Shown: one piece after another, positions 1 through 41,813 of the stretch
Layout: the number at the start of each line of letters is the position of its first letter
Numbering within the stretch: position 1 is the stretch's first letter
Assembly (NCBI GenBank): GCA_937949915.1
Contig: CALECP010000053.1
Span: 1-41,813, forward strand
Direction of reading: 5' to 3'
Length of the DNA stretch: 41,813 nucleotides
Source of the DNA: an uncultured Anaerolineae bacterium
Lineage (GTDB): Bacteria; Chloroflexota; Anaerolineae; Promineifilales; Promineifilaceae
Notes under the pieces: model-generated
The model's input: only the letters and a program-made list of their open reading frames with translations
Told to the model about the DNA's origin: nothing
Databases searched by the model: none
Program-made: the position numbers and the translations under genes

Positions 1-79
1 CTACGTGGCAAACATACGAAAGTGCATAACTCTTATTTATATAGATGGGATCGTACTGACAATGCGGAACTTTGCAAAA

Positions 80-463
80 TCAGAAATGATAGTGGGTTTG
101 TTGGGCGGGGCCGTCATAGGTCATTTTCAGTTTGTTGAGAACATTCCGGCCGATCACGATCTCGTTTCCTGTCTCATCCCCCACCACAAATATCCCTCTG
201 AGCGTTTGTTCCTCCATGCTCACATTGACCAAATAGCGATAAGCGATCCGCCACTCTCCCCAATGGCTACGCACCCGCACTTCCTCAAACACAGGCGCGT
301 TAATCGCTCGCAGCATCATCATCGGCACAAACGTCCCATCCGCTCCCGTATCGAGCAAAGCGGGTAGCACGGCCGAACGTTCACCTGTCGGGCTGGTTAG
401 CTGAATGTTGATCTCAGGAAATGGCGGATGATAGTCGTCATTGTAAGCAAAAATCATCATCAC
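80..463 (-). CDS. Retropepsin-like (clan AA) aspartic protease
   Basis: ORF has the LLDTGADGTFVP motif typical of retroviral-type aspartyl proteases and a distal IVIGRNVLNKLKMTYDG segment (hydrophobic-G psi-loop-like). Starts 6 nt after the stop of the upstream RHH gene. Confidence 0.8.
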   Translation of the reverse strand: MMMIFAYNDDYHPPFPEINIQLTSPTGERSAVLPALLDTGADGTFVPMMMLRAINAPVFEEVRVRSHWGEWRIAYRYLVNVSMEEQTLRGIFVVGDETGNEIVIGRNVLNKLKMTYDGPAQQTHYHF

Positions 464-469
464 AACACG

Positions 470-928
470 CTACTGTACCGCTTGCTCTATACGAAATCCG
501 CGCCGTGTGATCACACTGTCTGGTTCAGCGTTGACTTGGGTTAGCATAACGGCCGCATTCCCAAACTTGGTTCGGACACGCGCAAACAATGCATCAAAAT
601 CGGGGTCGTGATCGACTAATTGACCACCATACATCGCCACAAATTGCCCTGCGTAGACGGCCGCTAATTGGGTATGTTGCGCCCGAAAAAGCGCATGTTC
701 TTGTGCGATTGCTTGCTCATGCGGCCGCGCAGCCACTTCATTGACACGGCGCACCACAGGGGCAGGCAAACTGTATTGCACCGCCGATGGTTGCCCCCAT
801 TGGGCTTGCTCGGTACGATGCAATAAACGTAACGCTTCGCGGATCACTTCGCTGGCAGATGTGTACATACCAGAGGCGATCTTTTGTTGTATCCATGCTT
901 CCATATCGGTCGTAATCGAAACATTCAT
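470..928 (-). CDS. ParD/CopG-like ribbon-helix-helix domain fused to DUF5678-like domain
   Basis: MNVSITTDMEAWIQQKIASGMYTSASEVIREALRLL (RHH antitoxin-type N-terminus), then GQFVAMYGGQLVDHDPDFDALFARVRTKFGN (DUF5678-like). Start chosen at MNVSI inside the longer ORF 470..964. Confidence 0.7.
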   Translation of the reverse strand: MNVSITTDMEAWIQQKIASGMYTSASEVIREALRLLHRTEQAQWGQPSAVQYSLPAPVVRRVNEVAARPHEQAIAQEHALFRAQHTQLAAVYAGQFVAMYGGQLVDHDPDFDALFARVRTKFGNAAVMLTQVNAEPDSVITRRGFRIEQAVQ

Positions 929-1043
929 GGCTATATTATAGCATAAATTGTTATTTATTAGCATAATTTGACAGATTTAACAAAAAAAGACCGATATAGC
1001 TGGACTACATCGGTCAATGTCGGGGGAGAGAAAAAAGGTTGTG

Positions 1044-2177
1044 TTACGGTGTCGAGTCAATCGTTGGCATAATGCCCGGCCCTGGAATGACGATGCTCGG
1101 TGCTGTGCCTTCGGCCGTAAAGATCAGCTTGTCTGATTCGTTGAGCGCACTCGCGTTTGCTTTCGCCATCAGGTACTGTGCGTACTCTGGGTTGTCGGCA
1201 TAGATTTCAGCCAGCACCAGTTCGGTAGCCGTTGCGCCTTTCGCCTGAATTTCGGCCGCGGCCGTGCGCTGTTCGCTAATCGCGATCTCTGCTTCCGCTT
1301 CCAGCAATTCGTTCGCTTTCCGGCTCTCGATCAATTGCCGCTCCGTCTCCAGATTGGCTAATTCGTTGGCACGTTGCGCTTCGATGACGACCAACTGGGC
1401 GGCCAGTCGCTCTTGCTCAAGTTGGGCCAGCGTTGTCTGTTGCTTCGTTTCCTCTTGGATACGACTCTGGGCAACGCGGATTTCACCTTCTTGCTTCGCC
1501 TGTTCGGCCGCGGCTTCTGCCAACGCCCGTTGCTCATCCTGTACCGCCTTTTCTTCCTGCAACCGGCTTTGTACAATCGCATCCAAGCCAGCTTGTACTT
1601 CAGGAGACAAAATCACTTCTGGCACAACCAAGTTTTCAATGCGTAAGCCTAACTCTTCAGCAAGACCATTGATTTGCACGTCAACACAGTTGCGAAGCTC
1701 ATCACGGCCGGTACCGATAATGTTGTCGTCAAACGAACGGTCGCCGACACATACCTTCATACTTTGCCGCGCAAAATTTTTCACCGACGTTACCGCTTGC
1801 TCATCACTCAAATAAACACCGCGATACTGCGACCATTTATTTTCGATGGTGGGTTTATCAGTGGGGCGGAAAATGTCGCCCGTCACCACAAGCCCGATTC
1901 GTTGCTTGTCTTTCGTGATCATCTCTTCATCGCGTGACTCAAATGGAATCGCTTGTGTCGAGATGCGGTCGAGTTCAACGAACAGACCAAAGTCTGAATA
2001 AACGCCAGGATCAACGATCTCTTCGATGCGCCCCTGCTTAAATTGCACACCGATTTCTTGCTCTTCGACGCGCTCAAACAAGTAGAAGAAGTTACCGACG
2101 GCCGAGATGATCAAGAAGATCATCGCTATTATCACGGCCAACACGAATAAAGGAACTGCTTTTCTTAATCTGTCCAT
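1044..2177 (-). CDS. SPFH/band-7 (prohibitin/flotillin-like) membrane protein
   Basis: N-terminal TM (VPLFVLAVIIAMIFLIISAV), SPFH-like region (EEQEIGVQFKQGRIEEIVDPGVYSDFG), long Ala/Glu/Gln coiled coil. Confidence 0.8.
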   Translation of the reverse strand: MDRLRKAVPLFVLAVIIAMIFLIISAVGNFFYLFERVEEQEIGVQFKQGRIEEIVDPGVYSDFGLFVELDRISTQAIPFESRDEEMITKDKQRIGLVVTGDIFRPTDKPTIENKWSQYRGVYLSDEQAVTSVKNFARQSMKVCVGDRSFDDNIIGTGRDELRNCVDVQINGLAEELGLRIENLVVPEVILSPEVQAGLDAIVQSRLQEEKAVQDEQRALAEAAAEQAKQEGEIRVAQSRIQEETKQQTTLAQLEQERLAAQLVVIEAQRANELANLETERQLIESRKANELLEAEAEIAISEQRTAAAEIQAKGATATELVLAEIYADNPEYAQYLMAKANASALNESDKLIFTAEGTAPSIVIPGPGIMPTIDSTP

Positions 2178-2252
2178 GTAAACCTCCATAGTTTCATTGG
2201 TATTTATCAGCCTATACGCGCATTTGCAAAAAGAGTTGCAAAGACGGCTTTT

Positions 2253-2550
2253 CAGTTCTTTCGTCGTAACTACTCACGTAGTAGCCAGTCAGCTATCAGC
2301 CTGTCAGCAAATCAGCAAAGATGGATGTTCAAACTTGATGATTGACATCAAAATAGCTTGTTGACAAGGCACACCTGCTTGAGAAAGTACAAAGCTACCA
2401 GTCTGACCTGCTGACCTGCTGAGTAGTTACCTTTCGCCTATCACTATATTAGTCGGCCGCAAACAGCTTGTCTTGTCGATTGAAGCCACAACGATGCGTG
2501 AAAAGACGAAATGCGGATGCTAAAAGTGAAACATTGAAAAACCGTGACAA
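2253..2550. repeat. Dispersed intergenic repeat region, copy 1 (8-bp-periodic CAG/CTG arms plus conserved box)
   Basis: CAG at 2286, 2290, 2297, 2305, 2313; CTGA at 2403, 2411, 2419; inverted pair GTAACTACTC / GAGTAGTTAC; box TATATTAGTCGGCCGCAAACAGCTTGTCTTG at about 2445. Confidence 0.65.
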
Positions 2551-2654
2551 TTTATATCAGCAACTTGCGCGATAGGCGATCAAGTGGTTCAATCCATGTT
2601 GAATACTACAACCAAACTTTAAGCGCGTTGATGACGCTGTGTGAGGACAATGTG

Positions 2655-3542
2655 ATGAACCATTTAAGCCGTTTTTTCTTACTGACTATCGTTTTGTGTT
2701 TATTTGTAATGATCGGTTGCTCAGCCCCTCCAGTTGAGACACCCGCGCCGGGTGATGACTCGGTAACGCTGACTGTGATCGATCCTACGCCTGTGGGCGA
2801 CGCGGCCGCGGCCGATGATGGCGCAAGCGCATCGGCCGAAACAGATGCAGCCGGGGACGCGACAACAGATGACGGTACGGCCGCATCGGAAACGGCCGCT
2901 GAGGGCGAAGCGGACGGAGCAAGTGCAGACGGGGACGCGGCCGAGGCAGATGCAGCCGCTGAAGGCGAAAACGCAGATGCGACGGATGCAACAGAGGGCA
3001 GCGAGACCACCGCAGCCAGCACCGATGACACGACTGGCGACACCATTACAGAGACGGCGACAACAGCCGAGGGTGAAAGCGAGGGTGCTGGCGATACCAT
3101 TACCGATACGGTAACGGCCGAAACAGCAGACGCAGATGATGCGACAACGACAACAGAAGATGGCGACGATGCGGCCGCAGGTGAGGGCGAAGCAGCAACG
3201 GAAGGCGATACGGCCGAAGCATCTGAAACCACCGTCGAAAAACAACGGCGCATCGAATTTCCCGAAGGAGCAAATGGCACTATCGTAGGTAGCACCATCG
3301 CCGCCGATGTAACAGAAACATGGCTGGTCGGTGCAGAGGAAGGACAAACCCTCTCCCTCAATCTGTTCCCGTATCCCACCAAAACATTCACCGTTGTCTC
3401 GCCATCTGGCGAAGCGATGGAGGCGGCACAGGGTAATGGCATCTTCTTGATCGACATCACCGAAACAGGTGATCATACGATTGCGATCACGGGTGAATTT
3501 GACGGCGCGTATTCATTGACTGTCGAATTGTTTGGCGGTTGA
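2655..3542 (+). CDS. Lipoprotein with very acidic Ala/Asp/Glu/Thr-rich linker and C-terminal beta domain
   Basis: Lipobox LFVMIGCSAPP; about 160-aa low-complexity linker; C-terminal SLNLFPYPTKTFTVVSPSGE...TGDHTIAITGEFDGAYSLTVELFG resembles a PPC-type beta sandwich. Start MNHLSRFFLL preferred over upstream Met. Confidence 0.75.
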   Translation: MNHLSRFFLLTIVLCLFVMIGCSAPPVETPAPGDDSVTLTVIDPTPVGDAAAADDGASASAETDAAGDATTDDGTAASETAAEGEADGASADGDAAEADAAAEGENADATDATEGSETTAASTDDTTGDTITETATTAEGESEGAGDTITDTVTAETADADDATTTTEDGDDAAAGEGEAATEGDTAEASETTVEKQRRIEFPEGANGTIVGSTIAADVTETWLVGAEEGQTLSLNLFPYPTKTFTVVSPSGEAMEAAQGNGIFLIDITETGDHTIAITGEFDGAYSLTVELFGG

Positions 3543-3563
3543 TAGATAAATGAGAACAATCAA

Positions 3564-3603
3564 CCATTTGTAGGGACATGGCGCGCCACGTCCCTACAAA
3601 TGG
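3564..3603. repeat. 40-bp near-perfect palindrome, TGTAGGGAC family
   Basis: CCATTTGTAGGGAC-A-TGGCGCGCCA-C-GTCCCTACAAATGG; arms complementary except one A/C position. Confidence 0.85.
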
Positions 3604-3619
3604 GGTATACGGAGGCAGC

Positions 3620-4861
3620 ATGATCGACATTGAACAAGCAAATCAAGAAACAGTCACACGAATGATGGCGGCACGGCCGATACTGAAAACAATCGCTACA
3701 GCGCGGGACGTGATTCCCGGTATGCGAGACGATTTGTTGCTTCATGCAGGGCCACCGATCTCGTGGGAAAATGCGTCAGGGCCGCTCCGGGGTGCGCTGG
3801 TGGGCGCGTTGATTTTTGAGGGAAAGGCGGCCGATTGGGAAGCGGCCGAGGCGTTGCTTACCTCTGGCGCAGTGACATTTGAGCCCTGCCACGCACACAG
3901 CACCGTGGGCCCGATGGCGGGGGTAACGAGCGCGTCGATGAAGGTGTATGTCGTTGAAAATGTAACGCATGGCAATGTGGCGTACTCCAATTTGAATGAA
4001 GGGTACGGCAAGGTGCTGCGCTACGGGGCGTACAGCGCGGAAGTAATTGAAAAGTTGCGCTGGATGAATGGCACATTTGCTGATATTTTGACGGCCGCGC
4101 TGGCACAAACAGACGGTATCGACATCCGCGCCCTGCTAGCCGAATCGCTGCACATGGGGGACGAAGGGCATAATCGAAACAAGGCGGGATCGATTCTGTA
4201 CACCGCCAAATTAGCCCCCTTGATCGCACAAACTGATTTTAGTGATGACGAAAAAGCGAAAACGCTGCAATTTTTGGGCGACAATGCGCTCAGTGTGCTG
4301 AATCCGGTGATGGCGGGGTGCAAGGCGATGTGCGACGCGGGGGCTGGCATTGCGGGTAGCACCATTATGACGACGATGGCACGCAATGGGACGGAAGTGG
4401 GCATTCGCGTCAGTGGGCTGGGCGATCAATGGTTTACCGGGCCGGTGGGGCAACCAGATGGGCTGTATTTTCCGGGCTACACGGCCGCCGATGCGAACGG
4501 CGACATCGGGGACAGCACCATTACAGAGACGGCCGGGATTGGGGCATTTGCGATGGCGGCCGCGCCAGCAATTGTCACCTTTATCAGTGGTACACCCGAA
4601 TTGGCGATCAACACGACGATGAATATGTACGAGATCACCGAGACGGAACACACGGCGTTTACGATTCCTGCGCTCGGTTTTCGCGGTACGCCGACTGGTG
4701 TAGACATTCGCAAAGTGGTCGAATTGGGCATTCTGCCGCAAATCAACACAGGCATCGCGCACAAAGAGCCGGGAGTGGGTCAGGTGGGTGCCGGATTAGT
4801 ATTGCCGCCAGCCAATATGTTTGAAGACGCATTGATAGCGTATGCGGAAAAATATCTGTAA
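3620..4861 (+). CDS. DUF1116 family protein (YahG/YlbE/AllG-like)
   Basis: Full-length similarity by recognition: GPPISWENASGPLRGALVGALIFEG, EPCHAHSTVGPMAGVTSASM, MGDEGHNRNKAGS, DQWFTGP. Start MIDIEQANQ after GGAGG. Confidence 0.8.
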   Translation: MIDIEQANQETVTRMMAARPILKTIATARDVIPGMRDDLLLHAGPPISWENASGPLRGALVGALIFEGKAADWEAAEALLTSGAVTFEPCHAHSTVGPMAGVTSASMKVYVVENVTHGNVAYSNLNEGYGKVLRYGAYSAEVIEKLRWMNGTFADILTAALAQTDGIDIRALLAESLHMGDEGHNRNKAGSILYTAKLAPLIAQTDFSDDEKAKTLQFLGDNALSVLNPVMAGCKAMCDAGAGIAGSTIMTTMARNGTEVGIRVSGLGDQWFTGPVGQPDGLYFPGYTAADANGDIGDSTITETAGIGAFAMAAAPAIVTFISGTPELAINTTMNMYEITETEHTAFTIPALGFRGTPTGVDIRKVVELGILPQINTGIAHKEPGVGQVGAGLVLPPANMFEDALIAYAEKYL

Positions 4862-4871
4862 TATGTAGGGC

Positions 4872-5336
4872 ATGGAGAAAGAAATTTGGGTTGCTCTCAT
4901 CGGTCTTGTCGGCGCAATAGCGGCCGTATGGTTCAAATGGTATTTGGATAATCACCATCAGCCGCGTGTGGTTGATGACGCGCCAGTGCTAACCCATAGC
5001 GGCACGGTCAATATGGCGGCCGGGATAACGCTGTCACGAGACGGACAAGGGATGGCGTATGGGCATAAATTTACGTTTGCGTTCACGACGCTGGATGAGG
5101 GGCGTGTGCTGGTATTTACGGCCGAGGCACGGGCGCGGCAATTGATCGCTATCGAGCTATTTGCAGAAGCAGAAAACCAGCACACGCAGCCTGCCATCAT
5201 CACGACCGGCCGCACCTACACACCGCGCCTAGAATGGATGGTTGAACCGGGCAATTACGTGGTTGCTATTGTCGCGCACAGTGATGATGAAATGACGGCC
5301 GATTTTGATGTGTCGTATCGTTATCACGTTGAATGA
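4872..5336 (+). CDS. Hypothetical protein with N-terminal TM anchor
   Basis: MEKEIWVALIGLVGAIAAVWFKWYL TM segment followed by soluble domain; no family recognised. Confidence 0.55.
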   Translation: MEKEIWVALIGLVGAIAAVWFKWYLDNHHQPRVVDDAPVLTHSGTVNMAAGITLSRDGQGMAYGHKFTFAFTTLDEGRVLVFTAEARARQLIAIELFAEAENQHTQPAIITTGRTYTPRLEWMVEPGNYVVAIVAHSDDEMTADFDVSYRYHVE

Positions 5337-5355
5337 TTGTTATCGATCAAAACGA

Positions 5356-5646
5356 TCATGCGTAGCTCAAACCAGAACGCAAATCAGTGATCCACTGTTC
5401 AATTGCTTCATCGTTGATGAGATGAGGGTAATCTTGATCTTTCCATGACCCGGCCGTTTCGGCAACTACTTCGCTTTGTTCCAGAAGCAATAGCCGCTCT
5501 AAAAGCGCATCCATCACGAACTGTTCCCGCTCCTGTATCGTCACCCATTTATCTAACAAGCTGGAGAGCGTATCGGGAACGCTGATCGTCATTTGTGTCG
5601 TTTCAATCATGCTCTCAGTATAACGCTGGGTTTTATCGGTCGTCAA
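5356..5646 (-). CDS. Small protein, possible RHH/antitoxin-like
   Basis: TQMTISVPDTLSSLLDKWVTIQEREQFVMDALLERLLLLEQ resembles a CopG-like beta strand plus helices; no toxin adjacent. Confidence 0.5.
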   Translation of the reverse strand: MTTDKTQRYTESMIETTQMTISVPDTLSSLLDKWVTIQEREQFVMDALLERLLLLEQSEVVAETAGSWKDQDYPHLINDEAIEQWITDLRSGLSYA

Positions 5647-5724
5647 CCTCTACACACCGCCATCATTCTAATCTAAGGGGAGCTATTTACGAAAATCATA
5701 GCAGGGGGCAGGGTGTGCGGAACG

Positions 5725-6774
5725 CTACGGCCGCGCAAAAGAGGGCAACGCTTGCCCCGGCATAATGACGACGCGCACCGGGTCGCCATCAGCGATCTGG
5801 ATAGAGTGCAATTGCCAGCTATGAATAATGGTGCCATCATGCAACTGGATGCGATAGATGTTGGCGATACCGACAAACTGACGGTCAAGAATACGGCCGT
5901 TCCCCCGTCCATCCGGCGCAGGCTGGAGCAATACATCGTCCGGCCGCAGCACAATATCCACCTTCTCCCCATCGGCAAAATCGTGATGATTGGGCAAATC
6001 GCCAAGCGGTGTCGTCACAAAATCACCATGCACCACACCGGGCATAAAGTCGCTCTGCCCCATAAATTCAGCCACAAACCGCGTGCGCGGCCGATGATAG
6101 ATCGTTTCCGGCGAACCTGTTTGTTCCAGGCGGCCGTTGTTCATCACCGCAATTTGATCCCCCATAAACAACGCCTCTTCTTGATCATGTGTCACAAAAA
6201 TCGCCGTCATGTCGGCACGGCGCAGCAAGTCACGCACATCGTGGCGCATCACGTCGCGCAAAGACGCATCTAGGTTGGAAAATGGCTCGTCTAGCAACAA
6301 AACAACTGGCTCTGGGGCTAACGCTCTCGCAAGGGCGACGCGCTGCTGCTGCCCGCCCGAAAGCTCGTGAGGCATCCTGTCGCCCAGCCCAGCCAGCCCC
6401 ACCAGTGCCAGCATGTCAGCGACCCGTTTTTTGGCGGCCGCCCTGCCCAGCCCAAACGCCACATTCTTCCAAACTGTGAGATGCGGAAAAATGGCGTAAT
6501 CTTGGAACACCAGCCCGATATTGCGCTTTTCAGTCGGAATGTGCAGACGGCCGTCCCCCACCACACGCCCCGCGATCTCGATGCGGCCGCTGTCCAGCCG
6601 CTCTAGCCCCGCCAACATGCGGAGCGTCGTCGTTTTGCCACACCCACTCGGCCCGATCAACGCCAAAATCTCGCCATGCTCGACCGAGAGCGACACATCA
6701 TTGACAATCGGCGCATCAGGCGCATCCGTAAACGTTCGCATCAAATTATGGGCGGCCAAAATCGGTGCGCTCAT
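5725..6774 (-). CDS. ABC transporter ATP-binding protein, PotA/FbpC-like
   Basis: Walker A GPSGCGKTT, Q-loop VFQDYAIFPHLTV, signature LSGGQQQRVALARAL, Walker B VLLLDEPFSNLD, C-terminal TOBE-like region. Confidence 0.85.
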   Translation of the reverse strand: MSAPILAAHNLMRTFTDAPDAPIVNDVSLSVEHGEILALIGPSGCGKTTTLRMLAGLERLDSGRIEIAGRVVGDGRLHIPTEKRNIGLVFQDYAIFPHLTVWKNVAFGLGRAAAKKRVADMLALVGLAGLGDRMPHELSGGQQQRVALARALAPEPVVLLLDEPFSNLDASLRDVMRHDVRDLLRRADMTAIFVTHDQEEALFMGDQIAVMNNGRLEQTGSPETIYHRPRTRFVAEFMGQSDFMPGVVHGDFVTTPLGDLPNHHDFADGEKVDIVLRPDDVLLQPAPDGRGNGRILDRQFVGIANIYRIQLHDGTIIHSWQLHSIQIADGDPVRVVIMPGQALPSFARP

Positions 6775-7481
6775 ACTATCTTCTCCAGTACCGTGTACAG
6801 ATTGAGATCGCCCTCTTTGCCGTCGCTGCGCCATTGTTCGACGACGGTCAAATCAGTGTCCGCCAACAAATCATCCAGCGCGGCCGCCGTGATCATGTTG
6901 ACGTGGCGCACCCCGATAGTACGAAACGACATCAAATAGTCAGATGGCTCGACCGCGGCCGGATCGATGCCGACGCTCTCCCATGTCACGATTTTGCGCC
7001 GTTGCCGCTCATTACTCATAAATTGAAAGGTGGTGACGATCATGCGGCCGTGTGGGGCAAGATGTTCGCTCAACTGCTGCAACACACGTACCCGATTGTC
7101 CCGGCCGGGAATGTGGTGCAGGGTCGCCATACACGCGATAGCGTCAAAACGGCCGAGTCCCGCCAAAAAGTCAGGGGCAAGCAAGTTGCGTTCGTAGAAG
7201 TCGCCGACCGTTTGCGGCCGTCCAATCGCCATCAGTTCACTGCTGTAATCGACCCCCGTGTAGTGGGCGATCCGTTGCTGCTCAAGCAAGTAACGGCCGA
7301 GACGGCCGTCCCCACAGCCGACATCGAGAAAACGGGCGCACGGATCGGGCAGACAGCCCTGCAACCGCGCATATCCTTGCCAAGCGTAACGGCGCTTATT
7401 GGAAAAAGCGGTTGCCATTTCTCGATAAAAAGTGCGGTTGATCGCTACCAGTTGCTCAACAGTCTCACGTTTCATATTCAC
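6771..7481 (-). CDS. Class I SAM-dependent methyltransferase (Trm9-like N-terminus)
   Basis: FLDVGCGDGRLGRYLLEQ motif I; VEQLVAINRTFYREMATAFSNKRRYAWQGYARL resembles Trm9/ALKBH8-type methyltransferases. Overlaps both neighbours by 4 nt (ATGA-type). Confidence 0.75.
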   Translation of the reverse strand: MNMKRETVEQLVAINRTFYREMATAFSNKRRYAWQGYARLQGCLPDPCARFLDVGCGDGRLGRYLLEQQRIAHYTGVDYSSELMAIGRPQTVGDFYERNLLAPDFLAGLGRFDAIACMATLHHIPGRDNRVRVLQQLSEHLAPHGRMIVTTFQFMSNERQRRKIVTWESVGIDPAAVEPSDYLMSFRTIGVRHVNMITAAALDDLLADTDLTVVEQWRSDGKEGDLNLYTVLEKIV

Positions 7482-7678
7482 GCTTCATAGCTATGTGTTG
7501 CCAACCGTATACGCCGCCCATTGGTGACAAAAAAGCGATTCCCGGCCGTCAATTGCACCCACACGCCGGGGGGCTGGTGGGTGACAATCGTCCCCCGCCA
7601 CCATCTTTGTTCAGTATCGGCCGCAAATTGAATCTCAACCGCACATCCTTCAGAAAATCGCTCACTCAATCGTTTCAT
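7478..7678 (-). CDS. Small hypothetical protein (possible SH3-like barrel)
   Basis: MKRLSERFSEGCAVEIQFAADTEQRWWRGTIVTHQPPGVWVQL..., overlaps the downstream methyltransferase by 4 nt. Confidence 0.5.
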   Translation of the reverse strand: MKRLSERFSEGCAVEIQFAADTEQRWWRGTIVTHQPPGVWVQLTAGNRFFVTNGRRIRLATHSYEA

Positions 7679-7823
7679 CGCGCCCCATTGTACCAAGCTC
7701 GTGCCGTTTTTCAGTAGTTCGCCCACGACCAGACATCATCATTCGTGTCAGAATGCAATCATACACGCCAATCATAGGTTGCAGAGACGGTGTCGATCCA
7801 TCACAATCCAATCCGAGGTAAAT

Positions 7824-9665
7824 ATGGCAGCTATTATGCAGGGTCTCGATGCCGAGGCGTATGACCGACAATACGATGATAAAGCGTTGCTCAAGCGAAT
7901 CATCAGCTATTTCATGCAGCATCGCGGCCGTCTAGGCGTGATCGTGGTGTGCAACATCATGCTGGCCGTATTAGCCGCGTCACAACCGCTCATCATCCGA
8001 CGTGGTATCGAAGAGATCGCCGAGCGCAATGATATGTCGCTCATTCCGGTGCTGATCGTGATCATCACGGCCGTTGGTTTCAGCGTGTGGGCGGTCAATT
8101 GGGTGTATCGCATCGCCACAGTCAAAGTGTTGCAGGGCATCGTTTTGAGTATGCGTACCGATGCGTTTGATGCGGCCGCACGGCAAGATATGTCGTTTTA
8201 TGACGAATTTAGTAGCGGCCGGATCGTCAGCCGCATCACCAGCGATACAGACGAGTTCGGCCGGGTGGCGCAGCTTTCATTCGACCTGGTGCAGCAAGTA
8301 ACGACCGCGCTGATCCTCGTCATCACACTCATGGTCGAAACGCGCCTCGCCCTTATTTTGCTCGCCATGGCACCGATCACCTATCTGCTGGCAAACGGTT
8401 TTCGCGCCCTGGCACGACGCACCACACGCCAATCTTCCCGCGCCCTCGGCGAAGTCAACAAGTCAATTCAAGAAGCGGTGACAGGCATCGGGGTGGCAAA
8501 AAACTTTCGTCAGGAGCAAGCGATCTATGACGGGTTTCACGACATCAATGTACAAGCGTATCGCATCAACATCCGACGCAGTGCAGTGATCGCCGCCATT
8601 TTCCCCGCGATGGGGCTGCTACTCGGCTTCATGGTGGGCGCAATTGTGTACTTTGGCGGCCAAGCGGTGATCACAGAGGTGATCGCTATTTCCGCTTGGT
8701 ATCTGCTGGTCAGCACGCTGGATCGCTTCTGGTTTCCATTGGTCAATTTGTCCTCATTTTGGAGTCAGTTCCAGCAGGGGTTGAGCGCGGTTGAGCGGGT
8801 GTTTGCCCTGGTCGATGCAGAGCCTGTCGTAGTGCAACAAGATTCTCAAAAAGTACCGCCGCTAGACGGCCGGATCGATTTCGAGCATGTCGCCTTTCGC
8901 TACAAAACGGGTGAGCAAATCCTACCCAATTTCACGCTGACGATTGAGCCGGGGGAAACAATAGCCATCGTAGGACACACCGGCGCGGGCAAGTCGAGCA
9001 TTATCAAGCTGGTTTCCCGTTTTTATGAATTTCAGGGAGGCAAGCTGTCTATCGACGGCTTCGATATTCGTGATCTTGATTTGACGCAATATCGTTCGCA
9101 ATTGGGCATCGTGTCGCAAGTACCGTTTTTGTTTAATGGGACGGTGGCCGACAATGTACGGTTCGGCCGACCCGACATCACGGACGCACAAATTCTGAAA
9201 ATCGCACATCGCATCGGCCGGGGGGAATGGCTAGAGACGTTGCCAGACGGCATCGAGACAAATGTAGGCGAACGGGGCAGTCAGTTGTCGATGGGGCAGC
9301 GGCAATTGGTGGCGCTGACGCGGGTATTGGCGGCCGAGCCAGCGATTTTCATCTTCGATGAAGCGACGGCTAACATCGATCCGTTCACAGAAAGCCAAAT
9401 TCAGGAAGCGTTGCAATTGGTGATGGAAAATCGCACCTCTATCGTGATCGCACATCGCCTGAGTACGGTCAAATCGGCCGACCGCATCCTCGTACTCGAC
9501 CAGGGCGACATCATCGAACAAGGCAGCCACGATCAATTGATGGCACAGGGCGGCAATTACGCAGATCTGTACAATACCTATTTCCGCCATCAATCATTAG
9601 AGGCGATCAACAACCCTGAGTGGCTGGAACGGTGGCAGAAACGAGGCGAAAACGTTGACGATTAA
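7824..9665 (+). CDS. ABC transporter, fused permease and ATPase (MsbA/MdlB-like exporter)
   Basis: N-terminal TM domain; Walker A GHTGAGKSS; signature LSMGQRQLVAL; Walker B IFIFDEATANID; H-loop AHRLST. Confidence 0.9.
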   Translation: MAAIMQGLDAEAYDRQYDDKALLKRIISYFMQHRGRLGVIVVCNIMLAVLAASQPLIIRRGIEEIAERNDMSLIPVLIVIITAVGFSVWAVNWVYRIATVKVLQGIVLSMRTDAFDAAARQDMSFYDEFSSGRIVSRITSDTDEFGRVAQLSFDLVQQVTTALILVITLMVETRLALILLAMAPITYLLANGFRALARRTTRQSSRALGEVNKSIQEAVTGIGVAKNFRQEQAIYDGFHDINVQAYRINIRRSAVIAAIFPAMGLLLGFMVGAIVYFGGQAVITEVIAISAWYLLVSTLDRFWFPLVNLSSFWSQFQQGLSAVERVFALVDAEPVVVQQDSQKVPPLDGRIDFEHVAFRYKTGEQILPNFTLTIEPGETIAIVGHTGAGKSSIIKLVSRFYEFQGGKLSIDGFDIRDLDLTQYRSQLGIVSQVPFLFNGTVADNVRFGRPDITDAQILKIAHRIGRGEWLETLPDGIETNVGERGSQLSMGQRQLVALTRVLAAEPAIFIFDEATANIDPFTESQIQEALQLVMENRTSIVIAHRLSTVKSADRILVLDQGDIIEQGSHDQLMAQGGNYADLYNTYFRHQSLEAINNPEWLERWQKRGENVDD

Positions 9666-9677
9666 GCTCAATTTTTA

Positions 9678-12434
9678 TCAGAAATAGTTAAGGCGCGTCC
9701 CATACCATCTAATGTAACAAAGAGTCACACCACTCATTAACAATAGCAATAATGTGACGATGTGGGGTGAGATCGAAGTTGCTGCATTGGATACCAGTAA
9801 CAAAGCTGATGGGATTGGGGGTGGTGTATAGTTTGCCATGGATGCACAACTCACCGTTCCACCTGCCGGAACATGGTACGCTTGCACAAGGCTCATAATT
9901 GATTCAATCGTAAATTCACGATGATCAAAGACGCACCACGCATCTCTAAATTGCCAATTGTCAGGTGCATATCGTTTTAATGTTATTGGCCCGGGAGGGA
10001 GATTTTCAAATGCAACGATTCCTGCGCCATCTTGTGTTGAGACGGTTTGTGTAACTGTCCCGGTTGAATGAATTGCAACGTATGTGAACGTATCATCGAT
10101 ATCTGATGAATGTGAATTGGGTTGATGATTGACGGTTAAAGTTACCATACCTGATGTCTGTGGAACATAACGGTATGTGCAATTTACATAGTTTGCTGGT
10201 GCGATGTTGATAGGGGTATCGGGCGAAACCAATGTTTCCAGAGGGCTATCGGATGGTGTTGGCCAATGGATGCACCGCTTTGGGCCAATCAGTTGCAAGT
10301 CAGGATTTAAAATCGGGGTGATATGATATGTTCCGTATGGAATATCAAGGCTGACGCGAGCGGGGTCACTTCCACGGGATGTTTCGGTAAATGTGTATGT
10401 GCCGCTTACGGCCGTTGTGGCAGTGATTTGATAGGTAAACGTGAAAGGTTGCTCAGCATATGACACATAGGTTGTGATATTTAAAAATGCGTTTTGACTT
10501 TCTGGATAACTTGTAAATGAGCAGTTGGCGGGGTGCGTATTGCTTATCTCGAAACCGCCCGTTGGTTCGATGCGTGTCCATCGGTCATTGTTCGTATAAC
10601 ATGATGATTTGACATTGATCCAACCTGCATCCGTTTTTTCCATAACTTCATATTGTCCAAAAGGCACCGCGATTGTAACGCTTTGATCTGTACTGCCGTA
10701 CATCAATACGGTTTCAGTATGTGTAAAAACGGTGCTTTCTTCGGATGTGCCGGTGATCAAATATGTAAACGGAATGGGTTCTGTGGATATATTTGGGTAG
10801 ACATTTGTACGATTTGTGATGTGGAGTCTGCCCGGCCGATTTTGGTCAAGACTTACCATTTCGCAACTCAAATGCTGCCCTGCTTCCAACACAATTTCTT
10901 CTTGTTCAAAAAACTCGATCAAGCTATTGCCCGTTGTTAAATTGTCTCCGTCGATGTGTCTGATTGTGTCAACATAACGACTATAATTACCATAGATCGT
11001 ACACCATAGGTCATTGACCAATGTGTAATTTACTAGAGGGGTCGGTACGATTTGGTATGTACCGGATGGAACCATTGACGTGGAAATGCCATAACCATTG
11101 ACAGTTGTAACCAATTTTGTAAATGAGAGTTCTGGTGTGACATTGCCACGTGACGAGACCATCAATGGGAATACTGCATCCGCGCCTTCAACAACATGCT
11201 TAAATGAGATGAGGGCTTGATTGTCTGGCACAATCTGGGTGCTTGAATAGAAGCAAGATAATTTTGAGGCTGGAAGCGTCGTTATGATGTCGCCTGAGCT
11301 ATATTCGATCTCTATTGAAACAAAATCAAACGATTGTATACATTTGGCAGTCGTTTGCTCCCAGCTAGGTGGAAGCATATCGATTACTTCATACTTCCCT
11401 GTAGGGAGATTAGCGAACCTTACTGTACCGATCTGTCTGAAGTAACCACCACTTGCAGTGGGTTCAGGAAGTGCAATCGTCCTCGTTGTTTGGGCTGTTT
11501 CCGTCATTGTTGTCGATGAGATAACAAACGATGCTGAATCCTGAAGTCCAGATGAAGCAGGTACTCGTTTCTCAATCGTTAAATCAAATGTTCCCGGTTC
11601 AGGTTCGACAGACACATAAAAATCGCAAAATGTGGTTTCGTGTTCAGCCACAGTGAATTCGGACGGGCTTTCTCCTCCACAATCACCCTTCAGTACGATT
11701 GTGCCATCAGGAATTTGCTGCTCAATTGTTGCCGTGCCACTGATCGCCTTGAGATTGATACCAACAAATTCAGTGGTTCCAGTTACTGTGAATAAATGTT
11801 TGGTACTATCTGCCCCTGTAAGCGTATATGTGACTGGAAATGTACTGTTGATTGAGTGTTGTTGGACGACAATGCGTCCCTCATTATCGTTGAGGGCGAT
11901 ATAGCTTGAGCTAGTGCATTTGGCTTGATAACCAGTCGATAATATCATCCCTATGTTTGGTGCAATGGTGTCAATAATGTTGGAGTTGTTCGTTGTATCG
12001 ATGATATTACAGTGTGGTTTGTTGATACCATTTTCATATAAATTCCATCCATTATCAGGCAATTCGTGAATATAATATGTTCCTGGTTCAACGGTCAATG
12101 TGATTGAACCATAACGATTTGATGTGGTGATAGTTGTTTGTGTTGAAGTTTCCGTGCCATCTAATAATGTGCCTGTGATCAAATATGTGAATGTTCCATC
12201 ATATCCAATGGTTTCTTTTTCAATATGGATGGACACAGTTGTTGATTGGGAAGACTGAATCGGTTCAGCTAATTCTTGTGATATTTGAAGGGAATCAATT
12301 GTTGCATCAGATGGATGAGTTTGAGCGATAGCACTCAGTTTCATGCACCATATAAAAATAATAAATAGACTAATCAATATGGTGGTTTGGTATATATAAT
12401 TCGTATTTTTATTTTCCATGGAATATTTATGCAT
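9678..12434 (-). CDS. Large secreted, C-terminally anchored protein with about seven tandem beta-sandwich (SpaA/DUF5979-like) modules
   Basis: Recurrent pattern FTYLITGT...TxTxT...YGSxTxTVxxPxGxYxxxExxxxxW...C; N-terminal hydrophobic segment; C-terminal TM TLLLLLMSGVTLCYIRWYGTRLNYF. Confidence 0.75.
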   Translation of the reverse strand: MHKYSMENKNTNYIYQTTILISLFIIFIWCMKLSAIAQTHPSDATIDSLQISQELAEPIQSSQSTTVSIHIEKETIGYDGTFTYLITGTLLDGTETSTQTTITTSNRYGSITLTVEPGTYYIHELPDNGWNLYENGINKPHCNIIDTTNNSNIIDTIAPNIGMILSTGYQAKCTSSSYIALNDNEGRIVVQQHSINSTFPVTYTLTGADSTKHLFTVTGTTEFVGINLKAISGTATIEQQIPDGTIVLKGDCGGESPSEFTVAEHETTFCDFYVSVEPEPGTFDLTIEKRVPASSGLQDSASFVISSTTMTETAQTTRTIALPEPTASGGYFRQIGTVRFANLPTGKYEVIDMLPPSWEQTTAKCIQSFDFVSIEIEYSSGDIITTLPASKLSCFYSSTQIVPDNQALISFKHVVEGADAVFPLMVSSRGNVTPELSFTKLVTTVNGYGISTSMVPSGTYQIVPTPLVNYTLVNDLWCTIYGNYSRYVDTIRHIDGDNLTTGNSLIEFFEQEEIVLEAGQHLSCEMVSLDQNRPGRLHITNRTNVYPNISTEPIPFTYLITGTSEESTVFTHTETVLMYGSTDQSVTIAVPFGQYEVMEKTDAGWINVKSSCYTNNDRWTRIEPTGGFEISNTHPANCSFTSYPESQNAFLNITTYVSYAEQPFTFTYQITATTAVSGTYTFTETSRGSDPARVSLDIPYGTYHITPILNPDLQLIGPKRCIHWPTPSDSPLETLVSPDTPINIAPANYVNCTYRYVPQTSGMVTLTVNHQPNSHSSDIDDTFTYVAIHSTGTVTQTVSTQDGAGIVAFENLPPGPITLKRYAPDNWQFRDAWCVFDHREFTIESIMSLVQAYHVPAGGTVSCASMANYTPPPIPSALLLVSNAATSISPHIVTLLLLLMSGVTLCYIRWYGTRLNYF

Positions 12435-12606
12435 TTTTGGTATCTCCTGGCAAATGCTTTGTACAGTCTTGAATGATAAAAATGATAAATATGTGATTGG
12501 TCACGTTTATCACTCAGCACTCAGGCACATTATAAGTGTTTTTTTAGGTTTCGTTTGATTGAGGTCTTTTTTCTGTTGATATTTGGATTAATGGATTTTA
12601 ACGATG

Positions 12607-13113
12607 CTACAGATTTTGATATTGTACTTTATCGGAACAGAACCCAGTGTTTTTAGCCGATCCGCCCATGCTTGTTTTAGTTGCACTGCATATAGGTAGT
12701 ACGATTTTACGAGACTTCTCTCTGGAAAAAGAACGAAAATGCAGGATACGCTCAGGCTCTCTCTCAACTTTGCGGATGAGAACTTGACCATTTCCATATT
12801 TTTCTCGCACCCGCTTGGCTAATGAGCCAATATCAACATCATGGTCGATCAAGAACTCACCATAAATTGCCACATATTGTCCTAAATGGTTTTTAACCAA
12901 CGTGCTGTGCATCGCAATATACGCTTTGTTTTCAGTCGTGAATGGGTCAGGTTGTTTGATGGATGGTTGAGGCATGATGTTGTCTATGTGTCCTTCTTTT
13001 TCCCACAGATGACGAATGGCATCGCGCACGACATCGCTTTCTGATTGATAGCGGCCGGATGCGATTTTTGCCTCGATCCACTGCTCCATCTCTTCTGTAA
13101 CAATGATATTCAT
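12607..13113 (-). CDS. Second ParD/CopG-like RHH plus DUF5678-like protein (no protease partner)
   Basis: MNIIVTEEMEQWIEAKIASGRYQSESDVVRDAIRHL plus GQYVAIYGEFLIDHDVDIGSLAKRVREKYGN; paralogous to the protein at 470..928; unrelated C-terminal tail. Confidence 0.7.
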   Translation of the reverse strand: MNIIVTEEMEQWIEAKIASGRYQSESDVVRDAIRHLWEKEGHIDNIMPQPSIKQPDPFTTENKAYIAMHSTLVKNHLGQYVAIYGEFLIDHDVDIGSLAKRVREKYGNGQVLIRKVEREPERILHFRSFSREKSRKIVLPICSATKTSMGGSAKNTGFCSDKVQYQNL

Positions 13114-13144
13114 GCTTACAGCGTACTCGTTAAAAAACAGTGCG

Positions 13145-13708
13145 TCAAGATTCGGCCGCGCCCCGTTCGTAAAAAAGCAAAACAGTACTACCATACGTCC
13201 GTTCTTTGAACAGCGTCAGGTGCTTGAGTGCGATTTCTTCGTACTCTCTGGGGTCGATCTGGACGATCACGATGCCATCTGGTTTGAGCAAATCGTCGAT
13301 TCGCAATTCAATGCCAGCTATTGCGCCCACCCACACGCCATGATATTGCGGCGGAGCGACATAGATCACGTCAAAGGGGGTAGCGGCCGATTCGAGCCAT
13401 GAAAACGCATCCGCATGACGCACCGTTGCCCGATCTGCCAATTTGGTGTGGGCAACATTGTCTTGAATCACTTTGATCGCAGGACGCACTTTGTCGATAA
13501 AGGTGACATGCGCCGCCCCTCGGCTGAGGGCTTCGATACCGACTTGGCCTGTGCCAGCAAATAGATCGAGCCAGTGTGAATCGATGATGTAATCGGCATC
13601 AACTAAGTTGAATAGATTTTCTTTGACACGATCCATGATCGGCCGGGTTGTGTCACCCGGCACTTTTTTTAGTTTCATCCCTCGTGCAGAACCACTGATA
13701 ACGCGCAT
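13145..13708 (-). CDS. rsmD: 16S rRNA (guanine(966)-N(2))-methyltransferase RsmD
   Basis: MRVISGSARGMKLKKVPGDTTRPIMDRVKENLFNLV...WLDLFAGTGQVGIEALSRGA is a canonical RsmD N-terminus. Confidence 0.85.
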   Translation of the reverse strand: MRVISGSARGMKLKKVPGDTTRPIMDRVKENLFNLVDADYIIDSHWLDLFAGTGQVGIEALSRGAAHVTFIDKVRPAIKVIQDNVAHTKLADRATVRHADAFSWLESAATPFDVIYVAPPQYHGVWVGAIAGIELRIDDLLKPDGIVIVQIDPREYEEIALKHLTLFKERTYGSTVLLFYERGAAES

Positions 13709-13735
13709 GTTTTTCTCAACTCTCGAAATCATATC

Positions 13736-13771
13736 CACTGTAGGGACACGGCTCGCCGTGTCCCTACAGTG
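13736..13771. repeat. Perfect 17-bp-arm palindrome, TGTAGGGAC family
   Basis: CACTGTAGGGACACGGC-TC-GCCGTGTCCCTACAGTG. Confidence 0.9.
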
Positions 13772-13782
13772 AAATAGAAAAG

Positions 13783-13804
13783 GAAAAAGCCCGTTGGTAC
13801 GGGC
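13783..13804 (-). terminator. Rho-independent terminator downstream of greA
   Basis: On the minus strand: GCCCGT-acca-ACGGGC followed by TTTTTCC. Confidence 0.85.
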
Positions 13805-13836
13805 TGTTTTTCATTCATCGGTGCGACGGCCGCACA

Positions 13837-14322
13837 TCAGCCGATTTTAACGATCTTGAAGGAGACAGAACCGGCGGGGGCAGCCACTTCGACCACCTGC
13901 CCTTTTTTCGCACCCAGCAACGCTTTACCCAATGGGCTTTCGTTGGAGATGCGCCCCTCGGCCGGGTTGGCCTCGGCCGCGCCCACCAAATGATACCGCT
14001 CTTTTTCATCAAATCCGTCTTCGACAACGGTGACATAAGAGCCGATCTGGATCGTTTTCGATTTCTTGTCAGCCATTTCGATCAGTTCATAATTTCGCAA
14101 CATATCTTCGATCTCGATGATACGCCCCTCCAAAAACGACTGATCATTGCGTGCCGATTCCAATTCTGCATTATCAACAAAATCGTCGTCTTGTCCGTCT
14201 TCCATCGCCCGTTGCAAACGCGCAGCTACTTCTTCGCGCTTGTCGGTGCGTAAAATTCCTAGTTCTTCTTGAAGTTTTGCCAATCCATCTGGCGTGAGGA
14301 GAAAAGGCTTATTAAGAGCCAT
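13837..14322 (-). CDS. greA: Transcription elongation factor GreA
   Basis: LTPDGLAKLQEELGILRTDKREEVAARLQRAMEDGQDDDFVDNAELESARNDQSFLEGRI...ISNESPLGKALLGAKKGQVVEV. Confidence 0.93.
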   Translation of the reverse strand: MALNKPFLLTPDGLAKLQEELGILRTDKREEVAARLQRAMEDGQDDDFVDNAELESARNDQSFLEGRIIEIEDMLRNYELIEMADKKSKTIQIGSYVTVVEDGFDEKERYHLVGAAEANPAEGRISNESPLGKALLGAKKGQVVEVAAPAGSVSFKIVKIG

Positions 14323-14466
14323 ACAGTTACCTCGTTGTTATGCGTTTCATTCTGCCTACACAAACCTAATCGTGCAAAATGCCGCGACCCGAAACAATTT
14401 TCGGGCGGAGATTATACCAATTTCACTGGTAATGCAAAGCAACCCCGGCTAAACTTTGCCATTCGT

Positions 14467-16089
14467 ATGAAAATCGTGCGCCAATCGTTGTCCTTCTTGC
14501 CGTTTATTCTCATTGCGCTGGCTTTGCTTGCGTATGTGGGTTATTTCGTCATTTACAACTATTATGCGTGGTCTTTGTTTAATTTTCCGTTTGATTATGA
14601 CCAAGGGGAAGGTTTTGAGTTAGTCGATACGATATTGTTCGGCCAGGGGGAGTGGCCCTATCGCAGCAACGACAGCTATCCATTTTACTCATCCAACTAC
14701 CCGCCCGTCTTCCATTTGGTCATCATGCCGCTTGTGTGGATATTCGGCCCGCAATACTGGACAGGGCGCGTTGTCAGTTGGGTTGGCACATTGATCACGG
14801 CGGCGGCCATCAGCTACGGTGTGCAGCGCGAGATCAAGCGGTGGTGGCTATCGCTGATCGTCGGCCTGGCTTATCTTGCGTCCAATTACATTTATCACGT
14901 GGGGCCGCTCTTTCGCCAACATTTGTTCATGGTGATGTTAGAGACAGTCGCTATCGTTTATTTGACCGTGCTGACAGAACGGGAAGAAGCGCGGGGATTC
15001 TACAGTTGGCCGCGCCTCCTGGTGGTAATGGGACTGCTCTTGCTGGCAGGCTACACGAAGCAATTGGCGTATGCGACAGTGATAGCAACCTTTGGCTTTC
15101 TGCTTTTGCGCGACTGGAAACGGGCGATCAAGTGGGCAATTCCGTTTGGGCTGGTCACAGGCCTGATCTTCCTATTGATCAATGTGGCAACGGGCGGCGA
15201 ATGGTTTGTGGCAACAGTGATCGCCAATATCAATGAGTTTATGCCGGGGCAAGGGCGGGCATTATTTACCCAATGGTGGACGCTGCATCGTGTTTTGATC
15301 GTGATTTCGCTGATTTATGTGGTCAGCGATGCGGCGATTAATAGAACGCTCATGTCGGCGTATAGCATCTGGTTTGTGTTGACGGCCGTCAATGCGATTG
15401 TCACGGCCGGAAAGTGGGGTGCGGGTGAATCGTACTATGCGACGGCGATTGCGGCCAGTTGTATTCTCACCGGGCTGGCGTTTGGTCAATTGCTCAATAA
15501 CACGCGGCCGTACAAGATAATTCATACGATTTCGCTGGCAGTCGTCGCACTTTTGCTACTCAATCAGGCAGATCGCGTCTTTCACATGCCGACGCACACA
15601 CCAGAGCTACGCGCCATCGCCCGCTTCCTCAACAAGCCACAAGTCTCTTATATCGCGCCCCAGACATCTTGCTCACCAGAGCGCACTTACCAGATCATCC
15701 CCTGGGTTGATTCGGCCGGGGCGACCCTGCTCGGCCGGCCGCCAGGAAAAGAAGATCGACAATCTGGTGAAAATTTGGTTAAAATAGTTGAGCAAAGTGG
15801 CGAAGGTGCTATATTTAGCGAAGAAGCAGCCTTCAACCTGCGGCTGGGGCGTGATGTTGTCACCAACCCAACCCAGTTGCTCAATATCTACAAAAACGAG
15901 CGTGTTGATTTGACAGAGATGTTACAAATGCTGGAGAACAAGCAATTTCCGGCCGTTATTTTGCGCGGACAACTCTACCCCGAACCTGTTTTGCAGATGA
16001 TCGGTCAACACTACCACCATGAACACCTTGTTCAAATGAACGGATTCGTATACTGTGTTTTGCTACCAAACGAAACAACCCAACCGTAG
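14467..16089 (+). CDS. Multi-pass membrane glycosyltransferase-like protein (GT39/DUF2029-like)
   Basis: Many TM helices; NFPFDYDQGEGFELVDTILFGQGEWPYRSNDSYPFYSSNYPPVFHLVIMPLVWIFG resembles the first luminal loop of mannosyltransferase families. Confidence 0.65.
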   Translation: MKIVRQSLSFLPFILIALALLAYVGYFVIYNYYAWSLFNFPFDYDQGEGFELVDTILFGQGEWPYRSNDSYPFYSSNYPPVFHLVIMPLVWIFGPQYWTGRVVSWVGTLITAAAISYGVQREIKRWWLSLIVGLAYLASNYIYHVGPLFRQHLFMVMLETVAIVYLTVLTEREEARGFYSWPRLLVVMGLLLLAGYTKQLAYATVIATFGFLLLRDWKRAIKWAIPFGLVTGLIFLLINVATGGEWFVATVIANINEFMPGQGRALFTQWWTLHRVLIVISLIYVVSDAAINRTLMSAYSIWFVLTAVNAIVTAGKWGAGESYYATAIAASCILTGLAFGQLLNNTRPYKIIHTISLAVVALLLLNQADRVFHMPTHTPELRAIARFLNKPQVSYIAPQTSCSPERTYQIIPWVDSAGATLLGRPPGKEDRQSGENLVKIVEQSGEGAIFSEEAAFNLRLGRDVVTNPTQLLNIYKNERVDLTEMLQMLENKQFPAVILRGQLYPEPVLQMIGQHYHHEHLVQMNGFVYCVLLPNETTQP

Positions 16090-16238
16090 AGAACCAATAG
16101 ACCAGGAAAGCTGTACATCGTGATTGCGTTATTGCAAGATGGCACGACCCTCACTCATCAAGCAAGCAAAGCGAAGTACATAATACACTAGACTAGGACA
16201 TGGAACATAAAACCCAACTTTCTGGAGAGAGTAATTAT

Positions 16239-18872
16239 ATGAACGACCAAAAAATGAACCGTCGCACTGCGGACAATCCCTTGCTGCGACACACTTTTCG
16301 CTGGATGCTGCTATGCGCTATGCTGGCGATGATCGCTTTGGCTGGCAGCAATATCCTGGCGGCCGCCCCGACTGTCGATCTGCCAATTGGCGCAGACAGC
16401 TACAAAATCGCTGTTGATACAGACGGTGTCTACAGCCTAACATACGCTGATTTGCAAGCGGCCGGTATGGCAGTTGACACAGTTAACCCGACCACCTTCC
16501 AAATGATGCACCAGGGAAGCGATGTCGCCTATGTCCTCACAGGCGATGGCGATGACGTATTCGAGCCAGGTGAATCTGTTCTCTTTTACGGCTGGGGCTT
16601 AGACGGCAGCGATGACGAGCGCCAAGCTGCGGCCGACAATGGCTGGTCGTTTACGGCCAACAACCATGACCGCATGTATGTTGATCAAAACTTCTTCTGG
16701 ATTTGGGCTGACGGCACACCGACAGCACCTACATCAAAATTGAATCTGGCAGGCAACACAAATGTCGTCAACACATTCCGCGACATAGTTGTACATGATG
16801 AAGATGATCGTTTCTCATACACCAACTCAGATGACTGGGATGAGTATGAAATCGAATCAACCTCATGGTTCAAGACGTTAATGGCTTCCAATTACGCGCC
16901 TCTGGGTGATCCTTTCCGCACCTTCCCAATAGAGATTATCGATCCAGACCCAAGTGGTGATGACGGTACTATCAACGTGGAGCTTTATGGTGTCTGTAAA
17001 GCGAGTGAAATGGGTGAACATGCTTTCCAAGTTGATTTTGCAGGGTCTAGCATTATTAGCACATGGGAAGGTCGCTTCGGTAAGCTGGTTCAAAACAGCT
17101 TCAGTGCAGCCAGCTTGGTTGACGGCATGAACGACCTCTACCTCGAAACGATTACGCCTGTAGGCAATGCGAAACCAGGTACCAGCATTTGTGCCAGTGG
17201 TACGCTCAACAGTGATCTCGTTTTCTACAATCGCGCCATCATCGAATATGATCGCCAAATGAACGCAGTCAACAATGAATTGATTTTTGACTATGATGAT
17301 TCAGGTACATTCGACTTTGTTGTGAGTGAGTTCACAGAAGGCGATCCGGCAAAAGCGATTGTTTGGAACATCACCAATCGTCTCGTTCCAGCCAATATCC
17401 CGATGTCTGCCAATGAGATCAGCAGCAACGGCGGCACTTTCTCATGGACAATCGGCGACGAGAACGTCCCCGGTGGTCAATATATCGCTACGACGACCGA
17501 TAATCTTTTGTCGGCCGCGTCAATCGAGCAATACACCGTCAACAATGTCGAGCCAACCGGTGGCGCAGAGTGGGTGGCTATTTCACACGGCAACTTCATC
17601 ACCGAGGCATTGCGTTTAGAAACGCATCGTCAAAGTGCAGGCCGGACAACACATGTCGTTGATGTTGAAGATGTGATCAATCAATACGGCTACGGTTACC
17701 ATGTACCAAAAGCGATTGAAAACTATGTCGATAATGCGTACACCACATGGACAGACGCGCTTAAATACTTGCTTTTGTTTGGCGATGCAACGATAGACCC
17801 ACTCCAAAGAGAGTGCCTAGAATCATGTAATGGTGGCGGCTGGGGAACACACATGGAGACATATGTGGTTACAGATTTGCTGTACGAAGACCGCTTCTCT
17901 GGGCTTGTGCCAACCGACCACACCTTTGCAGACATCACGGGCGATGTTTCACCTGAAATCGCTGTCGGCCGTTTCGCTGTCAGCACATTGCAAGAAGCAA
18001 ATAACGTGGTTGATAAAACAATTCTGTATGAACAAAATATCATCGACGAAGCTGAGTATCTTCAAAACCTGGCGTTTTTGGCAGACCGTGCCGATGGTGG
18101 TGGTGATTTCTGTCAAACGACGAAAGATGTTTCTGAAAACCCATACTATGTGGGCGAATTTACAGGTGAAATATCAACGTTCTGTTTAGATCAAGATTAC
18201 ACCGATCAGGGTGTTGCATTTGATGATGCACTTGTAGACATCAATGCAGATGTATTTAATTCGATCAACAATGATGGCGCTGCCATTCTCAACTATCGCG
18301 GTCATGGCGCGGCCGAGAATTGGGGACTTTCTCATATCATCGTTGATTGGGCGAGCCACTCTGACTCATGGGACAATGCAGGGCAGCCTGTTGTCATCAT
18401 CAGCGCAGACTGTCTTGAAGGTAACTTTGCGAACACAGCAGATCGTTTGCAAGGGTTGGCTGAGAAGTTTATCGAGCTAGAGGATGTCGGCACGGCCGCG
18501 CATTGGTCGTCTACTGGCTTGGGCTTCGACCGTGAGCATACCGCTCTGCACCAGGGCTTCTACGAAGGTCTGTACACCGAGAACGGTGGCACATTGACAA
18601 CAATCGGCGACGGTATCGTTTACGCCAAGACACGCTATGTCGATGGTACATTGGGGAACGAGGCTGAAATTTGGGCATTTACACTACAAGGCGATCCCGC
18701 TTTGATGATGCCAAATACAGTTGTTGCACCAGAACCAACCTCTGTATCTGTCAGCCAACAGCAATCAGATATGCCATTCGCATGGCAATGGGCGGCCGTC
18801 CTGCCAGTGGTTGTTGTTCTCACAGTGGGTACGGTGAATGCCCGTCGTCGTCAAGAAGAAGTATTGCTGTAA
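16239..18872 (+). CDS. C25 (gingipain-like, clan CD) cysteine peptidase, secreted, C-terminal TM anchor
   Basis: Signal-like N-terminus; NYRGHGAAENWG (catalytic His) and VVIISADCLEGNF (catalytic Cys); C-terminal WAAVLPVVVVLTVGTVNARRRQEE. Confidence 0.85.
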   Translation: MNDQKMNRRTADNPLLRHTFRWMLLCAMLAMIALAGSNILAAAPTVDLPIGADSYKIAVDTDGVYSLTYADLQAAGMAVDTVNPTTFQMMHQGSDVAYVLTGDGDDVFEPGESVLFYGWGLDGSDDERQAAADNGWSFTANNHDRMYVDQNFFWIWADGTPTAPTSKLNLAGNTNVVNTFRDIVVHDEDDRFSYTNSDDWDEYEIESTSWFKTLMASNYAPLGDPFRTFPIEIIDPDPSGDDGTINVELYGVCKASEMGEHAFQVDFAGSSIISTWEGRFGKLVQNSFSAASLVDGMNDLYLETITPVGNAKPGTSICASGTLNSDLVFYNRAIIEYDRQMNAVNNELIFDYDDSGTFDFVVSEFTEGDPAKAIVWNITNRLVPANIPMSANEISSNGGTFSWTIGDENVPGGQYIATTTDNLLSAASIEQYTVNNVEPTGGAEWVAISHGNFITEALRLETHRQSAGRTTHVVDVEDVINQYGYGYHVPKAIENYVDNAYTTWTDALKYLLLFGDATIDPLQRECLESCNGGGWGTHMETYVVTDLLYEDRFSGLVPTDHTFADITGDVSPEIAVGRFAVSTLQEANNVVDKTILYEQNIIDEAEYLQNLAFLADRADGGGDFCQTTKDVSENPYYVGEFTGEISTFCLDQDYTDQGVAFDDALVDINADVFNSINNDGAAILNYRGHGAAENWGLSHIIVDWASHSDSWDNAGQPVVIISADCLEGNFANTADRLQGLAEKFIELEDVGTAAHWSSTGLGFDREHTALHQGFYEGLYTENGGTLTTIGDGIVYAKTRYVDGTLGNEAEIWAFTLQGDPALMMPNTVVAPEPTSVSVSQQQSDMPFAWQWAAVLPVVVVLTVGTVNARRRQEEVLL

Positions 18873-18895
18873 AACGCATAAACACAGTGTAAGGG

Positions 18896-18952
18896 CGATT
18901 ATTCTATAGGGAAGCGGTTAACAGTTTCCCTAGGTTCAAAAAGAGATAATCG
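18896..18952. other. Two-stem structured intergenic element
   Basis: Outer arms CGATTAT (18896-18902) and ATAATCG (18946-18952); inner arms TAGGGAA (18907-18913) and TTCCCTA (18926-18932). Confidence 0.5.
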
Positions 18953-18958
18953 TCTAAC

Positions 18959-19002
18959 AACAAAAAACCCTCCTTTGCACAAACAAAGGAGGGTTTTTTG
19001 TT
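18959..19002. terminator. Strong bidirectional Rho-independent terminator
   Basis: CAAAAAACCCTCCTTTG-CACAAA-CAAAGGAGGGTTTTTTG, perfect 17-bp stem extended by 2 A/T pairs; lies between convergent genes. Confidence 0.95.
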
Positions 19003-19021
19003 ATCTATTTACCACCGGGTA

Positions 19022-19043
19022 GAGACGTAAGATTTTACGTCTC
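19022..19043. repeat. GTAGAGACG-type short palindrome
   Basis: GAGACGTAA-GATT-TTACGTCTC, preceded by GTA. Confidence 0.8.
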
Positions 19044-19078
19044 CATTGTTATTACGAAGGCACAAAAAGACAATAAGA

Positions 19079-19102
19079 AGACGCAAGATTTTGTGTCTCT
19101 AC
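19079..19102. repeat. GTAGAGACG-type short palindrome, second copy
   Basis: AGACGCAA-GATT-TTGTGTCT-CTAC; 36 nt after the previous copy. Confidence 0.75.
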
Positions 19103-19111
19103 GAGCATCGG

Positions 19112-20206
19112 TCAACGGTTTTCGGAGCGGATGCGTGTGGCTTTGATCGAGTAGGGTGTTTCGGGTGCGGCCGTGCGTTTTGCCAGCCCCGTCGCCACAA
19201 AGAGTTGGGGCGCAAAATAGGCAATCCACAAGCCGAGCAACATGTAATGCACAAACCGAAGCGTGAGCGTGATCCCGCGTATATCAGGTGGGGCAATCGC
19301 TTCAAATACAACCTCTAGCCCTAACCAAATTGCGAGCGCGAAAATCAACCCGATCAGCCAACGTATAATGCGGCCGGAAATGCCGCCTTGCACATCGAAC
19401 CAAACACGGTTCATCTCAAATAAAAAGCCAACACCGACACCAAACAGCGCGGCTAAACTACGCACCACGCTATCTTGCCCCGTGTTCTCAGCGTCGGTTA
19501 AAAACGACCACACCACTGCATCGGTGTAATCCGCTTTGCCCAGCCGTTGCATAACGACGACGTAGACAAGGAATAATCCCAACGGAAAGAGCGCAGCGAT
19601 AAATAACCGTTGCCCAAAAATGCGTTCGCGCAACCGAGCGGCATAGGTCTGCTCCCATGCCCAATAGCCAGCGACAATCACGCTGCCCAAAATTGCACCT
19701 GCTAATATGTCTTGCACAAAATGGACACCGAGGTAGATGCGGCTCATACCCATGAGTAATGCGTATAAAATGGCGAAAAACCATGCTATCGGCCGTCGAG
19801 ACAGCCCCGCCAGAAAAAAGACGAGCGTGACCGCGATCTGTGTATGTCCGCTAGGCAAACCATACGATAGCTCTTCTGCCAGTCCAACCGATGAGTCGAG
19901 CCAAAACGGCCGGGGCAGGCGCAAAAATGCTTTGCCCAGCGTATTAATGGCGGCCGAAAACAACAGGAGATAGGCCAACGTACGGCCGTTCTGCTTATGA
20001 ATGCACCAATAGATCAATGTCACGATCACTATATAAAATTCAAACCCACCCAGTAAACTGATGAATGCCATCGGCTCATCTAATTGTGGGTACGTTGCTT
20101 GCAACCATCTAATGAAGTTAAGACCGCTTTCGTAGTATTGTTCCAAATCAATATCGCCTTGTGTTATTTCACTCGCTGTATCATTCGTTGCATCGCTTGA
20201 GATCAC
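19112..20206 (-). CDS. PAP2 superfamily phosphatase, integral membrane
   Basis: KAFLRLPRPFW ... SYGLPSGHTQIAVT ... RIYLGVHFVQDILAGA: PAP2 signature motifs in order. Confidence 0.88.
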   Translation of the reverse strand: MISSDATNDTASEITQGDIDLEQYYESGLNFIRWLQATYPQLDEPMAFISLLGGFEFYIVIVTLIYWCIHKQNGRTLAYLLLFSAAINTLGKAFLRLPRPFWLDSSVGLAEELSYGLPSGHTQIAVTLVFFLAGLSRRPIAWFFAILYALLMGMSRIYLGVHFVQDILAGAILGSVIVAGYWAWEQTYAARLRERIFGQRLFIAALFPLGLFLVYVVVMQRLGKADYTDAVVWSFLTDAENTGQDSVVRSLAALFGVGVGFLFEMNRVWFDVQGGISGRIIRWLIGLIFALAIWLGLEVVFEAIAPPDIRGITLTLRFVHYMLLGLWIAYFAPQLFVATGLAKRTAAPETPYSIKATRIRSENR

Positions 20207-20379
20207 AACTGTACGCTGTCATTGTACCCTTGCCGATTGCATTGACAATTAAAAAGGATGTTTTCTTTTGTTAAAATTTGTCGAGGCGAGACGGAACGGG
20301 CAAAATCAGTGTCATATAATAGTGATCCTGCTCGTTGTCATTTGTAATCAAATGCGACGCGCACATTTCCAGTTTGTCT

Positions 20380-22518
20380 ATGACACAACATCAACCAACC
20401 CAACCTCTTTTTTTGAATGGCTGGTGGCGGGAGCTAATCGGCGCATTTTTGATCTTGTTTGCGCTCATGTGCTTGCTAGCGGCCGCCGGACTGACAGCCT
20501 CTGCCCCGCTCAATCGCATTGTACAAGCAACAGGCGCATGGGTCGGCCGGGGTAATTTTGCCTACTTTGCGCTTTTGGGGGCAACCGGTATCTGGCTTCT
20601 GTTACACCGTGTCACCGGCCGTCAACCTGTGCCGCGCTTTCTCGGTGCGTTCGCCATTCTCGTTTTGTTGGCATTGCCGATCCTCAATTTATTTTCGACC
20701 AACGTCACTTATTTCGATGCAACGGCCGGAAAAGCAGGCGGGTTGGTCGGATGGGTGCTGGCTGGGCTGCTCACCGTGTGGTGGGGATGGTTGCTCGTGG
20801 TGGGACTGTATTTGATCGCAGGTATGTTGATGTGGTCATTGCTGGTCGGCCGCAATGCACAACAGGTGGTGCGCTGGCTGATCAACGTCGCTGGTACTTT
20901 ACGTCGTTGGGGCGAACAGGTGATGATTGAGCAGCCCAGCGATAAACGAGAGCATACACCCCAAATCGATACATGGTCGGCTGTGGATGGCACGGCCGCA
21001 CAAGCACGAGAAGCGGCCGTGCTACGGCCGAAAACAATCTCACACAAGTTACCTCCTTTGCGGCTGCTGGACATAAACAACACGAAAGATGACAGCCATG
21101 CGGCCGATGTCGGCCGTAGCAAAGCGATCATCGAGCAAACGCTCGTCGATTTCGGCTTGGTAGGCGAAGTGACCGATGTACGGGCAGGCCCGACGATCAC
21201 ACAATTTGGCGTGACACCGGGCTACATAGAAAGAAGCGACGGGACACACAAAAAAGTGCGGATCGCGCAAATCGCCACGCTACGACCCGATTTTGCGCTG
21301 GCGTTAGCTGTCCCTCGTTTACGCATCGAAGCTCCCGTACCAGGGCGCGGCATTGTGGGCATCGAATTACCGAACAAAACAAAATCGTTGGTACGCCTAC
21401 GCGAAGTGATCGAGTCGGCCGCCTTCAAAAAAGTGGACAAACGCTTGACCGTTGCGCTGGGACAAGATGTTTCGGGCGCGGCCGTGGCAATTGACCTCGC
21501 CAAAATGCCTCACCTGCTGATCGCTGGCACAACAGGGTCGGGCAAATCGGTGTGCATGAAAGCGTTGATCACCGCACTGGTAGCCAACAACACACCGGAA
21601 CAGTTGCGCCTTGTGATGATCGATCCCAAGCGCGTCGAAATGATTCGGTTTAACGGGCTGCCTCATCTGTATGGCGCGGCCGAAGTAGAAGGCGAACGCA
21701 TCATCGGTGTGTTGCGCTGGCTGGTAGCCGAAATGGATCGACGGTACGCTATTTTTGCCCAGGTCAATGCGCGGCAATTGACCAGCTACAACACCAAAAT
21801 GCGTACTGAAGGCAGCCCGATCATTCCGCACTTGGTCGTCTTTATCGACGAGTTAGCCGATCTAATGGCGCAATTTTCGGCCGAAACGGAGCGAACGCTG
21901 TGTCGATTGGCGCAAATGGCACGAGCGACCGGTATTCATTTGGTCGTGGCTACACAACGGCCGTCCACCGACGTGATCACCGGTCTGATCAAAGCGAACT
22001 TTCCCGCCCGGATCGCCTTTTCTGTCACCTCTAGCATCGACTCGCGGGTGGTGCTAGACACGACGGGTGCAGAGCAGCTTTTGGGCAATGGCGATATGCT
22101 TTTCTTGGGGTCAGATGCCAGTATGCCGCGCCGGGTGCAGGGCTGTTTTGTCAGCGATGAGGAGATCGACCGCATTGTGTCGTGGTGGGAAGAAGATCGG
22201 CGCGACGATGAACAGTTTCCCCCACCCTGGAATGATCTGCTGGCAAAAATGAAGGTGATCGAGGAGACCGATGATGAGCTAGAACGCGCCATTGCTCTGT
22301 GCCAAAAATATGACAATATCAGCACGTCATTGATTCAACGGCGGTTGCGTGTCGGCTTCCCGCGTGCGGCGCGTATTATGGAAAACCTGTATGAAATGGG
22401 ATTGGTGGAAGACCCGAAGCGGGGTGGCAAAACGCGCAAAACACATGTGTCGGAGAGCGATGGGGATGTTTTCGGCCGCATAGCGGATGAACACGGCCGT
22501 GACGACACATCATCGTAA
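20380..22518 (+). CDS. ftsK: DNA translocase FtsK/SpoIIIE
   Basis: N-terminal TM domain; GTTGSGKSVCMKALITAL Walker A; HLVVFIDELADLM Walker B; C-terminal gamma-like winged helix (CQKYDNISTSLIQRRLRVGFPRAARIMENL). Confidence 0.95.
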   Translation: MTQHQPTQPLFLNGWWRELIGAFLILFALMCLLAAAGLTASAPLNRIVQATGAWVGRGNFAYFALLGATGIWLLLHRVTGRQPVPRFLGAFAILVLLALPILNLFSTNVTYFDATAGKAGGLVGWVLAGLLTVWWGWLLVVGLYLIAGMLMWSLLVGRNAQQVVRWLINVAGTLRRWGEQVMIEQPSDKREHTPQIDTWSAVDGTAAQAREAAVLRPKTISHKLPPLRLLDINNTKDDSHAADVGRSKAIIEQTLVDFGLVGEVTDVRAGPTITQFGVTPGYIERSDGTHKKVRIAQIATLRPDFALALAVPRLRIEAPVPGRGIVGIELPNKTKSLVRLREVIESAAFKKVDKRLTVALGQDVSGAAVAIDLAKMPHLLIAGTTGSGKSVCMKALITALVANNTPEQLRLVMIDPKRVEMIRFNGLPHLYGAAEVEGERIIGVLRWLVAEMDRRYAIFAQVNARQLTSYNTKMRTEGSPIIPHLVVFIDELADLMAQFSAETERTLCRLAQMARATGIHLVVATQRPSTDVITGLIKANFPARIAFSVTSSIDSRVVLDTTGAEQLLGNGDMLFLGSDASMPRRVQGCFVSDEEIDRIVSWWEEDRRDDEQFPPPWNDLLAKMKVIEETDDELERAIALCQKYDNISTSLIQRRLRVGFPRAARIMENLYEMGLVEDPKRGGKTRKTHVSESDGDVFGRIADEHGRDDTSS

Positions 22519-22522
22519 AATG

Positions 22523-22547
22523 TAGAGACGCAACATTTTGCGTCCCT
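22523..22547. repeat. GTAGAGACG-type short palindrome, third copy
   Basis: TGTAGAGACGCAA-CATT-TTGCGTCCCTC, immediately after the ftsK stop. Confidence 0.8.
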
Positions 22548-22557
22548 CTCTTGTGTC

Positions 22558-23259
22558 TCAGTACAACAAATTTCTCATCTGGGCAAGGTCGAGAATGGTG
22601 ATCGCATTGCTTTTTCGTTCGATCAAGCCAAGATCGCGGAAGGAGCGAAACGTGCGGTTGACGCTCTCGCGGGATGCGCCTACCATGCTGGCGACATGGG
22701 CATCGCGCAGCACCATATCGATCCGAATTTGATTGTCAGATTCGGCCGTGCCATGCTTGTCTGCTAGGTCTAGCAACGTCCGTGCGACGCGCTGCATCAC
22801 ATCAAGGGAGACAAGACTTTCGACATGGCGCGTTGTACTACGCACCCGGCGACTAAGCAATGTCATCGTGTTGCGAGCGATTTGCGGAAAGCGTTCCATC
22901 AACTCATGAAAGGCAGAGCGGTGCAATGTGTGGCAAACTGTTTTCGATATGGCAACCGCATTGGCAGAACGGGGGTCTTCATCGATCAGTGCTAACTCGC
23001 CAAAAATTTGACCACGACTGAGCATAACGACAGATGTTTCACTGCCATCAAGCGTATTGACATAAATCCGTACTTGTCCTTCCTCGATTAAATACATCAT
23101 CAAACCGGGATCACTTTCGTAGAAAATATGCTGTTTCGCTTTATAACGGCGTGCCTTAAATGCTTGGGCAATCTCTTCTAGTTGTTCTATATCCAGCCCC
23201 TCAAACATGGGGACATCATTCAAAAAAGTAACGAGTGCAGTCGAGGTTGTTTTTGCCAT
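22558..23259 (-). CDS. Crp/Fnr family transcriptional regulator
   Basis: cNMP-binding domain (YLIEEGQVRIYVNTLDGSETSVVMLSRGQIFGELALIDEDPRSANAVA) and Crp-type HTH (HVASMVGASRESVNRTFRSFRDLGLIE). Confidence 0.92.
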   Translation of the reverse strand: MAKTTSTALVTFLNDVPMFEGLDIEQLEEIAQAFKARRYKAKQHIFYESDPGLMMYLIEEGQVRIYVNTLDGSETSVVMLSRGQIFGELALIDEDPRSANAVAISKTVCHTLHRSAFHELMERFPQIARNTMTLLSRRVRSTTRHVESLVSLDVMQRVARTLLDLADKHGTAESDNQIRIDMVLRDAHVASMVGASRESVNRTFRSFRDLGLIERKSNAITILDLAQMRNLLY

Positions 23260-23963
23260 CAAAAAATTGTAACCCTTAGCATTGAACCGATGAGAAAAGC
23301 GAGAGACATGCTGCTGAGCGATTCAATAATCAAGCCATCTGCGCGACGGATAACAGCGTTTGATCTTGTTGTCATAGCAGTGCGTGGTAAGAAGGCGAAT
23401 GGTATGAGCATATACTGTCCAAATAAAATAAATGTTACAAGCAGCAGTCGTTCGATGATACAAGTATATTTGATCTTGCTTGCATAGCAAAAATCAGGTG
23501 CCTGCCCTAACACAAGACCACTTATAAGAAACTCGATAGCGACCCAAGCAGGCATACTGACCAATACATACCCAAGGATAACCGTCCAGAAGCCTCCTGT
23601 TTGCACTTGTTCGATAAGGCAACTGATATGAATACATTCACCAGACAAATAAATCGCTCCCATAATCACGAGCATATGAAGGGCTTGGTCAGATACGAAA
23701 ACGGTTAATGGATTGATAGAAGCCAGCAATTTTTTAGACTGTAATTTGAACTGTAACAAATCTATAATTGTGTGGAAGACACCGATGAGAAACGCCCATA
23801 TCAAATAGTCGGGATGAAAAATAACGAACCCCATTGTGACAATGGTGACAATGACACCATGTGCGAGAACACCATAAACACTACGCGCTTTCCAGTTTGC
23901 AAAAGAATTCGGCTGTAGCACGTAGTCTGCAACAAAGTGTGCCAAGAGCATGTTGATAAACAT
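23259..23963 (-). CDS. DUF3307 family membrane protein
   Basis: LLAHFVADYVLQPNSFANWKARSVYGVLAHG...HTIIDLLQFKL typical of DUF3307. Confidence 0.75.
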   Translation of the reverse strand: MFINMLLAHFVADYVLQPNSFANWKARSVYGVLAHGVIVTIVTMGFVIFHPDYLIWAFLIGVFHTIIDLLQFKLQSKKLLASINPLTVFVSDQALHMLVIMGAIYLSGECIHISCLIEQVQTGGFWTVILGYVLVSMPAWVAIEFLISGLVLGQAPDFCYASKIKYTCIIERLLLVTFILFGQYMLIPFAFLPRTAMTTRSNAVIRRADGLIIESLSSMSLAFLIGSMLRVTIF

Positions 23964-24157
23964 CAGGTTGACCTTTTTAATCGGTGTTTTTTAGGGTTGA
24001 TATTGTTTTTGGTATGCTGTCACGCTTGTACCAAACTTGTACGTTTATTGTACGTTACACATACGTTGTCGCTGTGAGTTGTGTCACAAAGAAACCCATA
24101 ACTTAGTCACAGTTTTAGCCCTAATGGGGGAAGGAGATTACAATCCGGCCGTCATTT

Positions 24158-26416
24158 ATGAGTATTGAAACAAAACAATTGCGTGGTTCTGTAGAACGGA
24201 TCACATTTTATAATGCCGATAATGGGTATTCGGTGGTGCGGATCAAGCCGGATTCGCGCAGGATGCTGCCGTATGCTCATGGCAAGTTTGGCGATCAGTT
24301 GGCGACGGTGGTGGGCAATTTGCCGGAGCTACAGCCGGGGGAGTTTGTGACGCTGGATGGGCAGTGGGTCAATAACAAGCGGCATGGCTGGCAATTTACG
24401 GCCGAGCGTTGCCAGCAAGAGCGTCCTGCGACAACGGAAGGGATCAAGCGGTATTTGGGCAGCGGCATGGTGCGCGGCATCGGGCCGAAGATGGCTGAAC
24501 GGATCGTGACGATGTTTGGCGAAGCGACGCTCGATGTGATCGACGCGCAGCCGGACGAACTGAATAGTGTGATCGGGATCGGGCCGAAGCGCGTGGGGCA
24601 AATTAAGAAAGCATGGCATGAACAACGGGCTATTCGTGAGGTGATGATCTTTTTACAGTCGCATAATGTCTCGACGACGCTGGCGGTCAAAATCTATAAG
24701 CAATATGGCGATGATGCGGTGCAGGTGGTGACGGAAACGCCGTATAAATTGGTGGCAGATGTGCGCGGAATTGGGTTCAAGACGGCCGACAAGATAGCCC
24801 GCGATCTGGGGCTGGCACACGATGACCCGCAACGGATCGAGGCGGGGGTGGCATATACATTAAACAAGATGGCGCAGGAGGGGCATGTGTATGTGCCGCA
24901 GGAGGAGCTTGAGCCAGCTTCGGCCGAGATTCTCACCGTGCCAGAGCAAGCAGTGGCTGATGTGATCGATGGGCTAGAGACGAGCGATTTGATCAAGCGG
25001 GAGACGATCACGTATGGCAGCCCGGACGGCACAGAAAGCCAGCCTCGACTGACGGCCGTGCGTGAGGAACGCGCTGTTTATCTGACCCCTTTTTACTACT
25101 CTGAGATCGGTGTGACAAATCGGGTCAAGAATCTGGTCGATTATCGGACAAGTCGCGTGAAGGCAAGCATTAATAAAAGCGGGATGACGGCGCAATTTTC
25201 TGAGATCGAGCGGCGGTCGGGCATAAAGCTGGCGCAGGAGCAACGGGCGGCCGTCTTCACAGCCATCGACAACAAAGTGACGATATTGACGGGCGGCCCC
25301 GGCACTGGCAAGACGACCACCTTGCGGACGCTGCTCGATTTGCTCGATAGATTGGGCAAAAACTACGTGCTGGCAAGCCCGACCGGCCGCGCCGCGAAAC
25401 GGCTGATGGAAGCGACTGATCGGCAAGCGAAAACGGTGCATCGGCTGCTCGAATTTCAGCCCGGATCAGGCTTTCAGAAGAACGAACACAACCCGATTGA
25501 CGCAGATATGGTGATCGTGGATGAAGCGTCGATGCTCGATTTGATGCTGGCAAATAATCTGTTTAAGGCGATTGGGCCTGATAGCCATGTGCTGCTGGTG
25601 GGGGATGTCGATCAGTTGCCGTCGGTGGGCGCGGGAGATGTATTGCGCGATTTGATCGCATCGGAAGTGCCTGCACTGGTGCGGCTGGCGGTGGTGTTTC
25701 GGCAAGCGGCGACTTCGTTGATCATCCAGAATGCACATCGCATCAATGAGGGAAAAATGCCGATCACGCGGGAGGATGCGGCCGACTTTTTTATCTTTGT
25801 CAAAGATGAGCCGGCGGCCGCGTCGCAACTGTTGGTCGATGTGGTGAAGCAGCGCATCCCGCTCAAATTTGGGTTTGATGCAGTCGATGATATTCAGGTG
25901 CTGTGTCCGATGTACAACGGGCAAATGGGCGTGACGAACCTTAATTTGAAGCTACAGGCAGCCTTGAACCCACCAGGACGGGGCAAGCTGGAGAAACGGG
26001 TGGGCGGCCGCACGTACCGGGTGGGCGACAAGGTGATGCAGGTCGTCAACAATTACGATAAGCGCGTGTTTAATGGAGACATCGGCCGGATCGTTGCGCT
26101 CGATGCCGTTAACCAAAATGTGACGGTGACAGTTGACGGTATGCCAGTAGTCTATGATTTTTTGGAGCTAGATGAGTTGATTCATGCGTATGCGATAAGC
26201 GTGCATAAAAGTCAGGGGAGCGAGTACCCTGTGGTGGTCATTCCGATGACGACGCAGCATTACATGATGTTGCAGCGCAATTTGCTGTATACGGCCGTGA
26301 CTCGTGCCAAAAAGCTGGTCATCCTCGTGGGGACACGCAAAGCGATCAATATCGCCGTCCGCAACAACAAGACGAGTAATCGACATACAGCACTCGATTG
26401 GCGGCTGAATAAGTGA
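24158..26416 (+). CDS. recD2: RecD-like ATP-dependent DNA helicase (RecD2)
   Basis: LRGSVERITFYNADNGYSVVRIK N-terminus, HhH region, GGPGTGKTTTLRTLLDLL, VDEASMLD, HKSQGSEYPVVVIPM, LLYTAVTRAKKLVILVG. Confidence 0.93.
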   Translation: MSIETKQLRGSVERITFYNADNGYSVVRIKPDSRRMLPYAHGKFGDQLATVVGNLPELQPGEFVTLDGQWVNNKRHGWQFTAERCQQERPATTEGIKRYLGSGMVRGIGPKMAERIVTMFGEATLDVIDAQPDELNSVIGIGPKRVGQIKKAWHEQRAIREVMIFLQSHNVSTTLAVKIYKQYGDDAVQVVTETPYKLVADVRGIGFKTADKIARDLGLAHDDPQRIEAGVAYTLNKMAQEGHVYVPQEELEPASAEILTVPEQAVADVIDGLETSDLIKRETITYGSPDGTESQPRLTAVREERAVYLTPFYYSEIGVTNRVKNLVDYRTSRVKASINKSGMTAQFSEIERRSGIKLAQEQRAAVFTAIDNKVTILTGGPGTGKTTTLRTLLDLLDRLGKNYVLASPTGRAAKRLMEATDRQAKTVHRLLEFQPGSGFQKNEHNPIDADMVIVDEASMLDLMLANNLFKAIGPDSHVLLVGDVDQLPSVGAGDVLRDLIASEVPALVRLAVVFRQAATSLIIQNAHRINEGKMPITREDAADFFIFVKDEPAAASQLLVDVVKQRIPLKFGFDAVDDIQVLCPMYNGQMGVTNLNLKLQAALNPPGRGKLEKRVGGRTYRVGDKVMQVVNNYDKRVFNGDIGRIVALDAVNQNVTVTVDGMPVVYDFLELDELIHAYAISVHKSQGSEYPVVVIPMTTQHYMMLQRNLLYTAVTRAKKLVILVGTRKAINIAVRNNKTSNRHTALDWRLNK

Positions 26417-26546
26417 AATAGAGAACGGTATTTCAGTTAGTTAGTATATTGTTCAATTTGTAACATGATGTTAGTTTATACATCCTTTATGCTTTCTATC
26501 TAGAACCAAACAACCTTACCCTGATAAATGCGGGAGCGATATTCTA

Positions 26547-27512
26547 ATGAACAAATATGGTCACTATCACGTCACGAATACATTGAAAAAAGAGTTAAGA
26601 AAAGGGCAGGTTCAGCTTGCCATTATCGGTACAGCTATTGCCTTGAGCATCATGGCTATTTTCCCGCCACCCACATACGCATCAGAAGGATGTGAAAAAG
26701 AAATTGTCATTCCAACGGTGCCGCAAATATGGGCACACAAAACCGTTCACTTGATCAACCTTGAGCGGCGCAAAGTTGGCGTTCCGCCTCTAAAAGTAGC
26801 AGACGAACTTGTTGCGGCCGCACGCTATCATTTGCAAGATATGCTCGATGATGATTATTACCATACTTCATCGCACGACCGGATCGATGGTGAGTTAGTA
26901 GAGGTCTGTCAACGGCATGAGCGTATCGGACTGTTTTATCCTGATTACACCTATACGGACGAGATTTTGAATGAGGGATTGTATTCGTATCCATTTGAGA
27001 AATTTGTTGTGCAATCATGGATTGACTATGATTTCACAAGAGGGCGTATGCTTGAGCCTGCGTATTGGGAGGCGGGCGTGGCTTATAATTATGGTGATCG
27101 CATTATGCAAACATGGGTTGCCAACTTTGGGCAACGGCCGAATGTTTACCCGATCATCATCAATGATGAGGCAGAAACAACCGATATAGATGATATAGCT
27201 ATTTATCTATACGGTGATTGGCAAGAGGTGCGTTTCCAAATCAATGAAGGTGCATGGAGTGAGTGGATGCCATTCGAGAATGAGATGTACCAAACATTGT
27301 CTGATGGAGCTGGGGAAATGATGGTAACGGCCGAAATGCGAACGGACACACTTTCTACCACCAGCAGCGATACAATCATGCGTGATCCCGATCCAACGGC
27401 CGTGCAGACTACAACAATTAGCATCTCTCTGAACATGCCTATGTGGCTGTTTTTTACGGCCGTTTTAACGTTACTTACAATGCGCCAGGTTACGCGCCGA
27501 CCTGTTAGCTAA
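26547..27512 (+). CDS. CAP (SCP/PR-1-like) domain protein, secreted and C-terminally anchored, copy 1
   Basis: HLINLERRKVGVPPLKVADELVAAARYHLQDMLDDDYYHTSSHDRIDGE; C-terminal MWLFFTAVLTLLTMRQVTRRPVS. Confidence 0.75.
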   Translation: MNKYGHYHVTNTLKKELRKGQVQLAIIGTAIALSIMAIFPPPTYASEGCEKEIVIPTVPQIWAHKTVHLINLERRKVGVPPLKVADELVAAARYHLQDMLDDDYYHTSSHDRIDGELVEVCQRHERIGLFYPDYTYTDEILNEGLYSYPFEKFVVQSWIDYDFTRGRMLEPAYWEAGVAYNYGDRIMQTWVANFGQRPNVYPIIINDEAETTDIDDIAIYLYGDWQEVRFQINEGAWSEWMPFENEMYQTLSDGAGEMMVTAEMRTDTLSTTSSDTIMRDPDPTAVQTTTISISLNMPMWLFFTAVLTLLTMRQVTRRPVS

Positions 27513-27751
27513 TCTGTGAATGGCATCAAGATAGCGTGCTGAAAAAGCACATCTGGAAGCGTTCCCAACACAGGTTCGCCTGACCAGAGTACTAATTATG
27601 ACATAGATCACATCATCATTGATAAACAGTAGACTGCACATATTCTTGAAATCTATTACGCTACTAGTGGAATTGAGTGTTGTTACAGATGGCACAGACA
27701 GAAGATATTAGTAGAGAAGTTTTGTATTTAAGTAATTGGAGCAGTATCGTA

Positions 27752-29032
27752 ATGATTAACGATGATCGCTATTCACATATCAAAAACAACCTAAACATCT
27801 ATAAAGTACATGGGTTTCATATTATCATTATCAGCTTGGTGTTTGTATTAAGTATCATGGCTGTTTTCCCACCATCAGCACATGCGCTAGAAGGGTGCGA
27901 GAGAGAAGTTGTCATTCCAACAATAGCTCAAACATTGGCGCATAACGCTGTTTATCGCATCAACCTTGAGCGGCGCAAAGTGGGTGTCCCCCCTCTAAAA
28001 GTTGCCAATGAACTAACCCTATCGGCACGCTACCATCTACAAGATATGATGGACGATGATTACTACCATACTTCATCATACGACCGGGTCGATGGCGAAT
28101 TGGTAAAAGTGTGTGAGAGGCACGAGCGCATCGGTCTGTTTTATCCTGATTACACTTATACAGATGAGATATTGAATGAAGGTTATTACACTTATCCATT
28201 CGATGCCTTTGTTGTTCAATCGTGGTTAAATTACGCGCCTACCTCGGAGCGTATGCTCCATCCTGCCTATTGGGAGGTTGGTGTAGCATACATTTATGGT
28301 GAGAGCGTTATGCAAACATGGGTCGCCAACTTCGGACAACGGCCGGAAGTCTATCCTATCATCATCAATGATGAAGCAGAGAGAACTGATTCGCATGAAG
28401 TATCTGTATACATATACGGGGATTTTAGCGAGGTGCGCTTCCGTAACGATAGCGACGCTTGGTCTGAATGGATGCCATTTAGCAATGAGATGGACATTTT
28501 GATCAATGGGACACCAGGCGAGCATTTGTTACGGGCCGAAATGCGTGATGAAGATGGCAACATATTCGCTAGTAGCGACAAAATCGAGTACACAGGCGAA
28601 GTGGTTGCGCCAACAGCAACCCCACTGGTGACAAACACGCCTGTCCCAACAAACACGCCCGTCCCGACAAACACACCTGCCCCAACAAACACGCCTGCCC
28701 CAACAAACACACCCGTCCCAACAAACACGCCTGTCCCAACAAACACACCCGCTCCGACAAACACACCTGTCCCGACAATTCCAGCAGTTGTCTCTATAGA
28801 GATTACTTTTGATTTGCCATCTACGAACACGCCCGAACCGACACCAGAGGGCACATCTGAAGGTTTAGATGCCCCCGACAATAACATCCCTCTCAACATA
28901 TCGCTTGTGCAAGGGAAAGCGATACAGCAAACTATCTCGACGACACCACTCTTGGTGGTTATATTGATGCTGACAGTGGTATCCACAATGGTTGTCACAT
29001 CAACCAAAATGCGCTATTTGCCGATACGTTAA
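27752..29032 (+). CDS. CAP domain protein, copy 2, with Thr-Pro-rich linker
   Basis: Paralogue of the preceding gene; adds a (TNTPVP)n linker and C-terminal TM LLVVILMLTVVSTMVVTSTKMRYLPIR. Confidence 0.78.
   Translation: MINDDRYSHIKNNLNIYKVHGFHIIIISLVFVLSIMAVFPPSAHALEGCEREVVIPTIAQTLAHNAVYRINLERRKVGVPPLKVANELTLSARYHLQDMMDDDYYHTSSYDRVDGELVKVCERHERIGLFYPDYTYTDEILNEGYYTYPFDAFVVQSWLNYAPTSERMLHPAYWEVGVAYIYGESVMQTWVANFGQRPEVYPIIINDEAERTDSHEVSVYIYGDFSEVRFRNDSDAWSEWMPFSNEMDILINGTPGEHLLRAEMRDEDGNIFASSDKIEYTGEVVAPTATPLVTNTPVPTNTPVPTNTPAPTNTPAPTNTPVPTNTPVPTNTPAPTNTPVPTIPAVVSIEITFDLPSTNTPEPTPEGTSEGLDAPDNNIPLNISLVQGKAIQQTISTTPLLVVILMLTVVSTMVVTSTKMRYLPIR
28631..28774 (+). repeat. 18-bp coding minisatellite, about 8 units encoding TNTP(V/A)P
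   Basis: Unit ACAAACACGCCTGTCCCA and variants, in frame, 8 consecutive units. Confidence 0.9.
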
Positions 29033-29056
29033 ACACGCAACATAACTCTGAGTCGC

Positions 29057-29093
29057 AAAAGTGGGTTTGGTCTCGGCCGAATCCACTTTTTTT
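29057..29093. terminator. Probable terminator between convergent genes
   Basis: AAAAGTGG ... CCACTTTTTTT, 8-bp stem with a large loop containing CGGCCG. Confidence 0.6.
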
Positions 29094-29111
29094 GATCCCG
29101 TCACAAACCGA

Positions 29112-29993
29112 TCACAATACAGTGATAGATGGTGGCGCAACCCAATACAACAACAAGCCAACCATATAAAGTCCGGCCGCCAGCACAATCCAGATAGTCA
29201 TCCAGCGCGGCCGGGGGGTACTGTGCCGCAAGCGATGCCACATAATAGGCAAGCAAACCACACCAAATGGCACAAAGGCAAGCGGAATCACCTCTGCAAA
29301 TGTAAAAAATGTGAATGCACACACCAAGCCAATCGTCGTCAGACGCAATAGCCACACGGCCGTATTCAAACCAAACATGACCGTAAAGTTGCGCTCCTGC
29401 AAGCGATCAATCGCATAATCACCAATTTGGTTCTCTAATTGCGAAGAAAGCGAAGCAAGCGTTGTACACACAATAATCGCACCATCGACAGGCATCCATT
29501 TACCATCAAGCAAAAACAACACCATCAAGTAAGGAAACGTTTCTACAAAAGTCGCATGTGTGATCAAATCTATGATCGGCCGGTTTTTCAGGCGTAATGG
29601 CGGCGCAGAATAGGCCCAAGCGATCAACAAACACACCGCCAGCACCAAAAACCCCCTCAGACCAAACTGCAAAAACGCAGGGGTGACAAGCAACGTCAGA
29701 AAAGCACTCCACAGCGCGATCTTTTTGCCAGTCACCTGCCGTTGCACAAAAAAGCTACGCGACCCTTTCTCATTGTCTTGGGCATCAAAAGGCGCATCGT
29801 AATAATCGTTGAGCGCAAAGGCAGCCCAGTATCCGAGGGTGATCGCCGCCAGCAAGTAAAGCGTTGCAGTCGATAGCCCATCATGCACCAGCAAAGCCAA
29901 GCCAGCACTGATCATCGCCACAACCCACGCATCCACATGATTGAAGACAAGTGTCATGTTTTGAGTAAATTTGTGTCTCATAAAGTAATTCAT
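29112..29993 (-). CDS. UbiA family prenyltransferase
   Basis: ALNDYYDAPFDAQDNEKGSRSF (NDxxDxxxD) in a multi-TM protein. Confidence 0.85.
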   Translation of the reverse strand: MNYFMRHKFTQNMTLVFNHVDAWVVAMISAGLALLVHDGLSTATLYLLAAITLGYWAAFALNDYYDAPFDAQDNEKGSRSFFVQRQVTGKKIALWSAFLTLLVTPAFLQFGLRGFLVLAVCLLIAWAYSAPPLRLKNRPIIDLITHATFVETFPYLMVLFLLDGKWMPVDGAIIVCTTLASLSSQLENQIGDYAIDRLQERNFTVMFGLNTAVWLLRLTTIGLVCAFTFFTFAEVIPLAFVPFGVVCLPIMWHRLRHSTPRPRWMTIWIVLAAGLYMVGLLLYWVAPPSITVL

Positions 29994-30063
29994 TGCCGTG
30001 ATTTTACCGTGTATGCTCAATTGATTCGATTTTGCGTCCATCTGTCTACTTGCTTTACGGTTT

Positions 30064-30226
30064 TTCAGTTATGCAGTTATTCAGTTTGTCAGTATATCAG
30101 TCGGCCGCACACAGCTTATCTTGCCCGTTTAACGGCCTTATCGCCGCAAATAGACGTGACCAAACACTGTTTGGGTGTAAAAAGTCAAACTGACAGACTG
30201 ATTTACTGAAACACTGACAAACCATG
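30064..30226. repeat. Dispersed intergenic repeat region, copy 2
   Basis: CAGT at 30066/30074/30082/30090/30098 and ACTG at 30189/30197/30205/30213 (exact 8-bp spacing); box TATATCAGTCGGCCGCACACAGCTTATCTTG at about 30094. Confidence 0.75.
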
Positions 30227-30230
30227 CTAC

Positions 30231-32303
30231 TTGTTTGCCCAATACACCATCCTTTGTACACTTACATCTAGCGAGGTTATTTTGGACGAATTAGAAGAAT
30301 TAGAAGACGCATCAACCGATCACAATAGGGTCAAAAACCCGTATGCACTACTCAAATTGGTTGTGCTACTGTTGCTTGTCGGCGGTGGAACATATTTGCT
30401 GGCACAGGCAAACCAAGTACGGCCGACACAGATCGCGCCCTGGGGGGCGTTAGGGGTAGCGGCCATTGGCACGGCCGCCTTGTTCGTCCGTCTACGTGCA
30501 GGTGCCACGGCCGAAAATGCACCTGCATGGCTGCAAAAAGCGATTTCGATCATCGCCAACAATTGGCGCATCGTCCTCTTTATCATTGCCCAATGGAGCA
30601 TCATCTACGTGCTGTGGCGCATTCCCCAGCTAGACCCCCGCGCAGACGACTACACCCCGCTCGTTCCATTTTGGATCGGCGCATTCTTGCTTTTTTTGTG
30701 GGCGGTGTGGGGAAAAAGCAGCGTTGCAGACACGGCCGCGCCCATCACCCGCCAAACATGGTGGCTCATCGGTGGCATCGTCGCGGCCGCCTTTCTCTTG
30801 CGCGTCTGGCAGCTAGGGACGATCCCGTTCACCTTTTCCGGTGACGAAGCAGAGCAAGGGCTCGAAGCGTTGCGCGTGATCAACGGCCAAACGCGCAACC
30901 CCTTTCACACCGGCTGGCTGGGTGTCCCTTCGCTCAGTTTTTATTTTAATAGCCTCAGCGTGCGTGCGTTCGGCCGTACCGTTTTCGGCTTGCGCTTTCC
31001 CTGGGCAATCGTCGGTAGCCTCACCGTTTTGCTCACCTTTCTGTGGGTGCGCCGCCTCCAAAACAACACACTCGCGCTCATCGCGGCCGCGCTTGTCGCC
31101 GCCTATCATTACCACATCCACTTCTCGCGCCTCGGCTCAAACCAAATCGCCGACCCCTTTTTCCTCGCGCTGTCGCTATGGCTGCTTTACCGCGCCCTCC
31201 AGCGACAAAACAAGCTCGATTGGGCATTGACAGGGGGCGCGATGGGCATCGCCTTCTACTTCTACGCTGGAGCGCGACTGACCCCCGTCGTCGTCATCGC
31301 CACCATTGCCTATCTCTTCATCTGTCAGCCCCGCGCCTTCCGTCGTCAGCATGGGTTTGGCGTTCTCGTCATGATCGCGGGCTTTTTGTTCGTCGCGGCC
31401 CCCATGCTGCAATACGCTTGGCTCAATCCGGGCGAATTTAATGCGCGGCTCAATCAAGTCGGCATTTTCCAAAGTGGCTGGTATGACGGTGTGCGAGAAA
31501 GCGGCCGGACACCGCTCCAAATTTTCAGCAAACAGTTCGCCGAAGCCGCACTCGCATTCAATTACTACCCGGACAAAACGATCTGGTACGGTCTCAAAGA
31601 ACCGTTGCTCACACCGTTGTATGGCATTCTCTTTTTAATCGGGCTGCTCTATGCGACCGTGCAAGTTTTCCGGTTCAAATCATACGCGCTGGCCGCCCCC
31701 GTCGCATGGTGGTGGGGGGGCATGTTGTCGGCCGGGTTTCTCACCGTAGACCCGCCCAACAGCCAACGACTGATCACATTAGCCATCCCTGTCTGCATTT
31801 TTATCGCGCTCATGTTGCACAAGGTGATCACATTGCTACAAACGGGGTTGACCGATACGAAAATGTTGCGGCGAGGGTTCTTGGTCGCGGCCGTCGGTCT
31901 GTTTGCGTTTTCCAGTGTGCGCCTCTACTTTGTCGAATTTTCACCACAACGCATTTCGGGCGGCGGCCGCGCTCTCTTTGCGACAGAAATAGCGACCCCG
32001 CTCAATCAATTGGTGCCAACCTACAAAGCGTATTTTGTGGGCGCACCCTGGATGTATTGGGGATTTGGCACAACAAAATATCTGGTGGGAGAAGAGTATG
32101 GTATCGACATGGGCATCGACCCCGTATCGGCCGACTTATTTGATCAACTGGTCGATCCAGCACAACCGGCCGTATTTGTCGTCTTGGGCGAACGCATCAA
32201 TGAGTTGGAGACGATTATGGCAGCGTATCCGAATGGGCATAAACAAGAAATACGCGCGGCCGACGGCCGTCTGTATGGCGTGATCTACGCAGAAAACCGA
32301 TGA
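30231..32303 (+). CDS. GT39/ArnT-like membrane glycosyltransferase
   Basis: TFSGDEAEQGLEALRVINGQTRNPFHTGWLGVPSLSFYFNSLSVRAFGRTVFGLRFPWAIVGSLTVLLTFLWVRRL; about 12 TM helices. True start may be downstream (TTG near 30282). Confidence 0.8.
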   Translation: MFAQYTILCTLTSSEVILDELEELEDASTDHNRVKNPYALLKLVVLLLLVGGGTYLLAQANQVRPTQIAPWGALGVAAIGTAALFVRLRAGATAENAPAWLQKAISIIANNWRIVLFIIAQWSIIYVLWRIPQLDPRADDYTPLVPFWIGAFLLFLWAVWGKSSVADTAAPITRQTWWLIGGIVAAAFLLRVWQLGTIPFTFSGDEAEQGLEALRVINGQTRNPFHTGWLGVPSLSFYFNSLSVRAFGRTVFGLRFPWAIVGSLTVLLTFLWVRRLQNNTLALIAAALVAAYHYHIHFSRLGSNQIADPFFLALSLWLLYRALQRQNKLDWALTGGAMGIAFYFYAGARLTPVVVIATIAYLFICQPRAFRRQHGFGVLVMIAGFLFVAAPMLQYAWLNPGEFNARLNQVGIFQSGWYDGVRESGRTPLQIFSKQFAEAALAFNYYPDKTIWYGLKEPLLTPLYGILFLIGLLYATVQVFRFKSYALAAPVAWWWGGMLSAGFLTVDPPNSQRLITLAIPVCIFIALMLHKVITLLQTGLTDTKMLRRGFLVAAVGLFAFSSVRLYFVEFSPQRISGGGRALFATEIATPLNQLVPTYKAYFVGAPWMYWGFGTTKYLVGEEYGIDMGIDPVSADLFDQLVDPAQPAVFVVLGERINELETIMAAYPNGHKQEIRAADGRLYGVIYAENR

Positions 32304-32974
32304 CAAATAATTATCCCGTCAACAACATTTACACCTGCATTCAGGGCGAAGGCGTACAGACAGGCGTGGCGATGGTGCTGGTGCGGCTGCATGGGTGCGC
32401 TGTGGGCTGTCCCTGGTGCGACACAAAAGAAACATGGGCATTTGCGCCAGCAGATGAACGGCCGACTCTACCAGAGGTGATGGGGCAAAACGGCCGCTTC
32501 ACCTGGGCAGACAGCGCAACGATAGCCGCGTATATCGCGCAGCACCATCCCGGCCCACGCTGGGTGCTGCTCACCGGTGGCGAACCGGCCGATTACCGAT
32601 TGGATACGTTGGTCAAAACGCTCCACGAAAAAGGGTATCAGGTTGCTATCGAAACGAGTGGAACGGCACTGGGGCATGTGACGGCCGCGTGTGACTGGGT
32701 ATGCGTTTCGCCCAAAATCGGGATGCCGGGGGGTAAACAGGTATTAGCAGAAGCGGTCGCCAGCGCGGACGAGATCAAGCATGTGGTGGGCAAAGCGGCC
32801 GACATCGACCAACTCGATCACCTGATTGCGACAATGCCATTAAAACACACGGCCGTCATCTGTCTACAACCGATTAGCCAAAGCCGCAAAGCGACCGACC
32901 TGTGCATTGAAACGGTGCAGTCACGCGGGTGGCGACTGAGTATACAAATGCACAAATATATCGGCGTGGAATAA
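32300..32974 (+). CDS. queE: 7-carboxy-7-deazaguanine synthase-like radical SAM protein (QueE)
   Basis: NIYTCIQGEGVQTGVAMVLVRLHGCAVGCPWCDTKETW; LTGGEPADY; 4-nt overlap with the upstream gene. Confidence 0.85.
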   Translation: MTNNYPVNNIYTCIQGEGVQTGVAMVLVRLHGCAVGCPWCDTKETWAFAPADERPTLPEVMGQNGRFTWADSATIAAYIAQHHPGPRWVLLTGGEPADYRLDTLVKTLHEKGYQVAIETSGTALGHVTAACDWVCVSPKIGMPGGKQVLAEAVASADEIKHVVGKAADIDQLDHLIATMPLKHTAVICLQPISQSRKATDLCIETVQSRGWRLSIQMHKYIGVE

Positions 32975-32978
32975 AATC

Positions 32979-33000
32979 AGGCGGGGCATTTTCCCCGCCT
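32979..33000. terminator. Terminator shared by convergent queE and S8 peptidase genes
   Basis: AGGCGGGG-catttt-CCCCGCCT. Confidence 0.75.
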
Positions 33001-33007
33001 CACTTAT

Positions 33008-34723
33008 TTATTCGTCCGGCTGTACGGTCGGTATCGGGTCAAATAGGCCTGTATCTGGCTCTTCTTCGATTATCGGAATGTCAAAGGGCGATCCACCCTC
33101 AAAATCATAAACAGGTTCATTGCCCCACACCAGTTCGCCACGATAGTAGATGCCGATGTTCTCGGACACGACAAACGAGGGCGCATACGTGTAGGAGTGA
33201 TCGTCTGTTTGATCATACGTTTCGCGCCAGTCGGTATAGCGAACGCGCACCTTGATCAGGCCAGACTCTGTTTCGCCCATCAACATCCCGGCCGCTTCGT
33301 CAAACCCGATCTCAAGATAGTCGCCATAAACAGTCATATCTAGGTTGCCGCACACGACGAGAGCATAGCCGCATTCGACGATTTGTGTGCCGCCCGGTGG
33401 CGTGTTGTACCAGTAGCGAATGGCGAGATCAGATAGGTGAACGCTCCGGCCGTAATTGTCGATCCGTAGCAATGGATAGATGGCACGAGCGGGATCATCA
33501 TCCCCGGTGCGGTAGCGTATTCTTACATCAAGCGTCTCATCATTGGCGGCCGCCATCACAGCATCAAGCGCATCGAGCAAGGGGAATGTTTGCCCATACA
33601 CCCGTCGCGGATGTGCGCTCTCTTGCAAAATCGTTTGCAGACATGCGGCCGTGCAATCAGGGTTGGCTTCGTGCATCAGGGCTGCCACGCCGGTCACAAA
33701 CGGGGCCGCCATCGAGTTGCCTGTCCAGAACGCATATTTGCTAGGGCCACCCGCATAGGCAGACAAAATCGACTCGCCCGGTGCATAAATATCGGCCGGA
33801 TGATCGTCGTATTTCGCAAACGACATCGGCATATCTTCATCACGCCTGAGAGCCCCCACACTCAAAACAGTCTCCATCCCTGCCGGAATGCCTATCGACG
33901 GGTATCCGGCCGAGGCGACGATCAGCACCCCATTTTCATACGCATACCTGACCGCATCCATCAAATTAAGCGTCGATACATCGCCACTCCCACTCAAATT
34001 GATAACGTCCGCCCCATTATCGACCGCATAGCGAATACCATCAGCGACCGTATCATACGCGCCCTGTCCATCAGGGTTAAAAATACGCACGGGCATAATC
34101 CTTGCATTGGGTGCGACTATGCGAACGATACCAGAGACATGTGAGCCATGCCCCATCGATTCGTCAACGAAGCGATCCCCGTCTGTATCGAGGTTGTCCC
34201 ATGTGTCAACGGGGTCGTTGTCTTCGTCGATAAAGTCGTAGCCGGGAAACAAGTGGTCGCCCAGCATGACGTGTCTTGTGTTGATACCGGTATCTAGCAC
34301 AGCAACCACTACGCCTTCACCTGTCGCATGGTCTTGCGCCAAATCTAAGCGAATCTGGTCACGGGCTGTTACGTTTTCAAATATCCCACTTGCATCGCTG
34401 TTGACGTTGATCCAACTTGTTTGGGCTTCGAGCAAAGCGTCGTTGTTGACATTGATCCAACTTGTTTCGAGTCCTGTTTCGATGGTGGCGGTATCGGCCG
34501 TGTCTGATGGCACAATCGGGATGTCTGGATATTCAGGCGTAACGGGAACGGATGACGTAGCAGGTGCATTAGCAATCAGGGGCAACAAAACACGCACCGT
34601 CATCTGTTGTTCTGGTTGGGTAGGTGGCGCGGCCGTTGCACGCGCCACCGATAGTGACACAAATAGAACAGTCAGCATTAAAAACCACTGCCATCGATAC
34701 GTGCTTTCTGTAAGACAATACAT
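33008..34723 (-). CDS. S8 family subtilisin-like serine peptidase, secreted
   Basis: Signal peptide; VAVLDTGINTRH (Asp), MGHGSHVSGI (His), GNSMAAPFVTGVAAL (Ser). Confidence 0.93.
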   Translation of the reverse strand: MYCLTESTYRWQWFLMLTVLFVSLSVARATAAPPTQPEQQMTVRVLLPLIANAPATSSVPVTPEYPDIPIVPSDTADTATIETGLETSWINVNNDALLEAQTSWINVNSDASGIFENVTARDQIRLDLAQDHATGEGVVVAVLDTGINTRHVMLGDHLFPGYDFIDEDNDPVDTWDNLDTDGDRFVDESMGHGSHVSGIVRIVAPNARIMPVRIFNPDGQGAYDTVADGIRYAVDNGADVINLSGSGDVSTLNLMDAVRYAYENGVLIVASAGYPSIGIPAGMETVLSVGALRRDEDMPMSFAKYDDHPADIYAPGESILSAYAGGPSKYAFWTGNSMAAPFVTGVAALMHEANPDCTAACLQTILQESAHPRRVYGQTFPLLDALDAVMAAANDETLDVRIRYRTGDDDPARAIYPLLRIDNYGRSVHLSDLAIRYWYNTPPGGTQIVECGYALVVCGNLDMTVYGDYLEIGFDEAAGMLMGETESGLIKVRVRYTDWRETYDQTDDHSYTYAPSFVVSENIGIYYRGELVWGNEPVYDFEGGSPFDIPIIEEEPDTGLFDPIPTVQPDE

Positions 34724-34764
34724 ATAAATAAAAACTCCGGCCGCTCACTATCTGCTCCTGGCAC

Positions 34765-37647
34765 TCAAACAGTTAATCGAAGGTATGAATCGCCAGATAA
34801 TAAAAACGGGGCCCAATAAAATGGATGATCTCTTTTCTGCTTCATCGTTAGTTGTGCTTGACGCAAAGCGTGGCTGACTGTATGACCATTATTCAAGAAA
34901 GAATAGAACACAGTCATCAATTCGGCCGTGGAAAGGTCATCAACCATCCACAAGCTCACAACTAAACTCTTGGCACCAGAGGCAAAGAAGCCACGAGACA
35001 GGCCGACCAATTCGTCGCCTGCCGCCATCTGGTGCCGCCCCGTCTCGCAACCGCTCAGAACAATGAGCGCGGGAGAGAGGACAATGCTATAGATGTCATT
35101 AACTGTAAACCACCCGTCGGCTAATTTCAAGGCTGAAAATGCAGGATTGTCTGTTCTAAATAAGGCATGAGTGGCTAAATGAAGCAGGGTGTGGCGCGTT
35201 TGAAAATTCAGTTTGTCAAGCGTGGCATCGACACCAATATGCAGAGCAGGGTTGTCGAAAAGGGCGGCAATCGCCTCTGTTTCCGCCTCTGTATGGGGAA
35301 CTGTGTCGTCAGCAAGACCAATAATGACGGGATCGCCTTCGACTTGGTGTGATTCGGCCGCTAATGATTGATAGAGGATCGTGCCGCTAGGTGCAATCGA
35401 AACAGCAAACAGATCGATCATATATTGCGTACCATCAAACAGTGCATTCAGTGGCAAATAGTGAATGATGCCGTGCGGGATAATGAACAAATTCTCATAA
35501 TCGGCCGCATCAATCCGCTCCAAAATCGGCCGTAACAGCCCATCATACAATTGTGCCAATACATCTTGGCTAGTCGCCAGCAGCATATCGTGAAATTGCG
35601 CGAGGTACGATTTGCCATAACCAAATTTGTTGAGCTGGAGTCGCCATTGTCCCAACAACTGTTGCACTTGTTGGACGGTGGCGGTCAAGGGGATTTTTTG
35701 CAGCCCGTCTTTGGTCAGCAGAAAGGCGATGATCGTTTCGTCGATAATGTAGTATTCGATCAAAATCGCGTCGTCGGGCAACACATCGATCAATTGCACA
35801 GCCGAAGCTGTCCAGACCAAATTGTAGGAAGCGGCCGCGCTTTCTGGCGTGTTTAATTGATCGAGCAACCCATCGACGGCCGTTTCCCGTTGAGCGATCT
35901 CTGCCTTGAGTCGTGCCATGTCGTCTGGTTGGCGTTCTGGTGCGTCAGTATCTGGGGAGAGCAACCGGGAATAGTACCAGCTCAATTCACGGCGCGTTTG
36001 AGCCAGTTGCGTAACAAGAGGATCAGCATCGCTTATTTCGCGGCCGGGTGGCGTGGCGTGCGTCATCACATCGAGCAGCACCCGCGCCCGCGAGCGTTCT
36101 GCCATGTCAAACGCTTGGTGCAAAGCTGCGTCTGTGTCGATAGACAATAACAGTTGCACAATCTCTTGATAGACATCACGCTTGTCCTGCAAAAACGAGA
36201 GTTTGTGCGCTTCTGTGCCGATGTTTGATTGCAGTCGCTCAATATCGTTGATCGCTTTGGTAAACAACGCACACGCTTGGTCAACATGGCCACGCGCCTT
36301 TGCCGTATGGGCAAATCCTTCGTAACACGCATGACGCAATGCCGAAAAACCGATCTCTTCCAATTGGCTCATGGCAGCGCGGTATTGTTGGTCGGCCGTT
36401 TCATAATCGCCCTGCAAATACGCGATCTCGCCCATCAACAATTGGGCGCGAACAGCATAGCTGGGGAAATGCAGATCGCTGAATGTTTCTTGGGCGGCCG
36501 TCACCAGCTTGGCGGCCGCATCATATTGCCCTTGTCGTATGAGCAAACTCCCACGATGCAAATCGCAGATCGCCGCCCATGTGACACTATCACAAGTGAT
36601 AAAACTGTCTCTGGCTAGCCCCAAATGCGTCGAAGCTTCTTCAAATTGCAACAGACGCACCAAAATGATCGCTCGGTATAAATGCGTTTGCCCCTGATAC
36701 CAACTCATCCCCATCCGTGCAAACGTTTCCCCCGCTTCTTCCGCATACACCAGCGCCTCATCCCACAAATTGAGCGTAAGATGCACCTTGCTCAAATTAA
36801 GTGCGGCCGTCGCTGTATGAGATGTATCTATATTGTCGATAGAAACATAAGCATCACGTGCTTTTATCCCCGCTTGCAACGCCCGTTGATAATCTCCTTG
36901 TGCCATATAAAGCTCAAGCAGGCTCGTATCGATTTGTGCGATCACCAGCGTCATACCCAACTGTTCCAAAGCGTATTGCGCTGCTTCATACCGCTCAATA
37001 GCCTCATCAAAATCATCTAAATGCGCCAGCGCAATCGCATAGTTAAAGTTGAGGGCTGCCAGCAAATTGGCGGGGACATCAGCTAATTTTTGGTAAGCAA
37101 GTTGCGCGTTCTCATAACATTTTTTCGACTGCTCGAAACGGGCAAGCGCCCCGTAGATGTTGCCCAAGTTGGTCAAAATTTTGCCTTCGCTCAACGCATC
37201 CCCTAGCTGCTGGGCTTGTGCTATCGCTGTCTCCCCCAGGGCAAGCGCGTCATCTGTGCGCCCCAAATAACGCAATGCACCGATATGTCCCACCGCAACC
37301 TGAACCATTTTGTGCGGCATATTTAATGTTTGATATTGGTCAGAGGCTTGTTGATACAGTTTGTGGGCTGCTTGGGGATCACCCATTTTCTCTTGAATAT
37401 CGGCCGCTGTATGCAAATAGAGCGCGGCCGTGGCTGCATCTTGCCAACAGTCGGCCGCCAACGACAAAACCCGCACCAGCTTCTCCGCTTCATGCGGGTT
37501 TTTCCAGCTAGCAGAAATACACGCCTGCCGCATAGCAGACGCAAATTGTTCATCCGGCCGTGGATATTCTTTTGTTAGCCAATCTCGTTGCTCACTTTCA
37601 TCATCCAGCGATAACAACAGATCAAGTTGTGAATCTATAGATTGCAT
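34765..37647 (-). CDS. TPR-CHAT protein (caspase-like peptidase)
   Basis: N-terminal TPR array (e.g. GKILTNLGNIYGALARFEQSKKCYENAQLAYQ); C-terminal CHAT with HLATHALF (His) and IVLSGCETGRHQMAAGDELVGLSRGFFASGA (Cys). Confidence 0.93.
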   Translation of the reverse strand: MQSIDSQLDLLLSLDDESEQRDWLTKEYPRPDEQFASAMRQACISASWKNPHEAEKLVRVLSLAADCWQDAATAALYLHTAADIQEKMGDPQAAHKLYQQASDQYQTLNMPHKMVQVAVGHIGALRYLGRTDDALALGETAIAQAQQLGDALSEGKILTNLGNIYGALARFEQSKKCYENAQLAYQKLADVPANLLAALNFNYAIALAHLDDFDEAIERYEAAQYALEQLGMTLVIAQIDTSLLELYMAQGDYQRALQAGIKARDAYVSIDNIDTSHTATAALNLSKVHLTLNLWDEALVYAEEAGETFARMGMSWYQGQTHLYRAIILVRLLQFEEASTHLGLARDSFITCDSVTWAAICDLHRGSLLIRQGQYDAAAKLVTAAQETFSDLHFPSYAVRAQLLMGEIAYLQGDYETADQQYRAAMSQLEEIGFSALRHACYEGFAHTAKARGHVDQACALFTKAINDIERLQSNIGTEAHKLSFLQDKRDVYQEIVQLLLSIDTDAALHQAFDMAERSRARVLLDVMTHATPPGREISDADPLVTQLAQTRRELSWYYSRLLSPDTDAPERQPDDMARLKAEIAQRETAVDGLLDQLNTPESAAASYNLVWTASAVQLIDVLPDDAILIEYYIIDETIIAFLLTKDGLQKIPLTATVQQVQQLLGQWRLQLNKFGYGKSYLAQFHDMLLATSQDVLAQLYDGLLRPILERIDAADYENLFIIPHGIIHYLPLNALFDGTQYMIDLFAVSIAPSGTILYQSLAAESHQVEGDPVIIGLADDTVPHTEAETEAIAALFDNPALHIGVDATLDKLNFQTRHTLLHLATHALFRTDNPAFSALKLADGWFTVNDIYSIVLSPALIVLSGCETGRHQMAAGDELVGLSRGFFASGAKSLVVSLWMVDDLSTAELMTVFYSFLNNGHTVSHALRQAQLTMKQKRDHPFYWAPFLLSGDSYLRLTV

Positions 37648-37694
37648 GTCCCATCAGGCGACATGGTGGGGTATCAATAGAACAATTATCAGCC

Positions 37695-38240
37695 CTACGC
37701 TGCAACTGTAATCGGTTCAATCACCACATCGCTCTCTTCCCCAAGCAATTGCAAAGTGTAATTGCCGGGAAGGATATGGGTGAATGTAAAGCGTCCAAAG
37801 CGGTCTGTCAACCCTATGCGAGTATCTGCATCATTCTCTTGGTGTATCAGGTGCAGTTCCAGCCCTGTCAGACCATCGGCCGTATCGGCCGACATCAACA
37901 CTTGACCATGTACCGTTTTATCGGCCGTCACGATCTGCATGTCAATATGAACAGTGTCACTGCTAAACATCAACTGGCGTTCATCCAAACTACCACCACG
38001 AACACCAACAGCCCCTGCGATCAAGCTATCAAATTGCAAAGCGGCATTCTTAGTCGGCCGTACCTGCGCTCTTTTGGCACGGCGTTGGTAAACAGACAAG
38101 ACGCGATCCAACACATCGGCCGATGGCATCGTCAACTTTGCGCGACGCAATTTTGCCAACTGCTGCTCATACTGCGTTTCTCCGTTTTCTAACAAAGACG
38201 CGATAAGTGCGTCCAATCCCTGATTATTTTTGCTATACAT
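37695..38240 (-). CDS. 181-aa protein with C-terminal transthyretin/CnaB-like (carboxypeptidase regulatory-like) domain
   Basis: N-terminal charged helical region; LTGLELHLIHQENDADTRIGLTDRFGRFTFTHILPGNYTLQLLGE matches the CnaB/CarboxypepD_reg-like pattern. Confidence 0.65.
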   Translation of the reverse strand: MYSKNNQGLDALIASLLENGETQYEQQLAKLRRAKLTMPSADVLDRVLSVYQRRAKRAQVRPTKNAALQFDSLIAGAVGVRGGSLDERQLMFSSDTVHIDMQIVTADKTVHGQVLMSADTADGLTGLELHLIHQENDADTRIGLTDRFGRFTFTHILPGNYTLQLLGEESDVVIEPITVAA

Positions 38241-38329
38241 ACAAAAAATCCCTGAAAAATATCTGTGTAAATCTCTGTCTATACTGTATCTATATTAATA
38301 GAGGGCATAGGACAGCCTAAAAATACATA

Positions 38330-38953
38330 TCAACAGCCCACTTTTTCCAAACGGATAATCGCTGCCCGTAATTTATTCAACGAACGCCGTCTATTTGGCC
38401 CAATACTGCCTGTAGGAATCCCCAATTCGGCCGCGATCCGCTCATACGTCCACGGCGGGTCGGCCAAAAATAACGCCGTCAACAAATCTCGATCTCGCTG
38501 TGCCAACAAACCAATCGCCTCTTGAATTAAATGTTTCTGTGCGATCAAATCAAGTTGCTCATCAACCTCATCATATTCCCCCAGCTCCTCTATTGCTTCA
38601 ATATCGCTCAACTGCACCTTTTGGTGCGTCCGCCAATACTGTATCGACTTGCGTTTCGTCGTCGTTACCAGCCACGCACTGAGGCGCGTCACATCGCGCA
38701 ATTCCCCCAAATTCTCTAGCAACAACAAACAGACTTCCTGAAAAATCTCATCAGCGACCTGATTGGAAAAACCAAACCGCAACGGCACAGAATAGATCAA
38801 GCGACTGTAACGGCCGATCAGCAACACCCATGCAGATTGATCACCCGCAAGGCAAAGCGCAACCAGTTCGCTATCGTCCTGCGGCTCAACTATAGTCGTG
38901 TCAGGTGAATCTGCCTGTAACAAGGCAGATTCGTCAATACGTTGCATAATCAA
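38330..38953 (-). CDS. RNA polymerase sigma-70 family (ECF-like) sigma factor
   Basis: Region 2 (GDQSAWVLLIGRYSRLIYSVPLRFGFSNQVADEIFQEVCLLLLENL) and region 4 (LLTALFLADPPWTYERIAAELGIPTGSIGPNRRRSLNKLR). Confidence 0.88.
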   Translation of the reverse strand: MIMQRIDESALLQADSPDTTIVEPQDDSELVALCLAGDQSAWVLLIGRYSRLIYSVPLRFGFSNQVADEIFQEVCLLLLENLGELRDVTRLSAWLVTTTKRKSIQYWRTHQKVQLSDIEAIEELGEYDEVDEQLDLIAQKHLIQEAIGLLAQRDRDLLTALFLADPPWTYERIAAELGIPTGSIGPNRRRSLNKLRAAIIRLEKVGC

Positions 38954-39191
38954 AAGTGTAACCGGATTGTGTTATATTTCTCTCGCTTCTCTTAAATCTG
39001 TCATAATCTATCGACAACGATTATTGTATCCTATTTTACAGACAATGCTGATAGGCGGCTTAACGGAAAAGCGGAAAGATAGGCGATAGCCACGTTGTGC
39101 ATATAATTGTTGGTTATAGAGCGTGTAGAGCAAATAGGGTTGCGAAGGGTTCACGGGTAAGAAATTGCAAGTTAGAAACGTGTAGACAACT

Positions 39192-39770
39192 ATGTTCAGA
39201 CAAAATCAGGGTGTATGTACAACGGAGTCAACTGATTGGGAATTAGTACAAGCGTGCCGTGCGGATAATGAAGCCGCATGGGATATTATGCTAAACCGCT
39301 ATCAACGGTGGGTATTTTTTGTGCCGCGTCGCTATGGGCTAACGGATGCGGACGCGGCCGACATCGTACAGATCACGTATACGATTATGATGGATAACTT
39401 GCATGTGTTCCATGCAGAAAGCAACATCAAAGCATGGCTCGGTACAGTGGCAAAGCGACAAACATGGCTGCGACTGAAAAAGCATGATCGAGAAGATGTC
39501 TATTATGAGGAAGATTTGAGCGACAGCGCATTGCTGATGAGCAAAAGCGGCAAGCCACAAGACACACTCGCATTAGCCGACTGGCTGCACGATGGCCTCG
39601 GCCGCCTCGGCGAAAAATGCCGCACGCTCCTGCTTGCCCTTTATCTGGAAGACACCAAGCCCTCTTACGACGACATCAGCAATCGGTTCGGCATGAGCGT
39701 GGGCAGCATTGGCCCCACACGAGCGCGATGCTTGAAAAAATTGAAAGAGATAATGAACGAGATCGGGTGA
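39192..39770 (+). CDS. Second RNA polymerase sigma-70 family (ECF-like) sigma factor
   Basis: NEAAWDIMLNRYQRWVFFVPRRYGLTDADAADIVQITYTIMMDNL; region 4 LLLALYLEDTKPSYDDISNRFGMSVGSIGPTRARCLKKL. Confidence 0.88.
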   Translation: MFRQNQGVCTTESTDWELVQACRADNEAAWDIMLNRYQRWVFFVPRRYGLTDADAADIVQITYTIMMDNLHVFHAESNIKAWLGTVAKRQTWLRLKKHDREDVYYEEDLSDSALLMSKSGKPQDTLALADWLHDGLGRLGEKCRTLLLALYLEDTKPSYDDISNRFGMSVGSIGPTRARCLKKLKEIMNEIG

Positions 39771-39822
39771 AATGTGATGCAGCCGACAATTGAAATGCTC
39801 GCAAACTAACATACAATCATAA

Positions 39823-41067
39823 GTGATGCGCTACTGCTTTTGGCTGCTGCTCCCTTTTATATTCGTCGCTTGCACACAAACAACGGCCGCGCCTACGCTC
39901 ACGCCTATGCCAACCACACAATCGATTCCGTCCCCTACGCCTGATCCCATCTCTGTCGCTGGATTCGAGGCATTTTTAGAGAAAGTAAAAGTTGCCCCCA
40001 CCGAAGACCGCAATTGGATGGTGGGTCAATACTTTGTCAATGAGCCGCCGTCACCCCTGATGAGCGACACGGCCGCCATTTTTATCTATCAGGGCAGTGG
40101 GGGCAGTGTGCGGATCACGGGCGATCTCAATAATTGGGATGCGGACGGCAAGCTGTATATGCAGCGCGTTTCCGGCACCAATTTATGGTGGCATCGGGGC
40201 GATTACGAACCGGCCGCACGGCTCGACTACACCTATGTGATCGACGATGTCGAGCGACCCGATCCGCGCAACCCATTGACGATCAACACCGGATTTGGGG
40301 TACGCTCTGTGCTGCAAATGCCCGGTTACATACCGCCCAGATCGTATGAGACGGCCGTGGCGCGTGGCACACTCACCCCCCATCAAATCAGCAGCGAAAA
40401 CCTCGGCCAAGCCCGTACCTTTTTTGTCTACGAACCGCCTACCAAAATCGTCGGTCAATCGCTGCCATCCGTCTACGTGCATGATGGCGGCGACTATTTA
40501 TCGTTGGCCGGAATGCAAGCGCAGCTAGACGTATTGATCAGCGAACGCGCTATTCCGCCCCTTGTCGCCATCTTTGTGCCACCGATTGATCGCCAAGTCG
40601 AATATCACAGTCCTGCCTACCGCGCCTTTATCGCCCAGGAACTCGTCCCGTTTGTACAAGAAAAGTATGATGTGGATGTATCGGCCGCCAAAACAGGCAC
40701 GATGGGCGCATCATTAGGCGGTCTCGTCTCGCTTCGGCTCGGCATGGAATACCCGAAAGTGTTCAACCTGATCGGCAGCCATTCCGGGGCGTTCTCGCTC
40801 AGTCAAGATCGCACCCCCACCATGTTTGCCAACCTGACCAAACAACCGCTCAAGCTCCATCTGATCATCGGCACATACGAGACGGCGATCCGACTCCCCG
40901 CGCCGGAAGGCGATCTGCTCGCTTCCAACCGTCAAATCGCGGCCGTGCTGGAAGAAAAAGGGTACGCATACACCTATGTCGAATACCCAGAAGGGCATAG
41001 CTGGGGCTTATGGTCGGCGCACATTGCCGACACCCTCTCCTACCTTTATAACGATCATAACGGTTGA
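39823..41067 (+). CDS. Esterase lipoprotein (enterochelin esterase-like: E-set plus alpha/beta hydrolase)
   Basis: Lipobox-like FIFVACTQT; TGDLNNWDADGKL E-set; SVYVHDGGDYL; GTMGASLGGLVSLRLG nucleophile elbow; GHSWGLW. Confidence 0.82.
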   Translation: MMRYCFWLLLPFIFVACTQTTAAPTLTPMPTTQSIPSPTPDPISVAGFEAFLEKVKVAPTEDRNWMVGQYFVNEPPSPLMSDTAAIFIYQGSGGSVRITGDLNNWDADGKLYMQRVSGTNLWWHRGDYEPAARLDYTYVIDDVERPDPRNPLTINTGFGVRSVLQMPGYIPPRSYETAVARGTLTPHQISSENLGQARTFFVYEPPTKIVGQSLPSVYVHDGGDYLSLAGMQAQLDVLISERAIPPLVAIFVPPIDRQVEYHSPAYRAFIAQELVPFVQEKYDVDVSAAKTGTMGASLGGLVSLRLGMEYPKVFNLIGSHSGAFSLSQDRTPTMFANLTKQPLKLHLIIGTYETAIRLPAPEGDLLASNRQIAAVLEEKGYAYTYVEYPEGHSWGLWSAHIADTLSYLYNDHNG

Positions 41068-41074
41068 TAAACGA

Positions 41075-41545
41075 ATGATATTTCTCATCACGCTCTCTTA
41101 CTGGATTCATCTCATCGCCACCGTCATCTGGCTGGGCGGCATCGTGATGATGGCGTTCGTTGCGCTCCCCGCATGGCGCAAACAGACACTGAGCGACAAT
41201 CAATGGCTGGCTCTCCAGATGCGCCTCACACCGTTGGTCAATGGCAGTATGGCTGTGCTATGGATCAGTGGCTTTATCCAAATGACAAATGATTCGCACT
41301 ACACGGGTTTTTTTAGCATCGACAGTACGTGGGCGTGGGCGATGTTGCTCAAGCATCTAGCGATTATTGTGATGATGGGTCTCACGTTATTTGTCCAGTT
41401 TAATGTGCATCCGGCCGTCAAGCGGCAAATGTTAGGCAAACAATCGACCACCCAACTAATCGGCCGAGACATCACCCTCCTCCGCCTCAATCTGCTCCTC
41501 GCGCTCATTATTCTACTGTTTACGGCCGTCGCTACGGCCGTCTAA
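41075..41545 (+). CDS. CopD-like four-TM membrane protein
   Basis: LSYWIHLIATVIWLGGIVMMAFVALPAWRK ... LTPLVNGSMAVLWISGFIQM ... LKHLAIIVMMGLTLFVQFNVHPAVKRQ. Confidence 0.6.
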   Translation: MIFLITLSYWIHLIATVIWLGGIVMMAFVALPAWRKQTLSDNQWLALQMRLTPLVNGSMAVLWISGFIQMTNDSHYTGFFSIDSTWAWAMLLKHLAIIVMMGLTLFVQFNVHPAVKRQMLGKQSTTQLIGRDITLLRLNLLLALIILLFTAVATAV

Positions 41546-41670
41546 GCAAGACATAGTAAGTGTCTATATTTAACTTCCTTTTTCCACAAAGTTCGTCACA
41601 GTTAAACGGTGTTAAATAGAGAGGCTGTTTTTAGATATACATACGTGCCACAGTCCATTTCTCTAATTAG

Positions 41671-41750
41671 CACACGGATTTAACGGATAGGACGGATTAA
41701 TATGAAAAGAAATCAGTGAATATCCGTGTTTTCCGTTCAATCCGTGCGAC
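41671..41750. repeat. CACGGATT-type imperfect inverted repeat
   Basis: CACACGGATTTAACGGATAGGACGGATTAAT ... AATATCCGTGTTTTCCGTTCAATCCGTGCG. Confidence 0.75.
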
Positions 41751-41813
41751 CATTTTTTTACTCTCGTGCAGTTTGCCGCCAAACCTAACAGGGAACTAAT
41801 TTTTAGACGCTTA

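Follow-up and report, generated by a model that had tools for sequence, protein, structure and literature searches.

A conserved ECF sigma factor module with a TPR-CHAT protease, a probable anti-sigma factor and an exported subtilase

Described systems and the four-gene locus

Sigma factors of the group ECF54 have conserved neighbours described as a 'carboxypeptidase', a subtilase, and a CHAT protein, and proteolytic control has been proposed for them (PMC8999054, a review from 2022). The review's entry on this group, which cites Huang 2015 and Casas-Pastor 2021, assigns it no anti-sigma factor. Sigma factors released by proteases are already known from two CRISPR-associated systems. In type III-E CASP, the cut made by Csx29 in Csx30 falls within the C-terminal domain, at a flexible loop and not at an inter-domain linker, and is proposed to free CASP-sigma (PMC10028731); in the other system, the signal-activated cytoplasmic protease CalpL cuts the anti-sigma factor CalpT (PMC11417357).

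The locus compared here with these systems lies in a stretch of DNA of 41,813 nt, which as a whole is called the window; P denotes its 181-aa protein together with the relatives of that protein, and L-numbers denote loci of relatives. Four intact open reading frames on the minus strand make up the locus, and their coordinates and lengths (207, 181, 960, and 571 aa), as well as intergenic gaps of 89, 47, and 41 nt computed from the ORF coordinates, are as an earlier sequence-only reading had given them. The gene at 38330-38953 encodes an ECF sigma factor (207 aa when counted from a TTG; Sigma70_r2 1e-10 and Sigma70_r4 8e-6 in Pfam, TIGR02937 3e-20). Its earlier identification as an ECF-like sigma factor held, and its start is more likely an ATG at 38947 than the TTG at 38953. 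The 181-aa P, a candidate anti-sigma factor and CHAT substrate according to the family analysis and an AlphaFold2 model, is encoded at 37695-38240, and a TPR-CHAT caspase-like protease of 960 aa follows at 34765-37647 (Pfam CHAT 6e-60, with TPR_12 repeats beside it). Its CHAT domain spans residues 694-953 (34789-35568), with the catalytic codons for H827 at 35167-35169 and for C867 at 35047-35049. The His and Cys motifs are intact, as had been claimed, and an alignment of 11 sequences shows no variation at H823, H827, or C867. The last gene, at 33008-34723, encodes an exported S8 subtilase of 571 aa (Peptidase_S8 2e-40) with all three Asp/His/Ser triad motifs and a signal-peptide-like start recognized by eye, again in agreement with the sequence-only reading; an export signal is carried by the subtilases of the module throughout. 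The N-terminal region of the window subtilase also contains a near-perfect direct repeat (TSWINVNNDAL...TSWINVNSDA, within 34400-34500 on the minus strand) that is found in none of the other S8 proteins inspected.

Directly past the S8 stop codon, between convergent genes, is a hairpin (32979-33000, found on both strands) of 8 bp, 7 of them G-C, which is the probable terminator of the block. Terminator-like sites in the window total 10 against 7.7 expected, which is chance level, so its position alone argues for the hairpin as the end of the block given earlier. At the other end, the 238-bp intergenic region between two divergent sigma genes (38954-39191) is the expected promoter region. No promoter motif was established in this region or by a bipartite (5+4-mer) search upstream of 68 sigma genes. 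The search yielded TGGGA-N17-TGAT, present in 8 sequences where shuffles gave no more than 4, and this candidate was rejected as it is coding sequence of an upstream SBP gene in Acidobacteriota.

The window resembles ECF54 in having an ECF sigma factor (regions 2 and 4) with CHAT, subtilase, and carboxypeptidase-regulatory-like neighbours, and since the module matches the ECF54 context as given in the review's entry (PMC8999054), the neighbourhood itself is already known. Set against the 'carboxypeptidase' of that entry, the beta domain of P is Pfam's CarboxypepD_reg. Unlike ECF54 as described there, and compared by neighbourhood description only, the module has in P a probable anti-sigma factor with a candidate cut site, and its range extends beyond that of ECF54 to Chloroflexota, Acidobacteriota, and others. 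The module is called ECF54-like in context, and not ECF54, because relatives of P match anti-sigma families, and the group description in that entry may itself need correcting. No earlier description was found of P as a probable anti-sigma factor, of its invariant arginine, of the three gene orders, or of the link to Opp transporters, in a comparison that the primary ECF54 and DdvA papers lie outside.

In Myxococcus xanthus, a zinc-type anti-sigma domain is coupled to a TPR-CHAT protein and an ECF sigma factor in the DdvA/DdvS pair, in which DdvA is a single membrane protein that fuses the anti-sigma and TPR-CHAT parts. The module shares these three components with DdvA/DdvS (PDB 8rlz, 8rot, and 8rw5). 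Unlike in DdvA, however, the anti-sigma and TPR-CHAT proteins are separate ORFs in the window and at the loci seen, and P has a CnaB-like domain. The P family also resembles ChrR of Rhodobacter in combining a soluble zinc anti-sigma domain with a C-terminal beta domain. ChrR differs in its beta domain, a metal-binding cupin, and is not known to work with a CHAT protease. With type III-E CASP (PMC10028731), the module has in common a TPR-CHAT protease, an ECF sigma factor, and an inhibitor that binds sigma through its N-terminal domain and is cut in its C-terminal one, both features being predicted for P. The window TPR-CHAT matches the Csx29 model NF041237 at 2e-10 (40 bits against a cut-off of 300), and its profile matches Csx29 chains in the PDB at 1e-11. 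In contrast to CASP, the module lacks Cas7-11 and crRNA and has an exported subtilase, and P is about 150-300 aa long against 565 for Csx30. No ORF in the window exceeds 960 aa, which is too short for Cas7-11, and NCBIfam and PDB profile searches with P gave no similarity to Csx30. CalpL/CalpT/CalpS, from type III CRISPR, differs in its protease, which is a cA4-activated Lon-SAVED protein, and in having neither CHAT nor subtilase (PMC11417357).

Protein P and its invariant arginine

The window P consists of shortened anti-sigma helices (residues ~7-57) and a CnaB/TTR-like beta domain (residues ~63-179) in an AlphaFold2 model with a pLDDT of 84. The beta domain matches CarboxypepD_reg at 4e-4 and SdrD_B at 2e-3, both below the Pfam cut-off. 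The sequence-only reading had called this gene product TTR-like, a term that missed the anti-sigma half, visible in relatives only. In these relatives the N-terminus is longer and often carries an HLxxCxxC-type motif, and the H, C, and C of the zinc site are aligned in 84 of 141. The NCBIfam 'anti-sigma factor' model is matched by 16 of 32 members (best 2e-9, mostly below curated cut-offs) and zf-HC2 by five of the 32 (best 6e-9). P-family profiles match RsiW (7e-6), DdvA (3e-5), and ChrR (2.5e-4) in the PDB, as well as the chain 8rot (1e-4), a protein of 991 aa named CHAT domain-containing protein, and the C-terminal half of P matches NOMO-type beta sandwiches. These matches show that P is of anti-sigma ancestry.

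The model of a full-length member, from locus L168, has four helices followed by the beta domain; in a fold search of the PDB it comes closest to ChrR (E 1e-3). The window P, with three shorter helices in its model (about one fewer than the L168 protein), gave generic beta-sandwich matches only. The P of a congener (L021) is shortened in the same way, and actinomycete members are shorter still. The zinc motif H-x3-C-x2-C, which occurs in about half of class I anti-sigma factors (PMC7406223), is absent from the window P. A gene for an ECF sigma factor lies beside that for P in the window and at 69 of the 76 P loci whose flanks are long enough. Given the matches of its relatives to anti-sigma families and PDB profiles and the closeness of the L168 model to ChrR, P is probably a soluble class I-type anti-sigma factor with a CnaB-like domain. 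Binding to the sigma factor is predicted for the family, and least surely for the window P, whose anti-sigma domain is shortened; short forms of this kind may contact the sigma factor with their last helix.

One residue of the family stands out. R81, whose codon lies at 37998-38000 on the minus strand, is the sole invariant position in 119 aligned P sequences, and this arginine is also the one residue without exception in 141 P sequences and 20 further actinomycete members (161/161). The consensus around it is A-x-G-[VALMI]-R-[GSA], with small or hydrophobic residues at P2 and P3, a small residue at P1', and free variation beyond P2'. In the model of the window P, R81 is part of the loop that connects strands 67-71 and 87-93, and the loop from R81 to the next strand is mostly 8 to 15 residues long across members. 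This pattern of conservation looks like that of a protease site, and R81 is a candidate P1 residue for a cut by the partner CHAT (GVR before the bond and GG after it). The position in a loop parallels the cut loop in the C-terminal domain of Csx30 (PMC10028731). On the other hand, about ten P homologues without CHAT within 1.5 kb still have the arginine, which may therefore have a different role. On the protease side, a search for features specific to P-linked CHATs that would explain arginine specificity found none; an acidic motif ('GDE') that follows the CHAT cysteine was rejected as a mark of it, as this motif also occurs in CHATs without P.

Conservation, gene order, and cognate pairs

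A search with P alone among 59 relatives led to loci of the same order, sigma-P-CHAT-S8. In the class, 178 of 396 genomes have a match to a P profile (A1) at E ≤ 1e-3, and in the phylum 96 of 400 do, many of the matches being partial. At the strong loci selected by the P profile alone, TPR-CHAT is directly downstream in 65 of 68 (62 by script and 3 by eye); CHAT genes are present at L097, L098, and L164, and a sigma gene at L021. Scans of the whole collection with P alignments were unproductive, and since P lacks a conserved stretch, CHAT was taken as the anchor. Among the CHATs with P in the named genomes scanned in this way, a sigma gene was found at 33 of 39 and an S8 gene at 33 of 39, against 1 of 13 and 0 of 13, respectively, for CHATs without P (Fisher 1e-6 for sigma and 4e-8 for S8). 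In the pooled set, which includes CHAT-anchored loci and is thereby biased toward the P-CHAT pair, CHAT lies within 1.5 kb of 130 of 140 distinct P genes, and all four genes are present at 50 of the 76 P loci with enough flank. The P and CHAT genes usually abut or overlap, with a median gap of 3 nt over 110 loci.

The module occurs in Chloroflexota, Acidobacteriota, Actinomycetota (Rubrobacter and Jiangellales), and Pseudomonadota (Rubrivivax), together with P and CHAT in Planctomycetota and sigma-P-CHAT in a Thermodesulfovibrionia bacterium, and spans at least six bacterial phyla. Its order is sigma-P-CHAT-S8 in Chloroflexota, sigma-CHAT-P-S8 in Acidobacteriota (22 loci with CHAT followed by P), and S8-sigma-P with a mostly divergent CHAT in actinomycetes. 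Of 20 actinomycete loci selected by P alone, 19 have sigma, 18 have S8, and 17 have CHAT. As the arrangement recurs across phyla, it is far beyond chance, and the four genes are a conserved module. The co-occurrence check proposed with the sequence-only reading is accordingly positive: homologues of the 181-aa protein stay beside CHAT, with sigma and S8 as usual partners.

Several loci depart from the common forms. At L163, P (7117-7851, plus strand) is with a sigma gene beside a divergent CHAT-S8 pair (3326-6178, minus strand), and L138 has a rearranged form with P and sigma in divergent orientation. In a Chloroflexota sub-group (L129, 7869-8648, and L131, 8626-9342, both on the minus strand; L147 and L212), P has two zinc-finger motifs and the upstream sigma-like protein is too divergent for recognition by Pfam.

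Separate trees give the sigma factor and P of the window almost identical sets of nearest relatives: the sigma factor groups with those of L099, L106, L020, L108, and L102, and P is near those of L099, L020, L108, L102, and L021. Divergent from the block is a second ECF sigma gene of the module type without its own P or CHAT (SIG2, 39192-39770, plus strand), which belongs to another sub-group of the module and adjoins L028 in the sigma tree. The same genome has a P-CHAT module without sigma on contig C1 (L025), and its P also falls near L028. When contigs C1 and C230 are taken as one module, their CHAT parts overlap in profile positions and not in sequence. A congener likewise has a module without sigma (L026) and an orphan sigma gene (L254). 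These placements suggest SIG2 as a possible trans partner of the module on contig C1, and L254 as a possible one of L026.

Candidate mechanism and alternatives

The reading preferred here, to which we assign a probability of about 0.6, is a cytoplasmic proteolytic switch acting on an ECF sigma factor. Its inhibitor would be P, whose N-terminal anti-sigma helices would keep the sigma factor off. The TPR-CHAT protease would sense a trigger through its TPR superhelix and then cut P after R81, where the beta domain exposes a loop. With P lost, the sigma factor would transcribe its target genes, among them probably those of this operon and so the exported subtilase. We infer the cut at R81, the autoregulation, and the role of the subtilase as output. 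The anti-sigma domain, the adjacency of CHAT, and the invariant loop arginine support the earlier proposal of a module independent of CRISPR, with the 181-aa protein as restraint on the sigma factor and likely CHAT substrate. The linkage kept through three gene orders, the agreement between the sigma and P trees, and the examples of Csx29/Csx30 and CalpL/CalpT also argue for the switch. Against it are the matches to anti-sigma models, which for most P members are below curated cut-offs, the shortened anti-sigma domains of the window P and the actinomycete members, the P homologues that have the arginine but no CHAT close by, and the negative searches for a specificity feature in CHAT and for a promoter motif.

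P could instead be the sensor itself, with a ligand or stress acting on its beta domain to free the sigma factor, as in ChrR, and with TPR-CHAT and the subtilase as sigma outputs forming a suicidal or digestive protease pair; the arginine would then be structural or part of an interface. ChrR, the top fold match, does share the layout of an anti-sigma domain followed by a sensor domain of beta structure, and some P-sigma pairs without CHAT keep the arginine. However, no neighbour of P is more constant than CHAT, whose gene all but joins that of P in the operon, the arginine is in a loop of varying length with no second binding-site residue invariant, and the known sigma-tied TPR-CHAT proteins act on the anti-sigma factor (PMC10028731), so that P as the sensor appears unlikely. 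The chance or mobility-driven adjacency of four functionally unlinked genes, which could be argued from how common each family is and from the change of gene order between phyla, is refuted by linkage through three orders, by overlapping genes, and by the Fisher tests, and we regard it as barely conceivable.

A more specific form of the proteolytic switch is a peptide-sensing circuit, in which the subtilase would make peptides, an oligopeptide importer would return them, and their binding to the TPR domain, as in RRNPP receptors, would lead CHAT to cut P. In Acidobacteriota, an SBP_bac_5 (oligopeptide-binding) gene lies directly upstream of sigma at 14 of 17 testable loci, mostly with a 4-nt overlap, and the module is co-operonic with an Opp/Dpp-type oligopeptide ABC transporter, with an HD-type gene downstream. 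L203 (1479-13582; also L184, L176, and L187), for example, reads ABC transporter, SBP_bac_5, sigma, CHAT, P, and S8, followed by the HD-type gene. The export signal of the subtilases and the presence of NprR and RapF among the TPR matches in the PDB point in the same direction, but these two are among many other, generic matches, and neither the window nor most Chloroflexota have a transporter beside the module. Moreover, the Acidobacteriota operon is accounted for just as well by simple nutrient scavenging through a secreted protease and the uptake of peptides, and the full circuit is rather improbable. Peptide sensing or protein scavenging nevertheless fits that operon better than immunity does.

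An antiphage function, in which infection would activate CHAT and the sigma factor would turn on defence as in type III-E CASP or DdvS/DdvA, is distinctly doubtful. The module would work like Csx29-Csx30-CASP-sigma (PMC10028731) in outline. It also resembles DdvA, with its anti-sigma domain fused to TPR-CHAT, and the P profile matches PDB chain 8rot, which is linked to a defence island. In contrast, PADLOC gave no specific match for the module, no relatives of the module were found on plasmids, and no defence or cas genes recur among its flanks, so that a role in phage defence finds no support, and the window has no ORF of the length needed for Cas7-11. Cas1 genes were seen elsewhere in the genome on contigs C114 (8044-8955) and C336 (11062-11925), both without the module.

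As a tentative extension, to be taken with considerable reserve, the modules may form an ancient family of CHAT-protease/anti-sigma switches that is independent of CRISPR, reaches across six or more phyla, and has kept an arginine-specific cut site in every member; type III-E CASP and the fused DdvA would be specialised relatives, and some lineages would read the peptides of their own subtilase. For ECF54-type sigma factors, with no anti-sigma factor listed so far and proteolytic control a guess, P, CHAT, and a candidate bond reduce the matter to a question about one residue. If the proteolytic switch is real, the logic of Csx29-type protease and sigma factor exists and is widespread outside CRISPR, which bears on the origin of CRISPR-associated caspase-like proteases and adds a compact protein switch.

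Two other features of the window were observed. Tandem genes for similar secreted proteins lie at 26547-27512 and 27677-29032 on the plus strand, the second with a long TNTPVPTNTPAP repeat. Two small proteins encoded on the minus strand at 470-964 and 12607-13194 have similar N-termini with the look of ribbon-helix-helix (ParD-type) antitoxins.
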